A DNA stretch of 64,000 nt from contig NZ_BIFH01000026.1 of assembly GCF_003967355.1 (NCBI RefSeq), positions 124,001 to 188,000 of the forward strand, read 5' to 3'. Position 1 is the first letter of the stretch, and each line of letters opens with the position of its first letter. The position numbers and the translations under genes were made by a program. Of the stretch, positions 1 through 64,000 are shown in pieces. The notes below the pieces were generated by a model that ran no database searches, was not told where the DNA came from, and saw nothing but the letters and a program-made list of their open reading frames with translations. This stretch comes from Embleya hyalina. Lineage in GTDB: Bacteria > Actinomycetota > Actinomycetes > Streptomycetales > Streptomycetaceae.

Positions 1-1
1 T

Positions 2-322
2 ACGCCAGGTCCGCTCACCGTCCCATCCCCCGAAGTCCCGGGCGAGGTCCGTCAAGAAGCCGTCGATCTCGGTCGCCTCGCCGCTCCAGCCCACCACCCG
101 CTCCAGGCGCGCGGCCAGCCCCGGCCCACACAACTCGACCGTGTAGTTCACCAGCCGCGACGCCGGGGAGTGCGCGACGGCCACCTCGTCGTCCGGACTG
201 AACGCGTCCCGAAGACATATCCGGGTATCCGGGTCGTCGGCACACCGAACAACCACGTCGCGCGCGGCGCTCGACTCGTCCGGCTCGTTCGCTTCATTCG
301 CCGCGTCGAAGTGGGGATGCAT
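2..322 (-). CDS. Partial DUF6228-family protein (C-terminus off the window)
   Basis: This open frame runs from an ATG at 322 leftwards off the window edge, giving 107 visible residues. The translation is acidic at first (N-E-A-N-E-P-D-E) and then has a pattern of short beta strands ending in 'FGGWDGERTW'. The tryptophan-rich GW-G-x-x-W stretch and overall layout resemble the small actinobacterial DUF6228 proteins, whose function is unknown. No strong ribosome-binding site is visible before the ATG. Two other minus-strand frames are also open here but give Arg/Gly-rich translations typical of shadows. The family assignment comes from memory of the motif and was not searched. Confidence 0.55.
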   Translation of the reverse strand, partial: MHPHFDAANEANEPDESSAARDVVVRCADDPDTRICLRDAFSPDDEVAVAHSPASRLVNYTVELCGPGLAARLERVVGWSGEATEIDGFLTDLARDFGGWDGERTWR

Positions 323-455
323 CCGCCGAACCGTAGGGCAGACCACCCACCCTCGTCATTCCGGTTACCCCGAAGCCCGACCCGGGCGGGGGGTCTTGCC
401 GCCGTGCCGCGTGAGCGCGGCGGTCCGCACATGGGGACCGCCGCGCCCACGCGCG

Positions 456-1034
456 CTACCGGGGTTGTGCATCACCTGCCGACGGCGGGCCGGGGACCGC
501 GGGCAGCGTCAGTGCGACGCGGCGGCGGACCAGGTCCATGTCCAGGATTTCGACCCGCAACACGTCGCCTTCCCGGCGGATGGACTCCGGCGAATCGGCC
601 GCGTGTTCCGGGAGTTCGGCGTTGTGCAGCAGGCCCTCGATGCCGTCGGCGATGCGAATGAAAGCGCCGAACGGGATCACCTTGGTGACCGTCCCCGACA
701 GGGATTGGCCTCTGGTGTGGGTTGCCGCGAACTCTTGCCACGGATCGGGCAGGAGTGACTTCAGCGACAGGGAGACGCGTTGTCGGTCGAGGTCGACGTC
801 CAGGATTTCGACGCTGAGTTCGTCGCCGACCGAGGCGATCTCCGAGGGGTGGGAAAAGTGTTTCCAGGTGAGTTCGGGGACGCTGATCAAGCCGTCCACT
901 CCGCCGATGTCGACGAAGACGCCGAAGTTCACGATCGCGGAAACGAAGCCGGTCCTGATCTCGCCCCGGCGCAGACCGCGCAGCACGTGGAGCCGGGCTG
1001 CTTCACTGATTTCTTCTCGGTTGTGGCCCGTCAT
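456..1034 (-). CDS. S1 RNA-binding domain protein with two S1 repeats
   Basis: The protein has 192 residues and is built almost entirely of two S1/OB-fold domains, about residues 24-93 and 109-178. Each has the usual S1 signature: G-x-V-x-x-x-x-x-F-G-x-F-V/I, then a G-L-hydrophobic-H/S segment, and an ending of the type V-x-x-x-D-x-x-R-x-R-V-x-L-S-L. It should bind single-stranded RNA in the cytoplasm and may act in translation or RNA turnover. It is much shorter than ribosomal protein S1 (four or more repeats), so it is a small stand-alone relative and not the rpsA product. It reads in the same direction as the ABC-F gene upstream, about 125 bp away, so co-transcription is possible but unproven. 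Confidence 0.85.
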   Translation of the reverse strand: MTGHNREEISEAARLHVLRGLRRGEIRTGFVSAIVNFGVFVDIGGVDGLISVPELTWKHFSHPSEIASVGDELSVEILDVDLDRQRVSLSLKSLLPDPWQEFAATHTRGQSLSGTVTKVIPFGAFIRIADGIEGLLHNAELPEHAADSPESIRREGDVLRVEILDMDLVRRRVALTLPAVPGPPSAGDAQPR

Positions 1035-1159
1035 CTACCAGGCTCGCTGGGAATCATCACGTCGGGGACCGTACCCCGAGCAGGCACGATTCGTCCACCG
1101 TCCACCGGGGCGGGCCGCGAACTCCCTTGCCCGCCCCGGGACTTGGTTTGGGTTTCGGG

Positions 1160-2845
1160 TCAGGTTCGGGCGCGGTCCACGCGGCCCTCGTCCCATACCG
1201 GGCCGTCCGTTTCGCGGACGCGGCCGTCTTGGCCGAAGACCATGAAGCGGTCGAAGGAGGAGGCGAACCAGCGGTCGTGGGTGACTGCCAGGACCGTGCC
1301 GTCGAAGGCCTCCAGCGCGTCCTGGAGGGCCTCGGCGGAGACCAGGTCCAGGTTGTCCGTCGGCTCGTCGAGGAGCAGCAGGTTGGCGCCGGAGAGTTCG
1401 AGCAACAGCACCTGGAATCGGGCCTGTTGGCCGCCCGACAGGGTGTCGAACGGCTGCTCCGCGCCGTAGGCCAGCTCGTACCGGTCGAGCACCCTGGCCG
1501 CGCCCTCCCGGCCCAGGCCGCTGCGGTGTTCGTCGCCCCGGCCCAGGATGTCGACCAGGGTCTTGCCCGCGAACTCCGGATGGTCGTGCGTCTGCGCGAA
1601 CCACCCGGGCCGCACCCGCGCGCCGAGCCGGGCCCGACCCGTGTGCGCGACCGGCGCGATCACCGTGTCGCCGACCGGTTCGTGCTCGGCCTCGGGATCC
1701 GTGCCGCCGGCCGCCAGCAGCCGCAGGAAGTGCGACTTGCCCGAGCCGTTCGAGCCGAGCACCGCCACCCGGTCGCCGTACCAGATCTCCGTGTCGAACG
1801 GCTTCATCAGACCGCTCAGTTCCAGCGCTTGCGCGACGACCGCCCGCTTGCCGGTGCGCGATCCGCGCAACCGCATCTTCACGTCCTGCTCGCGCGGGAT
1901 GTTCTGCGGCGGGCCGATCTCCTCGAACTTGCGCAGGCGGGTCCGCGCGGCCTGCAACCGCGAGGCCAGACCGTCGTTGTACGCCGCCTTGGTCTTGTAC
2001 AGCAGGACCAACGCCTTGAGCTTGGCGTGCTCTTCGTCCCACCGGCGACCCAACTCCTCGAAGCGCTCGAATCGCGCGCGCCGGGCCTCGTGGTAGGTGG
2101 CGAACGAACCCCCGTGGATCCAGACCGTGTTGCCCGCCGCGCCGAGTTCGATCGTGACGATGCGGTCGGCCGCGCGCGCGAGCAGTTCGCGGTCGTGCGA
2201 CACCAGCAGGACCGACTTCTGGCTCTCCCGCAGCGACTGCTCCAGCCAGCGCTTGCCGGGTACGTCGAGGTAGTTGTCCGGCTCGTCGAGGATCAGCACC
2301 TCGTCGGGCCCGCGCAGCAGCGCCTCCAGCGCCAGCCGCTTCTGCTCGCCGCCGGACAGCGTGCGCACCTCGCGCCACTTGGCGACGTCGTAGGTCGTGC
2401 CGAGCGCCGCCTGGCAACACTGGTCCCACGCCGGCTCGATGTCGTAGCCGCCGGCGTCCCCGAACTCGGCCAGCGCGCCGGCGTAGCGCATCTGGTGCTT
2501 CTCGTCGTCGTGCTCCATCAGCGCGAGTTCGGCGTCGTCGACCGCGCGCATCGCGTCCCGGATCCGCGGTGGGGCCAGCGAGACCAGCAGGTCGCGCACG
2601 GTGGACGCGTCCCGGATCCGGCCGACGAACTGCGGCATGATGCCGAGCCCGCCCGTGCGGGCCACCGCGCCACTGTCCGGTTTCAGCTCGCCCGTGATGA
2701 TCCGCAGGAGGGTGGTCTTGCCCGCGCCGTTCGCGCCGATCAGCGCCACGGTGCTGCCGTCGCCGACCCGGAAGCTCACCTCGTCCAGCAGCACACGTCC
2801 ATCCGGCAAGGTGAATCCGATGGTGTTGACATCGATGTAGCCCAT
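1160..2845 (-). CDS. ABC-F family ATPase (ribosome-associated type)
   Basis: This 561-residue protein carries two ABC ATPase cassettes and no membrane segment. Cassette 1 has Walker A GANGAGKT (residues 38-45) and signature LSGGEQKR. Cassette 2 has Walker A GSNGSGKS and signature LSGGQQAR. Both have Walker B motifs ending in LDEP, and a charged helical linker joins them. This is the ABC-F architecture. Members bind the ribosomal E site and either rescue stalled translation or protect against ribosome-targeting antibiotics. I chose the ATG at 2845 (MGYIDV) because cassette homology starts there and AAGGA lies upstream. A longer frame reaches 3094, but its extra 83 residues are Arg/Pro-rich with no family resemblance. 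Which role it plays cannot be told from sequence. Confidence 0.92.
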   Translation of the reverse strand: MGYIDVNTIGFTLPDGRVLLDEVSFRVGDGSTVALIGANGAGKTTLLRIITGELKPDSGAVARTGGLGIMPQFVGRIRDASTVRDLLVSLAPPRIRDAMRAVDDAELALMEHDDEKHQMRYAGALAEFGDAGGYDIEPAWDQCCQAALGTTYDVAKWREVRTLSGGEQKRLALEALLRGPDEVLILDEPDNYLDVPGKRWLEQSLRESQKSVLLVSHDRELLARAADRIVTIELGAAGNTVWIHGGSFATYHEARRARFERFEELGRRWDEEHAKLKALVLLYKTKAAYNDGLASRLQAARTRLRKFEEIGPPQNIPREQDVKMRLRGSRTGKRAVVAQALELSGLMKPFDTEIWYGDRVAVLGSNGSGKSHFLRLLAAGGTDPEAEHEPVGDTVIAPVAHTGRARLGARVRPGWFAQTHDHPEFAGKTLVDILGRGDEHRSGLGREGAARVLDRYELAYGAEQPFDTLSGGQQARFQVLLLELSGANLLLLDEPTDNLDLVSAEALQDALEAFDGTVLAVTHDRWFASSFDRFMVFGQDGRVRETDGPVWDEGRVDRART

Positions 2846-3170
2846 GGCGTGCGCGCGTCCTTCGTCCTGCGGTCGGGGTGCTGCGGTCGGGGGTGAGCGG
2901 TCGGAGTGGATCCGGGGGTGACATCCCTTACTACCGGCTCGGCGCCGGACGGGCCAATACATTTCGGGCTCCGTCACCACCATGGCGCCTCGGGGCGGCG
3001 CTCCGTACCCGATCGAGCGACCTGCCGACCGGCCGGCCGCGGCCCGACCACCCTCGGTACACCTTTCGCATAGTGCGTCTATTGCTTCGCGCATCGCGCC
3101 ATGGAACGTTGACGGCCGATCGGTTTCCGGCCGGTCGCGCGGTCCCGTCCCGTCCAGTCAAGGAGTCGCA

Positions 3171-4382
3171 GTGGCGCAAACGGAAGCGCAGCAGATCGCC
3201 CGGCAGGTGGCCGTCGGCGAGCGCAGTCCGCTGAAGTTCGGGGTGTTCCTGGCCCCGTTCCATCAGGCGGGGCGCAATCCGACCCTGCTGCTCGAACAGG
3301 ATCTGGCCCTGGTCGAACATCTGGACCGGCTCGGCTACGCCGAGGCGTGGATCGGCGAGCACCACTCGGGCGGCTGGGAGATCGTCGCCTCCCCCGAACT
3401 GTTCATCGCGAGCGCCGCGGCCCGAACCCGACACATCCGCCTCGGCACGGGCGTGGTCTCGCTGCCGTACCACCACCCGCTGCACGTCGCGGACCGCATG
3501 GTCCTGCTCGACCACCTCACCCGCGGCCGGGTCATGCTCGGCGTCGGCCCCGGCCAACTCGCCTCGGACGCGCACATGCTCGGTATCGACACGGCGCGCC
3601 AGCGGGCCATGATGGAGGAATCCCTGGAGGCGATCGTGGCCCTGCTCGCGGGCCGCGAGCCGGTGACCCGCGAGAGCGACTGGTTCACCCTGCGCGACGC
3701 CCGTCTGCAATTGCGGCCGTATACCCACCCGTCGTTCGAACTCGCCGTCGCCGCGACCTTCTCCCCCGCCGGGCCGCGCACCGCAGGCCGGTTCGGCGCG
3801 GGCATGCTCTCGATCGCCGCGAGCCAGGAGGGCGGCTTCGACGCGCTCGGTTCGCACTGGGGCATCGCGAACGAGGTGGCCGCGCGCCACGGGCGGATCA
3901 TGGACCGGTCCGCGTGGCGGCTGATGGGCATGATGCACATCGCCGAGACCGAGGAGCAGGCGCGCCGCGAGGTCGCGTACGGCCTCGAAGGCATCCAGAA
4001 CTACCAGGCGAAGGTGCTGCCGATCCCGCTCGACGCCGACACCCCGCTCGCCCGGCGCATCGATCGGGGCAACACGACCGGTTCGTTCATCTGCGGCACG
4101 CCGGAGATGGCGATTCGGCAGATCGAGCGGTTGTGGCAGAAGTCCGGCGGTTTCGGCACCTACCTGTTCATGGGCGCCGACTTCGCCGACCCGGCGGCGA
4201 CCAGGCGGTCGTACGAGTTGATCGCGCGGGAGGTGATCCCGTACTTCACCGGCGCCGCGCACGGCCCGCTCGCGTCGCAGGACTGGCAGGTCGGCCTGTC
4301 CGAGACCTGGCGGGACCGGACGGCGCAGGCGGTCGGCGGGGCCGTGAAGGACTACGAGAACACGAAGGGGGCCTCCACGTGA
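3171..4382 (+). CDS. LLM-class flavin-dependent oxidoreductase (luciferase-like monooxygenase)
   Basis: The protein has 403 residues and the bacterial-luciferase TIM-barrel pattern: LKFGVFLAPFH at the first strand, AWIGEHH, the R-x-R-L-G-T-G-V strand, the HP-hydrophobic-VADRM helix, and RVMLGVGPGQL. These enzymes use FMN or F420 to oxidise or reduce small organic substrates. The length and the 'SFICGTPEMAIRQIERL' segment match the limonene/alkane-monooxygenase-like LLM branch. The GTG start at 3171 is fixed by a near-perfect AAGGAG five bases upstream. The stop overlaps the GTG of the following SDR gene by four bases (GTGA), so the pair is translationally coupled and probably acts on one substrate series. 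The substrate cannot be inferred. Confidence 0.88.
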   Translation: MAQTEAQQIARQVAVGERSPLKFGVFLAPFHQAGRNPTLLLEQDLALVEHLDRLGYAEAWIGEHHSGGWEIVASPELFIASAAARTRHIRLGTGVVSLPYHHPLHVADRMVLLDHLTRGRVMLGVGPGQLASDAHMLGIDTARQRAMMEESLEAIVALLAGREPVTRESDWFTLRDARLQLRPYTHPSFELAVAATFSPAGPRTAGRFGAGMLSIAASQEGGFDALGSHWGIANEVAARHGRIMDRSAWRLMGMMHIAETEEQARREVAYGLEGIQNYQAKVLPIPLDADTPLARRIDRGNTTGSFICGTPEMAIRQIERLWQKSGGFGTYLFMGADFADPAATRRSYELIAREVIPYFTGAAHGPLASQDWQVGLSETWRDRTAQAVGGAVKDYENTKGAST

Positions 4383-5212
4383 GCGGGCGGACGAACGGGG
4401 CGGGACCGGCCGGCGGAGGTCGGATCGAGGGCCGCGTCGCGCTGGTGACCGGCGCCGCGGCGGGCATCGGTCGGGCCGTCGCGCGCCGGTTCGTGGCCGA
4501 GGGGGCCGTGGTGGTGGCCGGGGACGTGGACGCCGCCGGACTGGCCGCGCTCGCCGAGGAGTTGGGCCCGGAGCGGTGCCACACCAGGTTGTGCGACGTG
4601 ACCGTCGAGGACGACGTGGCCGCGCTGGTACGGGCCGCGGTGGACGATTTCGGCGGCCTGGACATCGCGGTGGCCAACGCGGGCGGCGGCACCGCGGCCG
4701 AACTGGCCGACCACGACTACGCGGCCTGGCGCAGGGTAGTCGACCTGTGCCTGAACGGCGCGTTCCTGACCGTCAAACACGCCGGCCGCGCGATGCGGGC
4801 CCGCCCCGGCGGGGGCGGCTCGATCGTCACCATGGCCTCGCTCAACGCGGTCCAGCCCGGCCGGGGCATGGCCGCGTACTGCGCGGCCAAGGCCGGCGTG
4901 GTCGCGCTGACCGAGGTGGCGGCCCTGGAGTTGGGGTCGGCGGGCATCCGGGTGAACGCGGTGGCGCCGGGCCTGATCCGCACCCAGGCCACCGCCGGCA
5001 TGTGGCATGTCCCGGGTGTGGTCGAGGAGTACGTGGCCAACGCCCCGCTGGGCCGCTTCGCCGAACCGGAGGAGGTGGCCGCCGTGGTCCTGTTCCTGGC
5101 CTCCGACGAGGCGGGCTTCGTCTCGGGCAGCACGTACGGGGTGGACGGCGGCGCCCGGACCCGCCGCTACCCGGACCTGATCGCGGCACTGGAGCGGCTG
5201 CCGGGGACGTGA
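4379..5212 (+). CDS. SDR family NAD(P)-dependent oxidoreductase
   Basis: This 277-residue short-chain dehydrogenase has TGAAAGIG (about residues 24-31) for dinucleotide binding, an NAG-type motif (ANAGGG), a catalytic serine in MASLNA, the YCAAK tyrosine-lysine pair, and a C-terminal 'FVSGSTYGVDGG' typical of classical SDRs. Asp in 'AGDVDAAG' after the second strand suggests NAD(H) preference, which is an inference. The first 18 residues are a Gly-rich extension. Translation starts at a GTG inside the stop of the LLM oxidoreductase gene, so the two form an operon. A likely role is to oxidise an alcohol or reduce a ketone made or consumed by the flavin enzyme. Confidence 0.92.
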   Translation: MSGRTNGAGPAGGGRIEGRVALVTGAAAGIGRAVARRFVAEGAVVVAGDVDAAGLAALAEELGPERCHTRLCDVTVEDDVAALVRAAVDDFGGLDIAVANAGGGTAAELADHDYAAWRRVVDLCLNGAFLTVKHAGRAMRARPGGGGSIVTMASLNAVQPGRGMAAYCAAKAGVVALTEVAALELGSAGIRVNAVAPGLIRTQATAGMWHVPGVVEEYVANAPLGRFAEPEEVAAVVLFLASDEAGFVSGSTYGVDGGARTRRYPDLIAALERLPGT

Positions 5213-5851
5213 GCCGGACGGGGTGGGCCGACGGCCGGGCGAGGGTCCGGCGAGGGCCGGACGTGCGCCGACCGGGCGCCGATCGAGGGCCGATCCGATC
5301 GGCGCGCACCCTCTCCTCCGGATCCGTGATCAAGCGGCTGATCAGGGATGAAACGGGTCCCGGGGGTTCCCGTTCCGGTTACTGACGCAGCGTCAAGTTT
5401 CTGTTCGGTAATGGCGCTATCGCCTCCGAATGGTCGTCCGCGCGATCGGTTGGCAGCCTGGTCCGGCCGGGTTCGACCTCTTCGATCCGAGGCGGTTTTC
5501 CGGCCTCGAACCCGGGCAACCAAAGGGCACCGAACGGGAGCGGGAGGGGACCTGACACCCCCGATGCGCGACGGCGCACCCCCCATCCCGTGGGTGTGAA
5601 GGGCGCCGACGGCCGGGTCCACTCCCCCGTACCCGGCCGTCGGCCGCCGGCTCTCGACGAGCCCCACGCGGCGCCGGAGTCCCGGCGATTCGGCCCGCGG
5701 CCGGTCACCGGCACCGCCCGGGAGTACGCCCCAACGCGCCGACGATGCGCGACGGCGAGCGGTGCGCCCCCCGGACCGAACGGCACCGGGACCCCCACAC
5801 TCCGCGCCCGGCCCGGCCTCCCCGGGACCGGGCCGCGCCGCCCGACCGCCC
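5213..5851. other. 639-bp intergenic region between convergent genes, with several short palindromes
   Basis: No reading frame here shows protein-like composition. The sequence holds three clear inverted repeats: GCCGATC-C-GATCGGC at 5289-5303 just after the SDR gene, two TGATCA copies flanking AGCGGC at 5327-5344, and TGACGC-A-GCGTCA at 5383-5395. The first could fold as a hairpin at the end of the LLM/SDR transcript, but it lacks a U-tract. The third looks more like a regulator site, although no gene starts beside it. The rest is GC-rich with nothing I can name. Confidence 0.5.
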
Positions 5852-6652
5852 TCAGTGCACGTCGATCCCCCGGAGATGGCGCATGTCGTTGTAGCGGATC
5901 CCCCGCAGCCGCCCGTCCCGGACCCGCCAGCGGGAAATGGACGCGTTGCCCACCGGGTCGGTCCGTACCAACCGGTCGACGTCGGTCTCGGTCAGCCCCT
6001 CCAGGACGTAACGCAGCATCAGGACGGTCGCGTCGTGTCCCACGATCAGCACATGCGCACCCGGCGCCTCGTGCCGGAGGTCGGTCAGCAGCGTGCGCAG
6101 CCGCAGCGCGACATCGGCCAACGATTCGCCGCCCGGCGGACGGTAGTACAGGTCGCCGACCCGCCGCCGGCGCTCGGCCTCGTCCGGGTGGAGCCGTTCG
6201 ACGGCGGCGGCCGTACGCAACTCCAGCACGCCCATCTCCCGGTCGCGCAACCGCTCGTCGCGTCGGGGCGGCGGCAACAGCAGGCCCACCCGGGCGGCCT
6301 CGCGGGCGATGATCCGCATCGTCGAGCGGGCCCGACGGTACGGCGAGACCAGGACCACGTCCGGGGTCTCCCCCCTGAGCGCGAGCCGCCGCCCGACCGC
6401 GCCGGCCTGATCCTCGCCGCGTGCGCTGAGCGCGATGTCGGCATCGCGCCCGACCACCGACGGGTCGAACTCGCCGTCCCCGTCCGGCTCCTCCGCCTCC
6501 CACCCGCCCGCCGGATCCGCCGCGACGGCGGCGGACCGGGCGGCGGTGCGGGCCGCCGCCGCGGCGAAGGCGGCGTTCGCCGTGCTTTCGCCGTGACGTA
6601 TGGCGACGATCTCGGCCGGCCCGAAGGGCGCGGTGTCCGATGAGCTGACCAC
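5852..6652 (-). CDS. Histidine phosphatase family protein (phosphoglycerate mutase-like)
   Basis: This 266-residue protein has the branch-1 histidine phosphatase hallmark RHGES near residue 19, whose histidine is phosphorylated in catalysis. A 'SPYRRARST' arginine segment, an acidic 'LRDREMGVLE' segment and 'VLIVGHDATV' with the second catalytic histidine follow. A stretch of about 50 residues rich in Ala and acids (roughly 30-80) lies between the RHG motif and the rest of the core, longer than in most relatives. The family includes mutases and broad phosphatases of sugars, nucleotides or proteins. The sequence does not reveal the substrate. It stands alone, with no obvious partner. Confidence 0.88.
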   Translation of the reverse strand: MVSSSDTAPFGPAEIVAIRHGESTANAAFAAAAARTAARSAAVAADPAGGWEAEEPDGDGEFDPSVVGRDADIALSARGEDQAGAVGRRLALRGETPDVVLVSPYRRARSTMRIIAREAARVGLLLPPPRRDERLRDREMGVLELRTAAAVERLHPDEAERRRRVGDLYYRPPGGESLADVALRLRTLLTDLRHEAPGAHVLIVGHDATVLMLRYVLEGLTETDVDRLVRTDPVGNASISRWRVRDGRLRGIRYNDMRHLRGIDVH

Positions 6653-7010
6653 GGTGCCCCCAAAGCCTTGTCCCTGTCATCGTTCTCACCCCCGGGGCGG
6701 CCCCGAAACGCGCCGGCCCGTCAAACGACCACGCCGCGGGGCCGACCACCGCCCACGACTCCCACGTCCCATCCGCCCCAGCCGTCGGGGCCGGAACACT
6801 CCGCAGCGGCCCGCCTCCGGGCAACTGCCCCAGTACGCACCCGTGTTCGACCTCACCCGGCCCCCGACGCCGGCGCCCGGCCACGCCCACCCCCGGGCTC
6901 GGCCCCGGCCCCGGCCCCGGCCCCGCGAGCACACACCCGGTCGGGTCATCCCACGAGACACCACCCGACTTATGTGATCATCAATCCGGGTGTCCGGATA
7001 ATCTGACGCC
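6653..7010. other. Divergent promoter region with a GGCCCC tandem tract
   Basis: These 358 bases separate the histidine phosphatase gene (minus) from the ATP-grasp gene (plus). Four perfect GGCCCC units lie at 6901-6924 in a longer C/G-rich tract. The last 45 bases before the ATP-grasp ATG are AT-richer and contain GATAAT at 6997-7002, a good -10 candidate only eight bases before the ATG at 7011. The ATP-grasp transcript may therefore be leaderless or nearly so. The sequence CCGG-GTGT-CCGG lies just upstream of that hexamer. No gene is visible in the region. Confidence 0.45.
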
Positions 7011-7886
7011 ATGATCGAACCCCGCGTCGCCCTCGTCACCTGCGCCGAGCTGCCCGATCTCGACCCGGACGACCGTCTGCTCATCGCCCCGCTGGCCGCG
7101 CACGGCATCCGCGCCGAGAGCGCCGTGTGGAGCGACCCGACGGTGGACTGGGACGCGTACGACCTCGTGGTGCTGCGCTCGGTGTGGGACTACCCGCTGC
7201 ACCGGAAAGAGTTCGTCGAGTGGGCCGCGACCGTACCGCGCCTGGCCAACCCGGCGGCGATCGTGACCTGGAACACCGACAAGACCTACCTGCGCGACCT
7301 CACCCGGGCCGGCCTGCCGGTGATCGAGACGATGTGGCTGGAGCCCGACTCGACCGTGACGCTGCCCACCTCCGGGGTGCGCGTGGTCAAGCCGGCGATA
7401 AGCGCCGGGTCGCGCGACACCGAGCGGTACGACCTGGCCTCCCCCGAGGAACGCGCGCTCGCCGCCGGACACGCCACCGCCCTGCTCGCGGACGGCCGCA
7501 CCGTCATGGTCCAGCCGTACCTGGAGGCCGTCGACACCGCCGGGGAGACCGCGCTCGTCTACTTCGACGGCGTCTTCAGCCACGCCGTCCGCAAGGGCCC
7601 GATCCTCGACGGCACCGGCGCGTTGACCGACGGCCTGTACCGGGCCGAGACGATCGAACCGCGCGAGCCCTCCGCCGCCGAACTCGCCGTCGGAGCCCGG
7701 GTCCTGACCGAGATCCCGATCTCCCCGCTGCTCTACGCGCGCGTCGACCTGATCCCCGCCGCGGACGGCACGCCCACCCTGCTGGAACTGGAGCTGACCG
7801 AGCCGTCGCTGTTCCTGTCCCACGCCGAGGGCGCCGCCGACCGCCTGGCCGCCGCGATCGTGGCCGCGCTGCACACATACGCGTAG
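7011..7886 (+). CDS. ATP-grasp domain enzyme
   Basis: The product has 291 residues with an ATP-grasp-like plan: an N-terminal alpha/beta part (PRVALVTCAELP, then 'DLVVLRSVWDYP'), a lysine-containing ATP-binding strand 'GVRVVKPAISAGSRDT', the loop 'TVMVQPYLEAVD', and a metal-binding end segment 'LLELELTEPSLFL'. It resembles the single-domain ATP-grasp proteins related to DcsG of D-cycloserine biosynthesis, which join a carboxylate to an amine with ATP hydrolysis. Relatives are common in actinomycete genomes without the rest of that pathway, and no other cycloserine gene is nearby. The reaction is probably a carboxylate-amine ligation with unknown substrates. A -10-like GATAAT sits directly before the ATG. 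Confidence 0.82.
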   Translation: MIEPRVALVTCAELPDLDPDDRLLIAPLAAHGIRAESAVWSDPTVDWDAYDLVVLRSVWDYPLHRKEFVEWAATVPRLANPAAIVTWNTDKTYLRDLTRAGLPVIETMWLEPDSTVTLPTSGVRVVKPAISAGSRDTERYDLASPEERALAAGHATALLADGRTVMVQPYLEAVDTAGETALVYFDGVFSHAVRKGPILDGTGALTDGLYRAETIEPREPSAAELAVGARVLTEIPISPLLYARVDLIPAADGTPTLLELELTEPSLFLSHAEGAADRLAAAIVAALHTYA

Positions 7887-7999
7887 CCACCCCGGCCGCC
7901 CTGCCCGCGGTCGGCACACCTCGGGCCCGACCGCACACCCGCGCCGTCCCCGGCCTGTCGCAACCGGTACGCCCGCGTCGCGCGAGGGACGATGGGGCC

Positions 8000-8821
8000 A
8001 TGAAGCGTGACATTTCCCTTGAATGGGACAGCGACCCGGGCGCCGACCTCCGGGCCGCGACCGAGGTATACGCCGCCGTCGGCCTCCCGGCACCGACGAC
8101 ACCCGCCGACGCCACCGCCCCCGCCGACCCCGGCGACCGCATCGGCACCGTCCGCGCCCGCCGCGACGGGCGACTGCTCGGCTGGGTGAGCCTGTACGGC
8201 AACGGCGAGGCGGGCGTCACCGCCCAGGGCGAGCGCGCCGACCGGCTCGCCCGTCGGCTGGTGCACGGCTCCTACGGCGCGGATCCCGGCGCCACCGCCG
8301 AGGAGCGGGCCGCGTTCGTGTCGATGTACCGCCGAGCCGCCCAGCGGGCCCGCGCCGGCGGCGCGTCGATGCTGCACTGGAGCGGTACCGACACCGGCCC
8401 GGAAGGCGACGCCGCCCGCGCCACCGGAGCCCGCGCCACCGGCGAGATCGCCCGGATCTGGACCGTGGACCCGCGCGGCTGGTGGGCCCCGGGCGGCCTG
8501 CCCGCGATCCGCGCCCGTACCCTCCCGCCGCCACTCGTCGGGCTGATCGGCGAGGGCGCCGAACTCACCGTCGACGTCGCCGACGACCTGGCGTACCTCA
8601 ACGCCGGCGAGGCGATCACCGCCCCCGGCGTCGCCCCCGACATCCTCGGCGCCCTGGTGGCCGCGCTGGTGGACCTGCTGCGCCGGGAGCGGCCCGACGT
8701 CCGCGAGTTGGCCGTGTTCGAATTCGACGGCGACACCGAGGGCGCCGTCCGCCTGGCCCTGCCCCTCGCCGGCCTGCGCATCGCACACCGCGTGGTGGAC
8801 TTCGAACTACCGCTCACCTAG
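8000..8821 (+). CDS. Uncharacterised protein, possibly a double GNAT-like fold
   Basis: I do not recognise this 273-residue protein with confidence. It is soluble, Ala/Arg/Gly-rich and without a signal peptide. The segments 'RIGTVRARRDGRLLGWVSLYG' and, later, a paired hydrophobic strand and helix near 'ELAVFEFDGDTEGAVRLALPLAGLRIAHRVVDFEL' recall the strand-loop-helix rhythm of GNAT N-acetyltransferases. In particular, the final 'A-L-x-L-A-G-F/L-R' pattern is common at the end of GNAT domains. A clear acetyl-CoA pyrophosphate loop (Q/R-x-x-G-x-G/A) is not visible, so function is open. It follows the ATP-grasp gene on the same strand after 113 bp. The ATG at 8000 was chosen because coding composition begins there. 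Confidence 0.7.
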   Translation: MKRDISLEWDSDPGADLRAATEVYAAVGLPAPTTPADATAPADPGDRIGTVRARRDGRLLGWVSLYGNGEAGVTAQGERADRLARRLVHGSYGADPGATAEERAAFVSMYRRAAQRARAGGASMLHWSGTDTGPEGDAARATGARATGEIARIWTVDPRGWWAPGGLPAIRARTLPPPLVGLIGEGAELTVDVADDLAYLNAGEAITAPGVAPDILGALVAALVDLLRRERPDVRELAVFEFDGDTEGAVRLALPLAGLRIAHRVVDFELPLT

Positions 8822-8926
8822 CGACCCGACGTCCGACGTCCCGACCACCCGGCGACCACCGGGACGCGGGATCGGCCGGGGTGGACCACCCGGCGATCGA
8901 ACCGCGCCCCGCCGACGCCCTCGCCG

Positions 8927-9505
8927 TCACGTGCGACCGTACGTCGCCACCGACGTCCCCCCGGCGAGGACCGTCCCACCCGTGCGGGTGAACGCGTGCG
9001 CCCCGAACACGCCCGACATCATGGGAATTCCGCTGCCGATCAGGACCGGGTAGGTCTTGATCACCAACTCGTCGATCTCGTCGATCAGACTGCCGGCCAG
9101 GCGCCCCCCACCGGCCAGCCAGATGCCCTTGCCGGTCGGTTCGGCCTTCAACTCGCGCACCTTGGCGACCGGGTCGCCGGCGATCAGGGTCACCGCGGGG
9201 TCGAGGGTCTCGGTGATCGTCTCGGTGACCACATAGGTCCGGAGATGGGCGTACGGGTCGGGAAAGCCCTGTCGAATACCGGGCTCATAGGTGCCCCGAC
9301 CCATCACGACCGTGTCGAAGTGCCGGAACTCCGCGTCCGGAGCGACCCCCACGTGCGGGGCGAGGTGCGTCGGCAACGTCTCCGGATACTCGGCGACCAG
9401 GTGTGCCACCACGTCCTCCCCGACCGGGAAGAAGTCGTAGCCGCCGTCCTTGTCGGCGATGAAGCCGTCGATGGTGGTGGCGATGAAGTAGGTGAGCTTT
9501 CGCAT
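8927..9505 (-). CDS. Dihydrofolate reductase-like (RibD C-terminal domain) family protein
   Basis: The protein has 192 residues and begins 'MRKLTYFIATTIDGFIADKDGG', the usual start of YyaP/YwjB-type DHFR-like proteins. 'DTVVMGRGTYE' and 'GKGIWLAGGGRLAGSLI' follow and match the NADPH-binding turns of the RibD C-terminal domain. These proteins are predicted NADPH-dependent reductases but usually not true folate enzymes, and their substrates are mostly unknown. I placed the start at the ATG at 9505 because homology begins there and GGAAAGAG precedes it. A perfect inverted repeat lies about 50 bp upstream (see 9558-9583), suggesting repression by a small dimeric regulator. No regulator gene sits beside it. 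Confidence 0.9.
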   Translation of the reverse strand: MRKLTYFIATTIDGFIADKDGGYDFFPVGEDVVAHLVAEYPETLPTHLAPHVGVAPDAEFRHFDTVVMGRGTYEPGIRQGFPDPYAHLRTYVVTETITETLDPAVTLIAGDPVAKVRELKAEPTGKGIWLAGGGRLAGSLIDEIDELVIKTYPVLIGSGIPMMSGVFGAHAFTRTGGTVLAGGTSVATYGRT

Positions 9506-9557
9506 GCGGTCTCTTTCCGTGGTGCGTTCCGAGCCGGACGACGGCCCGGCAAGATGA

Positions 9558-9583
9558 CTACAGTTATAGTACTTCAACTGTAG
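9558..9583. promoter_or_regulatory. Perfect 8-bp inverted repeat upstream of the DHFR-like gene
   Basis: CTACAGTT (9558-9565) and AACTGTAG (9576-9583) are exact reverse complements separated by ten AT-rich bases centred on AGTACT. The site is unusually AT-rich for this genome and lies 53-78 bp upstream of the ATG at 9505, where the minus-strand promoter should be. This geometry suits a winged-helix dimer of the MarR, HxlR or PadR type. The protein that binds it is unknown, and none is encoded next to it. Confidence 0.6.
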
Positions 9584-9611
9584 TGGTGCAAGCCTTGAAC
9601 CGGAGGCTTCC

Positions 9612-10655
9612 TCACCAGGGGCGCGAGTCCGGACCCGGCAGCGGGCGCAGTCCCGGCCAGGACGTCAGCAGGCGTCCGCGCAACTCCCTTGCCAACAGCC
9701 CCAGTTCGCGCAACGGCTCGGTCGCGGTGTCGGCCACCACGCCGAGCCGGTGCACCAGCCGCTCGCGGGCCGAGATGTAACCCCACTCGAAGTCCTGCAC
9801 CGGCACCCGGTCCAGGTGGTCCACGCTGTCCCGGTGCGCCCGCTCGACCAGCGCGTCGCCCCGGATCAGCCAGCCCGCGCAGGCGTCGGCGACGGACGCC
9901 TCCGGGTCGAGGTCGCGGCCGGTGTGCGCCCGCCAGGTCGCCGCGTAGACCGCCTCCACCTCGGCCGACCGCGGTCCGGGCAGCGACATCGCGCACCAGC
10001 AGGTGGGGAACCCGATCCGCAGATAGGCCAATTCGACCAGCCCGTCGCCCAGCGCGGCCTGCTCGAAGTCGACGAACCGCACCCCGTCGACCGTCCGCAG
10101 GTCGTTGCCCGGACACGGATCGCCGTGCAACAGCGCGTACCGGCCGACCGGGTCGAGCCGGGTCAGCAGGGCGGCCAACTCGGCGGGCACACCCGGCGGG
10201 ATCGGTACGTCCAGCGCCGCGGCCAACCGCAGGAACGACTCGGCGTCGGCGGCGGTCGGCGCGCGCCAGGCCGGCAGCGCGTCCGCGTCCGCCGGCCCGG
10301 TGAGCGCGTGCAGCCGGGCCAGCGCCTCGGCGTAGCCGGGCAGCCAGTCGTCGGTGGGCCCGAGGTCGTCCAGATACTCCAACACCATCACGCACGCGTC
10401 GGGATCGGTGGCCAGCACCCGGGGCCCGACCGGCCCCCGCGCGGCCAGCCGCAACCCGGCCACCTCGCGGGCGAAGCGCACCGACGCGCCGTCCCGGTTG
10501 TCGCCTCCGTCGGTGATCCACTTGACGATCGCCCGCTCGCCGCCGAACTCCACCCGCCACACCCGCGAACGCGGGCTGCTGTCCAACAACTTCACCCGCT
10601 TCGGCGCACCCAGGCTCGTCCGCAATTCGTCACCGATCGGCACCCTGAATCTCAT
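9612..10655 (-). CDS. Aminoglycoside phosphotransferase (APH)-family kinase
   Basis: This 347-residue protein has the APH/choline-kinase fold signatures: 'AIVKWITDGG' as the probable ATP-anchoring lysine strand, 'VMVLEYLDDLG' for the hinge, the Brenner motif 'LLHGDPCPGND' (H-G-D-x-x-x-x-N) holding the catalytic aspartate, and 'VRFVDFEQAALG' supplying the metal-binding DxE/D. The family phosphorylates hydroxyl groups on antibiotics, sugars, choline or other small molecules. Nothing in the sequence points to an antibiotic substrate. The ATG at 10655 begins the homologous part. An upstream extension of 60 residues in the same frame is Arg/Thr-rich and was not used. Confidence 0.85.
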   Translation of the reverse strand: MRFRVPIGDELRTSLGAPKRVKLLDSSPRSRVWRVEFGGERAIVKWITDGGDNRDGASVRFAREVAGLRLAARGPVGPRVLATDPDACVMVLEYLDDLGPTDDWLPGYAEALARLHALTGPADADALPAWRAPTAADAESFLRLAAALDVPIPPGVPAELAALLTRLDPVGRYALLHGDPCPGNDLRTVDGVRFVDFEQAALGDGLVELAYLRIGFPTCWCAMSLPGPRSAEVEAVYAATWRAHTGRDLDPEASVADACAGWLIRGDALVERAHRDSVDHLDRVPVQDFEWGYISARERLVHRLGVVADTATEPLRELGLLARELRGRLLTSWPGLRPLPGPDSRPW

Positions 10656-10722
10656 GACGCACACACCTACCCAGGCGACGCCCCGCCGCACGCGACCGAC
10701 CCGACGGCCGCCGGGCCGGCCC

Positions 10723-11217
10723 CTACGGGTAGTCGAAGAACCGGATCCACCAGGTCGGCGCGTCCTCGACCGTGTAGTGGTCGGCGAGCCTGCTCGCCCC
10801 GTCGTACGTGGTCCGCAGCAGGTCCTCCGGCACAACGGTGTAGCCGAGGTCGTCCAGCGCGGCGGCGACCCGTTCCGTCTCCTCCGGCGCCACGTACGCG
10901 GGTGCCGCGCCGACGGGGTGGTCGTCCGGCGCGTCGACCCCGATCACCGCCAGGTCGCCGAAGTTGCTCACCACCAGGGTGATCCGCCCGGTCCCGGACA
11001 GCGCCGTCGCGGGCACCACGATCGCCCCGTGCCGACTCGCCGCCCCCGCCTCGCCCTCGACCGGGCACCGACAGGCGAAGTCCGCGTCCAGGCGCGCCAC
11101 GAGCCGGTCGAACCGCTCGCGCGCGGCGTCGGGGTCGTAGTCCGCCGGGGCGGTCAGGTGGTCCGGGTCGTCCAGGGCGCGCAACAGCGCCCAGGCGTGC
11201 TCGTCGTCCAGTGTCAT
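10723..11217 (-). CDS. Uncharacterised protein
   Basis: This 164-residue, acidic, soluble protein is not one I can name. It begins 'MTLDDEHAWALLRALDDPDHL', has a central strand pair 'ITLVVSNFGDLAVIGVD', and ends with the aromatic 'APTWWIRFFDYP'. Two cysteines lie close together in 'ACRCPVEG'. The pattern of short helices followed by a beta hairpin suggests a compact alpha/beta fold. It is followed on the same strand, after 67 bp, by the APH-family kinase gene, and its own upstream region is shared with the divergent MFS gene at 11460. The start at 11217 was chosen over an in-frame ATG at 11310, whose extra residues are Gly/Arg-rich. Confidence 0.75.
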   Translation of the reverse strand: MTLDDEHAWALLRALDDPDHLTAPADYDPDAARERFDRLVARLDADFACRCPVEGEAGAASRHGAIVVPATALSGTGRITLVVSNFGDLAVIGVDAPDDHPVGAAPAYVAPEETERVAAALDDLGYTVVPEDLLRTTYDGASRLADHYTVEDAPTWWIRFFDYP

Positions 11218-11459
11218 GCTCAGCCGATCCGTTCCGATGCGCGGCGCCCGCCCGTACCCGACTCCCGAACCGCGCACACCCGGGCCCGCCCGACGGCCGC
11301 CCATACCCACCCGGGGCCGCCGGTGCGATGATCTTCCTCCGCAGCGGTATACACCCGCCCGAACCGGTTCGCGAGCGCCCCGCCCGGGGCGGGCCGGTCT
11401 CGTGCGGCACGCTGTGGGTCCGCACCTCGTCCGATCCCCGAACCGGTGGTGAATCCGGC

Positions 11460-12770
11460 ATGACCGCTCTTGACCCGGCCATACCCGAGTCGGCTCGCCC
11501 CGAGTCGGCCGCCCCCGTGTCCGCCGACCCCGAGCCGGTCGACCGCTCGGACCTGCAACGGCGCACCGTTCGGACCCTGATCGCCGCGCAGGTCGTCGGC
11601 GGTGTGGGCATGGGTTCGGCGCTGACCGTCGGCGGGCTGCTCGCCGAGGACCTGTCCGGGTCCAAGAGCTGGTCCGGCGTGGCCACCACCGCGATCACCC
11701 TGGGCGCGGCGTTGTTCGCGCTGCCGATGTCGCGCGCCGCGACCCGATACGGACGTCGCGTCGCGCTCACCGCCGGCTGGGCGGTCGCGGCGATCGCGGC
11801 CGGCGGGGTGATCCTGGCGGCGGTGCTGGGGTGGTTCCCGCTGCTGATCGCCGCGCTGCTCGTGTTCGGCGCGGGGACCGCGGCCAACCTCCAGTCGCGC
11901 TACGCGGCGACCGACCTCGCCGACGACGCCGGCCGGGCCCGGGCGCTGTCGGTCGTGGTCTGGTCGACCACCGTCGGCGCGGTCCTGGGTCCCAACCTGA
12001 ACGAGCCGGGCGCGGTGGTCGGCCGCGCCCTGGACCTGCCCGAGTTGGCCGGTCCGTTCCTGTTCTCGATCGTCTCGTTCGCCGGCGCCGGGATCATCCT
12101 GTGGGTGGCGCTGCGCCCGGACCCGCTGCTCGTCGCGCGCGCCGATCTGGGCGACCGGGTGCCGCCCCGGGCCGGTCTGCGCGGGGCGTTCGCGGTGATC
12201 CGCCGGGCGCCGCGCGCGCTGCTCGGCCTGGCGACAGTGGCGTTCGGGCACGTGGTGATGGTGTCGGTGATGGCGATGACACCCGTACACATGAAGGACC
12301 ACGGCACCGCGTTGACCCTGGTCGGGCTCACGATCAGTCTGCACATCGCGGGGATGTACGCGTTGTCCCCCGTGGTCGGCTGGACGGCCGACCGGTTCGG
12401 CCGGATCCCGGTGATCCTGGGCGGCCAGTTCGTGCTGCTGCTCGCGGTGTTCACGGCCGGTACCTCGGGCCACTCCACGTGGCGCACCATGGTCGGGCTG
12501 ATCCTGCTCGGCCTCGGCTGGTCGTGCTGTCTGGTCGCGGGCTCGGCGCTGCTCGCCGAGTCGGTGCCGGCGGGTGAGCGGCCGGGCGTGCAGGGTGTGT
12601 CGGACCTGCTGATGAACCTGGCCGGCGCGGCGGGCGGCGCGGTCTCCGGATCGGTCCTGGGCATGGCCGGCTACGGCGGTCTGAACCTGGTGGCGGGCCT
12701 GCTCACCGCCCCGGTCCTGTGCGTGGCGGCCGGCTTCGCGCTCGGTCGCGGTCGCCGCCGCACCGCCTGA
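11460..12770 (+). CDS. MFS transporter
   Basis: The product has 436 residues with about 12 hydrophobic segments after a 40-residue acidic, Pro/Ala-rich cytoplasmic N-terminus. Between segments 2 and 3 it carries 'SRAATRYGRRVALTAG', a variant of the MFS loop motif D-R-x-G-R-R/K. The equivalent loop in the second half is 'WTADRFGRIPVILGGQ'. The two six-helix halves are joined by a loop near residues 215-235. It is a secondary transporter of the inner membrane, most likely an exporter of a small organic molecule. It is transcribed away from the unknown gene at 11217. No regulator is adjacent, so the substrate is unknown. Confidence 0.9.
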   Translation: MTALDPAIPESARPESAAPVSADPEPVDRSDLQRRTVRTLIAAQVVGGVGMGSALTVGGLLAEDLSGSKSWSGVATTAITLGAALFALPMSRAATRYGRRVALTAGWAVAAIAAGGVILAAVLGWFPLLIAALLVFGAGTAANLQSRYAATDLADDAGRARALSVVVWSTTVGAVLGPNLNEPGAVVGRALDLPELAGPFLFSIVSFAGAGIILWVALRPDPLLVARADLGDRVPPRAGLRGAFAVIRRAPRALLGLATVAFGHVVMVSVMAMTPVHMKDHGTALTLVGLTISLHIAGMYALSPVVGWTADRFGRIPVILGGQFVLLLAVFTAGTSGHSTWRTMVGLILLGLGWSCCLVAGSALLAESVPAGERPGVQGVSDLLMNLAGAAGGAVSGSVLGMAGYGGLNLVAGLLTAPVLCVAAGFALGRGRRRTA

Positions 12771-12979
12771 GCCCCCGTCCGCCTGAGCCCCCGGCCGCCC
12801 GAGCCGACCGCCGGCCGCCGCCGCCCGTCGGCGCTCTCCCGCGCCCCCGCCGCCCGCCGCCGTCGCGCCCCCCGGATGGCCCGTCCCGCTCGTGGCCTCC
12901 CCCATTCGGCCATATGTTTGGACAAAATGTGCCAAATGGTCGCGGGTTTCCTGCCCGGGCCTTCCCGGAAGGGGCAGCC

Positions 12980-14335
12980 ATGGTGCAGCGGGTGGTCGTC
13001 GTCGGAGCGGGCTTCGCGGGGTTCGAGACGGTGCGCAGGTTGGAGCGATCCCTCGGCCCCCGCGAGGCCGAGATCGTGCTGGTCAGCCCGATGGACTACA
13101 TGGTGTACCGCCCGCTGCTCCCGCAGGTCGCGGCCGGGGTGTTGTCCTCGCGCACCACGGCGGTGCCGCTGCACCGGATGTTCGAGCGCACGCACGTGCT
13201 CCCCGGCGGCGTGATCGGCGTGGACCTGGCCGCGAAGGTCTGCGTGGTGCGCAAGATCTCCGGCGACATCGGCAACGAGCACTACGACAAGCTGGTCCTG
13301 GCCCCGGGCAGCGTCACCCGCACCTTCGACATCCCCGGCCTGACCACCTACGGCCACGGGATGAAGAACCTGGCCGAGGCGGTGTATCTGCGCGACCACG
13401 TGATCGCCCAGCTGGAGATCGCCAACTCCAGCACCGACCCGGCCGAGCGCGCCTCGCGCTGCCAGTTCGTCGTGGTCGGCGGCGGCTACGCGGGCGTGGA
13501 GACCGCCGCGTGCCTGGAGATGCTGACCACCAAGTCGCTGCGGCACTTCCCGCGCCTGGACCCCGCGCAGGTGCGCTGGATGATCGTCGACATCGCGCCG
13601 CGCCTGCTGCCCGAACTCGGCGAGAACCTGGGCAAGGCCACCCTGCAGATGCTGGCCAAGCGCGGCGTGGACGTGCGGCTCGGGGTCAGCGTGCAGGAGA
13701 TCACCGAGGACTCGGTCACCCTGACCACGGGCGAGAAGTTGCCGTGCCGCACGCTGGTCTGGACGGCGGGCGTCACCGCGAGCCCGCTGGTCGGCACGCT
13801 GGGCACCGAGTTGGTGCGGGGCCGGCTGGCGGTCGCCGCCGATCTGGCCGTACCCGGGCATCCGGACGTGTTCGCGCTCGGCGACGCCGCGGCCGTACCG
13901 GACCTGGCCAAGGGCGACGGCGCGATCTGCCCGCCCACCGCGCAGTACGCGCACCGCCAGGCCAAGATCGCCGCCGCCAACGTGGTCGCCACGCTGCGCG
14001 GCCAACCGCTGAGCCCGTTCCGGCACAAGGACCTGGGCCTGGTCGTCGACCTCGGCGGCACCCAGGCGGTGGCCCGCCCGCTCGGCCACGAGATGCGCGG
14101 CCTGCCCGCCCAGGCGATCACGCGCGGCTACCACCTGCTGACGGTGCCGTCGATCCGAGCCCGCACCCGGGTGTTGTCCAACTGGATCCAGCACGCCTTC
14201 GCGGGCGACGACCTGGTCCGCCTCGGCTTCATGTCGGATCAGGACGGCCGGATGGGCAACCTGGAGAAGACCGACGCGTACCTGTCCGGCGACGAGATCA
14301 CCGCCCGCACCGGCTCCCGCGCCGCGCACCCGTAA
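12980..14335 (+). CDS. NAD(P)/FAD-dependent oxidoreductase, NDH-2-like
   Basis: The protein has 451 residues. It starts with an FAD-binding Rossmann motif 'VVVVGAGFAGFE' (about residues 5-16) and has a second dinucleotide-binding motif 'FVVVGGGYAGVETA' for NAD(P)H. 'VFALGDAA' near the C-terminus closes the FAD site. The arrangement and the 'LVLVSPMDYMVYRPLLPQVAAG' segment match type II NADH:quinone oxidoreductases, which pass electrons from NADH to menaquinone without pumping protons. The final 40 residues are only moderately hydrophobic, so membrane attachment would be by an amphipathic region. A strong GAAGGGG precedes the ATG at 12980. An AT-rich stretch at about 12905-12945 holds TTTGG/CCAAA arms and is the probable promoter. 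Confidence 0.9.
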   Translation: MVQRVVVVGAGFAGFETVRRLERSLGPREAEIVLVSPMDYMVYRPLLPQVAAGVLSSRTTAVPLHRMFERTHVLPGGVIGVDLAAKVCVVRKISGDIGNEHYDKLVLAPGSVTRTFDIPGLTTYGHGMKNLAEAVYLRDHVIAQLEIANSSTDPAERASRCQFVVVGGGYAGVETAACLEMLTTKSLRHFPRLDPAQVRWMIVDIAPRLLPELGENLGKATLQMLAKRGVDVRLGVSVQEITEDSVTLTTGEKLPCRTLVWTAGVTASPLVGTLGTELVRGRLAVAADLAVPGHPDVFALGDAAAVPDLAKGDGAICPPTAQYAHRQAKIAAANVVATLRGQPLSPFRHKDLGLVVDLGGTQAVARPLGHEMRGLPAQAITRGYHLLTVPSIRARTRVLSNWIQHAFAGDDLVRLGFMSDQDGRMGNLEKTDAYLSGDEITARTGSRAAHP

Positions 14336-14373
14336 GCGGGGCCGCGGCGCCCGGTGCCCGCCGCGCGCACCGA

Positions 14374-14796
14374 TCAGGCGTCGCGTTCGGCACGCTCCTT
14401 CAGGCCCGCCGCCTCCATCCGCAGATAGCGCCGGGTGAGGTTGCCCGCGACCAGGCCGACCAGCGGGGTGAGCAGGCCGCTCTGGCGCAGGATCAGCTCC
14501 ACCGTGACGCCACCGTCGTCGACCCGGATGCGGTGCTCGGCGAGGGAGGTCACCCCGCCGCCGCGCGACGTCCAGGTGAACGATCGCCCCGGTTCGCATT
14601 CGGTGACCGTCCATCGGGTGGCGGGCAGCCGGGGCTGCTTGACCAGGACCCGGCTCCCGACGCCGAACGGCTCCCGGTCCGATCGGCGCACCTCGCTCAT
14701 GGACGCGGTCCAGGTGGGCCAGCGCTCGACGTCCGTCAGGATCTCCCAGACCCGCTCGGCCGTCGCCTCGATGCGGATGCTCTCGTGGTAGGTCAC
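14374..14796 (-). CDS. SRPBCC family protein (polyketide cyclase/dehydrase-like)
   Basis: This 140-residue protein has the START-like SRPBCC pattern: 'SIRIEATAERVWEILTDVERWPTWTASMSEV' at the N-terminus, a central run of beta strands with 'RWTVTECEPGRSFTWTS', and a long C-terminal helix 'LTRRYLRMEAAGLKERAE'. Such proteins form a deep hydrophobic cavity and bind or turn over lipids, polyketides or aromatic compounds. Many are stand-alone proteins of unknown ligand. The GTG at 14796 was chosen because the fold begins immediately after it and GGGGGAACG precedes it. It is divergent from the PCMT-like methyltransferase gene at 14961. Confidence 0.88.
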   Translation of the reverse strand: MTYHESIRIEATAERVWEILTDVERWPTWTASMSEVRRSDREPFGVGSRVLVKQPRLPATRWTVTECEPGRSFTWTSRGGGVTSLAEHRIRVDDGGVTVELILRQSGLLTPLVGLVAGNLTRRYLRMEAAGLKERAERDA

Positions 14797-14960
14797 CGTT
14801 CCCCCATTCCGCCGGCGAACGCGCCGGTCACCGTCGGCCCATGGTCCACACGAGGGGGTGGTGGGACAAGAGGGAGGCGTGTCGATTCGGGGGGCGCGCG
14901 CCGCGCGGGCCGGGCGCCGTGCGGGGTGCCGAGGGGCGTCGAGGTGGGTACACGGGGGCC

Positions 14961-16097
14961 ATGAACGACGAGCGCACGGCGGCCCGGCTGCGGAACGCGC
15001 TGGTGGAGCGATTGCGGCTGGGCGGGAGCATACGCACCGAGGCGGTCGCGAGCGCGATGTCCGAGGTGCCGCGCGAGGTGTTCGTGCCCGGTGGCACCTC
15101 GCCGGCACGTGCGTACGAGGACCGGGTGGTGGTGTTGTCCATCGACGCGCGCGGGTTGCCGGACAGTACGGTCAGCCAGCCGGCGATGATCGCGCTGATG
15201 CTCGAACAGCTGGCCGTGCGGCCCGGGATGCGGGTGCTGGAGATCGGCACGGGCAGCGGCTACAACGCGGCGCTGCTCGCCCATCTGGTCGGCGCGGCGG
15301 GCGAGGTGGTCAGCGTCGAGGTGTCCGCCGAGTTGGCGGGCGCGGCGGCGCGGCGGTTGGCCGGGCTCGGCACGCGTGTGGACGTGCGGACCGGGGACGG
15401 CTGGGCCGGCGTCGCGGACCGGGCGCCGTTCGACCGGATCGAGGCCACGGTGGGTGTGCCGGACCTGCCGCCGGAGTGGGTGGAGCAGTTGGCCCCGGGC
15501 GGGTTGCTGGTCGCGCCGATGTGGTTGCGGCCCGGGTTGGAGTTGGCGGTCGCCTGGGAGCGGACCGAGGGCGCGGCGCTGACCAGCGTGTCGGTCGCGC
15601 GCTGCGGGTTCCTCCAGTTGCGCGGGCCGCACGCCGGTCCGGGACGTACCCACGCGCTGACCGGCGATCTCGCGGTGATCGGCGAGGATCTGCCGCCGGC
15701 CGCGTTGGACGTGTTGCGCGACCTGATCGATCACGGCGCGGTGGACGCGGGTCCGGTGCTCGGCCCGGTGGACTCGCGGCTGACCGGGTTCGCGCTGGCC
15801 GAGCCGCGCTCGGTGTTGTTCCTGGGGCATCCGGGCGACGGGACGACATGGGGGTTGTTCGACCCGGAGCGGCCCGCGCTGGCGGTGTTGATGCGTGATC
15901 GCATCCTGGTGTACGGCGATCGGGACGCGGCGGTCGAGCTGTACTACGGGGTGGCGGGCGCACCGGTGGTGGACGCCGAGCGGCTGCGGCTCGAGGCGGT
16001 TTCGGCGGGTACCGCCTTCCCGCCCGCACCGCGCCCGGACGGGCGTTCGTGGACGGTGGAGCGGGAGCGGTACCACTACCGGCTGACCGAGATGTAG
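14961..16097 (+). CDS. Protein-L-isoaspartate methyltransferase-like protein with C-terminal extension
   Basis: The product has 378 residues. The first 210 or so match PCMT-type SAM methyltransferases: 'PREVFVPGG', 'STVSQPAMIALMLEQL' (the SQP motif near residues 72-74) and SAM motif I 'VLEIGTGSGYNAALLA' (about 92-107), with 'LAPGGLLVAPM' as a later motif. True isoaspartyl repair enzymes are about 210-230 residues long. Here about 160 further residues follow, with strands such as 'ALAVLMRDRILVYGDRDAAVELYYG'. Long PCMT-like proteins are widespread in actinomycetes, and some act in peptide natural-product maturation, but no precursor peptide or lanthipeptide synthetase gene is nearby. Repair of damaged protein or methylation of another carboxylate are both possible. 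Confidence 0.85.
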   Translation: MNDERTAARLRNALVERLRLGGSIRTEAVASAMSEVPREVFVPGGTSPARAYEDRVVVLSIDARGLPDSTVSQPAMIALMLEQLAVRPGMRVLEIGTGSGYNAALLAHLVGAAGEVVSVEVSAELAGAAARRLAGLGTRVDVRTGDGWAGVADRAPFDRIEATVGVPDLPPEWVEQLAPGGLLVAPMWLRPGLELAVAWERTEGAALTSVSVARCGFLQLRGPHAGPGRTHALTGDLAVIGEDLPPAALDVLRDLIDHGAVDAGPVLGPVDSRLTGFALAEPRSVLFLGHPGDGTTWGLFDPERPALAVLMRDRILVYGDRDAAVELYYGVAGAPVVDAERLRLEAVSAGTAFPPAPRPDGRSWTVERERYHYRLTEM

Positions 16098-16136
16098 GGC
16101 CCGCGCGCCGGGCGGCCCGGAGGCGGTGGGTTCCGG

Positions 16137-16835
16137 CTACTGCTGCGGGAGCGCGCGAACGACCTGGCCGAAGCGGGCGGATCCGGTCAGGCTCGCGTGT
16201 TCGGGGCCCTTCCACTCGACCTCCAGCTCTTCCAGGATGCCCTCGTGCCACCAGAACATCCCGGTGGACAGGGGCTGTTGGTCCCGGGTCAGGCCCTGTG
16301 CGGTCTTCAGTACGAATCCGGCCATGCCCACCGTGCGCTGCGAGTTGAGCGGCAGCGCGAGCAGGCCGTTGTCCATCGGCGCGCACACCAGGGCGCCGGC
16401 GCGCAGCGGGTCGCCGATCGCCTCGCCGAGGCGGAACAGTTGCGCCGAGCCGGGCCAGCTCTGGCCGAGCAGCGAGTGCAGCGTGGTTCCGGGGGAGATC
16501 TCCATCGGCGTGCCGCCGAAGCCCTCCATCCGCAGGTTGGTCGCGGCCTGGAGCCACACGTCCTCGACGGCCATCCCCCAGTGCTGCACCATCGGCGTCT
16601 CGATCGTGACCGCGGTGCCGTCCGGTCCCTTCACGCACGCCACGGCGACGATCTCGCCGCGCACGCCCAGCGGCCACACCATGGCCTGCGCACCGAGGTG
16701 CGGGCCGGGTCGGCCGATCATCAGTCGCAGATCCTGCCTGATCCGCTCCGGCGGGGCACTCATCAGGACACCGCGCACATCCTGTCCCCAGGCGGTGTTC
16801 TGCTGGTTGCGCGACTGGCGACGAAACAACGCCAC
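16137..16835 (-). CDS. Conserved-looking hypothetical protein
   Basis: This 232-residue soluble protein is one I cannot assign. It has a basic, Gln/Asn-rich start (ALFRRQSRNQQNTAWG), several beta-strand segments ('AQAMVWPLGVRGEIVAVACVKG', 'PLRAGALVCAPMDNGLLALPL') and an aromatic 'STGMFWWHEGILEELEVEWKGP' region. It has no signal peptide or membrane segment. Codon use and composition are those of a real gene, and it has fewer Ala/Arg runs than the shadow frames around it. A short AT-rich leader (about 16836-16890) lies before the start. It sits between the PCMT-like gene and an SDR, with no tight spacing to either. Confidence 0.75.
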   Translation of the reverse strand: MALFRRQSRNQQNTAWGQDVRGVLMSAPPERIRQDLRLMIGRPGPHLGAQAMVWPLGVRGEIVAVACVKGPDGTAVTIETPMVQHWGMAVEDVWLQAATNLRMEGFGGTPMEISPGTTLHSLLGQSWPGSAQLFRLGEAIGDPLRAGALVCAPMDNGLLALPLNSQRTVGMAGFVLKTAQGLTRDQQPLSTGMFWWHEGILEELEVEWKGPEHASLTGSARFGQVVRALPQQ

Positions 16836-16948
16836 GAAAAACTCCTAGCAAGGGGGTGCCGACCGGCCCTGACAAGTCATAGTCAACACCCGCCCCTCGA
16901 CGCAACATCACCGCGTACGCCCGCCGGCCGTCGACCGCGGGTGGAAGG

Positions 16949-17716
16949 TCAGGCCTGGTGGGTGGGGAGGACGACCATGTGGCGCAGGTTGACGTGGCGG
17001 GGGCGGGTCGTGGTGTAGACGATCAGGTCGGCCACGTCGGTCGGGGACAGGGCGCCGATCGTGTCGAACATGGCGCCGAGTTGGCCGGCCTCGCCCAGGG
17101 CCGCGTTGTCGATGTGCGAGCCGAGTTCGGTGTCGGTCAGGCCGGGCTCGATGTTGGTGACCCGAACGTCGCGCGGGCCCAGTTCGCTGCGCAGGGACGC
17201 CGACAGGTGGGTGAGCGCGGCCTTGGTCGCGCCGTAGACGGCGTAGTTCGGGAAGGTCACGTGCGCGCCGATCGAGGAGACGTCGACCAGATCCGCGGTG
17301 CCGCCGTCGGCCGCCGCCGCGACCAGGTCGGCGGTGAACGCCCGGATGATCCGCAGCGCGCCGGTGACGTTGGTGTCGATCATCCGGGTCCACTCGTCGA
17401 TCCGGCCGTCGTCGACGGGGTTGGGCAACATCACCCCGGCCGCGTTGACGACCAGGTCGACGCGGCCCAGTTCGGCCCGGATCCGGGCCGCGCCGGCGTC
17501 CACCGAGTCCTGGTCGGTGACGTCGACCGCGACGGCGAGCGCCGTACCGCCGCCGGCCTCGATCTCGGCGGCGAGGTCCTTCAGCCGGTCCGCACGGCGG
17601 GCGAGCAGGGCGACCCGCGCGCCGTTCGCGGCGAGCCGCCGGGCGGTCTCGGCGCCGATGCCGCTGGCGGCCCCGGTGACGACGGCGGTGCGACCGGTGA
17701 GTGCGGTGTGGTCCAT
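16949..17716 (-). CDS. SDR family oxidoreductase
   Basis: This 255-residue classical short-chain dehydrogenase has TGAASGIG (about residues 15-22), NAAG, the serine of 'VSSIGAHVTFP', and YGATK as the catalytic Tyr-Lys pair. After the second beta strand the sequence is 'LLARRADRLKDLA', with arginines following the acidic-residue position, which suggests NADP(H) use; this is an inference. The C-terminus 'NLRHMVVLPTHQA' matches the clade of SDRs similar to YdfG/serine dehydrogenase-like enzymes. The gene is divergent from an MmyB-type XRE regulator, 162 bp away. In actinomycetes this arrangement often means the regulator controls the reductase. Confidence 0.92.
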   Translation of the reverse strand: MDHTALTGRTAVVTGAASGIGAETARRLAANGARVALLARRADRLKDLAAEIEAGGGTALAVAVDVTDQDSVDAGAARIRAELGRVDLVVNAAGVMLPNPVDDGRIDEWTRMIDTNVTGALRIIRAFTADLVAAAADGGTADLVDVSSIGAHVTFPNYAVYGATKAALTHLSASLRSELGPRDVRVTNIEPGLTDTELGSHIDNAALGEAGQLGAMFDTIGALSPTDVADLIVYTTTRPRHVNLRHMVVLPTHQA

Positions 17717-17790
17717 GGGGGTGTCTCCCGGGTTGATCCGTACTGCGTGACCTGCTGACTCGAACCACTGTGCCGCCGGCCCGCGCGGAC

Positions 17791-17815
17791 ACCCAGTGCA
17801 CACGTTTACCTGGGT
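17791..17815. promoter_or_regulatory. Inverted repeat between divergent SDR and XRE genes
   Basis: ACCCAG (17791-17796) and CTGGGT (17810-17815) are exact reverse complements separated by 13 bases. The site lies in the 162-bp divergent promoter region, about 75 bp upstream of the SDR start and 64 bp upstream of the regulator start. It is a candidate operator for the adjacent XRE-family regulator. The arms are only six bases, so chance is not excluded. Confidence 0.4.
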
Positions 17816-17878
17816 CCGGCCGTACCACCTTCGCGCCCGGTCGCCGCGTCGGCCGAGGGCCGGCAGTAGGGTCCGATC

Positions 17879-18721
17879 ATGAACGCCACGTCCGCCGAAA
17901 CGTCCTTCGAGCAACTGGGCGGGTTTCTGCGCGCCTGCCGCGCCCGGGTCGGACCCGAGGAGGTCGGCCTGCCCGTGTTCGGCCGCAAGCGCCGGGTGGC
18001 GGGGTTGCGGCGCGAGGAGGTGGCGCAACTCGCCGGCGTGAGTGTGGACTACTACGTGCGCCTGGAGCAGGGCCGCGGACAACATGTCTCGGACGCCGTG
18101 CTGGACGCGATCGGGCGGGCGCTGCGGCTGGATCCGACCGAGTACGCGCACATGTGGGATCTGGCCCGGCCGACCCGGGTGAGTGTGCGCCGGCCGGCGC
18201 CCTCGACCGCGCGGCCGGGCGTACAGACGCTTCTGGACCGGATCGACGCGCCGGCGTTCGTGCTGGGCCGCTGCATGGACGTGCTCGCGTGGAACGCGCT
18301 CGCCGACGCGCTGATGGGGTTGGGCGCGATGGCGCCGCACGCGCGCAACATGGCCCGGCACGCGTTCCTGGCCCCCGACGCGCACACCTTCTACCCCGAG
18401 TGGGAGCAGGTCGCCGCCGACACCGTCGGGTATCTGCGCCTGGACGCCGCGCGCCACCCCGGGGACCCCCGAATGGCCGCTCTCGTTGAGGAGTTGTCCG
18501 CCGGCAATCCGCGCTTCCGCCCGCTGTGGGACGCCCACCAGGTGGCCGAGAAAACGCACGGCACCAAGCGCCTGCGTCCCGCCGGCGGCGACCCCGTGGA
18601 CATCACCTACGAGACGTTGTCCCTGCCCGGGGACCCGGATCTGCTGCTCGTGGTCTACACCACCGGCCCGCGCGCCGAGCCGGTCCGCGCGGGGGCGGAC
18701 GCGGCGGTCGGCCGAATCTGA
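17879..18721 (+). CDS. XRE-family transcriptional regulator with MmyB-like ligand-binding domain
   Basis: The protein has 280 residues. The N-terminal part has the actinomycete XRE helix-turn-helix pattern 'LGGFLRACRARV', 'RRVAGLRREEVAQLAGVSVDYYVRLEQGR' and 'VLDAIGRALRLDPTE'. Residues from about 110 onward form the MmyB-type domain: 'LLDRIDAPAFVLGRCMDVLAWNALADAL' and 'FYPEWEQVAADTVGYLRLDAARHPGDPRM', ending in 'TYETLSLPGDPDLLLVVYTTGP'. This domain has a PAS-like fold thought to bind small hydrophobic ligands. Regulators of this group usually sit divergent from a short-chain dehydrogenase, as here, and are thought to control it. The ligand is unknown. Confidence 0.9.
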   Translation: MNATSAETSFEQLGGFLRACRARVGPEEVGLPVFGRKRRVAGLRREEVAQLAGVSVDYYVRLEQGRGQHVSDAVLDAIGRALRLDPTEYAHMWDLARPTRVSVRRPAPSTARPGVQTLLDRIDAPAFVLGRCMDVLAWNALADALMGLGAMAPHARNMARHAFLAPDAHTFYPEWEQVAADTVGYLRLDAARHPGDPRMAALVEELSAGNPRFRPLWDAHQVAEKTHGTKRLRPAGGDPVDITYETLSLPGDPDLLLVVYTTGPRAEPVRAGADAAVGRI

Positions 18722-18757
18722 CCGCCTGCCCCGCCTGCCCCGCCCGCCCCGCGCGAG

Positions 18758-19927
18758 CTACGCGCTCAGTTCGCGGTCCAGGGGGACGCGGAATCTCGGG
18801 GTGATGTGGGTACCCTCCAACCACGAGGTGTGTCGGGCCACTTCGGCCTCGATCGCCTTGGTCGCCTCGGGGTCGAGGTCGACCAGGGCGCGCCAGGCGA
18901 GGTCGCCGTCGGGGCGGGTGGACCAGCCCCCGACCACGCGGCCGTTCCACCAGACGGTCGGGCCGATGTTGCCCATGCGGTCGAACAGGTGCTCGCGCAG
19001 GGCGGGGGTGATGTACCAGTCGCGGGCCTTCCAGCCCATGGGGGTGGCGTCGAGTGCGGGCAGCAGGGCCGCCCACGGCTCCGGGGTCGGCTCGGGCTCC
19101 TCGTCGCCGGGCAGCACCCAGCCGACCGTGCCGTCGTCCAGCCCCACCTCGACGGCCCGGACGGCGGCCAGGGCGTGCCGCACGTCGGCCGTCGTCCAGC
19201 CCGTCCACCACTTGAGGTCGTCGGCCGTGCCGGGCCCGAACGCGGCCAGCCAGCCGCGCGCCAACTCGGCCTTCGCCTCGGTTTTGCCAATCTCGGGCAG
19301 CGGCGGCATGGTCGTGTAGCGGAAGCGGCTGGAGAGCCACGATCCCTGCGGCTCGGCCCGCACGATCCGGCCCTCGCACGAGAGGGTGAACAACAACCGC
19401 GTGGACACCCCCTGGTTCGCCTCGTACGGCTTGCCCACCGCGACCCGGATCTGGGTGCGCAACAGCGGTACGCGCGCGCCCAGTTCGATCGCGGTGGCCT
19501 CGCCCGCCTCGGTGAGCGCGGCCACCGTGTCCGCCTCGACCCGCTCCAGCCAGGCCTCGTCGTAGCCGCCGGACGCCAGGAATTGCAGCAGCACCCGGCG
19601 CTGCGTGACCGCGACCGCGTCGGTGCTGGAGCGCTGGACCACGTGTACGAGTTCGCGCGGGACCACGTAGACGGTGCGCCGCATGCCGGGCATCCGCACC
19701 AGGCTGCGGTCGGTGTACAACGCCCGCCGGACCTCGGCGACGGACGGTTCGGCCAGGCGGGCGCACGTGGACACGTATACCGTCGCCGGGTCGGTGGCGT
19801 GCAGCAGGAGCACGGACCGGGCCGCGTCCTCCGCGTGCGCGGCGCGCGCGCCGGCCGCCAGTCGGTGCCGAGTGCCCAAACGCGCTCGTCGCTGGTCGTC
19901 GGTGATCCGTGGCAACGCAGAGGTCAT
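18758..19927 (-). CDS. Winged-helix DNA-binding protein, AlkZ/HTH_42 superfamily
   Basis: This 389-residue protein has the layout of the HTH_42/AlkZ superfamily: a basic N-terminal helix region, 'RSLVRMPGMRRTVYVVPRELVHVVQRSS', tandem winged-helix parts, and a C-terminal 'RDWYITPALREHLFDRMGNIGPTVWWNGRVVGGWSTRPDGDLAWRALVDL', which matches the conserved 'G-V-W-V-x-G-x-V-x-G-x-W' segment. AlkZ-type glycosylases use a Q-x-Q (or Q-x-D) motif in a 'G-L/M-Q-A-Q-x-P' loop. The equivalent loop here reads 'LLHATDPATVYVSTCARL', so His and Thr replace the glutamines. It may therefore be non-catalytic or act differently. Compare the paralogue at 58120-59262, which keeps Q-A-Q. Confidence 0.85.
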   Translation of the reverse strand: MTSALPRITDDQRRARLGTRHRLAAGARAAHAEDAARSVLLLHATDPATVYVSTCARLAEPSVAEVRRALYTDRSLVRMPGMRRTVYVVPRELVHVVQRSSTDAVAVTQRRVLLQFLASGGYDEAWLERVEADTVAALTEAGEATAIELGARVPLLRTQIRVAVGKPYEANQGVSTRLLFTLSCEGRIVRAEPQGSWLSSRFRYTTMPPLPEIGKTEAKAELARGWLAAFGPGTADDLKWWTGWTTADVRHALAAVRAVEVGLDDGTVGWVLPGDEEPEPTPEPWAALLPALDATPMGWKARDWYITPALREHLFDRMGNIGPTVWWNGRVVGGWSTRPDGDLAWRALVDLDPEATKAIEAEVARHTSWLEGTHITPRFRVPLDRELSA

Positions 19928-20077
19928 GCGCCGACCATAGGGGTCCGGTGTGACATGTGGCCGGGAATCGTACGGCGCGGCGATTCCGGATCGCCTTACC
20001 GTGACGGGGTCGGGACACGAAAGAATCAAGCGTCGAGTTTTTCCGGTATCACCGCACGTCCGTGAGAAGGAGTCACC

Positions 20078-20626
20078 ATGCCGTCTGCGGGGTCGTCCCG
20101 ATTCGATTGGCGTCGCCTGAGGCCCGCCCGTCGGGCGCCGAACTCGGGAGGTCCGCCCCCACCGAAATCCGGGAACGGTCTGGTGATCGGGGCGGTGATC
20201 GTCGGGGTGATCGTGATCCTGGTGTGGTGGGTGCTCTCCGGCGACGACAACAAGAACGACAAGAAGAAGAACGCGTCGAGCACCGTGTCGCCCGGCGCGT
20301 CCGGGTCGGCCGACCCGTCGGCGAGGGCGAGCGGGACGGCCGTGCCCTCGCCCACCTCGACGGTGAAGATGGCGGTGATCGCGCGCCAGGCGATCGGCCT
20401 GGAAATACGGGAGAAGCCGGGCAAGGGCAAGACCGTCACCGAGGTGAGCGCGGGCACCCAACTGACCGCGACCTGCCGGGCCAAGGGCGGTGTCACCGTC
20501 TACGGCTGGCGCGGTGGCAAGAGCGACCAGTGGGTGCTGGTGACCACGAGCCAGGGCGTGGGTTACGCGCCCGAGGCGTGGTTGGAGACCACGGGGTCGG
20601 TGAAGGACCTGCTGCCCATGTGCTGA
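20078..20626 (+). CDS. Membrane-anchored protein with extracellular SH3-like domain
   Basis: The product has 182 residues: a basic, Pro-rich cytoplasmic start of about 33 residues, one membrane segment 'GLVIGAVIVGVIVILVWWVL' (about 34-53), a charged Asp/Asn/Lys patch, a Ser/Thr/Ala/Pro-rich spacer (about 65-95), and an outer domain of about 85 residues. The outer domain has the bacterial SH3 rhythm 'GLEIREKPGKGKTVTEVSAGTQLTATCRAKGG' and 'WVLVTTSQGVGYAPEAWLE'. Bacterial SH3 domains bind cell-wall peptides or other surface ligands, so a wall-associated structural or sensing role is likely. Two cysteines in the outer domain may form a disulfide. Its 3' end overlaps the convergent acyltransferase gene by 64 bp. 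AGAAGGAG precedes the ATG. Confidence 0.85.
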   Translation: MPSAGSSRFDWRRLRPARRAPNSGGPPPPKSGNGLVIGAVIVGVIVILVWWVLSGDDNKNDKKKNASSTVSPGASGSADPSARASGTAVPSPTSTVKMAVIARQAIGLEIREKPGKGKTVTEVSAGTQLTATCRAKGGVTVYGWRGGKSDQWVLVTTSQGVGYAPEAWLETTGSVKDLLPMC

Positions 20627-21918
20627 GCGTCGGGGCGCCGGTGTGGGCCGGCCGGTGTCGATCGCCGTATGGTCACCGACGCCGCCCGGCCGCCGCGCGC
20701 ACGCTCGCGGCCGATCACCCAGGGAGCGACCGGGGTTCGCGCGACCAGCCAGGCGAACCCGGCCGACCCGCCGGCGACCACGGCCACGAGCACGATGGTG
20801 TCCACCGCCGGCGACCACGGCAACGCGGCGACGAATCCGCTCAGTTCCAGCAGCCGCAGGATCATCGGGTGCACGAGGTAGACCCCGAAGGCCAGTCGCG
20901 CCCCGAGCGCGGCGGCCCGACGACCGGGCACGGGTCGGCGGGCCCGTTCCCAGCGGGTGGCCAGGGCGTACAGCGCGATCACCGCGACCGGGCCCCACAG
21001 CAGGCTCACCGGCTGGGTGGCCATCGACGCGGTCGCGGTGTCCCGGCCCCCGGCGACGGTGTGCCGGTACCAGAGCCAGGTCAGCGCGAGCATGCCGAGC
21101 GTGCCGGCCCAGACGGTCCGGGTGTGCCCGACGATCCACGCGTGGAAGGCGTCCAGGTGTACCGCCGCCAGCGCGCCGGACAGGACGAAGAACCCGTAGG
21201 TCGGCAGCAGCATCCCGCCGTGCGTGCGGTACCACTCCAGCGGGCCGCTCAGCGGTGTGGGGTGGAACAGCACCGTCAGTGCGCCGAGTTGCACCGCGGC
21301 GGTGACCACGAGCAGCGGCAGATGCCGCCCGGCGGTGGCCCGGACCAGTTTGAGGAGGAGCGGGAACAGCACCGCGATCTGGAGCGAGACGAGCAGGAAG
21401 TACAGGTGGTACCAGGACCCGCCCCAGACGATCCCGCCGCGCAGGTCGCCCAGCGCGCCGGGCAGGTCGCCGCGGATCCTCGCGTGGTCGCCCAGTGCCC
21501 AGTAGGCGGTGGACCACAGCAGATACGGCGCGCCGAGCAGCTTGAACCGCCTGCCGAGGAAGGCGCCCACGCGCAGCGGCCGGTGGTACGCGCTGTGGAA
21601 GAGCACGAAGGTGCTGACGAAGAAGAACACCGCGCGGGTGGCGTGCAGGACCAGTTGGGTGAAGGCGGGGCCCTCGCCGGGGAACGGGTAGGTCACCCCG
21701 ATGACGTGCACCACGATCACGCACAGGAAGGCGATGTCGCGGATCAGGTCGACCCGGTGCAGGTGGGGTCGGCGGCCGGTCGCGGGGGGATCGGTCCGGG
21801 CCGTCGGGCCGGCCGGCTCGGCCGGCGGGCGCGCGGCGCTCGGGGTCGAGCGGCCGGGGGCGCTCGCCGGGCGGGTGGGTCGGGTGCGCTTGTCGAAGGT
21901 GCCGAAGGAGACTGCCAT
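20563..21918 (-). CDS. Acyltransferase-3 family integral membrane protein
   Basis: This 451-residue protein has about ten membrane segments after a 50-residue Pro/Ala/Arg-rich cytoplasmic N-terminus. It starts its core with 'HLHRVDLIRDIAFLCVIVVHVIGVTYPF', matching the conserved first helix of acyltransferase-3 proteins, where the H in 'VVHVIG' is the usual catalytic histidine. 'FFFVSTFVLFHSAYHRPLRVGAFLGRRFKLLGAPYLLWS' is the second hallmark. The family moves acyl groups (acetyl, succinyl and others) onto sugars or lipids across the membrane. The C-terminal 50 residues are Arg/Ser-rich and soluble, and part of them is encoded in the overlap with the SH3 protein gene. ATG at 21918 or GTG at 21921 are both possible starts. 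Confidence 0.88.
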   Translation of the reverse strand: MAVSFGTFDKRTRPTRPASAPGRSTPSAARPPAEPAGPTARTDPPATGRRPHLHRVDLIRDIAFLCVIVVHVIGVTYPFPGEGPAFTQLVLHATRAVFFFVSTFVLFHSAYHRPLRVGAFLGRRFKLLGAPYLLWSTAYWALGDHARIRGDLPGALGDLRGGIVWGGSWYHLYFLLVSLQIAVLFPLLLKLVRATAGRHLPLLVVTAAVQLGALTVLFHPTPLSGPLEWYRTHGGMLLPTYGFFVLSGALAAVHLDAFHAWIVGHTRTVWAGTLGMLALTWLWYRHTVAGGRDTATASMATQPVSLLWGPVAVIALYALATRWERARRPVPGRRAAALGARLAFGVYLVHPMILRLLELSGFVAALPWSPAVDTIVLVAVVAGGSAGFAWLVARTPVAPWVIGRERARGGRAASVTIRRSTPAGPHRRPDAQHMGSRSFTDPVVSNHASGA

Positions 21919-22058
21919 CACCGCACGCCTGCCCCGACCGCGCCGTTCCGCTCACCGCCCGCCCGATGTTTTCCCCGGGGCCCGACCGGCGGTCGCGCCC
22001 TCCCCACCGGGTGCGAGCCGGATCGAACCGCAGGACGCGGGGTGCCACAACGCGGAAA

Positions 22059-22079
22059 GTCCATGTAGGCAGCATGGAC
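22059..22079. promoter_or_regulatory. Perfect 7-bp inverted repeat upstream of the acyltransferase gene
   Basis: GTCCATG (22059-22065) and CATGGAC (22073-22079) are exact reverse complements around a seven-base spacer. The site lies about 140 bp upstream of the acyltransferase start and about 140 bp downstream of the diterpene operon end, all on the minus strand. It could be an operator, or a weak hairpin ending the diterpene transcript. No run of U follows on the minus strand. Confidence 0.4.
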
Positions 22080-22121
22080 GTGCTTCATGAGTGAATGATT
22101 AAAGCCGTCCGAGGGTGGCCT

Positions 22122-22134
22122 TGACGTTACGTCA
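22122..22134. promoter_or_regulatory. TGACGT-T-ACGTCA palindrome
   Basis: This 13-base site has exact six-base arms around one central base. It lies 87 bp beyond the stop of the class I terpene cyclase and about 200 bp upstream of the acyltransferase start. It shares the TGACGT half-site with the TetR-type palindrome at 49780-49802 and resembles TGACGC-A-GCGTCA at 5383-5395. It is a candidate regulator site; which gene it serves is not clear. Confidence 0.4.
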
Positions 22135-22220
22135 GGTTCGGGCAAAGCCCGCCGGCGCGCCACGAGGACCGATCCGGGGCGCGCCGGGTGTACTCGGCGA
22201 TGCGTTCGGGCGGTCTCCGG

Positions 22221-23270
22221 TCAGCCGCCCGGAGTCGGATCCGGGACGAACACGGCCCGGTCCCGGTGGAAGGTCATGGTGCCGGCGGTGGAGCCGTCCC
22301 AGCCCAGGCCGCCGGGTTCGTAACGCTTGCTGACGGTGGCCCACCACAGGTTGGACGTCATCACGTGGCCGACCTCGTCGAGATAGGCGCGCATCCCCGG
22401 CTCCCCGCCGTGCGGGCCGGCCATGATCCGGTCGCGCAGGTCGAGGAACTTGCGTTCGGTGGCGTCGATCAGGCCGCAGATCTTGTTCATCGCCCCTTCG
22501 AGGTCGAGCCCTTCGGCCTCGCCGAGGTAGTAGACCAGGTTCACCCGGTCGTCCATGACCAGTTCCTTGCGGTAGGAGACCAGGTCGTTGATCAGCGTGT
22601 AGCCGTCGATCGCGGTGTCGTGGATGGCCACCATGTCGGCGGTCCGGAACGCCTCCTGGGACAGCGCCACGCCGGGCACGCCCTCCTCGGCGAACCCGAA
22701 CAACCAGCGCACCCCCAGGCTGTGCCGGCGGTCGTCCATGTACGTGTCGTAGTCGGATATCCCGGCGTCGCGCCAGTTCTCCAACTCGGTGGTGAACCCG
22801 TGTGCGAAGTCCTCCATGTAGGAGACGAATCGGATCCAGCGCGCGGGCGGCATACGCTCGCGCAACCAGGAGAAGTCCTCGCGCAGCGGGGTCGAGCCGT
22901 CCCCCCAGCCGAGCAGGTCGGCCATGAAGCGGCCGAAGACGTTGCGGGTGGCGAACGAACTGCCGCCCAGGCCCGCCTTGTCCACGAGACTGTTCTCGAT
23001 GCCGATCAGGTAGTTCATCACCTTGGCCGTGGTCAGCGCGAGTTCGTAGTCGGCGTGCGGAACGGACAACGACACCAGCAGCGTTCCGTCCACGTTCTTG
23101 TCGATCCGGGCGGCGTCGCCCGCGTAGGCGAAGCCGAGGTGGCGGTGGGCCCACCAGCGGGACTCGCGCATCAGCCGGTCCGTTTCCGGATGGAACGTCA
23201 TCGGCAACAGGTTCGCGAGCTTCGGCAGGTGGAAGCTGATCGGGAGGTCGACGACGGTCGGTGTGCTCAC
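22221..23270 (-). CDS. Class I terpene cyclase (diterpene synthase candidate) with altered aspartate-rich motif
   Basis: This 349-residue all-helical protein is of the class I terpene synthase type. The C-terminal metal motif is intact: NDLVSYRKE at about residues 228-236 fits N-D-x-x-S-x-x-x-E. R182, 46 residues before it, fits the diphosphate sensor, and R316-Y317 fits the terminal RY pair. The first metal motif, normally D-D-x-x-x-D/E, reads E92-N-S-L-V-D97, so both leading aspartates are replaced. The GTG start at 23270 overlaps the TGA of the class II cyclase gene (GTGA) and has AAAGGAG six bases upstream. The probable role is to ionise the bicyclic diphosphate made by the neighbour and cyclise or quench it. 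The product is unknown. Confidence 0.88.
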   Translation of the reverse strand: MSTPTVVDLPISFHLPKLANLLPMTFHPETDRLMRESRWWAHRHLGFAYAGDAARIDKNVDGTLLVSLSVPHADYELALTTAKVMNYLIGIENSLVDKAGLGGSSFATRNVFGRFMADLLGWGDGSTPLREDFSWLRERMPPARWIRFVSYMEDFAHGFTTELENWRDAGISDYDTYMDDRRHSLGVRWLFGFAEEGVPGVALSQEAFRTADMVAIHDTAIDGYTLINDLVSYRKELVMDDRVNLVYYLGEAEGLDLEGAMNKICGLIDATERKFLDLRDRIMAGPHGGEPGMRAYLDEVGHVMTSNLWWATVSKRYEPGGLGWDGSTAGTMTFHRDRAVFVPDPTPGG

Positions 23271-24961
23271 GCCGGGCTCCTTTCGCCGGTCTGCGTCGGG
23301 GTGTTCCTGCCCCCACCGCGCGATCCGGTGGAACCGGGCGCGGGGGCACGCAGGGCTGAGGGGTACGCCGACTGCGCGCCGGGGCCCCGCGGGGCGCTCG
23401 GGCGGCGCCTCCGGGCGGCCAGCCGACTGCCCAGGTGGCCGAGGGCGAGCAGGGTGAAGTGGTCGGCCAGGCTGGGGATCACGTACAGGAACGGCCGGGT
23501 GCCCAGCATGTCCGACACCGAGTCGATCCCGCCGTCGGCGCGTTGTGTGCTCAGCAGGTGTTCGAGGCCGCGCGCCACGGGGCGGGGGTCGGCCTGGCGG
23601 CACAGCGCGATCAGCGCGTACGCGGTGCTGATCGCGTCGCTGGGGTCGCCGGGTTGTTGGCCCCAGCCGCCGTCGGGGTTCTGCCCCTCGCGCACCGCGG
23701 TGAGCGCCCGCTTGACGGTGGCCCGGTAGGCGTCGGGGCCGCACGCGTCGGTGGCGAGCAGGGCGCGGAAGATCGCGTGGTAGCGGCTGCGGCTCCAGTC
23801 CGGGTCGAAGGTGCCGTCGACGTGCTGCGCGAAGGCCAGGAACCGGCGTGCGGCGGTGATGCGTTGCACGTGCCGGGGCGCGCGCACGCTCAGCGCGTTG
23901 ACCGCGGCCGCGGTCATGCACGCCTCCGAGGGCGCGCCCGCGATGTACGTGGGGAAACCGCCGTCGGAACCCTGGTAGGACCACAGCGCGCGCAGGCCGC
24001 CGTCGATCGCGCGCCGGTAGCGCAGCGGGTCGGTGGCGTGCAGGAACTCGATCGCCACCGAGGTGTCGTCGACGTCGGCGAGCGCCGCGGCGTCGGTGTA
24101 CGACCAGCCCCCGTCCACCCGTTGGCGCGCCGCGAGGTGGTCGCCGATCCGGCGGCGGACCTCCATCGGGGCGCCCGACGCGTCCAGCGCGACACCCGCG
24201 GTGACCGCGCACCAGGTGTCCGTGTCGGTCACGAACGGCACCCCGCCGTCCACCCGTTGATGGGCCAGCGCCTTGGCCACGCCGTTGACCAGCACTCCGT
24301 CCAGGTGCGGTCGACCGACCAGCGCGTGCAGCACCAGGAGGTGCACGAGCAGATTGCCCTCCCAGACTCCCGACACCTGCTGGGTGTCCACCAGCAGACG
24401 CACCTCGCACGCGTCGATCTGGTCGGCGTGACCGGTCAGATCGGCCGACGCGACCTTGAGCGCGATGGTCTGCACGTGCGCCCACGGGTGCAGGTTCCCG
24501 ATGTCGAACGCGCTCGGGTCGAACGGACGCCGGAGCGCGCGCCGGGGCGGGCCGAGCAGGGCCAGCACCGTTTCGAGCAGGACCCGCTTGCGCGCGTTCA
24601 GGAACGCCGGCGCCCGCTCCAGGAACCGGTCGAGCAGGGCGTCCGTGCCGTGTTCGGCGAAGTCGTCGGGGTGGCGCAAAGCGATCGTCGTGAGCAGCCG
24701 ATCGAGCGGTTCGGCGCCGTCGAGGCGGTCGGCGAGGAACCGGGCGACCCGGCGGTGGTGATCGGATTCGATCCCGGTGCGCTCCAGCAGGCGCAGCAGC
24801 AGCGCCGATTCGAGCACGCGGCTGCGGCACGGGCTGCGCACCGCCCCGTCGGGCTGCACCGAATCCGCGACCCTGCGACGCAGGCGCGCGGTGGCCACGG
24901 GGAACTCCGGCACGAACATGTCCGCAGGCCACCCGGGCATCCGGGTCTCTCGCACGCGCAT
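23267..24961 (-). CDS. Class II (protonation-type) diterpene cyclase
   Basis: The protein has 564 residues and a two-domain all-helical (beta-gamma) plan like squalene-hopene cyclase and bacterial copalyl diphosphate synthases. The catalytic acid motif D296-V-D-D299 is present, followed by T-S as in D-x-D-D-T-S/A. QW-like repeats occur throughout (Q-x-x-D-G-G-W/F-type at about 235, 280, 330, 429 and 473). No class I D-D-x-x-D is present. Such enzymes protonate GGPP and leave the diphosphate in place. The last 45 residues are Arg/Pro/Gly-rich and probably disordered. GGGGGAGG lies before the ATG at 24961. It is the first gene of a two-gene operon with the class I cyclase. Squalene-type substrates are unlikely given the partner. 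Confidence 0.88.
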   Translation of the reverse strand: MRVRETRMPGWPADMFVPEFPVATARLRRRVADSVQPDGAVRSPCRSRVLESALLLRLLERTGIESDHHRRVARFLADRLDGAEPLDRLLTTIALRHPDDFAEHGTDALLDRFLERAPAFLNARKRVLLETVLALLGPPRRALRRPFDPSAFDIGNLHPWAHVQTIALKVASADLTGHADQIDACEVRLLVDTQQVSGVWEGNLLVHLLVLHALVGRPHLDGVLVNGVAKALAHQRVDGGVPFVTDTDTWCAVTAGVALDASGAPMEVRRRIGDHLAARQRVDGGWSYTDAAALADVDDTSVAIEFLHATDPLRYRRAIDGGLRALWSYQGSDGGFPTYIAGAPSEACMTAAAVNALSVRAPRHVQRITAARRFLAFAQHVDGTFDPDWSRSRYHAIFRALLATDACGPDAYRATVKRALTAVREGQNPDGGWGQQPGDPSDAISTAYALIALCRQADPRPVARGLEHLLSTQRADGGIDSVSDMLGTRPFLYVIPSLADHFTLLALGHLGSRLAARRRRPSAPRGPGAQSAYPSALRAPAPGSTGSRGGGRNTPTQTGERSPA

Positions 24962-25227
24962 CGGTCAGCGCCTCCCCCATACGTCCTGTCGCAAGCTGTG
25001 CCGTTGTGTCGGTAGGGCGCCGAGCGGGGGTTGGGGTGACGCGATCGGGGTACTCGGCGCGGAATGCACGCCCCGGCGGATGAGCGCTCCCCGTCGCCCG
25101 GTCCGGGTGTGTTCCCATCACGAAATCACCCGAAGGTGTGAATGCGGAAGCCTGTACTCGTTTGTTGTCTGAATTGGTGAGTAATCGCCATCAAATGTGC
25201 TGGAAATGAACGGCTATTGACGGCACT
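24962..25227. promoter_or_regulatory. AT-richer leader/promoter region of the diterpene operon
   Basis: These 266 bases separate the YciI-like gene from the diterpene operon, both reading leftward. The part at about 25110-25215 is markedly AT-richer than its surroundings, with many T- and A-rich hexamers, and must hold the promoter for the class II cyclase gene. The leader would be 150 bases or more. I could not pick one convincing -35/-10 pair. The block CACC-CGAA-GGTG at about 25127-25138 can form a small hairpin. Confidence 0.4.
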
Positions 25228-25521
25228 TCAGGTGGCCGGGAGCAGTCCTTCGAGCCCGGGAGCGGTCCTGGAGGGCGCGAATTCGACAACGTCGTAGGTG
25301 GCCGCGCCCGCCTTCCGGAACGGGTCCTCCGCAAGCACCGCGTCGAGCGCGGCCCGGTCGTCGGCGCGGGCCAGGATCACCCCGCCGGTGCGCGGGACGC
25401 GGCGCCCGGAGGCGAGCAGGGTGCCGTCCGCGTAGTACCGGTCGAGCCATTCGAGGTGGCCGGGCATGAGCGCGTCGATGTCCTCGACGGGGACGACGTA
25501 GGTCAGCGTGATCACGAACAT
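25228..25521 (-). CDS. YciI-family protein
   Basis: This small 97-residue protein is of the dimeric alpha/beta ferredoxin-like YciI (YCII) type: 'MFVITLTYVVPVEDIDALMPGHLEWLDRYYADGTLLASGRRVPRTGGVIL'. The conserved histidine (H-L-x-W) and the aspartate of 'LDRYYADG' form the family's putative active-site pair. 'DPFRKAGAATYDVVEF' closes the fold. Members are thought to be small enzymes, dehydrochlorinase- or muconolactone-isomerase-like, often of unknown substrate. It is upstream of the diterpene operon and on the same strand, but 266 AT-rich bases intervene, so a shared transcript is uncertain. Confidence 0.9.
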   Translation of the reverse strand: MFVITLTYVVPVEDIDALMPGHLEWLDRYYADGTLLASGRRVPRTGGVILARADDRAALDAVLAEDPFRKAGAATYDVVEFAPSRTAPGLEGLLPAT

Positions 25522-25930
25522 GACTCGATCGTAGGGCGTGGCGGGGGGCCGGGTGCGGGCTACCACGGAACAGGGTGGCGCGGGGTTCGGGCGGAGGCGG
25601 GAGGGGGCGCCGGGGAGGGACGGGGCATATTGTGCACCATTCCGGGGTGTTTCGACGCGGCGGCGCCGGTTCGGGACGCGGGTGGAAGTTCCGCGTGGGG
25701 ACGGGAATGTCGGACGGGGGGCGCGGGTTGTCGGCGGCGGTCGGTGAGATCGGTGCCCCCGGGCCCACTCATGGCCGCCGCGGACCACCGTTCGGCCGGA
25801 GCCGCAGTGAGCCCTTCGCCGCGAGGCGGCCCGTCTCACCGACCGTCGACGTGCGGGTCTCGACTTTGGTCGATCGGGTTTGGCCGCTCGGCCGTTTCGA
25901 GGATCGAGGGGCGTCGATAGCGTGAGGGTC
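25522..25930. other. 409-bp divergent intergenic region
   Basis: The region lies between the YciI gene (minus) and the small membrane protein gene (plus). All open frames here are Gly/Arg/Pro-rich and look like composition effects. A short AT-rich patch around 25626-25640 contains GCATATTGTGCA, an imperfect palindrome. I see no RNA gene or repeat. Confidence 0.4.
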
Positions 25931-26206
25931 ATGCGCAAGATCCTGGACATTTTCGGATTGTTCCTGGTCCTCCAGGGCGTCGGTGGGATCGTTCACCACT
26001 TCGTCGGCTGGTTCCGGGCCTGGGGGCTGCTCGCCCGGGCGGCCTTTTTGCACGGCTATCAGTTGCCGGCGGGCTTCGCCCTGATCGTGCTGGGGTTCCT
26101 GGTGTGGGTGCTTGGCGAAACGCTTTTGCCCACCGAGAAGGAGAGGCGGAAAAAGGCGTCCTCGAAATCCGCCGTCGCGGATGTACTGCGGCAGGAGGAC
26201 CGATAG
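25931..26206 (+). CDS. Small two-helix membrane protein
   Basis: The product has 91 residues with two hydrophobic segments, 'IFGLFLVLQGVGGIVHHFVGW' (about 8-28) and 'LPAGFALIVLGFLVWVLGETLL' (about 46-66). A basic Lys/Arg/Ser tail (KERRKKASSKS) follows that should stay in the cytoplasm. A His-His pair lies at the end of the first segment. I do not recognise the family. Composition and the ATG with a GTGAGGGTC leader support a real gene. It is followed by the DinB-like gene after 127 bp. Confidence 0.75.
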   Translation: MRKILDIFGLFLVLQGVGGIVHHFVGWFRAWGLLARAAFLHGYQLPAGFALIVLGFLVWVLGETLLPTEKERRKKASSKSAVADVLRQEDR

Positions 26207-26333
26207 GCGGATCGACTCGCGTGGCGGGTGTGATCCGGTGGGCCCGGGACGGCGGCGCGCCGCGGTCGCGGGCACGGGGGCTTCGGGGGGAAATGCCTTG
26301 TTGGGGCGGGGGCGCGTGGGCCATCCTCGGCGC

Positions 26334-26867
26334 ATGATCATTCCCGAGACCAAGAGTTGGACGTGGGTGCTCGACACGCCCTGTCCCGACTGCGGCCTGG
26401 ACACCCCGGCCGTTCCGCTCGCCCGGATCCCCGCGCTGACCCGCGCCAACGCGGCCGCGTGGCACGAGATGCTCGTCTCCGGCGGCGACGAGTTGCGGAA
26501 CCGGCCGAATCCGGACACGTGGTCCCCGCTCGAATACGCGTGCCATGTCCGCGACGTCTTCGTGCTGTTCGACGAACGGCTGCGGCTGATGTCGACCCGG
26601 GACGCCCCCGACTTCGCGAACTGGGACCAGGACGCGACGGCGATCGAGTCGCGCTACGCCGAGCAGGACCCCGTACGCGTCGCGGCCGATCTCGCGGCGG
26701 CGGGCGGCGTGTTGGCCGACGCGTTCGCGGGCGTGACCGACGACGGGTGGTCGCGTACCGGCAACCGCAGCGACGGCACCGTCTTCACGGTGGAGTCCTT
26801 CGCCCGGTACTTCATCCACGACCCGGTGCATCACCTGTGGGACGTCACGGGCGTGCGGGCGGATTGA
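26334..26867 (+). CDS. DinB-superfamily protein
   Basis: This 177-residue four-helix-bundle protein is of the DinB/YfiT superfamily. The line 'TWSPLEYACHVRDVFVLFDERLRLM' carries the first histidine, and 'FARYFIHDPVHHLWDV' carries the HxxxH-type pair, giving three histidines suited to a metal site. The N-terminus has 'TPCPDCGLDTPAV', a C-x-x-C that may bind a further metal or be structural. Many actinobacterial members are predicted mycothiol- or bacillithiol-dependent transferases, while others have no known activity. The gene is convergent with lipB at 26875, only a few bases away. Confidence 0.88.
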   Translation: MIIPETKSWTWVLDTPCPDCGLDTPAVPLARIPALTRANAAAWHEMLVSGGDELRNRPNPDTWSPLEYACHVRDVFVLFDERLRLMSTRDAPDFANWDQDATAIESRYAEQDPVRVAADLAAAGGVLADAFAGVTDDGWSRTGNRSDGTVFTVESFARYFIHDPVHHLWDVTGVRAD

Positions 26868-26874
26868 GCGGCCG

Positions 26875-27627
26875 CTACCCGTGCCGGGCGTCCGCCTCCG
26901 TGCGTCGGGTGGACGGGTCCGGCGGGGGGCGGCGGGTGAGTTCGCGGAGCAGGGCGTCGGCCACCGCGTCGCGGACCGCCGCCTCGGTCGGGGCGGGGCG
27001 ACCGGCCTCGGCGGCGAGTTCGGCCAGGGAGGTCATCGTCGTGCCCGGGAGCGCGCACGCGGTGAACGTGGTGAACGCGCTCAGGTCGGGGTCGACGTTG
27101 AGCGCGAAGCCGTGGCTGCTGACACCCCGTCGGATCCGCATCCCGATCGACGCGAGCTTGCGGTGGTCCGGCGTCCAGATCCCGACCAGGCTCGGCGCAC
27201 CCGCCGGGGTCTCGCGCCGTACCGCCGGGAAGCCCAGCGCGTCGAGCGCGGCGAGCAGGCCGTTCTCTACCCGGCGCACCAGGTCGCCCGGGCCCAGCGC
27301 GCGTACGTTCACCACCAGGTAGCCGATCAGCTGACCCGGCCCGTGGTAGGTGGCGTGTCCGCCCCGGTCCACCTCGACCAGCGGGATCGGCGAGGCCGGG
27401 TCCGGCAGGTCCGCGGCGGGGGTGCGCGCGCTGTAGGTGATCACCGGCGGGTGGGTGAGCAGGAACAGCCGGTCCGGCGCGGCATTCCGCTGCCGCTCGG
27501 CGACCCAGCGCGCCATCTCGGTCTGCGCGAACGGATAGGCGAGCCGACCCAGGTCGACCCGCACCGGTGCGCCGTCCCCGCCCGCCCGCGGCGACGTCGG
27601 TATGCCGTCCGCGGTGTCAATCGACAT
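26875..27627 (-). CDS. lipB: Octanoyl-[acyl-carrier-protein]:protein N-octanoyltransferase (LipB)
   Basis: The protein has 250 residues and all LipB hallmarks: RGGHATYHGPGQL at residues 88-100, the catalytic lysine K157 in 'RKLASIGMRIRRGVSSHGFALNV', and the catalytic cysteine C191 in 'FTACALPGTTMTSL'. LipB moves octanoyl groups from acyl-carrier protein to lipoyl domains of dehydrogenase complexes and GcvH, before LipA adds sulfur. It is unusual that lipA is not adjacent. Instead the gene overlaps by 11 bp the 3' end of an upstream SAM methyltransferase gene, so the two share an operon. It could be the main LipB of the cell or a second copy tied to that methyltransferase. The extra N-terminal 20 residues are Gly/Ala-rich. 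Confidence 0.93.
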   Translation of the reverse strand: MSIDTADGIPTSPRAGGDGAPVRVDLGRLAYPFAQTEMARWVAERQRNAAPDRLFLLTHPPVITYSARTPAADLPDPASPIPLVEVDRGGHATYHGPGQLIGYLVVNVRALGPGDLVRRVENGLLAALDALGFPAVRRETPAGAPSLVGIWTPDHRKLASIGMRIRRGVSSHGFALNVDPDLSAFTTFTACALPGTTMTSLAELAAEAGRPAPTEAAVRDAVADALLRELTRRPPPDPSTRRTEADARHG

Positions 27628-28357
27628 CCGTGGCCTCCGATCGTTGCCCGGACGGGCCTCGACCGTGGGCCGGCCGGTCGTCGGTCCGACGGCGCCAGCG
27701 CATCGCGGTCGCGTCGGCCAGGTCGATGAAGTCGGCGTCCGGGAAGACCTCGGCGTAGCGCGCGCGGTACTGCGCGCGGGTGAGGTAGTGGTCGGACATC
27801 AGGTGGTCCAGCCAGGCCGTGCCGGTGCGGAAGCGGTACAGCCACCAGGCGTCCCGGACGCGCAGTCGGCGCAGGTCCCGGGCCAGTTCGCGGACCGCGA
27901 AGAGCACGTGCTGCCGGCGCGTCGCGGCCGGTTCGGTGGACACGTCGTCGACCAGGACGAGTTCGCCGCCGGGGCGGACCAGCGACCCGAGATGGGTGAG
28001 CGCGGCGGTCAGGTCCGGGAGATGGTGCAGCGTGCCGATGCTCAGCACCAGGTCGAAGCCCTCGGCGTGGTGTACGTCGAGCAGCGAGGCGACCTCGTAG
28101 CGGATCCGTTCGTGCGGCCGGCGGACCCGCGCGACCTCGATCAGCGGCGCGCTCACGTCGGCGGCCACCACCTCGGCATAGGAGCCGGCCAGGGCGAGGG
28201 CGTGCCGGCCGGAGCCGCAACCGGCGTCCAGGGCACGGTCGCCGGCGAGTTCGAGACCGGCCAGCCACTCGCCGAGAGGGTCACACAATCCGGCGTATCG
28301 GTCGTAGTCGCCCGCGAACGCGTCGAACGACCGGGGATCGGCCTTGAGCGGTTTCAT
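27617..28357 (-). CDS. Class I SAM-dependent methyltransferase
   Basis: The product has 246 residues with a standard methyltransferase core: motif I 'ALDAGCGSGRHALALA' (about residues 42-57), the acidic end of strand 2 'VAADVSAPLIEVA', and motif III/IV 'DLVLSIGTLHHLPDLTAALTHLGSLVRPGGELVLVDDVS'. The C-terminal part is rich in Arg, Trp and Tyr ('RVRDAWWLYRFRTGTAWLDHLMSDHYLT'), typical of small-molecule methyltransferases with a lid region. The last codons overlap the start of lipB by 11 bp, giving tight translational linkage. The substrate is unknown. A lipoyl-pathway link is suggested only by position. The leader has no strong Shine-Dalgarno sequence. Confidence 0.88.
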   Translation of the reverse strand: MKPLKADPRSFDAFAGDYDRYAGLCDPLGEWLAGLELAGDRALDAGCGSGRHALALAGSYAEVVAADVSAPLIEVARVRRPHERIRYEVASLLDVHHAEGFDLVLSIGTLHHLPDLTAALTHLGSLVRPGGELVLVDDVSTEPAATRRQHVLFAVRELARDLRRLRVRDAWWLYRFRTGTAWLDHLMSDHYLTRAQYRARYAEVFPDADFIDLADATAMRWRRRTDDRPAHGRGPSGQRSEATDVD

Positions 28358-28651
28358 TGACTTGGTCAAGAATGGCTTGCGTGTCCCGAACCACGTACGG
28401 GTTCCGAACCGTCCACGGTCCCCGCTCCGGGTGCGCACCGCCGACCGGATCCGCGCCCCGAACCACCGACGCGCCACCGGACGTTCCTCCTCGACCGGGG
28501 TGCGAACGCCCGCCCGATCGGCGACCGGACGTGTCGTGCCGATCGTCGGCGCCGGGATCGGATCGGCGCTCTTCGATACCCCGGTCGCCCGGTCGGACGC
28601 CGTGCGACTCGCAGTCCTTCGCCCCTCCATCATGCCGAGGATGACGCCCCC

Positions 28652-29455
28652 ATGTCTTTCGTACTCGTCGACAAGCCCCGCCCCCACGTCACGCTCATCA
28701 CCCTCAATCGACCGGACCGCATGAACGCCATGGCCTTCGACGTCATGGTCCCCTTCCGTGAGGCTCTGGAAGCAGTGAGTTCCGACAACGATACGCGTGT
28801 CGTCATATTGACCGGCGCGGGGAGGGGGTTCTGTTCCGGTGCGGATCTGGAGAATTCCGGACGCATCCCCGGGGTCCGGGGCCTGACCCGGACGAGCATC
28901 GCGCGCCGCTCGATGGAGATCCTGGACGACGTGATCCTCGGGCTGCGCCGGCTGCACCAGCCGGTGATCGGCGCGATCAACGGCCCCGCGATCGGCGGCG
29001 GTTTCTGCCTCGCCACCGCCACCGACATCCGAATCGCCGCCGACACGGCGTACTTCCGCGCCGCCGGCATCAACAACGGACTGACCGCGAGCGAGCTCGG
29101 AATCAGCTATTTGCTCCCCCGGGCGATCGGGTCGTCTCGGGCATTCGAGATCATGTTGTCCGGGCGGGACGTGGACGCGACCGAGGCCGAGCGGATCGGA
29201 CTGGTGTCGCGCGTGGTGCCGGGCGAGAAATTGCTCGACGACGCGTACGGACTCGCCGAGCGCATCATCGGGTTCAGTCGAGTGGGTGTGGAGGTGACGA
29301 AGCGGTTGCTGTGGTCCGGCCTGGAGGCCGGCAGCATGCACTCGCACATGGATCACGAGGGGCACGCCCAGTTGTACGTCAGGCTGACGACCGAGAACTT
29401 CGAGGAGGCCATTCGCGCTCGCCGGGACGGGCGGCGACCGGAGTACCGGGACTGA
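28652..29455 (+). CDS. Enoyl-CoA hydratase/isomerase family protein
   Basis: This 267-residue crotonase-fold protein has both oxyanion-hole segments, 'LTGAGRGFCSGADLENSG' and 'AINGPAIGGGFCLATATDIRIAAD', and a glutamate in 'GLTASELGISYLLPRAIG' at the position of the second catalytic Glu of hydratases. The first catalytic Glu position is less clear. The sequence is close in style to the mycobacterial EchA12-type hydratases. It probably hydrates or isomerises a 2-enoyl-CoA in fatty acid or related degradation. It stands alone on the plus strand, divergent from the methyltransferase-lipB operon across 294 bp that show no obvious operator. Confidence 0.9.
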   Translation: MSFVLVDKPRPHVTLITLNRPDRMNAMAFDVMVPFREALEAVSSDNDTRVVILTGAGRGFCSGADLENSGRIPGVRGLTRTSIARRSMEILDDVILGLRRLHQPVIGAINGPAIGGGFCLATATDIRIAADTAYFRAAGINNGLTASELGISYLLPRAIGSSRAFEIMLSGRDVDATEAERIGLVSRVVPGEKLLDDAYGLAERIIGFSRVGVEVTKRLLWSGLEAGSMHSHMDHEGHAQLYVRLTTENFEEAIRARRDGRRPEYRD

Positions 29456-29724
29456 GACGGGAGTCGAGGCGGGATCGAGGCGCCGAAGGCGCGATCGAGC
29501 CGAGGAGTCGGTGGATGTTCGACCGAGTGCGGATGAGGGATCGACCCCACGTCGATGTCACATGTCGGTAATTGGTTGGTGCGGACTTCACACGTTGAGT
29601 GAATGTTGAACATGTGTTGACCGGGAACGGGCAAGCTCAGGCTCATAGTGCGGCGGCCCGGTCGGATCCGGCGGGGCCGCCGGGCACACCACGGGGGTGT
29701 GAGCGAGAAGCGAGGAGATTTTCC

Positions 29725-32700
29725 GTGCTACACGGAAGGAACGACGAACTGGCCGCCGTCACGGCACTGCTGGAGCGGACGCGCGCCGGCGACGGCGGAG
29801 CGGTCGTGCTGCGCGGGGCCGCGGGGACGGGCAAGACGACGCTCCTGGCCGAGGCGGTGTGGGCGGCCAAGGGGATGACCGTCCTGCGTACGAGCGGCCC
29901 GCGCGGCGGCGGTGCCCTCCCCTATACCGGCCTGCGCCAACTCCTCGCCACGCTGCACCCGCGCATCGGCCGCCTGCCGCACACCAGGGCCCAGGCGCTG
30001 CGCACCGCCCTCGGCCTGGCCCCCGGCGCCGCCGACCGCGCCGTGGTCGCGGCGGCCGCGTGCTCCCTCATCGCCATCGCGGCTCGCGAACAACCGATCC
30101 TGGTCCTGGTCGACGACGCCCACTGGCTCGACGCGGCCTCGGCCGCGGTGGTGACGTACATCGCGGCCCGCGCGGAGGGGCTGCCGATCGCGGTGCTGCG
30201 CGCCACCCGGGAGGGGGCGGGGGCCGCGGCGGAGGGTGCCGAGTCGGGTACGGGAGTCGCCGGGGCGGACGACGCGGCGGAAGCCGAGTTCGCCGGCTCG
30301 GACGGGCGGCCGTCGGAGCGGGTCGAAGCGGGGGCGTCCGGTGGGGCGCTCCGAATGGGTGCAGCCGAGTGGGTGGCCGACTCGGGGGCGCACGGCGCGG
30401 AGCCGGCCGCCGGCGACGACCTCGCCGCCCCGCGAGCGGCCGAGCCGGTCGAGCACACGGCCGCCGCCGAGTCCCCGGCCGGTCCGGCCGGTTCGCCGGA
30501 CGCGTGCACCGACGAGGCGACTCGTCCGACCGAACACCCGACCGACGCCGAATCGACGACCACCCACGACGAGGCCGCCCGGGCCACGTGTGACGCGGGT
30601 AGCACGTCCCGGGCGGCGGCGGAGGCCGGCCGGGACGAACTCCCCGAGCACACCCGGCAGACGAGCCGAGCGGGCACCGTCGGGGCGTGGACCTCCGGCC
30701 GGGCGCGGGACGCCGAGGCGGGCACGCGGACGGGCGACGCGGTCCGGGGTCACGACGGCGACTTCCGGACGGGTGCGGGCGACGGAGCGACGACGGCCGC
30801 GGATGGTCGGCGGGTCGAAGCGGCCGAAGGGGTCGAAGAGGTCGACGGTGACGTGCGGCCGGTTCGGCCGACGCGGGTCGTGGGCGGCGGGACCGACGTG
30901 TTCGCGGCGTCGTCCGCGCGGCGTACGACGGACGGGTCCGGTTCGGGTGCGGGCCCCGGGGCGAACGAGGTTGCCGGACGGGGGGCTTCGGGCTCGGGTT
31001 CCGGCGTCGGTGGGCGGTCGTCGGGGCGGGCCACCGGTACCGACGTCTTCTGGGGCGGTGGTCTCGAGGCCGATACGGACGCGGACGACGCCCGAAGCAC
31101 GGGTGGCGGCACCGGTGCCGGGAGCGACCACCGGTCCGATTCCGTGCGGGCCGCTCGGTCCGGCGACCGTGACCACGATCGGGTGACGGCGGGTGGCTCT
31201 TCCGGGGCGGCTGCCCGCGGCGGCGACCGCTCGGGTGCCGGTCGCGTCGCGAGCGGCGGCGGGCCGTCGGCCGGCCTGCCCGAGGAGGCGCGGCGGCTGC
31301 TCGCGTTGGCGGCGCTCGAACCGGCCGCCGACCTGGACCAGTTGGCCGTCGCCGGACGGCGCATCGGCATCGGACGCGGCGCGCGACTCGCACTCCTTCG
31401 GGCCGATCTCGTCGACACCACCGAGCACCGGGTGCGCTTTCGCAACGCGTCGGCGCGCGAGGAGGTACGCCGTTCGCTGAGCGCGGCGGAGCGCCGTTCG
31501 CTGCACGGAGCACTGGTCTACGCCGCGAGCGGCGCCCTCGCGTACCGGCGTCCCTGGCACCTGGCCGCGCTCGCCGGCGGGCCCGACGCCGATCTCGCCG
31601 CGGCCCTGGAGGCCGGCGCGGGCCGCACCCGCCGCGAACTCGGCGCCGGCGCCGCCGCGGCGACGTGGGAGCAGGCCGCCCGGCTCACCGCCGACCGCCC
31701 GACCGCCCGCCGCCGCTACGTCGCCGCCGCGTACGCCGCGTGGGAGGCCGGTTTCCCGGTCCGCGCCCGCACCCTGCTCGACACCGCCGACGCCACCGAT
31801 GTCGAGGGCGTCGCCGACGAGGGCTCGTCCGCGCACTCCTCCGGTACCGCGATCCGGCTCCGCGCCGCCCTCCGGCACGCGGAAGGGCATCGCTCCGAGG
31901 CGGGCGCGCTGCTCCTGGACGCGGCCCATGGCCGCGCCGCGCTGCTGCTCGCCGCCACCGGCGCCGCGTGGGAGGCGGGCGACCGGGCCCGCACCACCCA
32001 GGCCCGGACCGCCCTGGCCGCCCTCCCGCTCGCCTCCGACGACCCGCTGCGCACCGTGGTCGCCGCGCTCGGCGCCGACGGCGTCTCCCCCGCGATGGTC
32101 GCCCCGGCCACCCGGGCCCGGCTGTACGGCCTGGGCATCGCGCTCTGGGAGGTGACCCCGCTCGCGGTCCACGCGGCGGCGACCGACCAGGCGGCGTACG
32201 AGGTCCTGCTCGACGAGGCCGCCGTGCTGCGCACCCACGGCGCCCGGGGCGCGCTCGCCGCGGCGCTGATGCCGCTCGCCGTCGCGGGCGCGCTGTCCGG
32301 CCGGGCCGTCGAGGCCGAGACCCACGCCGCCGAGGGCCTGCGCCTGGCCCGCTCCACCGGCCAGGGCACGCTGGCCGCGTGGTTCCTGGCCGCGCTGTCC
32401 ATGGCCGCGACCACCCAGGGCCGCGTCGCCGAGGCCCGCGACGGCGCCTGGCAGGCCCTCCGCCTGACCGGCACCCAGGGCCTCACCCCGGTCGGCGCCT
32501 ACGCCCTGTACGCCCTCGCCGTCGTCGAACGTGCCGAGGGCCGCACCGAGGCCGCCTGCGAACTCCTGGCCACCGCCCTGGCCGCCCCCGCCGGCGCCCT
32601 GATGGAGGTCCGCATCCGCGCCGAGTTGGCCACGGCCGGCCCCAACCGCACCGGCCTCGCCGCCCTGCCCCCGCGCCCCGTCCACCCCAACGTCCCGGCC

Positions 32701-32760
32701 CTGACCCTGGCCGGCCGCATCCCCAGAACCCCCCAACTGGCCGCCGGCAACGGCGCCTGA
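29725..32760 (+). CDS. STAND-type (LuxR-LAL-like) ATPase with long low-complexity insert and no C-terminal HTH
   Basis: This 1011-residue protein starts like the large LuxR (LAL) regulators: Walker A GAAGTGKT at 31-38, 'SGPRGGGALPYTGLRQLL', and Walker B 'ILVLVDDAHWLD' at about 125-136. After 'GLPIAVLRATREGAG' (about 164) comes a stretch of some 350 residues made almost only of Gly, Ala, Asp, Glu, Arg, Ser and Thr, which should be disordered. It replaces the usual lid segment (G-N-P-L-A-L-L-E-L). From about 514 a winged-helix-like part 'GLPEEARRLLALAALEPAADLDQL' and TPR-like helices resume to the end. No LuxR DNA-binding helix-turn-helix is present. The GTG at 29725 has GAGGAG eight bases upstream. 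The role is probably as an ATP-dependent signalling scaffold, and direct DNA binding is unlikely. Confidence 0.82.
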   Translation: MLHGRNDELAAVTALLERTRAGDGGAVVLRGAAGTGKTTLLAEAVWAAKGMTVLRTSGPRGGGALPYTGLRQLLATLHPRIGRLPHTRAQALRTALGLAPGAADRAVVAAAACSLIAIAAREQPILVLVDDAHWLDAASAAVVTYIAARAEGLPIAVLRATREGAGAAAEGAESGTGVAGADDAAEAEFAGSDGRPSERVEAGASGGALRMGAAEWVADSGAHGAEPAAGDDLAAPRAAEPVEHTAAAESPAGPAGSPDACTDEATRPTEHPTDAESTTTHDEAARATCDAGSTSRAAAEAGRDELPEHTRQTSRAGTVGAWTSGRARDAEAGTRTGDAVRGHDGDFRTGAGDGATTAADGRRVEAAEGVEEVDGDVRPVRPTRVVGGGTDVFAASSARRTTDGSGSGAGPGANEVAGRGASGSGSGVGGRSSGRATGTDVFWGGGLEADTDADDARSTGGGTGAGSDHRSDSVRAARSGDRDHDRVTAGGSSGAAARGGDRSGAGRVASGGGPSAGLPEEARRLLALAALEPAADLDQLAVAGRRIGIGRGARLALLRADLVDTTEHRVRFRNASAREEVRRSLSAAERRSLHGALVYAASGALAYRRPWHLAALAGGPDADLAAALEAGAGRTRRELGAGAAAATWEQAARLTADRPTARRRYVAAAYAAWEAGFPVRARTLLDTADATDVEGVADEGSSAHSSGTAIRLRAALRHAEGHRSEAGALLLDAAHGRAALLLAATGAAWEAGDRARTTQARTALAALPLASDDPLRTVVAALGADGVSPAMVAPATRARLYGLGIALWEVTPLAVHAAATDQAAYEVLLDEAAVLRTHGARGALAAALMPLAVAGALSGRAVEAETHAAEGLRLARSTGQGTLAAWFLAALSMAATTQGRVAEARDGAWQALRLTGTQGLTPVGAYALYALAVVERAEGRTEAACELLATALAAPAGALMEVRIRAELATAGPNRTGLAALPPRPVHPNVPALTLAGRIPRTPQLAAGNGA

Positions 32761-33337
32761 CCCCACCCCGAACCCGGCCCGCAGTCCCGTCTCGGGGTCG
32801 GCGCGCACGGCGCGGACATCGGTGGGCGCGGCGACGCGGGCGATCGAGCGGCACCGGACGTCCCAGGCCCGCCGACCGGTCCGGATGTGCGCCGAGTCCG
32901 GGCCGCCCGACCCCCAACCGGGTGCGGCCGAGACCGCCTTCCTCCCCGAAGCCGCTCGGGTCGGCGCCCGGAACGGCGGCATCGATCGGGCCGACGAACG
33001 GCCGACACGGATCGTCGAGGAGATCGTGGCTCGGCACCGGGCCGCCCTCGGCGCATCCGGGGCGACCACGGGTCGACCGTCCCGAGGCCGCGCGTCCGAC
33101 GGGCGGCCCCGCGTCTCGGCGACCCGCCGCGCCGGCCTCCCACCACGCGGGCGATCCGCTCGTAGGGTGGATGGCGCACCGATTTCGCGCGACCTCGATC
33201 GCGCCCGGTCCCCGAGGAGAGCGAGAGCCAGGCATGCGCGACGCGACGGCGACGTCTCGCCGGATTTCGCGGCGGGTTCCGTCCGCCGGGTGCGACGGGG
33301 CGGACTTGTTCGCCGGCCACGTGGGTAGATCGTCGGC
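32761..33337. other. 577-bp region without a supported gene
   Basis: All open frames in this gap give Arg/Pro/Gly-rich translations with no hydrophobic core or recognisable motif. One plus-strand frame (32822-33328) is long but lacks coding-like third-position bias. I see no tRNA-like cloverleaf, strong hairpin or tandem repeat. The last part, up to the GTG-rich leader before 33338, must hold the promoter of the next gene. Confidence 0.4.
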
Positions 33338-34216
33338 GTGACCGAACGAGGCGCGATCGAGGACTGGGACACCCTGCTGGGCTGGATGCGCGCGCTCGTT
33401 TCGGACGACGAGGTCGCCCATCGCCGCGCACTGGACCGCTATCTGCTGGTGACCCGCGACATGCGCGAGGCGCGCGAGGCCTACGACGCCATCGTGTTGC
33501 GGGTCCCCCGCTCGGTCTCCGCCGAGGAGGGCGCGTGGCGGCGATTTCGCGACGCATGGCTGCTCACCCCCGGTGCCGCGCTGCTCGCCGACTCGCCCCC
33601 GCCCGCCGAGGTCCCGGACTGGGGCGGGCTGCCGTACGCGCTGACCTATCTCGAATGGGAGGCCCGCTTCCCGGCCGAGTGGACCCGGCACGCCAAGGTC
33701 TGGAGCACCAAGCAGCGCCTGATCCGGCTGCTCGCCGTCCCCGGCCACCACGGCCCGGCCCGGGCCCGGCTCCTCGACCTGGTCGAACTCGTCGTCTATC
33801 GGCGACACCGCTGCAAGGACCGCGACTACTCGCGGATCGCCCGGGTGATCGACGGCGACGACCTCCGCGCCCGACTGGAGAAGGCCCGCGTCTCGGGTGA
33901 GTCGTGGACCCGCGACCAGGCGGGCCACGTGTTGTGGCTGCTGCGCAACCCGCAGGTCCCGATCAACCGCACGAACTGGTTCCGGTGGCTGTCCGCGAAG
34001 GCCGGCGCGGTCGACCCGCTCGACATCGCGGCGGAGGGCTTCATCGGACACCCGGAGCGGTCGGAACAGCACGAACCCCCGGAGCGCCCGGGACACTCGG
34101 AAGACCCCGGACACCCGGACGCCCCGCCCTCGAACGCACCTTCGGACCCGCCCCCGAACCCACCCGACACCCCGCCGAACCCCCCGCCCGCCACCCCTCC
34201 CCCCACGCACAGCTGA
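33338..34216 (+). CDS. Uncharacterised protein with acidic/proline-rich C-terminal tail
   Basis: The product has 292 residues. Residues 1 to about 235 are helical and rich in Arg, Asp and Trp ('ALDRYLLVTRDMREAREAYDAIVLRVPRS', 'KVWSTKQRLIRLLAVPGHHGPARARLLDLVELVVYRRHRCKDRDYSRIA'). 'RNPQVPINRTNWFRWLSAK' ends the folded part. The last 60 residues are Pro, Glu, His and Ser with repeated P-P-N/D-P units, a disordered tail. No signal peptide or membrane segment is visible, and I do not recognise the family. The start codon is a GTG or ATG-like codon at 33338, right after a GTAGATCGTCGGC leader. It is monocistronic, followed by the two-component operon. Confidence 0.7.
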   Translation: MTERGAIEDWDTLLGWMRALVSDDEVAHRRALDRYLLVTRDMREAREAYDAIVLRVPRSVSAEEGAWRRFRDAWLLTPGAALLADSPPPAEVPDWGGLPYALTYLEWEARFPAEWTRHAKVWSTKQRLIRLLAVPGHHGPARARLLDLVELVVYRRHRCKDRDYSRIARVIDGDDLRARLEKARVSGESWTRDQAGHVLWLLRNPQVPINRTNWFRWLSAKAGAVDPLDIAAEGFIGHPERSEQHEPPERPGHSEDPGHPDAPPSNAPSDPPPNPPDTPPNPPPATPPPTHS

Positions 34217-34297
34217 CGAGCCGTCATTCTCGGTACACGGAGCCGCCTCCCGCCATAGGTTGTGCTGCAACATCGGCAACAACCATTCGGGGGCGAC

Positions 34298-34483
34298 ATG
34301 GGTCGAGCCGACCCGCGCGCGACGCGCCGCGTCGTGATCCGCGACGAAGGTGCGTCCACCGAGACCGCCCCGCGAACACCGACCCCGGGCAACCACCAGT
34401 ATCCGCACCCGAATTCGTCCCCCCATCCGTACCCGGAGCCCCTCGAATCGGGGACTCCCGAAACGGAGGCCGCGATCCGGTGA
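34298..34483 (+). CDS. Possible small leader ORF overlapping the response-regulator start
   Basis: A 61-codon frame starts at ATG 34298 after GGGGGCGAC and ends at a TGA whose first bases overlap the GTG start of the response regulator (GTGA at 34480-34483). The translation begins 'MGRADPRATRRVVIRDEGAS' and then becomes Pro/His/Tyr/Glu-rich. About four in five codons end in G or C, below the level of clear genes here. The overlap suggests translational coupling, but chance is possible. Nothing is known of such a product. Confidence 0.3.
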   Translation: MGRADPRATRRVVIRDEGASTETAPRTPTPGNHQYPHPNSSPHPYPEPLESGTPETEAAIR

Positions 34484-35229
34484 CCGAGGCTCCCGCAATC
34501 CCGACTCCGACCACACCCCCCACCCCACCCCACGTCCTCGTCGTCGACGACGACCCCTCCATCCGCCGGGCCCTGGAACGCGGCCTGCGCCTGGCCGGCT
34601 ATCACGTCACCCTCGCCGCCGACGGCACCCGCGCGCTGGACCTGATCGAGCCGGCCGTGCCCGCCGCCGCCCCGCAGGTCGTGGTCCTGGACGTGGCCAT
34701 GCCGGGGATCAGCGGCATCGAGGTGTGCGCCGAACTGCGCGCCCGAGGCGCCTCGACCCCCGTCCTGATGTTGTCCGCCCGCGACGAGACCGCCGATCGC
34801 ATCGCGGGCCTGGAGAGCGGCGCGGACGACTACCTGGTGAAACCCTTCGATCTGCGCGAACTCGACCTGCGGCTACGGGCGTTGCTGCGTCGCAGACCGC
34901 CCGGACCGGTGGGCGGCGCGGCGCTGCGGGTCGGCCCGGTCGCGGTGGACGTCTCCGCGCACATCGCCACCTGCGCCGGCGTCCCGCTCGACCTGACCCG
35001 TCGCGAGTTCGCCCTCCTGGAGGTCTTCACCCGCAACCCCGGCCTGGTGCTGACCCGCGATCAACTCCTGGACCGGGTCTGGGGTTACGACTTCGACGTA
35101 CGCACCGACGTGGTCGACACCTTCGTCAGCTACCTGCGTCGCAAGCTGGAGGCGGACGGTCGGCCGCGCGTGCTGCACACCGTTCGCGGCGTGGGCTTCG
35201 TACTTCGGGCCGGCGGCGGTACCGGATGA
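34480..35229 (+). CDS. OmpR-family response regulator
   Basis: This 249-residue protein has an N-terminal receiver domain ('HVLVVDDDPSIRRALERGLRLAGYHVTLA') with the phosphorylatable aspartate D71 in 'VVVLDVAMPG', the conserved Ser/Thr position in 'LMLSARDE' and the lysine in 'YLVKPFD'. A C-terminal OmpR/PhoB winged helix follows: 'VPLDLTRREFALLEVFTRNPGLVLTRDQLLDRVWGYDFDVRTDVVDTFVSYLRRKLE' with 'TVRGVGFVLR'. It should be phosphorylated by the histidine kinase encoded just downstream, whose ATG overlaps its TGA (ATGA). The first 17 residues are a Pro/Thr-rich extension. The GTG start at 34480 has ACGGAGG about ten bases upstream. Confidence 0.93.
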   Translation: MTEAPAIPTPTTPPTPPHVLVVDDDPSIRRALERGLRLAGYHVTLAADGTRALDLIEPAVPAAAPQVVVLDVAMPGISGIEVCAELRARGASTPVLMLSARDETADRIAGLESGADDYLVKPFDLRELDLRLRALLRRRPPGPVGGAALRVGPVAVDVSAHIATCAGVPLDLTRREFALLEVFTRNPGLVLTRDQLLDRVWGYDFDVRTDVVDTFVSYLRRKLEADGRPRVLHTVRGVGFVLRAGGGTG

Positions 35230-36809
35230 AGCTCTCCACCCGCGTCGCGCTGTCGGTCGCCGTCCTGGTGCCCCTGCTCGTGCTGGGCGCCGGCACCCTC
35301 GTGGTGCACTGGGTCCGCGCCGACCTGATGGCCCGTCAGGACCAGCAACTCCAGCAGCGGGCCGAGCGGTTGACCCCACCCGCCCGCGCCCTGGTGCGCA
35401 CCGACCTGGACGTGCGCCAACAGGCCCTCCGCACCCGTCAGTACCGCGTGCTCAGCATGGCGCTCGACGTCGGCGTACGGGTGGACACCCCGGACGGGCC
35501 GTTGATGGTCGGCCCGCAACCACCGCAGACCACGACGCTGCCCGCCCGCGCGCCGAACCCGGTGACCGTGCACGCCGGTCGGCTCTCGTGGCGGATGGTC
35601 ACCCGGCCGCTGCCGACCGGGCCGATGTACGTGTTCCTGCCCTCGGGCGAACCCGAGGCGCAGGCGGCGCTGCTGCGTCGGCGGGTCTACGTGGTGACCG
35701 TGTTCGCCGTACCGCTGTCCGGACTCGCCGGGCTGGCCGCCGGCACCGCGGCCACCCGGTCGCTGCGCGCGCTGCGCCGGCGTGCGGCCCGGCTGGATCC
35801 GGACGACGGCACGCACGAGGCGGTACACGTGCCGTCGGGCGTGGCCGAGGTGGACCAACTCGGCCGCACCCTCGACGACGTGCTCGGCCGATACGCCGAG
35901 CAGACCGCGCGCACCCGCGAGGCCCTGGAGACCGCACGCTCGTTCGCGGCGACCGTCGACCACGAACTGCGCGGCCCGCTGACCGGGATGCGCACCGACC
36001 TGGAGGTGCTGACCACCTATCCGGACCTGGCCGCGGCCGAGCGCGAGGACGTGCTCGCCGACCTGTGGGTGGGCCACGAACGGGTGTTGTCCGTCCTGGC
36101 CGCGCTGCGCGCCCTCGCCCAGGGCGACCTGGTGGACGCGACGGCGTTCGAGGCGGTGGAACTGGGCGAGGTGGCGCACGCGTCGGCCCGGGGTGCTCCC
36201 GCCCACCGGCCCGGCGTCGAACTCCCGGTCGAGATACGGGTGGAGGCGCCGCACGAGGTGGTCGTGTACGGACTCGCCGCGGGGCTGCGGCTGTTGGTGG
36301 ACAACCTGGTGTGCAACGCGCTCGTGCACGGCGCGAGCCGGGTCCTGGTGAAGGTGCTTCCCGGGCTGGATTGCGGCGTGGTGTGCGTGGACGACGACGG
36401 GCCCGGGATCGCGCCGGAGTTGCGCGACGTCGTGTTCGAGCGTTTCCATCGTGGTCCCGGCAGCGGTGGCGCCGGGCTGGGCCTGACCCTGGTCGCCCAG
36501 CAGGTGGCGCTGCACGGCGGGCGGGTCGCGGTGGGCGTCCCGCCGAGCGGTCGAGGTACCCGGATCGAAGTGGTGCTCCCCCTGCGCGCCGACCCGACCG
36601 CCGCCCGCGAACGCGCCTGGCTCGGCGTCCTGGGCCGCATGCGGGACCGGAGCCGAGAGGCGGATCGGGAAAAACCCGAACCCGCGACGCCACCCCGCGC
36701 CGCTCTCGCCGCCCCCACCGTGCCGAAATCCCGATCCGCGTCCGAATCCGCCGTGAATTCCCGCTCCCCGACCGCCCATTCACAGGAAACCCACAAGGAA
36801 CGCCCCTAG
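35226..36809 (+). CDS. Sensor histidine kinase (EnvZ/PhoR-type)
   Basis: The protein has 527 residues. Two membrane segments, about residues 8-28 and 154-174, enclose an extracytoplasmic loop of some 125 residues. A HAMP-like linker, the H-box 'ATVDHELRGPLTGM' with phospho-acceptor H246, and an ATPase domain follow, the latter with N-box 'LLVDNLVCNALVHGA', 'DDDGPGIAPELRDVVFERFHRG' and 'GAGLGLTLVAQQVALHGG'. The C-terminal 70 residues are a Lys/Arg/Pro/Ser-rich tail without known motif. It is translationally coupled to the response regulator. The sensed signal is unknown, but its outer loop is large enough for a ligand. Two possible tiny ORFs follow. Confidence 0.93.
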   Translation: MKLSTRVALSVAVLVPLLVLGAGTLVVHWVRADLMARQDQQLQQRAERLTPPARALVRTDLDVRQQALRTRQYRVLSMALDVGVRVDTPDGPLMVGPQPPQTTTLPARAPNPVTVHAGRLSWRMVTRPLPTGPMYVFLPSGEPEAQAALLRRRVYVVTVFAVPLSGLAGLAAGTAATRSLRALRRRAARLDPDDGTHEAVHVPSGVAEVDQLGRTLDDVLGRYAEQTARTREALETARSFAATVDHELRGPLTGMRTDLEVLTTYPDLAAAEREDVLADLWVGHERVLSVLAALRALAQGDLVDATAFEAVELGEVAHASARGAPAHRPGVELPVEIRVEAPHEVVVYGLAAGLRLLVDNLVCNALVHGASRVLVKVLPGLDCGVVCVDDDGPGIAPELRDVVFERFHRGPGSGGAGLGLTLVAQQVALHGGRVAVGVPPSGRGTRIEVVLPLRADPTAARERAWLGVLGRMRDRSREADREKPEPATPPRAALAAPTVPKSRSASESAVNSRSPTAHSQETHKERP

Positions 36810-36870
36810 CCTCCTGCTACGCCGTGCCCGCCCGGGGTGGGGCGGGCCCGGCGTTTCGGGGAGGCCGCGG

Positions 36871-37077
36871 ATGCCTGAACCCCACCGCAGGCGAGGAACT
36901 TTCCTCGCCGCCTCGACAACCTCGGGGGCGTTGTGCACCTCGCCCCCCGCGTATGCGGCAACGCCCGGTGGCGGCGGCCACCGGACGACCGCGCAGCCCT
37001 CGTCGCACCCGCGCGAGACCGACCTCGGGGCGGTCTCGACGCGGTGTGCCGAACGAGCGGTGGGTCCGGCCGGGTGA
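36871..37077 (+). CDS. Possible small secreted-peptide ORF after the histidine kinase
   Basis: This 68-codon frame starts with an ATG preceded by a near-ideal GGGGAGG six bases upstream, 61 bp after the kinase stop. The translation 'MPEPHRRRGTFLAASTTSGALCTSPPAYAATPGGGG' has a basic start, a weakly hydrophobic middle and an AYA-A-like cleavage pattern, as in a signal peptide. The remainder is polar. Its TGA overlaps a GTG that opens a second small frame. Third-position GC is only about three quarters, below the local norm. It may be real, but the evidence rests mainly on the ribosome-binding site and the overlap. Confidence 0.35.
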   Translation: MPEPHRRRGTFLAASTTSGALCTSPPAYAATPGGGGHRTTAQPSSHPRETDLGAVSTRCAERAVGPAG

Positions 37078-37319
37078 GTCGCGGCCTGGCGCTGCCCGGG
37101 ACGGCGGCGTGCATGCTCGCGGCGGTGATCCCGACCGTCATCGGACCGACCGCGTGCGGCGACGCGACCAAAGGTGGTCAGGGCACGCTCGAGGTGGGGA
37201 CCACGGGGCCCGCGGCCGCCCCCCGATCCGTCCCGCCGTCCACGTTCGCCTCGATCGTGTCCGGCCCACAGTACGTCGTCCGCCCCGCACCCGCGGCGGC
37301 GGAGATCCCGACGCCCTGA
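37074..37319 (+). CDS. Possible small secreted or lipoprotein ORF before the terminator
   Basis: This 81-codon frame opens at GTG 37074, overlapping the stop of the preceding small frame (GTGA). The translation starts 'MSRGLALPGTAACMLAAVIP' and continues 'TVIGPTACGDATKGG', a basic then hydrophobic stretch ending near a cysteine, as in an exported protein. The cysteine context P-T-A-C is not a standard lipobox. The rest is Thr/Pro/Ala-rich with 'FASIVSGPQYVVRPAP'. About nine in ten codons end in G or C, which supports real coding. It ends 19 bp before a long hairpin, as expected for the last gene of an operon. Function unknown. Confidence 0.5.
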   Translation: MSRGLALPGTAACMLAAVIPTVIGPTACGDATKGGQGTLEVGTTGPAAAPRSVPPSTFASIVSGPQYVVRPAPAAAEIPTP

Positions 37320-37337
37320 ACCTACGGACGGTCCCGT

Positions 37338-37396
37338 GGGCCGGTGTGGGAAGCGCGGATCCCGGAGGGGGAGATCCGCCCGTCCCACACCGGCCC
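37338..37396. terminator. Long two-stage hairpin between convergent two-component operons
   Basis: A 14-base arm at 37338-37351 (GGGCCGGTGTGGGA) is exactly complementary to 37383-37396. Inside it, GCGGATC (37355-37361) pairs with GATCCGC (37373-37379). The structure sits between the plus-strand kinase/small-ORF operon and the minus-strand response regulator that ends at 37420, so it can serve both as a factor-independent or hairpin-type terminator. No U-run follows on either side, which is common for actinomycete terminators. Confidence 0.75.
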
Positions 37397-37419
37397 TGCC
37401 CGAACCCGTCCGGCGACGG

Positions 37420-38064
37420 TCACAGCTGCAGGTACCGCAACACCGCCATCACCCTGCGGTGATCGGTGTCCGAAGGCGGCAGATCCAGTTTGGTGAAGAT
37501 GTTGCCGACGTGCTTCTCCACCGCCCGCTCCGTCACCACCAGCTTCTTCGCGATGGCCGCGTTGGTGCGCCCCTCGGCCATCAGGCCCAGGACCTCGTGC
37601 TCGCGCGGGGTCAGCGTGTTCAGCCCGCCGCTGCGCAGGCCCGCGCCGAACAACTGGGTGACCACCTCGGGGTCGAGCGCGGTGCCACCGGCCGCGACCC
37701 GCTCCAGCGCGTCGGTGAAGTCGCGGGTGTCCACCACCCGTTCCTTGAGCAGGTAGCCCACCCCCGCCGCGTTGCCGCCGAGCAGTTGGGCGGCGTAGCG
37801 GGTCTCGATGTACTGCGAGAACACCAGCACGCCTATGCCGGGGTACTCACGCCGGATGTCGATCGCGGCTCGCAGTCCCTCGTCGGTGTGCGTGGGCGGC
37901 ATCCGGATGTCGACCACGCACACATCGGGTCGGTGCTCGGCCACCGCCGCCCGCAGCGCGTCGGCGTCGGGGACGGCCGCGGCCACCTCGTGGTCGCGGT
38001 CGAGAAGCAGTTGGACGAGGCCGTCCCGCAGGATGGCGGCGTCCTCGGCGATGACGATGCGCAT
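37420..38064 (-). CDS. NarL/LuxR-family response regulator
   Basis: The product has 214 residues: a receiver domain with 'IVIAEDAAILRDGLVQLL', the phospho-acceptor D52 in 'VCVVDIRMPP', and K in 'YLLKERV'. A LuxR-type helix-turn-helix follows: 'LTPREHEVLGLMAEGRTNAAIAKKLVVTERAVEKHVGNIFTKL' (about 150-193). The C-terminus 'DTDHRRVMAVLRYLQL' is typical of the actinomycete DesR/LiaR-like group. It lies 48 bp downstream of a cognate histidine kinase gene on the same strand. Targets are unknown. Confidence 0.93.
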   Translation of the reverse strand: MRIVIAEDAAILRDGLVQLLLDRDHEVAAAVPDADALRAAVAEHRPDVCVVDIRMPPTHTDEGLRAAIDIRREYPGIGVLVFSQYIETRYAAQLLGGNAAGVGYLLKERVVDTRDFTDALERVAAGGTALDPEVVTQLFGAGLRSGGLNTLTPREHEVLGLMAEGRTNAAIAKKLVVTERAVEKHVGNIFTKLDLPPSDTDHRRVMAVLRYLQL

Positions 38065-38112
38065 GGGCTCGATCGTCCCATGCCCGGGCGGGCATCCCGG
38101 TCGGCGACCGGC

Positions 38113-39405
38113 TCAGCCGGGGACCGGCAGGTCCACCGTCACCTGGGTCGGCCCGCCGATCGGGCTGTCGACGCGCAGTACACCGTCCACCGTGCGGGCC
38201 CGCTCGACCAGTCCGGTGAGGCCGCTGCCCTTGCCCGCGTGCGCGCCGCCGCGCCCGTTGTCGGTGACCGACAACCGCAGCAGGCCGTCGCGCACACTCA
38301 CGTCGACGACGGCGGCGCTCGCGCCCGAGTGGTGCGCGACGTTGGTGAGCAGCTCGGCGGCGCAGAAGTACGCGATGGTCTCGATCGTGGCGGGCGGTCG
38401 GACCGCGATGTCGGTGCGCACCTCCACCGGCACCGCGCTGCACGCCGCCAGGGTGGCCAGCGCGGCGTCCAGGCCCTGGTCGAGCACCGGCGGGTGGATT
38501 CCCCGGGCGAGGTCGCGCAGTTCCACGATCGCCTCCCGGGCGTTGCCGAGCGCGCTGTCCACGAGGGTGCGGGCGCGGTCCACGTCCATCGGCCGCTCGG
38601 TGTCCTCGGCGTCGAGCTTCTCCTTGGCCAGGCTCAGGTTCATCGCGAGCGCGACGAGTCGGGCCTGCGCGCCGTCGTGCAGGTCGCGCTCGATCCGGCG
38701 CAGCGTGGCGGCCGAGTCGTCGACGGCGATCGCGCGGGTCTCCTCCAGGTCGGCCATGCGCTGGGCGGCCTTGCTGGGTCCGAGCAGGGCGGGGATGAGC
38801 AGGCGGTCGAGCAGTACGACGCCTCGGACCGCCCACGGCGCGATCAGCAGGAACAGCACGCCCACCACGGACACGACGAGTTGCAGCGGCAGGGTGTCGA
38901 AGTACAGGTCGTTGATCTGGATCCCCGAGTGGTGCACGACGCCGTCGGAGTCGGTGACGTGCGGGTCGAAGGCGGCCATGAGCAGCGGGTAGACCAGCAT
39001 GGCCAGCCCGTTGCCCCAGAACATGCCGGCGACCATCACGATGAGCACGCCCAGCGGGAGCTTGAGCACGGTGTACGCGACCGCCCGCCAGCCCTCGGCG
39101 TTGCCGAGCGCGGATCCGAGCAGCCCGAGCGGGCCGGGCCGGCGCCGGAAGCGGCTCAGCGGTGGCACCTGGACTCCGAGCATGGCCCGGGCCAGGCCGC
39201 GGTGCACGCCGCCCCACGCACGGGCACCCATCACGAGCAGGGCGAGGAGGGGCAGGCCGACCAGGGTGATGGTCAGGACGATCCCGAACGCGGCGAGCAT
39301 GAAGGCGACGCCGAAACCGAACACCGCGAGCGGGAAGGTGAGGATGGCGTAGCCGAACTCGGCCCATGTTCGTCGGGTGAACGGGGCCTTCAGGAAGGTG
39401 GGCAT
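38113..39405 (-). CDS. Sensor histidine kinase, NarL-partner type with PF13796-like membrane sensor
   Basis: This 430-residue protein has an N-terminal membrane domain with four or five hydrophobic segments ('GYAILTFPLAVFGFGVAFMLAAFGIVLTITLVGLPLLALLVMGAR', then pairs near residues 110-140 and 170-195), resembling the 'putative sensor' domain of actinomycete kinases. The HisKA_3 box 'TLRRIERDLHDGAQARLVALAMNL' carries the phospho-acceptor histidine, and an HATPase domain has 'CAAELLTNVAHHSGA' and 'SVTDNGRGGAHAGKGSGLTGLVERARTVDG'. The start at 39405 was chosen because GAGG lies six bases upstream. Another in-frame ATG two codons earlier lacks a ribosome-binding site. It phosphorylates the NarL-type regulator encoded next. 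Confidence 0.92.
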   Translation of the reverse strand: MPTFLKAPFTRRTWAEFGYAILTFPLAVFGFGVAFMLAAFGIVLTITLVGLPLLALLVMGARAWGGVHRGLARAMLGVQVPPLSRFRRRPGPLGLLGSALGNAEGWRAVAYTVLKLPLGVLIVMVAGMFWGNGLAMLVYPLLMAAFDPHVTDSDGVVHHSGIQINDLYFDTLPLQLVVSVVGVLFLLIAPWAVRGVVLLDRLLIPALLGPSKAAQRMADLEETRAIAVDDSAATLRRIERDLHDGAQARLVALAMNLSLAKEKLDAEDTERPMDVDRARTLVDSALGNAREAIVELRDLARGIHPPVLDQGLDAALATLAACSAVPVEVRTDIAVRPPATIETIAYFCAAELLTNVAHHSGASAAVVDVSVRDGLLRLSVTDNGRGGAHAGKGSGLTGLVERARTVDGVLRVDSPIGGPTQVTVDLPVPG

Positions 39406-39599
39406 CGGCATCCTCGGGGTGCTGCGGACGTGACGGTGGAGTGTGCCCATGCTCTCCGGCACGGGGACGCGGATGCGAGGGTGACAGCCCCCGACGTCAC
39501 GGTTCGGTTTGCCCCACCTCCCATCACGGACATTGTGCCGCGCGGCCCCGCGGCGATCGGCCGCCGCATCCGGCGGCGTCCCGCGGCGCCGGGTCCCGT

Positions 39600-40907
39600 T
39601 CACCGCCCCGTGCGGACCGCCCCGGTGTGTACCGCCTCGGCGACCGCGTCGGCCAGCGGGCCGGTCTCCTCGGCGGTGAGCGTGGCCACGGTGATCCGCA
39701 GGCCGGGCGGCGAGGTGATCCGGTAGCGCGCGCCGGGGGCCACGACCCACCCTCGGGCGAGCAGGCCGGCGACGGCGGCGGTCTCGTCCCGGACCTCGAT
39801 CCACACGTTGATCCCGGTGTCGCCCACCGCCCGCACGCCCCGCTCGCGCAGCGCCTCGATCAGCCCGGTCCGGCGCGTCCGGTACGTCTCGCGGGCCGCG
39901 CGGATGTGCTCGGCGACCTCGGCGGAGGTCCACGCGTGGGCGACCGCGTGCTGGAGCGCGTGGCTGATCCAGCCGGGGCCGAGCCGCTGCCGGCCGATGA
40001 TCCGGTCGATGGTGATCGCGTCGCCGGCGACCATGGCGCAGCGCAGGTCCGGCCCGTACGCCTTGGAGGCCGAGCGGATGTGTGCCCAGTGGGTGGTGGT
40101 GCCGGCGAGGGTGTGCAGGTCGCGGTCGGAGATGTCGTTGCCGTGGTCGTCCTCCAGGAGCACCACCCGCGGGTGCGCGGCCAGGATCGAGCGCAGCGCG
40201 GCGGCGCGTTCGGCGGACACCGAGGCGCCGGTGGGGTTGTGTGCGCGGGCGGTGACCACGAACGCACGGGCGCCGGCGCGCAGCGCGTCCTCGGTCGCGG
40301 CGGGGTCGGGTCCTCGGTCGTCGACGGGGATCGGGCGCGGGGTCAGGTTGAGCGCGCCGAGCAGGTCGAGCAGGTTGCTCCAGCCCGGGTCCTCGACCGC
40401 GACCAGGTCGCCGGGGCGCAGGTGCGCGTCGAGCGAGCGCTCCATGCCGTCGAGCGCGCCGGAGGTGGCGGCCAGGTGGTCGGTCGGTACGCCCACCGCG
40501 TCGAGCACGGTGCGGGCGGCGTCCTCGAACGGCCGGTACAGCGCGCCGTGGACGTACAGGGGTCGCCAGCGGCTCGGCTCGGGGAAGACCGGCGAGGGCA
40601 GCAGCGCGGGGTCGGGCTCGCCGGTGGCCAGGTCGCGCGCGCCGGGCGGCACGCTCGGGCCCAGGGTGTTGCGCTGGGTGGTGGCCGGGCGGGCCCGGAT
40701 GCGGGTGCCGGCCCGGCCGTGGGTCTCCACGATGCCGCGTTCGCGCAGGGTGCGGTAGGCGGCGGCGACGGTGTTGGCGTTCACGCCGAGTTCGGCCGCG
40801 AGCGTGCGCACGGGCGGCAGCGCGTCGCCGGGGGCGATCTCGCGCGCGTGCAGGTCGCGCTCGACGGATGCGGCGATGTCCGCCGCGGTACGACCGGTGG
40901 TGGCCAT
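39600..40907 (-). CDS. MocR/GntR-family PLP-dependent transcriptional regulator
   Basis: The protein has 435 residues. Residues 1 to about 75 form a GntR winged helix ('SVERDLHAREIAPGDALPPVRTLAAELGVNANTVAAAYRTLRERGIVETHGRAGTRI'). The rest is a fold-type I aminotransferase-like domain with 'TARAHNPTGASVS', 'VLLEDDHGNDI' and 'IRSASKAYGPDLRCAMVAGD', whose lysine in S-x-S-K should bind pyridoxal phosphate. MocR proteins sense PLP or an amine and act as activators or repressors of a divergent gene. Here the divergent gene is a PNPOx-like oxidase, 119 bp away, and an inverted repeat overlaps its promoter. The ATG at 40907 has AGGAG directly upstream. Confidence 0.92.
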   Translation of the reverse strand: MATTGRTAADIAASVERDLHAREIAPGDALPPVRTLAAELGVNANTVAAAYRTLRERGIVETHGRAGTRIRARPATTQRNTLGPSVPPGARDLATGEPDPALLPSPVFPEPSRWRPLYVHGALYRPFEDAARTVLDAVGVPTDHLAATSGALDGMERSLDAHLRPGDLVAVEDPGWSNLLDLLGALNLTPRPIPVDDRGPDPAATEDALRAGARAFVVTARAHNPTGASVSAERAAALRSILAAHPRVVLLEDDHGNDISDRDLHTLAGTTTHWAHIRSASKAYGPDLRCAMVAGDAITIDRIIGRQRLGPGWISHALQHAVAHAWTSAEVAEHIRAARETYRTRRTGLIEALRERGVRAVGDTGINVWIEVRDETAAVAGLLARGWVVAPGARYRITSPPGLRITVATLTAEETGPLADAVAEAVHTGAVRTGR

Positions 40908-40951
40908 GCTTCTCCTGCGTCCTGGGCACATTCCGGGAGGAGGTTATGCCG

Positions 40952-40980
40952 TTGACAGCCTCCCCAGGTCCGGCTTTATT
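40952..40980 (+). promoter_or_regulatory. Sigma-70-type promoter for the PNPOx-like gene
   Basis: TTGACA at 40952-40957 and TTTATT at 40975-40980 are separated by 17 bases, the ideal spacing. The -35 hexamer is a perfect consensus, which is rare in this GC-rich sequence. The -10 region runs into the left arm of the inverted repeat at 40979-41014, so binding there should affect transcription starting about 40987. The ATG of the flavin-binding protein is at 41027. Confidence 0.65.
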
Positions 40981-41014
40981 GTACTACTCCAAAGAGCGTT
41001 TTGAACTAGTACAA
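40979..41014. promoter_or_regulatory. Inverted repeat, probable MocR operator
   Basis: TTGTACTA (40979-40986) and TAGTACAA (41007-41014) are exact reverse complements, with centres 28 bases apart. They lie in the divergent region of the MocR regulator and PNPOx-like genes and overlap the -10 and start site of the latter. MocR regulators bind widely spaced repeats as head-to-tail dimers, which suits this geometry. Direct evidence of binding is lacking. Confidence 0.6.
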
Positions 41015-41026
41015 AGGATATTCGTG

Positions 41027-41686
41027 ATGGCCGAGTACCCCGTCACCGCCGCCACCTCCCCGAAGCGTCACCGCGACCGCATGCGCTACGACGTCGACGT
41101 GGTGCACGCGATCCTGGACGCCGGCTTCATGGCGCACGTCTCGTTCACCGTCGGCGGCCGGCCCCAGCTGATCCCGCTCGCGTTCGGACGCGACGGGGAG
41201 CGCCTGTACCTGCACACCTCCAGCGGCGGGCAACTCGCCCTCGCGGCCCGGGCGAGCGGCACCGAGGGGGTGCCGGTGGCGATCTCGGTCACCCACATCG
41301 ACTCGGTGGTGCTCTCCCGCTCGGCGATGCACCACTCGGTGGACTACCGCTGCGTGATCGCGCACGGCCCGCTCGTGCACGTCACCGACCCCGACGAACA
41401 ACTGCACGCCTACCGGGTGATCATCGACCACCTGGTCCCGGGCCGCGCCGACGACGTACGTGGGCCGAACCCGAAGGAGAACGCGCAGACCACGGTGCTG
41501 CGCCTGGACCTGGACGAGGTGGCCGCGAAGGTCCGCGACCACGGCCTCGCCGAGGACCCCGACGACCTCGACCTCCCGTACTACGCGGGCGTGGTCCCCC
41601 TCACCACCACCCGGGGCCCCATCCGCCCCGACCGCGCCGACCAGGACCTCCCGCCCTACCTGGCCACCTGGCTGGGGGCCTCCTGA
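41027..41686 (+). CDS. Pyridoxamine 5'-phosphate oxidase family (FMN-binding split-barrel) protein
   Basis: The product has 219 residues with the flavin-nucleotide-binding split beta-barrel pattern: 'YDVDVVHAILDAGFMAHVSFTVGGRPQLIPLAFGRDGERLYLHTSSGGQLALAAR', then 'SVTHIDSVVLSRSAMHHSVDYRCVIAHGPLVHV'. It ends with 'YYAGVVPLTTTRGPIRPDRADQDLPPYL', matching the FMN-binding group related to nitroimidazole-resistance (Nim-like) proteins. It probably binds FMN or F420 and reduces a small substrate; it is not the housekeeping PdxH. AAGGA lies nine bases before the ATG. It is divergent from, and probably regulated by, the PLP-sensing MocR regulator. Confidence 0.9.
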   Translation: MAEYPVTAATSPKRHRDRMRYDVDVVHAILDAGFMAHVSFTVGGRPQLIPLAFGRDGERLYLHTSSGGQLALAARASGTEGVPVAISVTHIDSVVLSRSAMHHSVDYRCVIAHGPLVHVTDPDEQLHAYRVIIDHLVPGRADDVRGPNPKENAQTTVLRLDLDEVAAKVRDHGLAEDPDDLDLPYYAGVVPLTTTRGPIRPDRADQDLPPYLATWLGAS

Positions 41687-41725
41687 CCGGTGCCGGTGCC
41701 GGTGGGCGACGCCGATGACGCCCCG

Positions 41726-42403
41726 TCAGTCGTGTTCCACCCGGGCGGCGATGCGGCAGACCAGGGCGATGGCGACGACGAATACGCCTGCGGTGACGGC
41801 CAGTTGGGTGGTGGGCAGGTCGATCCTGTCGTGGCCGGCGGCGTCGGTGAGTACCTTCAGCACTCGGGCCGCCGGGCTGCCGGGGGTAACCAGGGCGGCG
41901 AGGGTGAGCAGCGCCGCGACCGGGACGGCGTACGCGGCTCGGCGCAGCACCGGGCGGTTGGTCAGCGCGCCGATCGCGACGCCGGCCAGGATGGTGACGA
42001 ACTGGGCCATCGCGCCGGCGGCCAGCGCCTCGCCCCGACCGACGCCGTGCGTGGCGTGATCGGCGACGCGGTCCGTGCCGGCGGCGAGCGCGCCGGTGCA
42101 TATCGCGGCGAGCAGGCAGGTCAGGGTCAACGCGACGAGCAGCCCGGCCAGGTGCGCGCGCCCGGGCCCGACCGCCGCCGAGGCGGTGTGCCGGGCCGCC
42201 GCGGGCTCGACCGTGACGGCCACGCGCGTCAGCCACACCGCGGCCGGCATGATCGCGGCCGCCGCCCACGCGAACGAGGACAGCAGCGGATCGCCGCCCG
42301 CCACACCGATGCCCATCACCGCGGCGTAGAGCAGCACCGGTGGCACCCACCGATACGAGAGCAGCAGCAGTGCCGCCTGATAGCGCACCACGGCGGAAAT
42401 CAC
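41726..42403 (-). CDS. Integral membrane protein, probable ABC transporter permease partner
   Basis: This 225-residue protein has about six hydrophobic segments ('WVPPVLLYAAVMGIGVAGG', 'FAWAAAAIMPAAVWLTRVAVTV', 'LAGLLVALTLTCLLAAICTGALAAG', 'LAAGAMAQFVTILAGVAIGALT', 'RAAYAVPVAALLTLAALVT', 'VTAGVFVVAIALVCRIAARV'). There is no sequence motif beyond that. It starts at a GTG that overlaps the stop of the ABC ATPase gene upstream (GTGA), with AAGGAG seven bases before it, so it is almost certainly the membrane half of that transporter. The substrate is unknown. Confidence 0.8.
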   Translation of the reverse strand: MISAVVRYQAALLLLSYRWVPPVLLYAAVMGIGVAGGDPLLSSFAWAAAAIMPAAVWLTRVAVTVEPAAARHTASAAVGPGRAHLAGLLVALTLTCLLAAICTGALAAGTDRVADHATHGVGRGEALAAGAMAQFVTILAGVAIGALTNRPVLRRAAYAVPVAALLTLAALVTPGSPAARVLKVLTDAAGHDRIDLPTTQLAVTAGVFVVAIALVCRIAARVEHD

Positions 42404-43227
42404 GCGCCGTCTCCTTCCCGATGGACCGCCCGGACGCTGACCCCGGGCACCGTGGTGAGCAGATGTCGCAGCAGCGCGTCGGAGTGCGCGGTGCTGCTGT
42501 GCAGCCGCACCACGCCGGGCCTGTTCTGCTCGCGGACGGGATCGCCCGGGAGGCGGTCCAGTTCGGGGCTCGGCCCGGTGTCGATGTCGATCAGCACCCG
42601 GATCGCCCGGGCCTCGGGGATCGCCGCGACGACCGCGCCCGCCTCGACCCGATAGGTCTCGTACACCTCGTCGGCGAGCCGCCGGGGGTCGTGGTCGACG
42701 AAGACCACGGTGGCGCCCGCCTCGATGCGCTCGACCACGCAGCCGTCCAGGACGTCGCGCGAGGGCTGGTCGAGTCCGGTCCACGCCTCGTCCAGGACCA
42801 GCAGATCCGGTTCGGCCAGGAACGCCTGGGCCACCGCCACCTTTTGGCAGGTGCCCTTGGACAGCCCTCGCAGCGGCGCGCGGATCTTGTCGGCGAAGCC
42901 GAGCCGTTCGGCCCACTCGTCCGCGCGGCGCCGGCTCTCCCGGCCGGTGAGGCCGTGCAGTCGGCCCAGGTGGGTCAGGTATCGCCGTGCGGTGAGCGGC
43001 AGTTCGGGCGGGAAACGCTCGGGGACGTAGGCGGCCGAGCCGCGTTCGGTGACGCTGCCGGTGGTGGGCTCGCACACACCGGCCACCACCCGTAGGAGAG
43101 TGGACTTGCCGCCGCCGTTGCCGCCCTCGACCCGGATCAGCGCGCCGCGCGGCAGATGCAGGTCCACCGCGCGCAACACCCACGGGCCGCGCAGGCCGTA
43201 CCGCTTGCCGACACCCGTCAGGTGCAC
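42400..43227 (-). CDS. ABC transporter ATP-binding protein
   Basis: The product has 275 residues: an ABC ATPase with Walker A 'GGNGGGKST', signature 'LSKGTCQK' (a variant of LSGGQ seen in ABC-2-type exporters), Walker B 'LLVLDEAWTGLD' and the switch histidine in 'TVVFVDHDPRRLADEV'. The last 60 residues form an extra domain beyond the cassette ('RAIRVLIDIDTGPSP' and 'LLRHLLTTVPGVSVRAVHREG'), as in ABC-2 ATPases that carry a C-terminal regulatory part. The GTG start at 43227 follows AAGGGGGA. It forms an operon with the membrane protein at 41726. Export of a small molecule or peptide is likely; the substrate is unknown. Confidence 0.9.
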   Translation of the reverse strand: MHLTGVGKRYGLRGPWVLRAVDLHLPRGALIRVEGGNGGGKSTLLRVVAGVCEPTTGSVTERGSAAYVPERFPPELPLTARRYLTHLGRLHGLTGRESRRRADEWAERLGFADKIRAPLRGLSKGTCQKVAVAQAFLAEPDLLVLDEAWTGLDQPSRDVLDGCVVERIEAGATVVFVDHDPRRLADEVYETYRVEAGAVVAAIPEARAIRVLIDIDTGPSPELDRLPGDPVREQNRPGVVRLHSSTAHSDALLRHLLTTVPGVSVRAVHREGDGA

Positions 43228-43346
43228 CGCCGTCCCCCTTCGCCGAACCTCGGCAGCAGACCTTACGGCAGGACGGCGGCCGGCACATCCCGCGGCCGGC
43301 CGGGCGACGGAGCCCACGGCCTTGATCGCCGGGGGTGCACGCGCGA

Positions 43347-43376
43347 ACGGGCCCGTCGCCTCGGCGACGGGCCCGT
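43347..43376. terminator. 14-bp-arm hairpin after the secreted hydrolase gene
   Basis: ACGGGCCCGTCGCC (43347-43360) pairs perfectly with 43363-43376, leaving two bases at the tip (so in practice a four-base loop). It sits 27 bp past the stop of the minus-strand hydrolase gene and about 120 bp upstream of the ABC ATPase start. It is the natural end of the hydrolase transcript. No U-tract follows. Confidence 0.75.
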
Positions 43377-43402
43377 GTCGGTGAACTCCTGTGCGCGGCG
43401 CC

Positions 43403-44989
43403 CTACATGGCGGTCTTGGAGACCTTCGGGGCGTCCGCCTTCAGCTTGGCCTGGGCCGCGTTGGGGACCGGGTCGGGCTGCTTTTGGCAGACCGCGTCGG
43501 CCGGGCCGTGGCCGTTGCCCTTCGGGGTCTTGCCGGTGATCAGGTACTCGTTCAGGTAGTCGTCCAGGCAGGTGCTGCCGCTGAGCGAGATGCCGTGGTT
43601 GCGCCCGCCCTGCTCGACCACGAGGGCCGAGTCGCGCAGCAGGCGGTGCATGGTCACGCCACCCTCGTACGGGGTCGCGGCGTCGTTGGTCGCCTGGAAC
43701 AGCAGCGTCTTGGGCAGCTTGTCGTTGGCGACGTTCACCGGCTTGAGGCTGCTGGTGGGCCAGAACGCGCACGCCGCGTTGAACCAGACGTTGTTCCAGG
43801 TCAGGAACGGCGCCTTGGCGTAGGTCTTGACCGCGTCCCGGTGCCAGGTGGCCCAGTCCTTCGGCCACGCCGCGTCCCGGCACTGGGTGGCCAGGTAGCC
43901 GCTGTTGACGTTGTCGTTGGCGGAACTGGCCGCCGCCAGGTCCTCGTAGGCGGTACGCAGCGGACCGGTGACGTGGTCGACCGCGTAGCCCGAGAAGCCC
44001 TCGGCCAACTCGGCCCAGTAGGCGTCGTTGTAGCCGCCCTGCGCGAACGCGTCCTCGAGTTCGGAGGCGCCGACGACACCCTCCGCCGGCGTCTTGTCCA
44101 GCGCCGCGCGCATCGTGTACCAGGCCTTCTCGACCTGGGCCGGGTCGGTGCCCAGGCGGTAGTTCGCGTCGTACTTGGCGACCCAGGCGAAGAACGCCTT
44201 CATGTTGGCGTCGAACGCCACGTCCTGGGTCAACTGGCCGCCGTACCAGACGCTGTCCCTGCTCGGGTCGACGATGCTGTCCAGCACCAGGCGCTTGACC
44301 CGGCTCGGGAACAGCTTGGCGTAGACCGAGCCGAGGTAGGTGCCGTACGAGTAGCCGAAGTAGCTGATCTGCCGGGCCCCGAGCGCGGCGCGGATCGAGT
44401 CCATGTCCGCGGCCTGGGCGGGCGTGTTCATGTACTTCAGGAAGTCGCCGTACTTGTCACCGCACGCCTTGGCGTAGGTGTACACCCGCTTGATGTTGGC
44501 GAGTTCGTCGCCGAAGTCGTTCGGGACGGTGCCCGGACGGACCGGGTTGTTGAAGCCCGGGACGCAGTCCAGGTGCGGCTCGCTCGCGCCGGCGCCGCGG
44601 GGGTCGAAGCCGATCACGTCGAACTGCGCGGCCACCTCGGGGCGCAGATTCTTCGCGACGTAGCCGGCCAGACCGCGACCGGGCGCGCCGGGACCGCCGG
44701 GGTTGACCAGGAGCGGGCCGAGCGACTTGGCGGCGGTGTGCGGAATCCGCGACACCGCGATCGTGATCTTCTGCCCGTCGGGACGGCTGTGGTCCATCGG
44801 GACCTGCAACGAACCGCATTCCAGCCTCGGATAATTCGAGCTGCCGCAGCTCTTCCAGGCGATGGGGGTGGACGCGGACTCGGCCGAGGGTGCCGGGGAG
44901 TCGTCCGCCAAGGCCGGTGGGGCGAGGGTCAGGAGCCCGCCCACCAGAGTCGTGGCGGCTGCGAACGCGACGAGAGTGTGTCTCTTCAC
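43403..44989 (-). CDS. Secreted alpha/beta hydrolase, tripeptidyl-aminopeptidase-like
   Basis: The protein has 528 residues. A clear Sec signal peptide is present ('VKRHTLVAFAAATTLVGGLLTLAPPALADD', cleavage after A-L-A near residue 28). The mature part has 'LGPLLVNPGGPGAPGRGLAGY' (oxyanion region), 'FDVIGFDPRGAGASEP', the nucleophile elbow 'ISYFGYSYGTYLGSVYA' (G-Y-S-Y-G), and late 'FQATNDAATPYEGG' (Asp) and 'GGRNHGISL' (His). A C-terminal TAP-like domain completes it. This matches the Streptomyces tripeptidyl aminopeptidase / S33 hydrolase group, which remove N-terminal peptides outside the cell. GGAGG precedes the GTG start at 44989. It carries few cysteines, which are probably paired. Confidence 0.92.
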   Translation of the reverse strand: MKRHTLVAFAAATTLVGGLLTLAPPALADDSPAPSAESASTPIAWKSCGSSNYPRLECGSLQVPMDHSRPDGQKITIAVSRIPHTAAKSLGPLLVNPGGPGAPGRGLAGYVAKNLRPEVAAQFDVIGFDPRGAGASEPHLDCVPGFNNPVRPGTVPNDFGDELANIKRVYTYAKACGDKYGDFLKYMNTPAQAADMDSIRAALGARQISYFGYSYGTYLGSVYAKLFPSRVKRLVLDSIVDPSRDSVWYGGQLTQDVAFDANMKAFFAWVAKYDANYRLGTDPAQVEKAWYTMRAALDKTPAEGVVGASELEDAFAQGGYNDAYWAELAEGFSGYAVDHVTGPLRTAYEDLAAASSANDNVNSGYLATQCRDAAWPKDWATWHRDAVKTYAKAPFLTWNNVWFNAACAFWPTSSLKPVNVANDKLPKTLLFQATNDAATPYEGGVTMHRLLRDSALVVEQGGRNHGISLSGSTCLDDYLNEYLITGKTPKGNGHGPADAVCQKQPDPVPNAAQAKLKADAPKVSKTAM

Positions 44990-45317
44990 GTGGGTGTTCC
45001 TCCATGTGACGGAGCTGTCACGAGTGACATCGACGCCGCAGATGCTGCCCTGCGGAGGACCGATGCGACGAGGGGACGGTCGGTACGGAACGGAAATCCT
45101 TACCAAGGAGAGTGGTTACCGTTACCCAAATTTTGGGTTTGAACCGCAATACGTCCGTTTGGCCGCTTATATCGGCAATCTGATGGGCAGTCAGCCGCTT
45201 GCGGACCGTGTCCGACGCGCGTAGCGGCGGGACGGGTCGACTCCCGTCCGGCTTCGGGTCGGGCCCTCGTCGGGCCCGACCCGCGATCCGTCGGCCGGGC
45301 GCAGGCCGTGCGCGTGC
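44990..45317. promoter_or_regulatory. Promoter region of the secreted hydrolase gene with ACCCAAA-T-TTTGGGT palindrome
   Basis: This 328-bp gap is AT-rich around 45100-45190. It holds ACCCAAA (45124-45130), T, TTTGGGT (45132-45138), a perfect 15-base palindrome, and two TTACC repeats just before it. The palindrome is about 140 bp upstream of the hydrolase GTG on the minus strand and may be an operator. One plus-strand frame crosses the gap but has no gene-like composition. Confidence 0.5.
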
Positions 45318-46079
45318 TCAGCCCCGATATGGCGGCGTCAGGCCCCAATCCCAGCGCGGCATGGGTGTTTCGGGCAGCGGCGGCGGATTGGGGCCGGAGT
45401 AGATGATCGCCATCCGGGTGCCCCACTCCAGGTAGTACGCCAACACGGCCCGGAACTCCGGGTCGGCGGGCAGCTCCACGTCGTCGGCCGTCTCCAGGAG
45501 CAGCGCCACCCAGCGACGCCGCTGCGTCTCGCCGATCCCCCGACCCAGGTGCTTCGAGGCCATGTGCCGGTGCCCGCCCGACTCGGTGCTGTAGCGCGCC
45601 GGTCCACCGAACACCTCGGCCAGCCACCACGCCACGTGCTCCGCGTGGTGCGCGTCCATGCCGGCGAACACCGGGGCCAGGATCTCGTCCTTCGCCACCC
45701 GCTCGTAGAACGTGGTGAACAACTTCTCGAACGCCGGCGCGCCACCGGCCCACTCGTACAACGTCGGCGTCGACCCGCCCCGACCGACCACCTCGGTCAC
45801 CGCGTAGTGCCGCATCTCCTCGATCGCGGCCACGTACGGCCGGATCGCGGCGAAGAAGGCGGCGAAGTGCGGGCCCTTGCGGAAGCCGTTCAGGTGCTCG
45901 TCGGTCGAGGTCCAGCGAATGCGCAGGATGTACGCGGACGGCTCCTCCGCGCATCGGCTCAACTCGTAGTCCACACACTCCGGCGCGGCGGTCAGCGACT
46001 CGGCCGCGCGGGCGTAGGCGGCCTCGAATTCACCGGTCTCCGCCTCGGCGATCGTGTAGCGGATGTATTCGACGATCAT
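45318..46079 (-). CDS. Antibiotic-biosynthesis monooxygenase (ABM) / group II truncated haemoglobin fusion
   Basis: This 253-residue protein has two domains. Residues 1-95 form an ABM domain ('IVEYIRYTIAEAETGEFEAAYARAAESLTAAPECVDYELSR', 'YILRIRWTSTDEHLNGFRKGPHFAAFFAAIRPY'). From about 108 on it is a TrHb2-type globin: 'FEKLFTTFYERVAKDEILAPVFAGM', proximal histidine in 'MASKHLGRGI', and the group II tryptophan in 'RRRWVALLLETA'. A truncated haemoglobin-ABM chimera has been described from Streptomyces avermitilis, and this looks like the same kind. It may couple haem-bound O2 or nitric oxide with quinol oxidation. It is monocistronic. A palindrome lies about 50 bp upstream of the ATG. Confidence 0.9.
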   Translation of the reverse strand: MIVEYIRYTIAEAETGEFEAAYARAAESLTAAPECVDYELSRCAEEPSAYILRIRWTSTDEHLNGFRKGPHFAAFFAAIRPYVAAIEEMRHYAVTEVVGRGGSTPTLYEWAGGAPAFEKLFTTFYERVAKDEILAPVFAGMDAHHAEHVAWWLAEVFGGPARYSTESGGHRHMASKHLGRGIGETQRRRWVALLLETADDVELPADPEFRAVLAYYLEWGTRMAIIYSGPNPPPLPETPMPRWDWGLTPPYRG

Positions 46080-46129
46080 GAACGGTCCCCCATGCCAGGC
46101 GCTGGTTCGATCGCGTCAACCATAGGCAG

Positions 46130-46148
46130 GATCACCGACGCGGTGATC
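46130..46148. promoter_or_regulatory. Perfect 8-bp inverted repeat upstream of the ABM-globin gene
   Basis: GATCACCG (46130-46137) and CGGTGATC (46141-46148) are exact reverse complements around ACG. The site is 51-69 bp upstream of the start at 46079, where the promoter of the minus-strand gene should lie. It could be an operator or a short hairpin in the leader. The rest of the 424-bp gap (46080-46503) shows no gene. Confidence 0.45.
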
Positions 46149-46503
46149 ATCGACGCGACCCGATTTCGCCGACCGCGTAAGGGTGTAGGCACCGTGATGC
46201 GCCGAAACCCGTCCCCCGATCCCGCCGGGCGCGACGCGGCGGGATCGGGAGGGACGGGTTCCGGGCCGACCCGGGTGGCGGGCCGACTGCGGGGTGCGGC
46301 GGATCGGACGGTGCGCCCCGCAGAGTCCGGCGACGATCTTTTCATACTTACTCGACGCCGCGCCGGTTGCTCCCGCACCGGGTTTGCGACACCGGCTCCC
46401 GCCACTGTCGACCGGGCCCCGCCGACGCCTCCCACCGGCGTCTCCGGCGGCGGTCCCACCGTCCGCGGCCACGCGTCGGCCGCCTCCCTCACCGGGCCCG
46501 GCC

Positions 46504-48177
46504 CTACCTCCCGAACACCCGCTCCCCACCCACGAACGTCTCCGCCACCCGCGTCAGCCCGATCTCCCCCGCCGCCCCCGCGAACGGATCCCGATCCAAC
46601 ACCACCAGGTCCGCGTGGTTGCCCACCACGATGCTCCCGGTGTCGTCCAGGTGGTTCACATACGCGCTGCCCGCCGTGTACGCCGCCAGCGCCGCGTGCG
46701 GATCCAACCGCTGCTCCGGGAGGAATTCCGGGGAGTCCGACCCCAGCACCCGCCGGTTCACCGCCACATGGATCCCGTGCAGCGGATCGGGGCTGGACAC
46801 CGGCCAGTCGCTGCCCGCCGCCAACGTCGCGCCGCTGCGCGCCAGTTCACCGAACGGGTATTGCCACGCGGCCCGCTCCGCGCCCAGGAACGGAATGGTC
46901 AGCGTGTCCATCTGCGGCTCGTGCGCGGCCCACAGCGGCTGCATGTTGGCGCTCGCCCCGAGTGCGCGAAAGCGCGGGATGTCGTCCGGGTGCACCACTT
47001 GGAGGTGGGCGAGGTGCGGCCGGGTGTCCTTCCAGCCGTTCGCCGCCCGCATCGCCGCGACCGCGTCCAGCGCCTCCCGCACCGCGCGATCGCCCAGCGC
47101 GTGGAAGTGCACCTGAAAGCCGTGCGCGTCCAGGGCCGTGACGTGGTCGCGCAGTGCCCGCGGGTCGATGAAGCTGATCCCGCTGTTGTCCGAGGCGCAG
47201 CCGCACGAGGTGAGGTACGGGCTGAGCATCGCGGCGGTGAAGTTCTCCGCGATCCCGTCCTGCATGATCTTGACCGTCCGGCAGGACAGCCGCCCGCGGG
47301 TACCCGCCGCACGCCGCGCGAGCAGGTCCTCGATCTGCTCGGCCCCACGATCGCGCTCCCACCACAGCGCGCCGACCACCCGGGCGGTGAGTTGCCCGCG
47401 GTCCACCGCCGTCAGGTACGCGGCGCTCGCGTCGGTGACGTTGGCGTGTGCGCCCAGGAGCGCGTCCTGCCACGCGGTGATGCCGAGCGCGTGCAGGACC
47501 GCCTGTGCCCGCAACAGCCCGGCGACCTGGTCCTCGGCGGTGAGCGGGGGCAGCAGCCGGCCGACCAGGTTCGCCGCCCCCTCCTGGAGCACGCCGGTCG
47601 GCTCGCCGTCGGCGTCGCGCTCGATCCGCCCGTCGGCCGGATCGGCGGTGTCGCGGGTGATGCCCGCGAGGCGCAGCGCGAGGCCGTTCGCCCAGGCGCC
47701 GTGGTGGTCGCGGTTGGGCAGGTACACCGGCCGGTCGGGGACGATGTCGTCGAGCATCGACCGGTGCGGCAGCCCGCCGGGGAACGCCTCCATCGACCAA
47801 CCGCCGCCGGTGATCCACTCGACCTCGGGGTTGTCCCGGGCATACTCGCGGATCACCCGCCGGTAGTCGGCGATCGTCTCGTGCCGGGACAGGTCGCACT
47901 GCCCCATCTCGATGCCGCCGCTCACGGGATGCACGTGTGCGTCCTGGAAGCCGGGGATCAGCAGTCGGCCGGCGAGGTCCACCACCTCGGTGTCGGCCCC
48001 GATCAGTTCGCGCACCTCGTCGTGCCCGACCGCGACGACGCGCCCGTCCCGCACGGCGACCGAACTGGCCCGTGCGCGCGCGCCGTCGACGACGTACACC
48101 GGCCCACCGGTGAAGACCAGGTCGGCGGCCACCGAGGCCGACGCCGGACGAATGTCGACGGTGTTGGTGGTGCTCAT
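46504..48177 (-). CDS. YtcJ-like amidohydrolase (amidohydrolase_3 family)
   Basis: The product has 557 residues of the YtcJ/NfdA type: 'LLIPGFQDAHVHPVSGGI' gives the metal-binding H-x-H, 'VKIMQDGIAEN' supplies the usual lysine position, 'VHFHALGDRAVREALDA' and 'HLQVVHPDDIPRF' add further histidines, and 'LAAGSDWPVSSPDPLHGI' carries the metal aspartate. Members hydrolyse amides, N-substituted formamides or imidazolones. Some act in degradation of aromatic amides, but most are unassigned. Its ATG overlaps the stop of the APC permease gene (ATGA), so the permease probably imports the substrate. Control by the divergent TetR gene is likely. Confidence 0.92.
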   Translation of the reverse strand: MSTTNTVDIRPASASVAADLVFTGGPVYVVDGARARASSVAVRDGRVVAVGHDEVRELIGADTEVVDLAGRLLIPGFQDAHVHPVSGGIEMGQCDLSRHETIADYRRVIREYARDNPEVEWITGGGWSMEAFPGGLPHRSMLDDIVPDRPVYLPNRDHHGAWANGLALRLAGITRDTADPADGRIERDADGEPTGVLQEGAANLVGRLLPPLTAEDQVAGLLRAQAVLHALGITAWQDALLGAHANVTDASAAYLTAVDRGQLTARVVGALWWERDRGAEQIEDLLARRAAGTRGRLSCRTVKIMQDGIAENFTAAMLSPYLTSCGCASDNSGISFIDPRALRDHVTALDAHGFQVHFHALGDRAVREALDAVAAMRAANGWKDTRPHLAHLQVVHPDDIPRFRALGASANMQPLWAAHEPQMDTLTIPFLGAERAAWQYPFGELARSGATLAAGSDWPVSSPDPLHGIHVAVNRRVLGSDSPEFLPEQRLDPHAALAAYTAGSAYVNHLDDTGSIVVGNHADLVVLDRDPFAGAAGEIGLTRVAETFVGGERVFGR

Positions 48178-49715
48178 GCGTGTCCCCTGGCCTTGAACGC
48201 GTCGAAATCGGCGGCGTCGTCGTAGCGGTCCATCGGCAGTTCGATCGCGTCACCGTCGGTGCCGCGACCGGTCTCGAAGTAGGGCGACTTGCGTACGTAC
48301 TTGGCGTAGGCCGCGAAGCCCAGCCCGGCGAGGATCACCGCCGTCGGTACCGAGAACATGAACCAGCCGTTGTCGGGGCTGAGTTCGAAGCCGTCGCTCA
48401 TGGTCAGATAGTCGTAGGAGAGGTACGCCCCGACCCCGAGCAGCGCGAGGCCGCTGAGCGCGGGGATGACCACCGCGCGCACCCCCTCGCGCGGATCGGC
48501 GCGCAGCGTCGGCCCGAAGCGCACGGCGCACGCGATCGCGGTGAGGCCGTAGTAGAAGGCGACGATCAGGCCGATCGAGTTGACCGCGGCCAGGATCATG
48601 TCGTTGAGCTTGGGGATGCCGATCGCCAGGACGGCGGTGCCGGCGGCGATCGCCATGATCAGCACCGTGCCGATCGCGGGCGAACCGAAGGTCGGGTGGA
48701 TCCGCGTCCACACCTTGCCGAGCGTCCGGTCCCGGCCCATCGCCAGCATGCCGCGCGCGGTCGGGATGACCCCGGACTGGAGCGAGGCGACGGCGGAGAA
48801 GATCAGCGCCAGCAGCGGCAGGCTCGCCCATGGATCGGCGGCGAGGTGGGCGCCGAGGAAGGTCAGTCCCTGCGGCCCGTTCTCGATCGTCTCGGGCACG
48901 GTCATCACCCGCTGGAAGGCGATCGCGCCGAGCAGGAACATGCCGAGCATCACGAACAACGCGATCAGTCCGCCCCGAGCCGAGTCCTCGGGGTTCCTGG
49001 TCTCCTCGGTGACGCTGAAGGCCGCGTCCCAGCCCCAGAAGAAGAACACGGCGAGCACCAGGCCCTGCGCGAAGTGCGTCGCGGAGTCGATCTCGAACGG
49101 GTTGAACCAGGAGAACGAGAACGGCTGCTCGCCGACCGCGACGGCCCGGCAGCAGAAGATCAGCAGCACGCCGTACTCGAAGACGAGCAGAAAGGTCTGG
49201 AGCCGGGTGGCCTGGTGCACCCCGGTGACCGCGAGCACGGTGACCACCACGAGTACGACCAGCCCCAGCACCGTGCTGAGCTTGGTCGAGTTCGGGTCCA
49301 GGGCCAGCCCGACGAACTCGTGCCACCCCGCCTTGTTCGCGAACTGGAGCAGCACCGAGCCGGTGATCGCGCTGGTGTAGGCGAGGAAGATGATCGACCC
49401 GGCCAGGGCGACCCAGCCGGTGAGGAAGCCGGACCACGGACCGATCGACTTGCCGACCCAGACATAGCCGCTGCCGCAGTTGGGCTCGACCCGGTTGAGG
49501 CGGGCGTACGCGCCGGCGATACCGAGCATGGGCAGGAACGCGATCAGGATGATCACCGGGGTGCTCGATCCCACGGTGGCGGCCAGGCTGCCCATGCCGA
49601 CGCCGATGCTGGTGGTGGCGGCCGTGCTGGACGCGGCGACCGCGACACCGTCGACGACACCGAGCGACTTGCGCAGCGCGGGTGGGCCGTCGTCCCGGGG
49701 CGGGTTCGTTGACAT
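48174..49715 (-). CDS. APC-family amino acid/amine permease
   Basis: This 513-residue permease has about 12 membrane segments. The first unit 'SLGVVDGVAVAASSTAATTSIGVGMGSLAATVG' is the APC helix-1 break with small residues for substrate binding. 'LPMLGIAGAYARLNRVEPNCGSGYVWVGKSIGPWSGFLTGWVAL' is the conserved E-P-x-x-G-x-x-Y-x-W segment, and 'FFFWGWDAAFSVTEETRNPEDSARGG' is the family's helix 6-7 region. The C-terminal 40 residues are acidic and cytoplasmic. Import of an amino acid, amine or amide is likely. It is the first gene of an operon with the YtcJ-like amidohydrolase. GGAG lies six bases before the ATG. Confidence 0.92.
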   Translation of the reverse strand: MSTNPPRDDGPPALRKSLGVVDGVAVAASSTAATTSIGVGMGSLAATVGSSTPVIILIAFLPMLGIAGAYARLNRVEPNCGSGYVWVGKSIGPWSGFLTGWVALAGSIIFLAYTSAITGSVLLQFANKAGWHEFVGLALDPNSTKLSTVLGLVVLVVVTVLAVTGVHQATRLQTFLLVFEYGVLLIFCCRAVAVGEQPFSFSWFNPFEIDSATHFAQGLVLAVFFFWGWDAAFSVTEETRNPEDSARGGLIALFVMLGMFLLGAIAFQRVMTVPETIENGPQGLTFLGAHLAADPWASLPLLALIFSAVASLQSGVIPTARGMLAMGRDRTLGKVWTRIHPTFGSPAIGTVLIMAIAAGTAVLAIGIPKLNDMILAAVNSIGLIVAFYYGLTAIACAVRFGPTLRADPREGVRAVVIPALSGLALLGVGAYLSYDYLTMSDGFELSPDNGWFMFSVPTAVILAGLGFAAYAKYVRKSPYFETGRGTDGDAIELPMDRYDDAADFDAFKARGHA

Positions 49716-49779
49716 CGGCGCTCCAAGGAGGCGAAAGCTGCGGGAGGGGTGGACGCCGATGAAACAGCTTGCGTCAGAA

Positions 49780-49802
49780 TTACGTCAATGGTGTTGACGT
49801 AA
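49780..49802. promoter_or_regulatory. Perfect 9-bp palindrome between APC permease and TetR genes
   Basis: TTACGTCAA (49780-49788) and TTGACGTAA (49794-49802) are exact reverse complements around five bases (TGGTG). Just beside the left arm another half-site, GCGTCA, is present (49771-49776). The site lies 65 bp upstream of the permease start and 40 bp upstream of the chosen TetR start, so one dimer pair could shut both promoters. Length and symmetry match TetR operators. Confidence 0.8.
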
Positions 49803-49841
49803 GGTGGACCCGGCACGGTGGGCGCGGCTTCGGAGGAGCGG

Positions 49842-50603
49842 ATGGACCGGACAGCCGAGACGAACGCATCGAACAGGGCAAAACAAACACAATCGAACAT
49901 CGCGGGGCAACCACCTCGGACGGATCGCGTCATGGGCGAGCGCCGGCGCCGCAGGCCGACCAAGTCCGGGGTGGTTTTGTCCGAGGATGTCATCATCGAG
50001 TGTGCCGTACGGCTGATCGGCCACCACGGTGCGGAGGCCCTGACCGTCCGCAGACTCGGCGCCGCCCTCGGGTGCGACCCGACCGCCGTCTACCGTTACT
50101 TCCGCGGCACCGACGACCTGCTCCTGGCCATCGCGGACTTCCTGATCGGCGAGACGTTGGCCGGATACCGACCCGGCCCCGACTGGGTGGCGTCACTGCG
50201 CGAACTGGGCCTGCGGGTCCGGGACGGCCATCTGCGGCATCCGCGCGTGGCCACCGTCGCCGCGGCGCGGGTCACCCGGCGGCACAACGAGTTCCGGGCG
50301 GTGGAGCTGGGGGTCTCCCTGTTGCTCTCGGCCGGCTTCTCCCCCGCCGACGCGGCCCGCTACTACCACGTGTTCATCGACACCGTGCTGGCCCACGCGG
50401 CGCTGGAGGCGTCCTATGCCGCGCTCGCCCCCGAGGTGCGCGAGGCCGACGACCGGGCGTGGGAGGAGACGTACCGGAGGTTGCCCGCCACCGACTACCC
50501 GGCCATCGGCGCGGTACGTCCGCATCTGGGGGCGGGGATGTCGGGCAGCCCCTTCGAGGACGTCCTCGACCTCCTCCTCGAATCGCTCGCCCGCCGGGTG
50601 TGA
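49842..50603 (+). CDS. TetR-family transcriptional regulator
   Basis: The protein has 253 residues. After a polar, Arg/Thr/Gln-rich start of about 40 residues, the TetR helix-turn-helix appears: 'LSEDVIIECAVRLIGHHGAEALTVRRLGAALGCDPTAVYRYFRGTDDLLLAIADFLI'. The C-terminal two thirds are helical with a TetR_C-like 'GFSPADAARYYHVFIDTVLAHAALEASYAAL'. I chose the ATG at 49842 because GGAGGAG lies a few bases upstream. A GTG at 49818 and an ATG at 49932 are alternatives. It is divergent from the APC-amidohydrolase operon and separated from it by a perfect palindrome, so it most likely represses that operon and itself. Confidence 0.92.
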   Translation: MDRTAETNASNRAKQTQSNIAGQPPRTDRVMGERRRRRPTKSGVVLSEDVIIECAVRLIGHHGAEALTVRRLGAALGCDPTAVYRYFRGTDDLLLAIADFLIGETLAGYRPGPDWVASLRELGLRVRDGHLRHPRVATVAAARVTRRHNEFRAVELGVSLLLSAGFSPADAARYYHVFIDTVLAHAALEASYAALAPEVREADDRAWEETYRRLPATDYPAIGAVRPHLGAGMSGSPFEDVLDLLLESLARRV

Positions 50604-50804
50604 ATCGGCACCCGGCCGGCGGGCCCGCCGGTCCGCCGGCTCCGTCGTTCGGCAAAATCCGCGGTGGGAAGTGCCACCACCCGTACCGTGATCACCAGCC
50701 GACCCAGTGTCAACAGCACAGGTGGGTACACACGTCGTGGGGGGTGCCGCGGACTCGATAAGGTGGCGCGTGTTTTCAGACCTCACCACTCCCACGGGGG
50801 ATCC

Positions 50805-51479
50805 GTGCTGATCGACAAGTTCATGCATGGCGTCGTGGCGCCCACCGCGAAGGCGATCTACCGCCCGCGCACCGAGGGCCGCGAGAATGTACCGATGACC
50901 GGCCCGGTCATCATCGCCAGCAACCACCTGTCGTTCGTTGACAGCGTCGCGATCCCCGTGGTGATGCCACGCAAGGTGTCGTTCCTCGCCAAGGCCGAAT
51001 ACTTCGACGGCCCCGGGCTCAAGGGCCGGGTCAGCAAGGCCTTCTTCACCGGCATCGGTGCCGTCCCCGTGCCCCGCGGTACGCACAGCGCGGCGAAGGC
51101 CGCGCTGGAGACGGCCCTTTCGGTGCTCGAACGCGGCGACGCGTTCGGCATCTACCCCGAGGGCACCCGCTCGCGCGACGGCCGGCTGTACCGGGGCCGG
51201 ACCGGCGTCGCGTGGCTGGCTCTGGCCGCGCGGTGCCCGGTCGTCCCGGTCGGGATCATCGGCACCGACCTGGTCCAGCCGATCGGCTCGAACATCCCCA
51301 AGCTGTCCCCGCGCGTGCTCGCCCGTTTCGGCGAACCGCTCGACTTCTCCCGCCACTACGGGCGAACCGACGTGGCCCGGGCCCGGCGCGAGATCACCGA
51401 CGAGATCATGGAAGCGATCCAGAAGTTGTCGGGGCAGGACTACGCGGGCGTCTACAACGAGACACCCGCCGAGGTCTGA
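50805..51479 (+). CDS. Lysophospholipid (1-acyl-glycerol-3-phosphate) acyltransferase family protein
   Basis: This 224-residue PlsC-type acyltransferase has motif I 'ASNHLSFVDS' (H-x4-D at H41-D46), motif II 'KAEYFDGPGLKGRVSKAFFTGIGAVPVPRG', motif III 'AFGIYPEGTRSRDGRLYRGRTGVAWLAL' (Y/F-P-E-G-T-R-S), and motif IV 'VPVGIIGTD'. It transfers an acyl chain to lysophosphatidic acid or a related acceptor at the inner face of the membrane. The GTG at 50805 with GGGGG four bases before it begins the homologous part. An upstream in-frame ATG at 50664 gives a Ser/Thr/Arg-rich extension that I rejected. It is monocistronic. Confidence 0.9.
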   Translation: MLIDKFMHGVVAPTAKAIYRPRTEGRENVPMTGPVIIASNHLSFVDSVAIPVVMPRKVSFLAKAEYFDGPGLKGRVSKAFFTGIGAVPVPRGTHSAAKAALETALSVLERGDAFGIYPEGTRSRDGRLYRGRTGVAWLALAARCPVVPVGIIGTDLVQPIGSNIPKLSPRVLARFGEPLDFSRHYGRTDVARARREITDEIMEAIQKLSGQDYAGVYNETPAEV

Positions 51480-51572
51480 GCCGACGGGCGCCCCGCGCCC
51501 ACCCGGACCGGGAGGGCACGGGGCGTCGCGGGCGGATCGAAGCGCCGACCGCGCACGCGTCCGGCGGGCGGC

Positions 51573-52247
51573 TCAACGCACGCGGCCGTCCCAACTCCAG
51601 GCGCCGGCCGACACCCTTGGCCTGCCCGGCAGTTCGCCCCGGCCCGTACACCACAGCAGGGTCGCCGCCGGCGCCGCGCCCGGCGGGGCGTCCGGGAACA
51701 ACCGGGTCAGCGCGGGGCCGGCGAGGTCGTCCGGGGGCGTCCAGGCGATCCCGAGCGCCCGGGTGATGTCGTGCGTGTGCATCAGCAGTTCGACCACGCC
51801 CATCGCGGCGAAGCCGGTGCGATCCGCGTGCCCCCACGGATGCCACGCGCGCACCTCGGGCGGGGCGTCCCGCACCGTCGCGGCGAGCAGGGTGCCGGCG
51901 ATCCGCAGTCCGTCCAGGCACGCGTCGATCGGCGCCCGCGGGTCGAGCGACGCGAACAGCGTGATGTAGCGATCGGTCGGGCGGGCGATCAACAGGCCGG
52001 TATAGCCGACCAGGCCGAGCGCGAGGTGGTCGAGCAGTTGTCGGGACGAGCGCTGCTCGTCCGCGAGGCGGTGCCAGGCGGCCGGGTCGGCGGTGGGTGT
52101 GGTCGCCGCCGCTCGGGCCAGTACGTCGAGGCAGGTCGCGGTGGTCCCGGTGACCGCGTCGGACCACGTGGGCGCCTCGGTGGCGGGCGCCCCGTGCTGC
52201 GCGCCGGGCGGCGCGGGGGCCATGGCCGGCGCCGTCCCGGGGCTCAC
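51573..52247 (-). CDS. Maleylpyruvate isomerase N-terminal / DinB-like (MDMPI) domain protein
   Basis: The product has 224 residues, starting with a Pro/Ala-rich segment of about 25. The core pattern 'TWSDAVTGTTATCLDVLARAAATTPTADPAAWHRLADEQRSSRQLLDHLALGLVGYTGLLIAR' and 'GFAAMGVVELLMHTHDITRALGIAW' matches the MDMPI/TIGR03083-like four-helix bundle, with histidines in LDHL and E-L-x-x-H-x-H-D for a metal. Many members are mycothiol-dependent enzymes of actinomycetes. Its GTG overlaps the stop of the imine-reductase-like gene upstream (GTGA), so both are made together. Confidence 0.85.
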   Translation of the reverse strand: MSPGTAPAMAPAPPGAQHGAPATEAPTWSDAVTGTTATCLDVLARAAATTPTADPAAWHRLADEQRSSRQLLDHLALGLVGYTGLLIARPTDRYITLFASLDPRAPIDACLDGLRIAGTLLAATVRDAPPEVRAWHPWGHADRTGFAAMGVVELLMHTHDITRALGIAWTPPDDLAGPALTRLFPDAPPGAAPAATLLWCTGRGELPGRPRVSAGAWSWDGRVR

Positions 52248-53110
52248 GCGCGCAGCCCTTCGATCACGCGCGCGTACCCGTCCGCGCCGTGCCCGGCCGC
52301 GATCGCCCGCTCGGTGTAGGCGCGGTACAACTCCGGCAGCGCCGTGTCGACGCCGCGGTCCCGGCTCGCGTGGACCAGGTGGTCCATCGTGGCCAGGTGC
52401 ACGTCCAGCGTGGCGTCGTCGCCGGGGTAGGCGCCGGCGTCCACCTGGGCGGCGTAGTGCCCGATGAAGCCTGTCACCGCGTGTGCCAGCCAGCGGTTGG
52501 CGATCGGCGTGAAGTCGGCGGCCCGGACCCCGTCGGCGCCGACCACGGCCGAACCGTGCAGCCAGCCGGTCAGGGTCGCCCACATCACGCCGAGCAGGGC
52601 GGTGTCGTACAGGCTCGCCACGCCCGCGTCCGGCCCCAGGTCGAGCGGGTCGCCGAGGGCCCGGAGCGTGCCGACGTGCCGGGCGAACGCGGCGGCGTCG
52701 CCGCTGTACAGCAGCATCGACTCCGGCCGGCCGATCCCGGGCGGCGTGGACATGATCGCGCCGTCGACGTAGGCGGCGCCGAGCCGGGCCGCCCATACGG
52801 CGGCCTCGCGGGCCTGTTCGGGCGAGCCGGAGCCGAGGTTGACCACGGTCCGGCCCGCGAGCGCGGCCTCGTCGGCGGCCAGGGTCGCGTACATCGCGTC
52901 GTAGTCGAGCACGCAGACCACGATCAGCGGGCTCGCCGCGATCGCGTCGGCCACGGTCTCGGCCCGGACCGCTCCCCGCGCGACCAGGGCGGCGGCCTTC
53001 GCCGGGGAGCGGTTCCACACCGTGGTGGGGTGCCCGGCCGCGCGGAACGCCTCGGCGAGCGCCCGGCCCATCGATCCCATCCCGATGACCGTCACGGCTT
53101 CGTGGTTCAT
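52244..53110 (-). CDS. Imine reductase-like NAD(P)-dependent oxidoreductase (beta-hydroxyacid dehydrogenase superfamily)
   Basis: The protein has 288 residues. The N-terminal Rossmann domain has 'VTVIGMGSMGRALAEAFRAAGHPTTVWNRSPAKAAAL', where N-R-S after strand 2 suggests NADPH. 'VVNLGSGSPEQAREAA' and 'GAAYVDGAIMSTPPGIG' match the imine-reductase branch and differ from classical 3-hydroxyisobutyrate dehydrogenases. The lysine of the latter family is not seen. An aspartate in 'ASLYDTALLGVMWATLTGWLHG' lies where imine reductases place the catalytic D or Y. The partner MDMPI gene is coupled downstream. The leader before the ATG is made of tandem 7-base units. The natural substrate is unknown; a cyclic imine is possible. 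Confidence 0.88.
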   Translation of the reverse strand: MNHEAVTVIGMGSMGRALAEAFRAAGHPTTVWNRSPAKAAALVARGAVRAETVADAIAASPLIVVCVLDYDAMYATLAADEAALAGRTVVNLGSGSPEQAREAAVWAARLGAAYVDGAIMSTPPGIGRPESMLLYSGDAAAFARHVGTLRALGDPLDLGPDAGVASLYDTALLGVMWATLTGWLHGSAVVGADGVRAADFTPIANRWLAHAVTGFIGHYAAQVDAGAYPGDDATLDVHLATMDHLVHASRDRGVDTALPELYRAYTERAIAAGHGADGYARVIEGLRA

Positions 53111-53140
53111 GTTCGTCCTTCGTCCTTCGTGCTTCGTCGG
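53111..53140 (-). repeat. Tandem ACGAAGG-type heptamers in the imine-reductase leader
   Basis: On the minus strand the 30 bases before the start read as near-perfect 7-base units (GACGAAG, CACGAAG, GACGAAG, GACGAAC) ending at the ATG. The AAGGA in two units can act as a ribosome-binding site, so the repeat supplies more than one candidate. Further upstream the sequence stays low in complexity (many CGAC/GACG units to about 53205). Confidence 0.5.
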
Positions 53141-53280
53141 TGGGTCGATGTCGTTCGTCGTTCGACGTCGTGCGTCGGTCGTCGGTCGCCCGGTCGTTCA
53201 TCACGCCCGCGTCGGCCCTGATCCGCCGCCCGTTCGCCCGACCCGGACCACCCTCGCAGCGCCGAAACCGCGCCGACAGT

Positions 53281-53313
53281 GGCAGGAATGCCTCTCACCG
53301 CAAAATTCCTGCC
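53281..53313. promoter_or_regulatory. 9-bp inverted repeat upstream of the GlxA-type regulator
   Basis: GGCAGGAAT (53281-53289) and ATTCCTGCC (53305-53313) are exact reverse complements separated by 15 bases (centres 24 bases apart). The right arm is 25 bp before the regulator ATG at 53338, and the site is about 170 bp from the divergent imine-reductase start. It is a strong candidate for autoregulation and perhaps for control of the divergent operon. AraC-type proteins more often bind direct repeats, so another regulator is possible. Confidence 0.6.
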
Positions 53314-53337
53314 GCCGACGGACTAGGATGTCCCGTC

Positions 53338-54390
53338 ATGGACGACGAGCGCCCGCCGACACCCGCCCGCTCCGCGAACCGGGGATCGGGGCCGGGATCC
53401 GTGGCCGTCGCGGTGGTCGACGACGCCGCCATCCCGATCTGGGACGCCTACGAACTCGCGATCGCCTGCGCCGTGTTCGGCACCCCCCAGCCGGAACTCA
53501 CGGACACCTGGTACGACTTCCGCGTCTGCGCGGAACGCCCCGAGCCCGGGCCCGAGGCATCGACGACCGCACCCGGATCGGCCGGCTTCTCCTTCGGCAT
53601 CCGCACACCCCACGGCTGGGACGCCCTGGCCGGCGCGGACACCGTGATCGTGGCGGCCGTCCCGCAGGAGTGCGTCGACCACGACGTCGACCTGCCCGCC
53701 CCGTTCCTGACCGCACTGCGGGCCGCCGCCGACGCCGGCGCGCGCATGGTCTCGCTGTGCACCGGCGCCTTCGCGCTCGCCGCCGCCGGCATCCTGGACG
53801 GCCGCCGGGCCACCGCACACTGGGCGCACACCGAGCAACTGGCCCGGCGTCACCCGAACGTCACCGTCGACGACAGCGTCCTGTACGTGGACGACGGCTC
53901 GGTGCTGACCAGCGCCGGAATGACCGCCGGCCTCGACCTGTGCCTGCACATCGTGCGCACCGACCTGGGCGCGCACATCGCCAACCAGCTCGCCCGCCGC
54001 CTGGTGGTCCAGGCGCACCGCCCGGGCGGCCAGGCCCAGTTCGTGGACCTGTCCGTCCCGGCGACCGACGACGAGGGCCTGGCCCCGGTGCTGCACTGGG
54101 CCGGCAGGCACCTCGACCGTCCGCTCACCGTCGACGACCTCGCCCGCCGGGCCCGGATGAGCCCCCGCACCTTCTTCCGCCGACTCCAGGCCGCCACCGG
54201 CACCACCCCGCTGCAATGGCTGCTCACCCAACGCCTCGCCCGCGCCCAGTCCCTCCTGGAGACCACCGACCTCCCGATCGAACAAGTCGGCGAATGCAGC
54301 GGCCTCGGCACCGCCGCCAACCTCCGCCACCACTTCGCCGCCCGCCTCGGCACGTCCCCCGCGGACTACCGCCGAGCCTTCCGCCCCTGA
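53338..54390 (+). CDS. GlxA-family (DJ-1/PfpI + AraC) transcriptional regulator
   Basis: This 350-residue protein has an N-terminal DJ-1/PfpI-like domain (about 20-195): 'VAVAVVDDAAIPIWDAYELAIACAVFG', 'GADTVIVAAVPQ' and 'ARMVSLCTGAFALAAAGILDGRRATAHWAH' with the S-L-C-T-G nucleophile-elbow cysteine typical of GlxA proteins. A C-terminal AraC pair of helix-turn-helix motifs (about 245-350) follows: 'LTVDDLARRARMSPRTFFRRLQAATGTTPLQWLLTQRLARAQSLLETTDLPIEQVGECSGLGTAANLRHHF'. Such regulators often respond to nitrogenous small molecules. It is divergent from the imine reductase-MDMPI operon, a plausible target. Confidence 0.93.
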   Translation: MDDERPPTPARSANRGSGPGSVAVAVVDDAAIPIWDAYELAIACAVFGTPQPELTDTWYDFRVCAERPEPGPEASTTAPGSAGFSFGIRTPHGWDALAGADTVIVAAVPQECVDHDVDLPAPFLTALRAAADAGARMVSLCTGAFALAAAGILDGRRATAHWAHTEQLARRHPNVTVDDSVLYVDDGSVLTSAGMTAGLDLCLHIVRTDLGAHIANQLARRLVVQAHRPGGQAQFVDLSVPATDDEGLAPVLHWAGRHLDRPLTVDDLARRARMSPRTFFRRLQAATGTTPLQWLLTQRLARAQSLLETTDLPIEQVGECSGLGTAANLRHHFAARLGTSPADYRRAFRP

Positions 54391-54481
54391 ACCGCGCCGA
54401 CCTGGACCCGAGGCCGCCCGAGTGACAGGGTGGAGGAATCAGCCATTCATCCCGGTTTGTCATGAAAGGTGGCGAAACGTC

Positions 54482-54877
54482 ATGGCTGAGCACGCACACG
54501 CCGCACTCGTCCGCCGAGGCTACGAAGCCTTCTCCGCCGGCGATCCGGACACCCTCCGCACCCTGCTGACCGCCGACTGCACGCACCACGTCCCGGGCAA
54601 CCACCCTCTGTCCGGCGACTTCAAGGGCATCGACGCGGTCCTCGGCTACTACGGACGCCTCGCCACCGTGAGCGAGGGCACCTTCCGGGTCGAGCTGCGA
54701 CACCTCTTCGTGGACGGCCGGGGCCACGTGATGTCCGTACACCGGGCCACCGCCCGACACGCGGGCAAGTCGCTCGACCAGGTCGGCGGCATCGTCTTCC
54801 GCGTCGTCGGCGACAAGGTCACCGACCTCGACGAATGTGTGGAGGACCCGGCGGCGACGGACGCCTTCTGGGCCTGA
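54482..54877 (+). CDS. SnoaL-like / NTF2-fold protein
   Basis: The product has 131 residues of the cone-shaped NTF2-like fold: 'AALVRRGYEAFSAGDPDTLRTLLTADCTHHVPGNHPLSGDFKGIDAVLGYYGRLATVS', then strands 'FRVELRHLFVDGRGHVMSVHRATARHAGKSLDQVGGIVFRVVGDKVTDLDECVEDPAATDAFW'. This is the common ketosteroid isomerase/SnoaL-like small protein, often of unknown substrate. The twin His (THH) after the second helix and the acidic DLDE near the end are typical. AAAGGTGG precedes the ATG. It lies between the GlxA regulator and the spermidine-synthase-like gene. Confidence 0.88.
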   Translation: MAEHAHAALVRRGYEAFSAGDPDTLRTLLTADCTHHVPGNHPLSGDFKGIDAVLGYYGRLATVSEGTFRVELRHLFVDGRGHVMSVHRATARHAGKSLDQVGGIVFRVVGDKVTDLDECVEDPAATDAFWA

Positions 54878-54909
54878 TCACCCCCCGCGCCGACGCACGA
54901 ACCGAACCC

Positions 54910-55782
54910 TCACCCGATCCGGAACGTCCCCCCGGGCGGCGCCGGCGACGCCGTGGCCGTCTCGTCGGTGACCGGCGCCCCGTCCCGCGAGAACACCCGC
55001 GCCTCGATGCCGGACAACACCCGGGCCGGCATCTCGTCGCCCGCGGTCCGCCGGGCCAGCGAGGACACCGGCAGCGGCGCCGTGGACGCGACCACGACGA
55101 GGTTGCCGAAGCGCCTGCCGCGCAGCACACCCGGCTCGGCCATCAGCGCCACCTCGGGGAACACCGAGCGCAGGGTGGCCACTTGCGCCCGGGCGAAGTC
55201 GAGGTCGCCGCCGTCGGCGATGTTGGCCGCGTACACCCCGCCCTGCCGCAGCACCCTGGCCACCTCGACGGCGAACTCCCGCGAGGTCAGGTGCGCCGGC
55301 ACCTGCGCGCCGCCGAACACGTCGGCGATGATCAGATCGGCCGAGTCGTCGGGGCGCGCGGTCAACTCCTCGCGGGCGTCGCCCGTACGCACGTCCACCG
55401 CCGCCCCGACCGGCAGCGGCAGGTGTTCCAGGACCAGGGCGACCAGTTCGCCGTCGAGTTCGGCGACCGTCTGCGACGAGCCGGGCCGGGTGGCCGCGAT
55501 GTAGCGGGGCAGCGTCAATCCGCCGCCGCCCAGGTGCAGTGCGGCGAGCGACTCGCCCGGCGCGGCGGCGAGGTCGACGACGTGCCCGAGCCGTCGGGTG
55601 TACTCGAATTCCAGGTGCTCGGGTCGGTCGAGATCCACGTACGACTGCGGCGAATCGTTCAGTGTGAGCAACCACGCGCGGGGCCGGTCGATGTCGGGCA
55701 TCAGCAACGCCGCGCCGAGATCGGTCGCCCGCCCCACCGGGATCGACTCGGGGGCTTCCTGCTGATCCTGATCGTCGTACAT
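54910..55782 (-). CDS. Spermidine synthase-like (spermine/spermidine synthase fold) protein
   Basis: This 290-residue protein has a Rossmann-type aminopropyl/methyltransferase core: 'ESLAALHLGGGGLTLPRYIAATRPGSSQTVAELDGELVALV' (nucleotide-binding glycine loop and the acidic end of the next strand), 'DVRTGDAREELTARPDDSADLIIADVFGGAQVPAHLTSREFAVEVARVLRQGGVYAANIADGG'. The early line 'LLTLNDSPQSYVDLDRPEHLEFEYTRRLGHVVD' is the diagnostic spermidine-synthase N-terminal hairpin (N/G-x-x-Q-S). The key D-x-G/D-x-G-x-G polyamine motifs are altered, as in most actinobacterial homologues. It may be a methyltransferase-like enzyme and not a true polyamine synthase. Monocistronic. Confidence 0.88.
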   Translation of the reverse strand: MYDDQDQQEAPESIPVGRATDLGAALLMPDIDRPRAWLLTLNDSPQSYVDLDRPEHLEFEYTRRLGHVVDLAAAPGESLAALHLGGGGLTLPRYIAATRPGSSQTVAELDGELVALVLEHLPLPVGAAVDVRTGDAREELTARPDDSADLIIADVFGGAQVPAHLTSREFAVEVARVLRQGGVYAANIADGGDLDFARAQVATLRSVFPEVALMAEPGVLRGRRFGNLVVVASTAPLPVSSLARRTAGDEMPARVLSGIEARVFSRDGAPVTDETATASPAPPGGTFRIG

Positions 55783-55937
55783 GGATCGATTCTCTCGCAG
55801 CCGGGCCACCCTTCCCGCCGCACGAGGGCGCCGCACTTGGCATGATCGACGAGGGCCGCGGCACGAAGCGTCGGGGACGTATCGCGGCACCGACCGCGCG
55901 ACCCGCGGCAGACCCACCGACCCGGGAGAGCAGAGCC

Positions 55938-56594
55938 ATGCGATTCACCAAACTCGGTCACGCGTGTGTACGTCTGACCACGCCGCACGGCACCGTCGTG
56001 ATCGACCCGGGGGCGCTCAGCGACCCCGACGCGATGGCCGGCGCGGACGTCGTACTGATCACCCACGAGCACTTCGACCACGTGGTGCCCGAAACGCTAC
56101 GGGCCGCCGCGGCGGCGAACCCGGATCTGGAGGTGTGGACCAACCCGGCCGTGGCCGCGCAGTTCCCCGACCTGGCCGGCCGCATCCACGCGGTCACCCA
56201 CGGCGACACCTTCGAGATCGGCGGCGCGGGGGGCGTGTCGGTGCACGTGTACGGCGAGCGGCACGCGGTGATCCACCGCGACATCGAGGTCATCGACAAC
56301 GTCGGCTTCCTGATCGCGGGCGAGGTCTTCCACCCGGGCGACGCGCTCACCGTTCCGGAGGAGACCACGCCCACCCTCCTGGTCCCGGCAGGCGGCCCCT
56401 GGCTCGCGCTCGGCGACGCGGCCGACTTCATCCGGGAGGTGGATCCCGCCCGGGCCCTGCTGATCCACGACGGCGTGTTCAACGACACCGGGCTGGCCAT
56501 GACCGAGCGCCTGCTGGGCCAACTCGCGGGCACCGACAGCCGCTCCGTGCGACGCCCGGCCGACGGCGAGAGCATCGAACTCGCGGCGGGCTGA
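55938..56594 (+). CDS. MBL-fold metallo-hydrolase (UlaG-like)
   Basis: The protein has 218 residues with the metallo-beta-lactamase fold: 'MRFTKLGHACVRLTTPHGTVVIDPG' at the start, the metal motif 'ITHEHFDH' (H-x-H-x-D-H), and late 'HPGDALTVPEETTPTLLVPAGGPWL' (H and D ligands) and 'ALLIHDGVFND'. This short form is like the UlaG/YtkL group of L-ascorbate-6-phosphate lactonase relatives and predicted phosphodiesterases. Two divalent metals are likely. It is divergent from the spermidine-synthase-like gene across 155 bp. The substrate is unknown. Confidence 0.92.
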   Translation: MRFTKLGHACVRLTTPHGTVVIDPGALSDPDAMAGADVVLITHEHFDHVVPETLRAAAAANPDLEVWTNPAVAAQFPDLAGRIHAVTHGDTFEIGGAGGVSVHVYGERHAVIHRDIEVIDNVGFLIAGEVFHPGDALTVPEETTPTLLVPAGGPWLALGDAADFIREVDPARALLIHDGVFNDTGLAMTERLLGQLAGTDSRSVRRPADGESIELAAG

Positions 56595-56676
56595 CCCGAA
56601 CACGATCGGCGTACCGCTTGGTCGCGGCGCCGTCACACTCTGGTACCCGCCCGGGCCCGCCACTACCGTGACGAAC

Positions 56677-57066
56677 ATGACCGCCGACGACGGCAGACCC
56701 GAGAACCAATGGCCGGTACCCCCGCCGTGGATGTGGGGTTGCCCGGAGTGTGTGCGCCTGTACCACCGGATGAAACGGGTCCAGGAGGAGACCGACGAGC
56801 GGCGCCGGAGCGGCGATCGCGGCGTCGATCACGACCCGCTGGACAGCATGATCGGATCCCGGATCCGCCTGGCCCGGCACCTGGTCACGGGCCACCGCGA
56901 GCATCTGCCGGACTGGACTCCGGGCTGCGAACGTTGCGCCTGGCATCATCGCATCCTGGACGCCGGTCCCGAACCGCACCATCCGGGCGGCGCCGCCGCG
57001 ATGGTGGCCGCGGAGCATCGGGCCTTCCACCTGTTCGTCCCGCCCCGGGTGGTCGGACTGATGTAG
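56677..57066 (+). CDS. Small protein with two CxxC-type motifs
   Basis: This 129-residue protein has 'MWGCPECVRLYHRM' and, later, 'GCERCAWHHRIL', two C-x-x-C pairs with nearby histidines that could bind one zinc atom or more. The middle is helical and charged ('MKRVQEETDERRRSGDRG', 'IGSRIRLARHLVTGHREHL'). Pro/Trp residues dominate the start. I do not know the family. ATG at 56677 was preferred; a GTG three codons earlier is possible. It is followed 95 bp later by the TPR-like protein gene on the same strand. Both resemble genes that accompany actinomycete XRE-type systems, but no HTH gene is here. Confidence 0.7.
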   Translation: MTADDGRPENQWPVPPPWMWGCPECVRLYHRMKRVQEETDERRRSGDRGVDHDPLDSMIGSRIRLARHLVTGHREHLPDWTPGCERCAWHHRILDAGPEPHHPGGAAAMVAAEHRAFHLFVPPRVVGLM

Positions 57067-57161
57067 GCACCCGTGGCAGCGCCGTCCGCCGTGTGCGCCG
57101 TAGGGTCGTGGGGTCACGGTGGGCGGATCGCGGGCGGGAGAGGTCGACGGAGCACGGGCGC

Positions 57162-58154
57162 GTGGATCGGGAACACCCCGCCGGGCACCGGGCCGAGGTG
57201 GAACCGGGCCTGCCCGGCGCACGCTTCGGGCCGGTGGGGCGGGGACGGCGGGAGGACGCCGCCGAGGCGTGGCGGTTGCGGGAGCACACCGCGCGACTGG
57301 TCGCCCTGGACACCCGGTTCGGCGCCGGCGAACTGCTGGGGCCGGCCGTCCGCGCGGCCGACGCGGCGGGGCGGGCCGTCCCGGGCGCGGCCCCGTCCCG
57401 GGACCGGCTCGCCGCCGTGGCGGAGGCGGATCAGCTCGCCGGGTGGCTGGCCTACGACGCCGACCGGCACCCGCTCGCCCGGCGGCTCACCACGCGGGCG
57501 GTACGGACCGCGCGTCTGGCGGGCGATCGCTCCGCCGAGCACTTCGCGCTGTCCCAGCTCGCCATGCAGGCCGTCCACCTGCGCCGGCCCGACGTGGCGC
57601 TGCGCATCTGCGACGACGTGTTGCGGGACGAACTGCCCCCCGGCGTGCGCACGTTGTTCGTGCTGCGCCGGGCCCGCGCGGTCAACCAGTACGGCGAGCA
57701 CGCCGCGGCCCGTCGACTGATCGCCGAGACGTACGGCCGGCATCTCCAGGGCCCCGGCACCCGCGATCCGGCCTGGACGTGGTGGCTGGACGCCGCCGAG
57801 ATCACCTGGCACCACGCGATGGTGCACGCCGACAACGGGGACTGGACCCGCGCGATCCCCCTGTTCGAGCAGGCCGCCGCGGGGCGGATCCCCGGCAGCC
57901 GCACCGCGCACAACGACCACGCCTACCTGCTGCACGCCTTCGCCCGTACCCGCGCCTGGTCCGACGCCGCCGACCTGCTGACCACGCGCGTGTTGCCGGC
58001 CCGATCCGGCGTCTCGTCGGCCCGGATCACCCGCCTCCTGGCCGACACCGCCCGGCTGTTGCACGTCCCCGGTCGCCGACCGGCCGGCCGCGACCTGGCC
58101 CACGAGTTGCGGGCCGGGCTCACCCGAAGCGCACCTCGGACGGGTGCGGTGTGA
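57162..58154 (+). CDS. TPR-like protein related to the C-terminal region of actinomycete XRE regulators
   Basis: The product has 330 residues. It lacks the N-terminal helix-turn-helix but matches the helical repeat part of these regulators: 'EAWRLREHTARLVALDTRFGAGELLGPAVRAADAAGR', 'RLAAVAEADQLAGWLAYDADRHPLARRLTTRAVRTARLAGDRSAEHFALSQLAMQAVHLRRPDVALRICDDVL', 'WLDAAEITWHHAMVHADNGDWTRAIPLFEQAA'. It is thus a TPR scaffold or sensor without a DNA-binding part. The GTG at 57162 is the first good start; the upstream in-frame extension is Arg/Gly-rich. Its end overlaps the convergent glycosylase gene by 35 bp. Partner proteins are unknown. Confidence 0.8.
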   Translation: MDREHPAGHRAEVEPGLPGARFGPVGRGRREDAAEAWRLREHTARLVALDTRFGAGELLGPAVRAADAAGRAVPGAAPSRDRLAAVAEADQLAGWLAYDADRHPLARRLTTRAVRTARLAGDRSAEHFALSQLAMQAVHLRRPDVALRICDDVLRDELPPGVRTLFVLRRARAVNQYGEHAAARRLIAETYGRHLQGPGTRDPAWTWWLDAAEITWHHAMVHADNGDWTRAIPLFEQAAAGRIPGSRTAHNDHAYLLHAFARTRAWSDAADLLTTRVLPARSGVSSARITRLLADTARLLHVPGRRPAGRDLAHELRAGLTRSAPRTGAV

Positions 58155-59262
58155 CGAACGCGAGCAACCGGGCCGCCTCCGCCTCCAGCGCCTCGCGCGA
58201 GGGGGCGTCGATCGGCCGGAACGGTTGCAGCTCGAGGACCAGCGGCGTTGCCGAGGCGGCGCCGGCGGCGGCCGAGCCGGCCGTCACCGGCTTGCCGCCC
58301 CGGGTGAGCCGCCACATCCCCGCGACGAAACCGTCCACCAGGAACGTGGCGCGGACGATGCCGTTGACCGTGAACAGCCGCTTGCGGTCCGACTCGCCGA
58401 TGATCCGCGAACGTTCCGCGTGGGACAGCGACACGTTGTCGAACTCCGGCAACAAACGCGGCGGCGCGGGCGTGTCCTCGGCCGGCAGCGGCGCGTCGGG
58501 GAGGTCGTACAACTCCCGGCCCGCCTCGTCGCGACGGACCACCAGGTTCGGCCGCAGCCGCTCGACCACCTCGCGCAACCGGCCGAGGCCGGACCAGGCC
58601 TGCACGTCGGCGACGGTGGCCGGGCCGAACGCCGCCAGGTAGCGCAGCACCATCGCGTCGGGCGCGGTGTCCGTACCGAGCGGGCGGCCGAGCCAGTGTT
58701 CGGCGGTGGTGCACGCGGACTGCCCGCTGCGCCCCCACAGGGCACGCGGCGGCACCTGGACCAACGCCGCCTGCCCGCGCAGCGCGTGCGCCAGCGCCCC
58801 CGGGTTCTCGCCGGGGAACCGTTCGGCGAGCGCGAGCCCGAGTTCCTTGGCGGTGAGTGCCCGCTCGACCAGCAACTCGCGGCCGGCGGCGACGAGTTTC
58901 CCGACGTCCACGGTGGACTCGCCCAGCCCGTGCGTGGAGTTCCGGTACAGGTCCGCGTCGTAGATCGGTTGCACCACCGGCCGCAGTGCGAGGCAGTCCG
59001 CGGCCGTCACGAGGTGCACCGTGCCGCGCATCAGACCGATCCGGACCACCCGACGATCGGTCAGCGCGTCGGCCAGGTCGGCGGGCCCGAACTCGGCGAG
59101 CCGGGTCCACAGTCCGACGTAGGGCGGATGCGGGGCCTGCGCCTGCATGCCGACCAGGTGGGTGATCGCCGCCTCGGCCGAGATCGAATGCCGCCGCGCC
59201 AGCAACTGGCGTTCGAGCAGGGCGCGGTTGAGCCGACGGACGCTGAGCGTGGTGATCTCCAT
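58120..59262 (-). CDS. AlkZ-family DNA glycosylase (HTH_42, QxQ motif)
   Basis: This 380-residue protein has the AlkZ superfamily plan with tandem winged helices. The catalytic-type loop 'LVGMQAQAPHPPYVGLWTRL' carries Q-A-Q, the glutamine pair used by AlkZ-type glycosylases that remove bulky alkylation or interstrand crosslinks. 'RIGLMRGTVHLVTAADCLALRPVVQPI' and 'LLPEFDNVSLSHAERSRII' with 'TFLVDGFVAGMWRLT' are the other family blocks. It would excise alkylated bases from DNA, protecting against the cell's own or foreign genotoxins. It is divergent from a TetR gene (121 bp), and no toxin cluster is beside it. Confidence 0.9.
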   Translation of the reverse strand: MEITTLSVRRLNRALLERQLLARRHSISAEAAITHLVGMQAQAPHPPYVGLWTRLAEFGPADLADALTDRRVVRIGLMRGTVHLVTAADCLALRPVVQPIYDADLYRNSTHGLGESTVDVGKLVAAGRELLVERALTAKELGLALAERFPGENPGALAHALRGQAALVQVPPRALWGRSGQSACTTAEHWLGRPLGTDTAPDAMVLRYLAAFGPATVADVQAWSGLGRLREVVERLRPNLVVRRDEAGRELYDLPDAPLPAEDTPAPPRLLPEFDNVSLSHAERSRIIGESDRKRLFTVNGIVRATFLVDGFVAGMWRLTRGGKPVTAGSAAAGAASATPLVLELQPFRPIDAPSREALEAEAARLLAFVTPHPSEVRFG

Positions 59263-59345
59263 GCCCGCAGACTAGAAGCGAATGCGGACGAAGGCTTGCC
59301 GCAATCCCGTCGCCCTGCCTCCCCGCTCCGTCGCGTCGATCTTTC

Positions 59346-59375
59346 TTGACCGAGCATTCTCGAATGCCCTAGAGT
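59346..59375 (+). promoter_or_regulatory. Promoter and palindrome of the TetR gene at 59383, probably leaderless
   Basis: TTGACC (59346-59351) and TAGAGT (59370-59375), 18 bases apart, form a good promoter whose start point would fall at or near the GTG at 59383, giving a leaderless mRNA. GCATTC (59354-59359) TC GAATGC (59362-59367) is a perfect palindrome lying exactly between the two hexamers. A dimer bound there would block the polymerase, so self-repression by the TetR product is likely. Confidence 0.65.
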
Positions 59376-59382
59376 CACACCC

Positions 59383-59967
59383 GTGGCCAGGACCAAGGAA
59401 TTCGACCCCGACGCCGCCCTGCAGTCCGCGCTCGAACTGTTCTGGGAGCGCGGCTACGAGGCGACCTCCATGGCGGACCTCGTGGCGCGCCTCGGCATCG
59501 CCCGGGCGAGCATCTACGCGACGTTCGGCAACAAACACGACCTCTACCTCGCGGCGCTCGACCGCTACCGCGAGGCGCGCAACCCCGAGCTGTTCGAGGA
59601 GTTGTCCCAGCCCGGTCCGGTACTGCCGGCCGTACGGGCGCTGGTCGAGCGGTTCGCCCGTCAGGCGTCCGAGGAGCCGACCCGGCTGCGCGGCTGTTTC
59701 CTGACCAACACCGCCGCCGAGCTGGCCGCGCACGACGCGGGCGCGGCGCGGATCGTCGAGTACGGCTGGAGTCAGATGGAGACCAATCTGACCCTCGCGC
59801 TCACCCGGGCCAGGGCCCAGGGCGAACTCGGCCCGGACCGGGATCCGCAGGCCCTGGCCCGCTTCCTGCTGGTGGTTCTCCAGGGGATGCGCGTGGTCGG
59901 CAAGGCCGGCCCCGACTCGCACCGCCTGCGCGACGCGACACGGCAGGCACTGAGTCTGCTGGTCTGA
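59383..59967 (+). CDS. TetR/AcrR-family transcriptional regulator
   Basis: The protein has 194 residues. The TetR N-terminus 'FDPDAALQSALELFWERGYEATSMADLVARLGIARASIYATFGNKHDLYLAALDRY' is complete. The rest matches the TetR_C group with 'TRLRGCFLTNTAAELAAHD', where the C-F-x-x-N segment is found in many regulators of reductase or efflux genes. The GTG start gives MARTKEFD. The transcript seems leaderless, with a palindrome between -35 and -10. The gene is followed 118 bp later by an MFS exporter gene on the same strand, a probable target. Confidence 0.93.
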   Translation: MARTKEFDPDAALQSALELFWERGYEATSMADLVARLGIARASIYATFGNKHDLYLAALDRYREARNPELFEELSQPGPVLPAVRALVERFARQASEEPTRLRGCFLTNTAAELAAHDAGAARIVEYGWSQMETNLTLALTRARAQGELGPDRDPQALARFLLVVLQGMRVVGKAGPDSHRLRDATRQALSLLV

Positions 59968-60085
59968 TCCGGGCGGGGACCGCCCGCCGTCATGCCTTCG
60001 GCACGCACCGCGACATGTCCTGGACCATGCCCTAAATCAAGAACGATCGATCCGAAAAGACTGTCGGCGGTGAGGGGGAATCGAC

Positions 60086-61540
60086 ATGACGAGCATCGGG
60101 ATCGGCACGGAACCCGACCACACGCGCGGCGGCGGGGCCTCGGGCGCCGGGGCCTTCGCGCTGCTCGGCACCGTGCAGGCCACGCTGATCTTCACGATCA
60201 CCGTCATCGGCGTGCCGCTGCCCGACATCGGCCGCGAGTTCGGTCTCGGTGCGGCCGATCTGGTGTTGCTCAGCGCCGCGTACGGGCTGCCGTTCAGCGG
60301 GTTGTTGCTGTTCGGCGGGCGGCTCGCGGACCGCTACGGCGGGCGCCCGATGTTCACCGCGGGTCTGGTCGTCTTCGGTCTGACCTCGGCGGTCGCCGCG
60401 TTCGCGCCGGGTTTCGCGGTGCTGGTCGCGGTGCGCTTCGGGCAGGGGCTCGGGGCGGCGCTCACCGCGCCCGCCGCGATGGCCGTGCTGCGCGCGGTAC
60501 ATCCCGAACCGGGCGCGTACCGGCGGGCGATGGCGACCTGGGGCGGCCTGTCCGTACTGGGCGCCGCCACCGGCAATCTGGCCTCGGGCGTGCTCACCAC
60601 GTGGGTGTCCTGGCGCTGGATGTTCGCCGTACCGGTCGCCGTCGCCGCGCTCGCCCTGCTGCTCGCGCCCTCGCGACTGCCCCGCGCGTCCGTGCCGGCG
60701 TCGCGACGCCGCCCCGGCCTCGATCCGCTCGGCGCGATCCTGGCCACGATCGGCATCACGCTCGCGGGCTACGGGCTGACCGTCACCGGCGACCACGCCT
60801 GGACGTCGACCGTCGTCCTGCTCCCGCTCGGCGCCGGCGTGGTCCTGCTCGCCGCGTTCCCGACCGTCGAGCGCCGGGTGGCCGACCCGCTGCTGCCCCC
60901 GGGCTTCGTCCGCGATCGGCGTCGGATCCTCGGCCTGGTCGGGGTGTTGCTCGCGGCCACCGGCACGGGTTCGATCAGTTTCCTGATCTCGCTCTACCTC
61001 CGGCAGGAGCACGACTGGTCGCCGCTCGCGACGGCCGGCGCGTTCGTCCCGTTCACCCTCGCCCTGATCGGGGCCGGCCGGGCGGCCGGGCCGCTGATCG
61101 GGCGGTACGGTCCGGTCCGCGCCACCGTGGCCGGGCTGGTCGTGGGCGCCGCCGGGCTGCTCCTGCTCGCCCGGATCGACCACCCGAGCCGCTACGCCGT
61201 CGACCTGTTGCCCGGCCTGGTGCTGCTCCCGATCGGCGCCGCCCTCGTCTTCGCGGGCACCGCCGTGCTGACCACCGGGGACGTCCCCGCCCATCGGGCG
61301 GGCCTGGCCGGCGGCGTCCTCAACACCGCGATGGAACTCGGCCCCACCGTCGGCCTGGCCGCGCTGATGTCGGTGGCCGCCACGCGGACCGACCCGATCC
61401 GCGGCTACGCCTGGGCCTTCGGCACCGCCGGAGTCGTCTTCCTGCTGACCGCGGTGACGGCGGCGGTCCTGGTCCGGGACGGGGGTCCGGACCGGGACCG
61501 GGGCGGCGAGCCGACCCGAAGCCGCGAGCACGCCCCGTGA
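60086..61540 (+). CDS. MFS transporter, DHA2 (14-TMS) type
   Basis: This 484-residue protein has about 14 hydrophobic segments after a 20-residue Gly-rich start. The DHA2 pattern is clear: 'FALLGTVQATLIFTITVIGVPLPDIGREFGLGAADLVLLSAAYGLPFSGLLLFGGRLADRYGGRPMF' carries motif D1 and motif A (G-R-L-A-D-R-Y-G-G-R), and 'RFGQGLGAALTAPAAMAVL' is motif B. 'TGNLASGVLTTWVSWRWMFAV' is motif C. These are proton-driven exporters of drugs or the cell's own metabolites. It lies between a TetR gene and an SDR gene on the same strand, 71 bp before the latter. The cytoplasmic C-tail is Arg/Asp/Gly-rich. Confidence 0.92.
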   Translation: MTSIGIGTEPDHTRGGGASGAGAFALLGTVQATLIFTITVIGVPLPDIGREFGLGAADLVLLSAAYGLPFSGLLLFGGRLADRYGGRPMFTAGLVVFGLTSAVAAFAPGFAVLVAVRFGQGLGAALTAPAAMAVLRAVHPEPGAYRRAMATWGGLSVLGAATGNLASGVLTTWVSWRWMFAVPVAVAALALLLAPSRLPRASVPASRRRPGLDPLGAILATIGITLAGYGLTVTGDHAWTSTVVLLPLGAGVVLLAAFPTVERRVADPLLPPGFVRDRRRILGLVGVLLAATGTGSISFLISLYLRQEHDWSPLATAGAFVPFTLALIGAGRAAGPLIGRYGPVRATVAGLVVGAAGLLLLARIDHPSRYAVDLLPGLVLLPIGAALVFAGTAVLTTGDVPAHRAGLAGGVLNTAMELGPTVGLAALMSVAATRTDPIRGYAWAFGTAGVVFLLTAVTAAVLVRDGGPDRDRGGEPTRSREHAP

Positions 61541-61611
61541 CGCACCACCGAACCGACCATCTCCGCCAACCCACCGTCACCGCACCACCACACACCTCGG
61601 GAGACACCACC

Positions 61612-62370
61612 ATGTCCGCACGTTTCACCGCCAAGACCGTCCTCGTCACCGGCGCCGGCTCGGGTGCCGGCCGGGCGATCGCGCTCGCCTTCGCCCGTGA
61701 GGGTGCTGCGGTCGTGGTCGCCGGCCGCGGCGCGGCGCCGCTGGCGGAGACCGTCCGGCTGATCGAGGCCGACGGCGGGCGCGGCGCGGCCGTCACCGCC
61801 GACGTGACCGACTCGGCGAGCGTCGCCGCGCTCGTCGCCCGCACCGTCGAACTCTTCGGCGGCCTCGACGTCGCGGTCAACAACGCCGGCGCGATCGTCG
61901 GCGTGGGCCCGCTCGCCGACCTCGACGAAGCCGACTTCCGGGCCACCCTGGACATCAACGTCACCGGCACGTGGTTGTCCATGAAGCACGAGATCGGCCA
62001 CATGCGGGCCAACGGCGGCGCGATCGTCAACATCGCGTCCAACCTCGGCGCGCACGGCCGGCTGGCCGACCTCGGCGCCTACGTCACCTCGAAGGCCGCG
62101 GTCAGCGCGCTCACCCGCAACGCCGCCCTGGACCACATCGGCGACGGCGTCCGGATCAACGCGGTCAGCCCCGGCCCGCTGGCCACCACGATGTCGCTGC
62201 GCAGCGGCGAGACCGAGGCCGAGCGGTCGGACCGGATGAAGGCGCAGAACCCGTCCGGCCGGGTCGGCGACCTCGCCGAACTCGCCGCCGCCGTGCTGTA
62301 TCTGGCCTCGGACGAGGCGGGCTTCGCGGTGGGCACCGACCTGGTCCTCGACGGCGGCGCCACGGCCTGA
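61612..62370 (+). CDS. SDR family oxidoreductase with altered catalytic serine position
   Basis: The product has 252 residues with 'VLVTGAGSGAGRAIALAFAREGAAVVVAGRG' (T-G-x-x-x-G-x-G with Ala before the last Gly), NNAG, the Tyr-Lys pair in 'AYVTSKAA', and the end 'DEAGFAVGTDLVLDGGAT'. At the catalytic serine, 13 residues before the tyrosine, an asparagine is found ('IASNLGAHGRLADLGAY'); a serine lies one place earlier. A one-residue loop shift could restore function. It follows the MFS gene by 71 bp and is probably co-transcribed, so it may modify what is exported. A GGGAGA leader precedes the ATG. Confidence 0.9.
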   Translation: MSARFTAKTVLVTGAGSGAGRAIALAFAREGAAVVVAGRGAAPLAETVRLIEADGGRGAAVTADVTDSASVAALVARTVELFGGLDVAVNNAGAIVGVGPLADLDEADFRATLDINVTGTWLSMKHEIGHMRANGGAIVNIASNLGAHGRLADLGAYVTSKAAVSALTRNAALDHIGDGVRINAVSPGPLATTMSLRSGETEAERSDRMKAQNPSGRVGDLAELAAAVLYLASDEAGFAVGTDLVLDGGATA

Positions 62371-62451
62371 CCTGCGGATCCCCTCGCCCCGGCCCGGCCG
62401 CCGACGCGCGCCCCGGCCGGGGGGTGGGTGGCGCCGACGATCGCGCCGGGT

Positions 62452-63072
62452 TCAGGCCGAGGTCGTCGGGATCGCCAGTTCCAGACTCGCCGGGATCGCC
62501 GCGAAGGCCCGCTCCAGATGCCCGGCCAACCCCGGCCCGGCACCCCGCGCGGTCCACTCGCGCTGTGCCCAGTGCCACGCCGCGAGCATCGTGTCGAGCG
62601 GCAGATGCAACAGGATCCGGTCCGGCGCGTCCGGACCGAGCCGGTCGGCGAGCGTATCCACCACCGCATCGGTGGTGTCCGCGCAGAACCGCAGGCTGAG
62701 CGCGTTCAGCGCGGGGGTGGCGTCGGCGATCCGACGACTGGCGGCGAAGCGATCCGCCCAGTCCGCCGGCATGGCGTCGAGGGTCTCCGTGAGGGCGTCC
62801 TGATAAATCGTCAGGACGGGTCCCGCCAACGGGCGTTCGCCCAGGTCGACGAGATAGGCGGTCCACAGCTCGCGCTCGGGCGCGAGGGCCACGTCCTCCT
62901 TGGACGCGAAGGTGCGGAAGAACGTGCGCTTGGAGACCTCCACCGCGCCGACGATCTCGTCGAGGGTCGTCGCGTCGAAGCCCTTGGTCGTGAACAACTC
63001 CAGGGCCGCCGCGGCCAACGCCTGCCGTGTGCGCAGCTTCTTGCGTTCCCGCAGCGGCAGTTCGGTGGTCAT
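62452..63072 (-). CDS. TetR-family transcriptional regulator
   Basis: The protein has 206 residues. 'LPLRERKKLRTRQALAAAALELFTTKGFDATTLDEIVGAVEVSKRTFFRTFASKEDVALAPERELW' is the TetR DNA-binding domain with the T-F-F-R-T/Y-F recognition helix usual in actinomycete regulators. The C-terminal domain is of the TetR_C MftR-like kind ('RFAASRRIADATPALNALSLRFC', 'LLHLPLDTMLAAWHWAQREW'). It is divergent from the quinone oxidoreductase gene at 63209. A perfect palindrome lies between them. Confidence 0.92.
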   Translation of the reverse strand: MTTELPLRERKKLRTRQALAAAALELFTTKGFDATTLDEIVGAVEVSKRTFFRTFASKEDVALAPERELWTAYLVDLGERPLAGPVLTIYQDALTETLDAMPADWADRFAASRRIADATPALNALSLRFCADTTDAVVDTLADRLGPDAPDRILLHLPLDTMLAAWHWAQREWTARGAGPGLAGHLERAFAAIPASLELAIPTTSA

Positions 63073-63127
63073 GATCCCCACCCTATCCTCATCCGCCCAT
63101 CGGTCGCCAAAGCCTCTTGTGCGCAAA

Positions 63128-63142
63128 TGCCACTCAGTGGCA
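63128..63142. promoter_or_regulatory. TGCCACT-C-AGTGGCA palindrome between TetR and oxidoreductase genes
   Basis: Seven-base arms at 63128-63134 and 63136-63142 are exact reverse complements around one C. The site lies 56 bp upstream of the TetR start and 67 bp upstream of the oxidoreductase start. Position and symmetry make it the likely operator of the TetR protein for both genes. Confidence 0.7.
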
Positions 63143-63208
63143 AAGTGAGCCGCGCCGAGCCCGTCGGTCGGGCTCGGCGGCCCAGCCCGCACCAGCCCCG
63201 GAGCCACC

Positions 63209-64000
63209 ATGCGTGCCCTTGTCATCGACCACGCCGTCGCGTCCCATCTCACCCTCGCCGAGGTGCCCGACCCCGTACCCGCGCCGGACGAGGTGCTGGT
63301 CCGGGTCCGGGCGATCTCGATCAACGCGGGTGAGGCGCACTTCGCGGTGCCGTCCGGGGCGACCGGCACGATCCCCGGCTGGGACGCGGCCGGCGTCGTG
63401 GAGCGGGCCGCCGCGGACGGGTCGGGCCCCGCGGTGGGCACGCCCGTGACCACGCTCGGCGGAGACGGCGCCTGGGCCGAACTGCGTGCCGTCCCGACCC
63501 GGCTGCTGGGCACGCTGCCCGCCGGAATGCCCATGGCGTCGGCCGCGGCGCTGCCCGTGGCGGCCCTGTCCGCCCTGCGCGTCCTGCGTCGCATCGGCCC
63601 GATCCTGGGTCGGCGCGTGCTGATCACCGGCGCGGGCGGCGGGGTGGGCCGGTTCGCCGTACAACTGGCCGCGCGCGGCGGCGCCGAGGTGATCGCGGCC
63701 ACCGGGGATCCGGCCCGGGTCGACGAACTGCGAGCGCTGGGCGCGACCGAGGTGCTGACCGACGGCCTCCCGTACCGAACGGCCCCTGTGTACGGCGTGC
63801 TGGACAACGTCGGCGGGCCGCATCTGACCGCCGCGTACGACCTGTTGGCCCCCGGCGGCACGCTCGTCGCCCTCGGTCATTCCACGGGCGTGGGTGAGCA
63901 TTTCGCGTTCGGCGCGCTGTTCGGCGACGCGGGCCGGCACAACCGCTCGATCGTCACCTACTTCCTGCTCGACGACCTCGCGGGCGTGGACGCCGACCTC
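63209..64000 (+). CDS. Partial zinc-type/quinone oxidoreductase (MDR family)
   Basis: The first 264 residues are visible and the gene runs off the window. '[45 protein letters not shown]' is the GroES-like domain start of medium-chain dehydrogenases/reductases, '[17 protein letters not shown]' follows, and '[31 protein letters not shown]' is the NADPH-binding fold (G-A-G-G-G-V-G). No zinc-ligand cysteine cluster is seen, so it is of the zinc-independent quinone oxidoreductase (QOR) type. It would reduce quinones or enones with NADPH. Regulation by the divergent TetR gene is likely. Confidence 0.92.

Follow-up and report, generated by a model that had tools for sequence, protein, structure and literature searches.

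An overlapping, conserved pair of class II and class I terpene cyclase genes of uncommon parentage in Embleya hyalina

Class II terpene cyclases of the SsDMS/CavC family carry a DxDD motif; according to PMC11035983, both SsDMS and CavC convert FPP (C15) to drimenyl diphosphate and have a Nudix hydrolase as their partner. In S. clavuligerus, CavC shares a cluster with the class I enzyme CavF, yet drimanes are the only products that the same paper reports, and its authors suspect that the cav cluster consists of two separate clusters lying side by side. The class I synthases Bnd4 and VenA act alone on GGPP (PMC10325987 and PMC12015392). They combine an NSE motif, an Arg sensor and an RY pair with a D(S/N)xxxD motif and an upstream Gln/Glu, and PMC10325987 describes the first Asp of the D(S/N)xxxD motif as necessary for the activity of both enzymes. 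The actinobacterial labdane-type pairs (PtmT2-type; sat and stt clusters) consist of a class II and a class I gene lying side by side, whose products cyclise sequentially, and the stt cluster contains a local GGPP synthase (PMC9814573).

The window analysed here, a stretch of 64,000 nucleotides, corresponds to positions 124001-188000 of contig C26 (NZ_BIFH01000026.1) in the 12.05 Mb genome of Embleya hyalina. As in the labdane-type pairs, a class II and a class I cyclase gene are neighbours (Table 1). The class II gene overlaps the class I synthase gene, whereas SsDMS and CavC form a separate, Nudix-coupled branch. Both translations exceed the curated Pfam cut-offs, the class II protein for SQHop_cyclase_C and the class I protein for Terpene_syn_C_2 (82.6 bits against a cut-off of 23.7), and GAAAGGAG ends 6 bases ahead of the class I GTG. 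A preliminary description of this DNA had noted the two genes, a class II DVDD motif, the GTGA overlap and a strong class I ribosome-binding site, all of which hold up against the open reading frames, their translations and GAAAGGAG; its statement that both motif sets are present does not, as ENSLVD stands in place of DDxxD in the class I protein, which does contain the NSE motif. A paired class II plus class I system is supported at this locus, and the two genes are probably translated together, a coupling predicted from the sequence.

Table 1. Features of the Embleya hyalina locus, in window coordinates.
Feature	Position	Strand	Remark
Class II terpene cyclase, SsDMS/CavC (drimenyl-diphosphate synthase) family	23267..24961	(-)	564 aa
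Class I terpene synthase, beside the Bnd4 and VenA branches	22221..23270	(-)	349 aa
GTGA overlap of class I GTG start and class II TGA stop	23267..23270	(-)	4 bases
GAAAGGAG, class I ribosome-binding site	23277..23284	(-)	within the class II reading frame
GGGGGAGG, strong ribosome-binding site ahead of the class II ATG	24971..24978	(-)	
DVDD motif of the class II protein, residues 296-299	24065..24076	(-)	counted from the ATG at 24961
ENSLVD of the class I protein, residues 92-97	22980..22997	(-)	at the site of the Asp-rich motif
NSE motif NDLVSYRKE of the class I protein, residues 228-236	22563..22589	(-)	
Conserved non-coding block ahead of the class II gene	25107..25218	(-)	103/112 columns identical to SID3343 vs 65/107 in the adjoining spacer
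Conserved non-coding block separating the class I and acyltransferase genes	22027..22105	(-)	65/80 columns identical to SID3343 vs 54/120 just downstream
Acyl_transf_3 membrane acyltransferase, candidate partner	20563..21921	(-)	452 aa; kept in 4/4 Embleya genomes, like other neighbours

By kinship across its whole beta-gamma length, the class II protein belongs to the SsDMS/CavC family. Its best phmmer match among solved structures was a 7xq4 chain (260 bits, class II residues 25-509), and six SsDMS-type chains scored 253-260 bits against 55 bits for squalene-hopene cyclase (SHC); PtmT2 and Tpn2 were absent among the matches at E<=0.01. The 7xq4 and 8zg chains are probably SsDMS as well, because their alignments are nearly identical to that of 7XRA, which is SsDMS according to PMC13244436. 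A family profile built from 11 sequences yielded 517 bits for SsDMS, 102 for SHC, 33.5 for PtmT2 (5bp8) and 27.8 for Tpn2 (7xkx), and Rv3377c was not among the 20 matches listed at E<=0.001. Identity to SsDMS and CavC is 36-38% over ~500 residues. The DVDD motif aligns with the DVDD of 7xq4 and conforms to the DxDD acid motif, and D296 and D298 are invariant in 11 aligned class II sequences.

The phmmer and profile scores rule out a CPS-type diterpene class II cyclase of the PtmT2, Tpn2 or Rv3377c types. A squalene-hopene cyclase was likewise ruled out: the protein scored 46.3 bits with TIGR01507, for which the cut-off is 431.1, and is 24% identical over 312 residues to the SHC-like protein of the same genome. 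Clustering with C30 squalene-hopene enzymes, which the preliminary description had set against its own reading, was not seen. That reading, an actinomycete labdane-type pair, stands as regards the pairing of a class II with a class I gene, but the class II kin are drimenyl-diphosphate synthases and not PtmT2 or Tpn2, outside whose family the protein falls. Judged by this kinship, to enzymes that use FPP, the labdane analogy does not carry over directly to the Embleya pair.

The class I protein retains the general features of its class, with the NSE motif, the PPi-sensor Arg R181 and the RY pair R316-Y317 all intact and common to Bnd4 and VenA. Among solved chains the protein is closest to 9lpb (170 bits) and VenA (133 bits), and identity is 32% to Bnd4 and 28% to VenA; 9lpb is probably Bnd4 or a close homologue, because its DNAMVD is the Bnd4 motif given in PMC10325987. 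In the class I tree, the window protein, three Embleya orthologues, a paralogue on contig C22, a relative from Streptomyces sp. 150FB and a fragment from NBC_01471 form a clade (support 100/100) that adjoins the Bnd4 and VenA branches. The protein was thus placed beside GGPP enzymes and not with sesquiterpene synthases, the other grouping that had been named as adverse.

The clade differs from Bnd4 and VenA at the metal-binding site. Glu (E92 in the window protein) replaces the first metal-binding Asp, characteristic of the VenA and Bnd4 subclass, in all seven clade rows, and Asp occupies this position in the remaining 10 of 10 aligned class I rows. The first motif residue was also Asp at 50 of 50 other Terpene_syn_C_2 loci, where the motif was located via its distance from the NSE; this sample is biased to canonical motifs, because the loci were drawn from high-scoring matches and 30 of them encode two-domain proteins (which we take to be geosmin-synthase-like) for which the first domain alone was counted. 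The Gln/Glu expected ~30 residues upstream is likewise missing, the column of VenA Gln83 being occupied by Val60, between N59 and D61.

The Embleya pair is real and conserved. Along with its 4-base overlap and the ribosome-binding site, it is retained in all four Embleya genomes searched, where it lies in the same neighbourhood, with a YciI gene upstream and an Acyl_transf_3 gene downstream. Relative to the three other genomes, amino acid identities are 100, 97 and 90% for class I (dN/dS 0, 0.045 and 0.155) and 93, 85 and 76% for class II (dN/dS 0.354, 0.223 and 0.302). Both genes are under purifying selection, which is stronger on class I in all three comparisons; of the eight genes compared, class I ranks lowest in dN/dS in each of the first two, and in the third, with seven genes, an enoyl-CoA hydratase gene lies below it. 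The class I match in Embleya scabrispora DSM 41855 is 97% identical.

Two non-coding blocks are conserved as well (Table 1). The upstream one is probably a promoter or control region, and the one that follows the class I gene is possibly the acyltransferase's own promoter. Neither block gave a gathering-level match in Rfam; the one Rfam match, far under its gathering score and on the opposite strand inside class I, was rejected as a known RNA element. The search for sigma-70-type promoters found none, and a single terminator-like site was at chance level. Five weak matches to the downstream block in 41 genomes (E 0.01-0.1) were read as chance and not as further copies. Carriage by phages or viruses was also set aside, class I being unmatched in phage records and class II in viral contigs.

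In the class II tree, the window protein falls into a clade of 10 rows (window, three Embleya orthologues, NBC_01248, NBC_01450, NBC_01483, S. sp. 3211, NBC_01471 and G279) that is apart from the branch of SsDMS and CavC (100/99); support for the clade is 100/99 in the tree minus its two longest branches, SHC and a class II protein from contig C18, and 92/99 with both kept. A class I gene adjoins the class II gene in nine of the ten rows, which represent four of five lineages, and these partners derive from three class I branches. In the Embleya lineage the class I gene is downstream and overlapping. It is also downstream in NBC_01471, where one in-frame stop interrupts it and the class II reading shifts frame close to the C-terminus. 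NBC_01248, NBC_01450 and NBC_01483 have a class I gene of a different branch ~40-75 bases upstream and a WS/DGAT gene downstream; the NBC_01248 partner, the one member of this branch that was searched, is nearest to the sesquiterpene enzyme germacradien-4-ol synthase. S. sp. 3211 carries a CavF-like class I gene 422 bases upstream and P450 and dxs genes downstream. A profile scan of the 19.9 kb stretch around the fifth lineage, G279, gave no class I reading, so that a class I partner is no fixed feature of the clade; the class II neighbours there are an Orf2-type aromatic prenyltransferase, an aromatic-ring hydroxylase and a berberine-bridge-type FAD enzyme, and the locus looks like a meroterpenoid cluster.

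Outside the clade, most class II relatives have a phosphatase or Nudix hydrolase as neighbour. In NBC_01650, NBC_01592 and NBC_00046 a HAD-phosphatase gene (called by annotation and Pfam, by annotation, and by eye, respectively) overlaps the class II gene, and in NBC_01445 the HAD part is fused to the cyclase; the profile scan gave no class I reading at these four loci. Overall, a class I reading was present at 11 of the 16 class II loci in the profile scan; this count and those for the clade come from a small and uneven sample that includes 10 of 16 matching plasmid records. Near the Embleya pair, a Pfam search of 14 nearby window genes revealed no HAD or Nudix hydrolase.

Related copies occur elsewhere in the same genome. 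Contig C18 carries another pair from these two families, more distantly related and accompanied by a P450 and a FAD enzyme. A class I copy on contig C22 is 80% identical; its 19.9 kb stretch contained no class II reading, and genes for a Mu-type transposase, an AAA protein and a phage integrase lie 6-9 kb off. Streptomyces sp. 150FB, taken from a collection outside the 394 family and 394 class genomes searched, has a class I relative that is 60% identical, and its genome gave no match to the window class II protein at E<=1e-10. Within the 394 + 394 genomes, with at most five candidates scored per genome, class I relatives of at least 60% identity were seen in Embleya and G292 only. G292 is apparently the NBC_01471 genome.

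No PF00348 prenyl synthase is encoded on contig C26, in agreement with the earlier statement that a local GGPP synthase is missing and at variance with the stt cluster. The check for other prenyl synthases that had been proposed was carried out and returned six PF00348 proteins elsewhere in the genome, which agrees with a substrate supplied from there. The pair had also been described as lacking tailoring genes. This is correct for P450s, of which there is none in the window (the nearest on C26 are ~22 kb and 4 kb beyond it), and uncertain otherwise, because an Acyl_transf_3 gene lies ~300 bases downstream of class I on the same strand. The acyltransferase may belong with the pair. Three unrelated acyltransferase families adjoin related synthases, namely Acyl_transf_3 here and in 150FB, WS/DGAT at the NBC_01248, NBC_01450 and NBC_01483 pairs, and PapA_C in NBC_01471. 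We did not accept it as a firm member: a conserved block separates it from class I, and the Acyl_transf_3 proteins of Embleya and 150FB gave no BLAST match at 1e-8.

When FPP is bicyclised, its allylic double bond is lost and the resulting homoallylic diphosphate is hard for a class I enzyme to ionise; for this reason drimenyl diphosphate needs a hydrolase. Known and likely drimenyl-diphosphate synthases have a hydrolase gene beside them. Bicyclised GGPP, by contrast, still has an allylic diphosphate open to ionisation by a class I enzyme. From this mechanism, the class II clade with its class I neighbours would be likelier to act on GGPP, or to close one ring on FPP. Our preferred reading, held with slightly less than even confidence, is that the two genes jointly encode a two-step terpene cyclisation, in which the class II enzyme relays its product to the class I enzyme and the substrate is most likely GGPP. 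The class II enzyme, with D298 as the acid by analogy, would protonate the far end of the prenyl diphosphate and close the first rings while the diphosphate is retained; the class I enzyme would then ionise the diphosphate with E92, the NSE motif, R181 and the R316-Y317 pair and complete the skeleton. Such sequential cyclisation, as in the labdane-type pairs, is presumed, and the GGPP (C20) would come from prenyl synthases encoded at other places in the genome. For the Embleya pair C20 is likelier than C15, on the basis of the chemistry and of class I kinship, not of class II kinship. Sequence kinship itself is divided, the class II family being known for C15 and the class I branch for C20. 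The diterpene of the preliminary description is plausible, and it becomes the probable outcome if the enzymes work in relay; the closest relatives and one metal motif of the Embleya pair differ from those of textbook pairs.

The relay is supported by the overlap and the ribosome-binding site, by class I neighbours in nine of the ten clade rows, by the second pair on C18, by the nearest solved class I relatives being GGPP enzymes and by the hydrolases of relatives outside the clade. It is opposed by the FPP-using SsDMS and CavC, the lone class I genes on C22 and in 150FB, the G279 locus, the difference in constraint between the two genes, the Glu at a needed first Asp, the sesquiterpene-like NBC_01248 partner and the suspected composition of the cav cluster. 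Two independent cyclases in one operon, the class II enzyme converting FPP to drimenyl diphosphate or an isomer for a phosphatase encoded elsewhere and the class I enzyme acting alone on GGPP or FPP, would be consistent with the place of the class II protein in the SsDMS/CavC family, with the solitary action of Bnd4 and VenA, with the stand-alone relatives on C22 and in 150FB and with the shared cluster of CavC and CavF, for which drimanes alone are reported in PMC11035983. We nevertheless regard this arrangement as less likely than the relay, given that class I neighbours from three branches recur in four of the five clade lineages and that Pfam showed neither a phosphatase nor a Nudix gene among the 14 nearby window genes.

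A relay on C15 appears improbable. Here the class II enzyme would close one ring of FPP to give a monocyclic, farnesyl-type allylic diphosphate, from which the class I enzyme would make a sesquiterpene, in labdane style and one isoprene shorter; the FPP-using class II kin and the sesquiterpene-like class I partner in the sister lineage NBC_01248 point this way, but known family members close two rings and C20 enzymes are nearest to the window class I protein. We give very little credence to the view that the class I protein has moved beyond the usual metal-cluster ionisation to another role, for example as a binding partner of class II. E92 in all seven clade rows and the missing Gln/Glu at the VenA Gln83 column would suit such a role, as would the need for the first Asp in VenA and Bnd4 (PMC10325987), but the NSE motif, R181 and R316-Y317 are retained and dN/dS stays within 0-0.16, below that of every other gene compared in two of three comparisons.

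A literature search, with most subscription journals outside its scope, found no report matching the Embleya pair and nothing on a Glu-type class I motif or a C15 relay. As far as can be read from its sequence, the pair is of uncommon class II parentage and has an altered class I metal-binding motif. More tentatively still than the relay itself, we propose a second, independent bacterial origin of class II to class I relay, in which a branch of the drimenyl-diphosphate synthases would have swapped its phosphatase for class I synthases from three branches, and thereby C15 alcohols for polycyclic terpenes, probably C20; the Embleya class I enzyme would contribute a new metal-binding variant with Glu for the first Asp. 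The pair is directly testable because it consists of two genes only, and a new terpene skeleton is a possible result. If the class I enzyme works with Glu as first metal ligand, the motif used for calling such enzymes needs revision. If the relay is true, the neighbour of a class II gene, be it a phosphatase, a Nudix hydrolase, a class I synthase or an aromatic prenyltransferase, would predict the fate of the class II product, and this would aid the reading of uncharacterised terpene loci.

The Embleya genome encodes further terpene synthases outside the window. The second class II/class I pair is accompanied by a P450 and an FAD enzyme, and its class I protein has the canonical DD start, with 9lpb (a solved class I structure, taken as Bnd4 or a close homologue) as its nearest match. 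The location of Mu-type transposase, AAA and phage-integrase genes 6-9 kb from the lone class I paralogue suggests that this gene is mobile.

Within the window, two non-coding blocks, one upstream of the class II gene (25107-25218) and one between the class I and acyltransferase genes (22027-22105), are better conserved than their flanks across four Embleya genomes. Neither yielded an Rfam match at gathering level; among 41 genomes searched, the latter matched strongly only at its own locus in the four Embleya.

Loci with further terpene synthase genes
Feature	Locus	Position	Replicon or genome
Second class II/class I pair	L034	6366-11604	contig C18, own genome
Lone class I paralogue (80% identical)	L035	10182-11231	contig C22, own genome
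HAD-class II fusion	L046	7999-10224	Streptomyces sp. NBC_01445 plasmid
Related class I/class II pair	L027	10226-13077	NBC_01471 plasmid
Class I and class II genes, P450, dxs, ispG-like ORF	L028	10656-18023	Streptomyces sp. 3211 plasmid
Class II locus (class II clade member)	L049	9220-15376	contig C9, G279
DTDC class II locus	L032		NBC_01248 plasmid
DTDC class II locus	L029		NBC_01450 plasmid
DTDC class II locus	L033		NBC_01483 plasmid

In the three DTDC proteins this motif replaces DxDD; each gene has a class I synthase next to it, along with a WS/DGAT acyltransferase to which a carrier-protein domain is joined. The NBC_01445 fusion is a single 741-residue reading frame joining a HAD phosphatase to a class II cyclase resembling the drimenyl-diphosphate synthase SsDMS. 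The NBC_01471 pair appears decayed: a stop breaks the class I gene and the class II frame shifts near the end of its reading.

The G279 class II gene adjoins an Orf2-type aromatic prenyltransferase, an aromatic-ring hydroxylase and a berberine-bridge-type FAD enzyme; this locus is probably a meroterpenoid cluster. On the 3211 plasmid the genes are grouped, the ispG-like ORF being read by eye; with dxs and this putative ORF, it is as if the locus carried along its own precursor supply.
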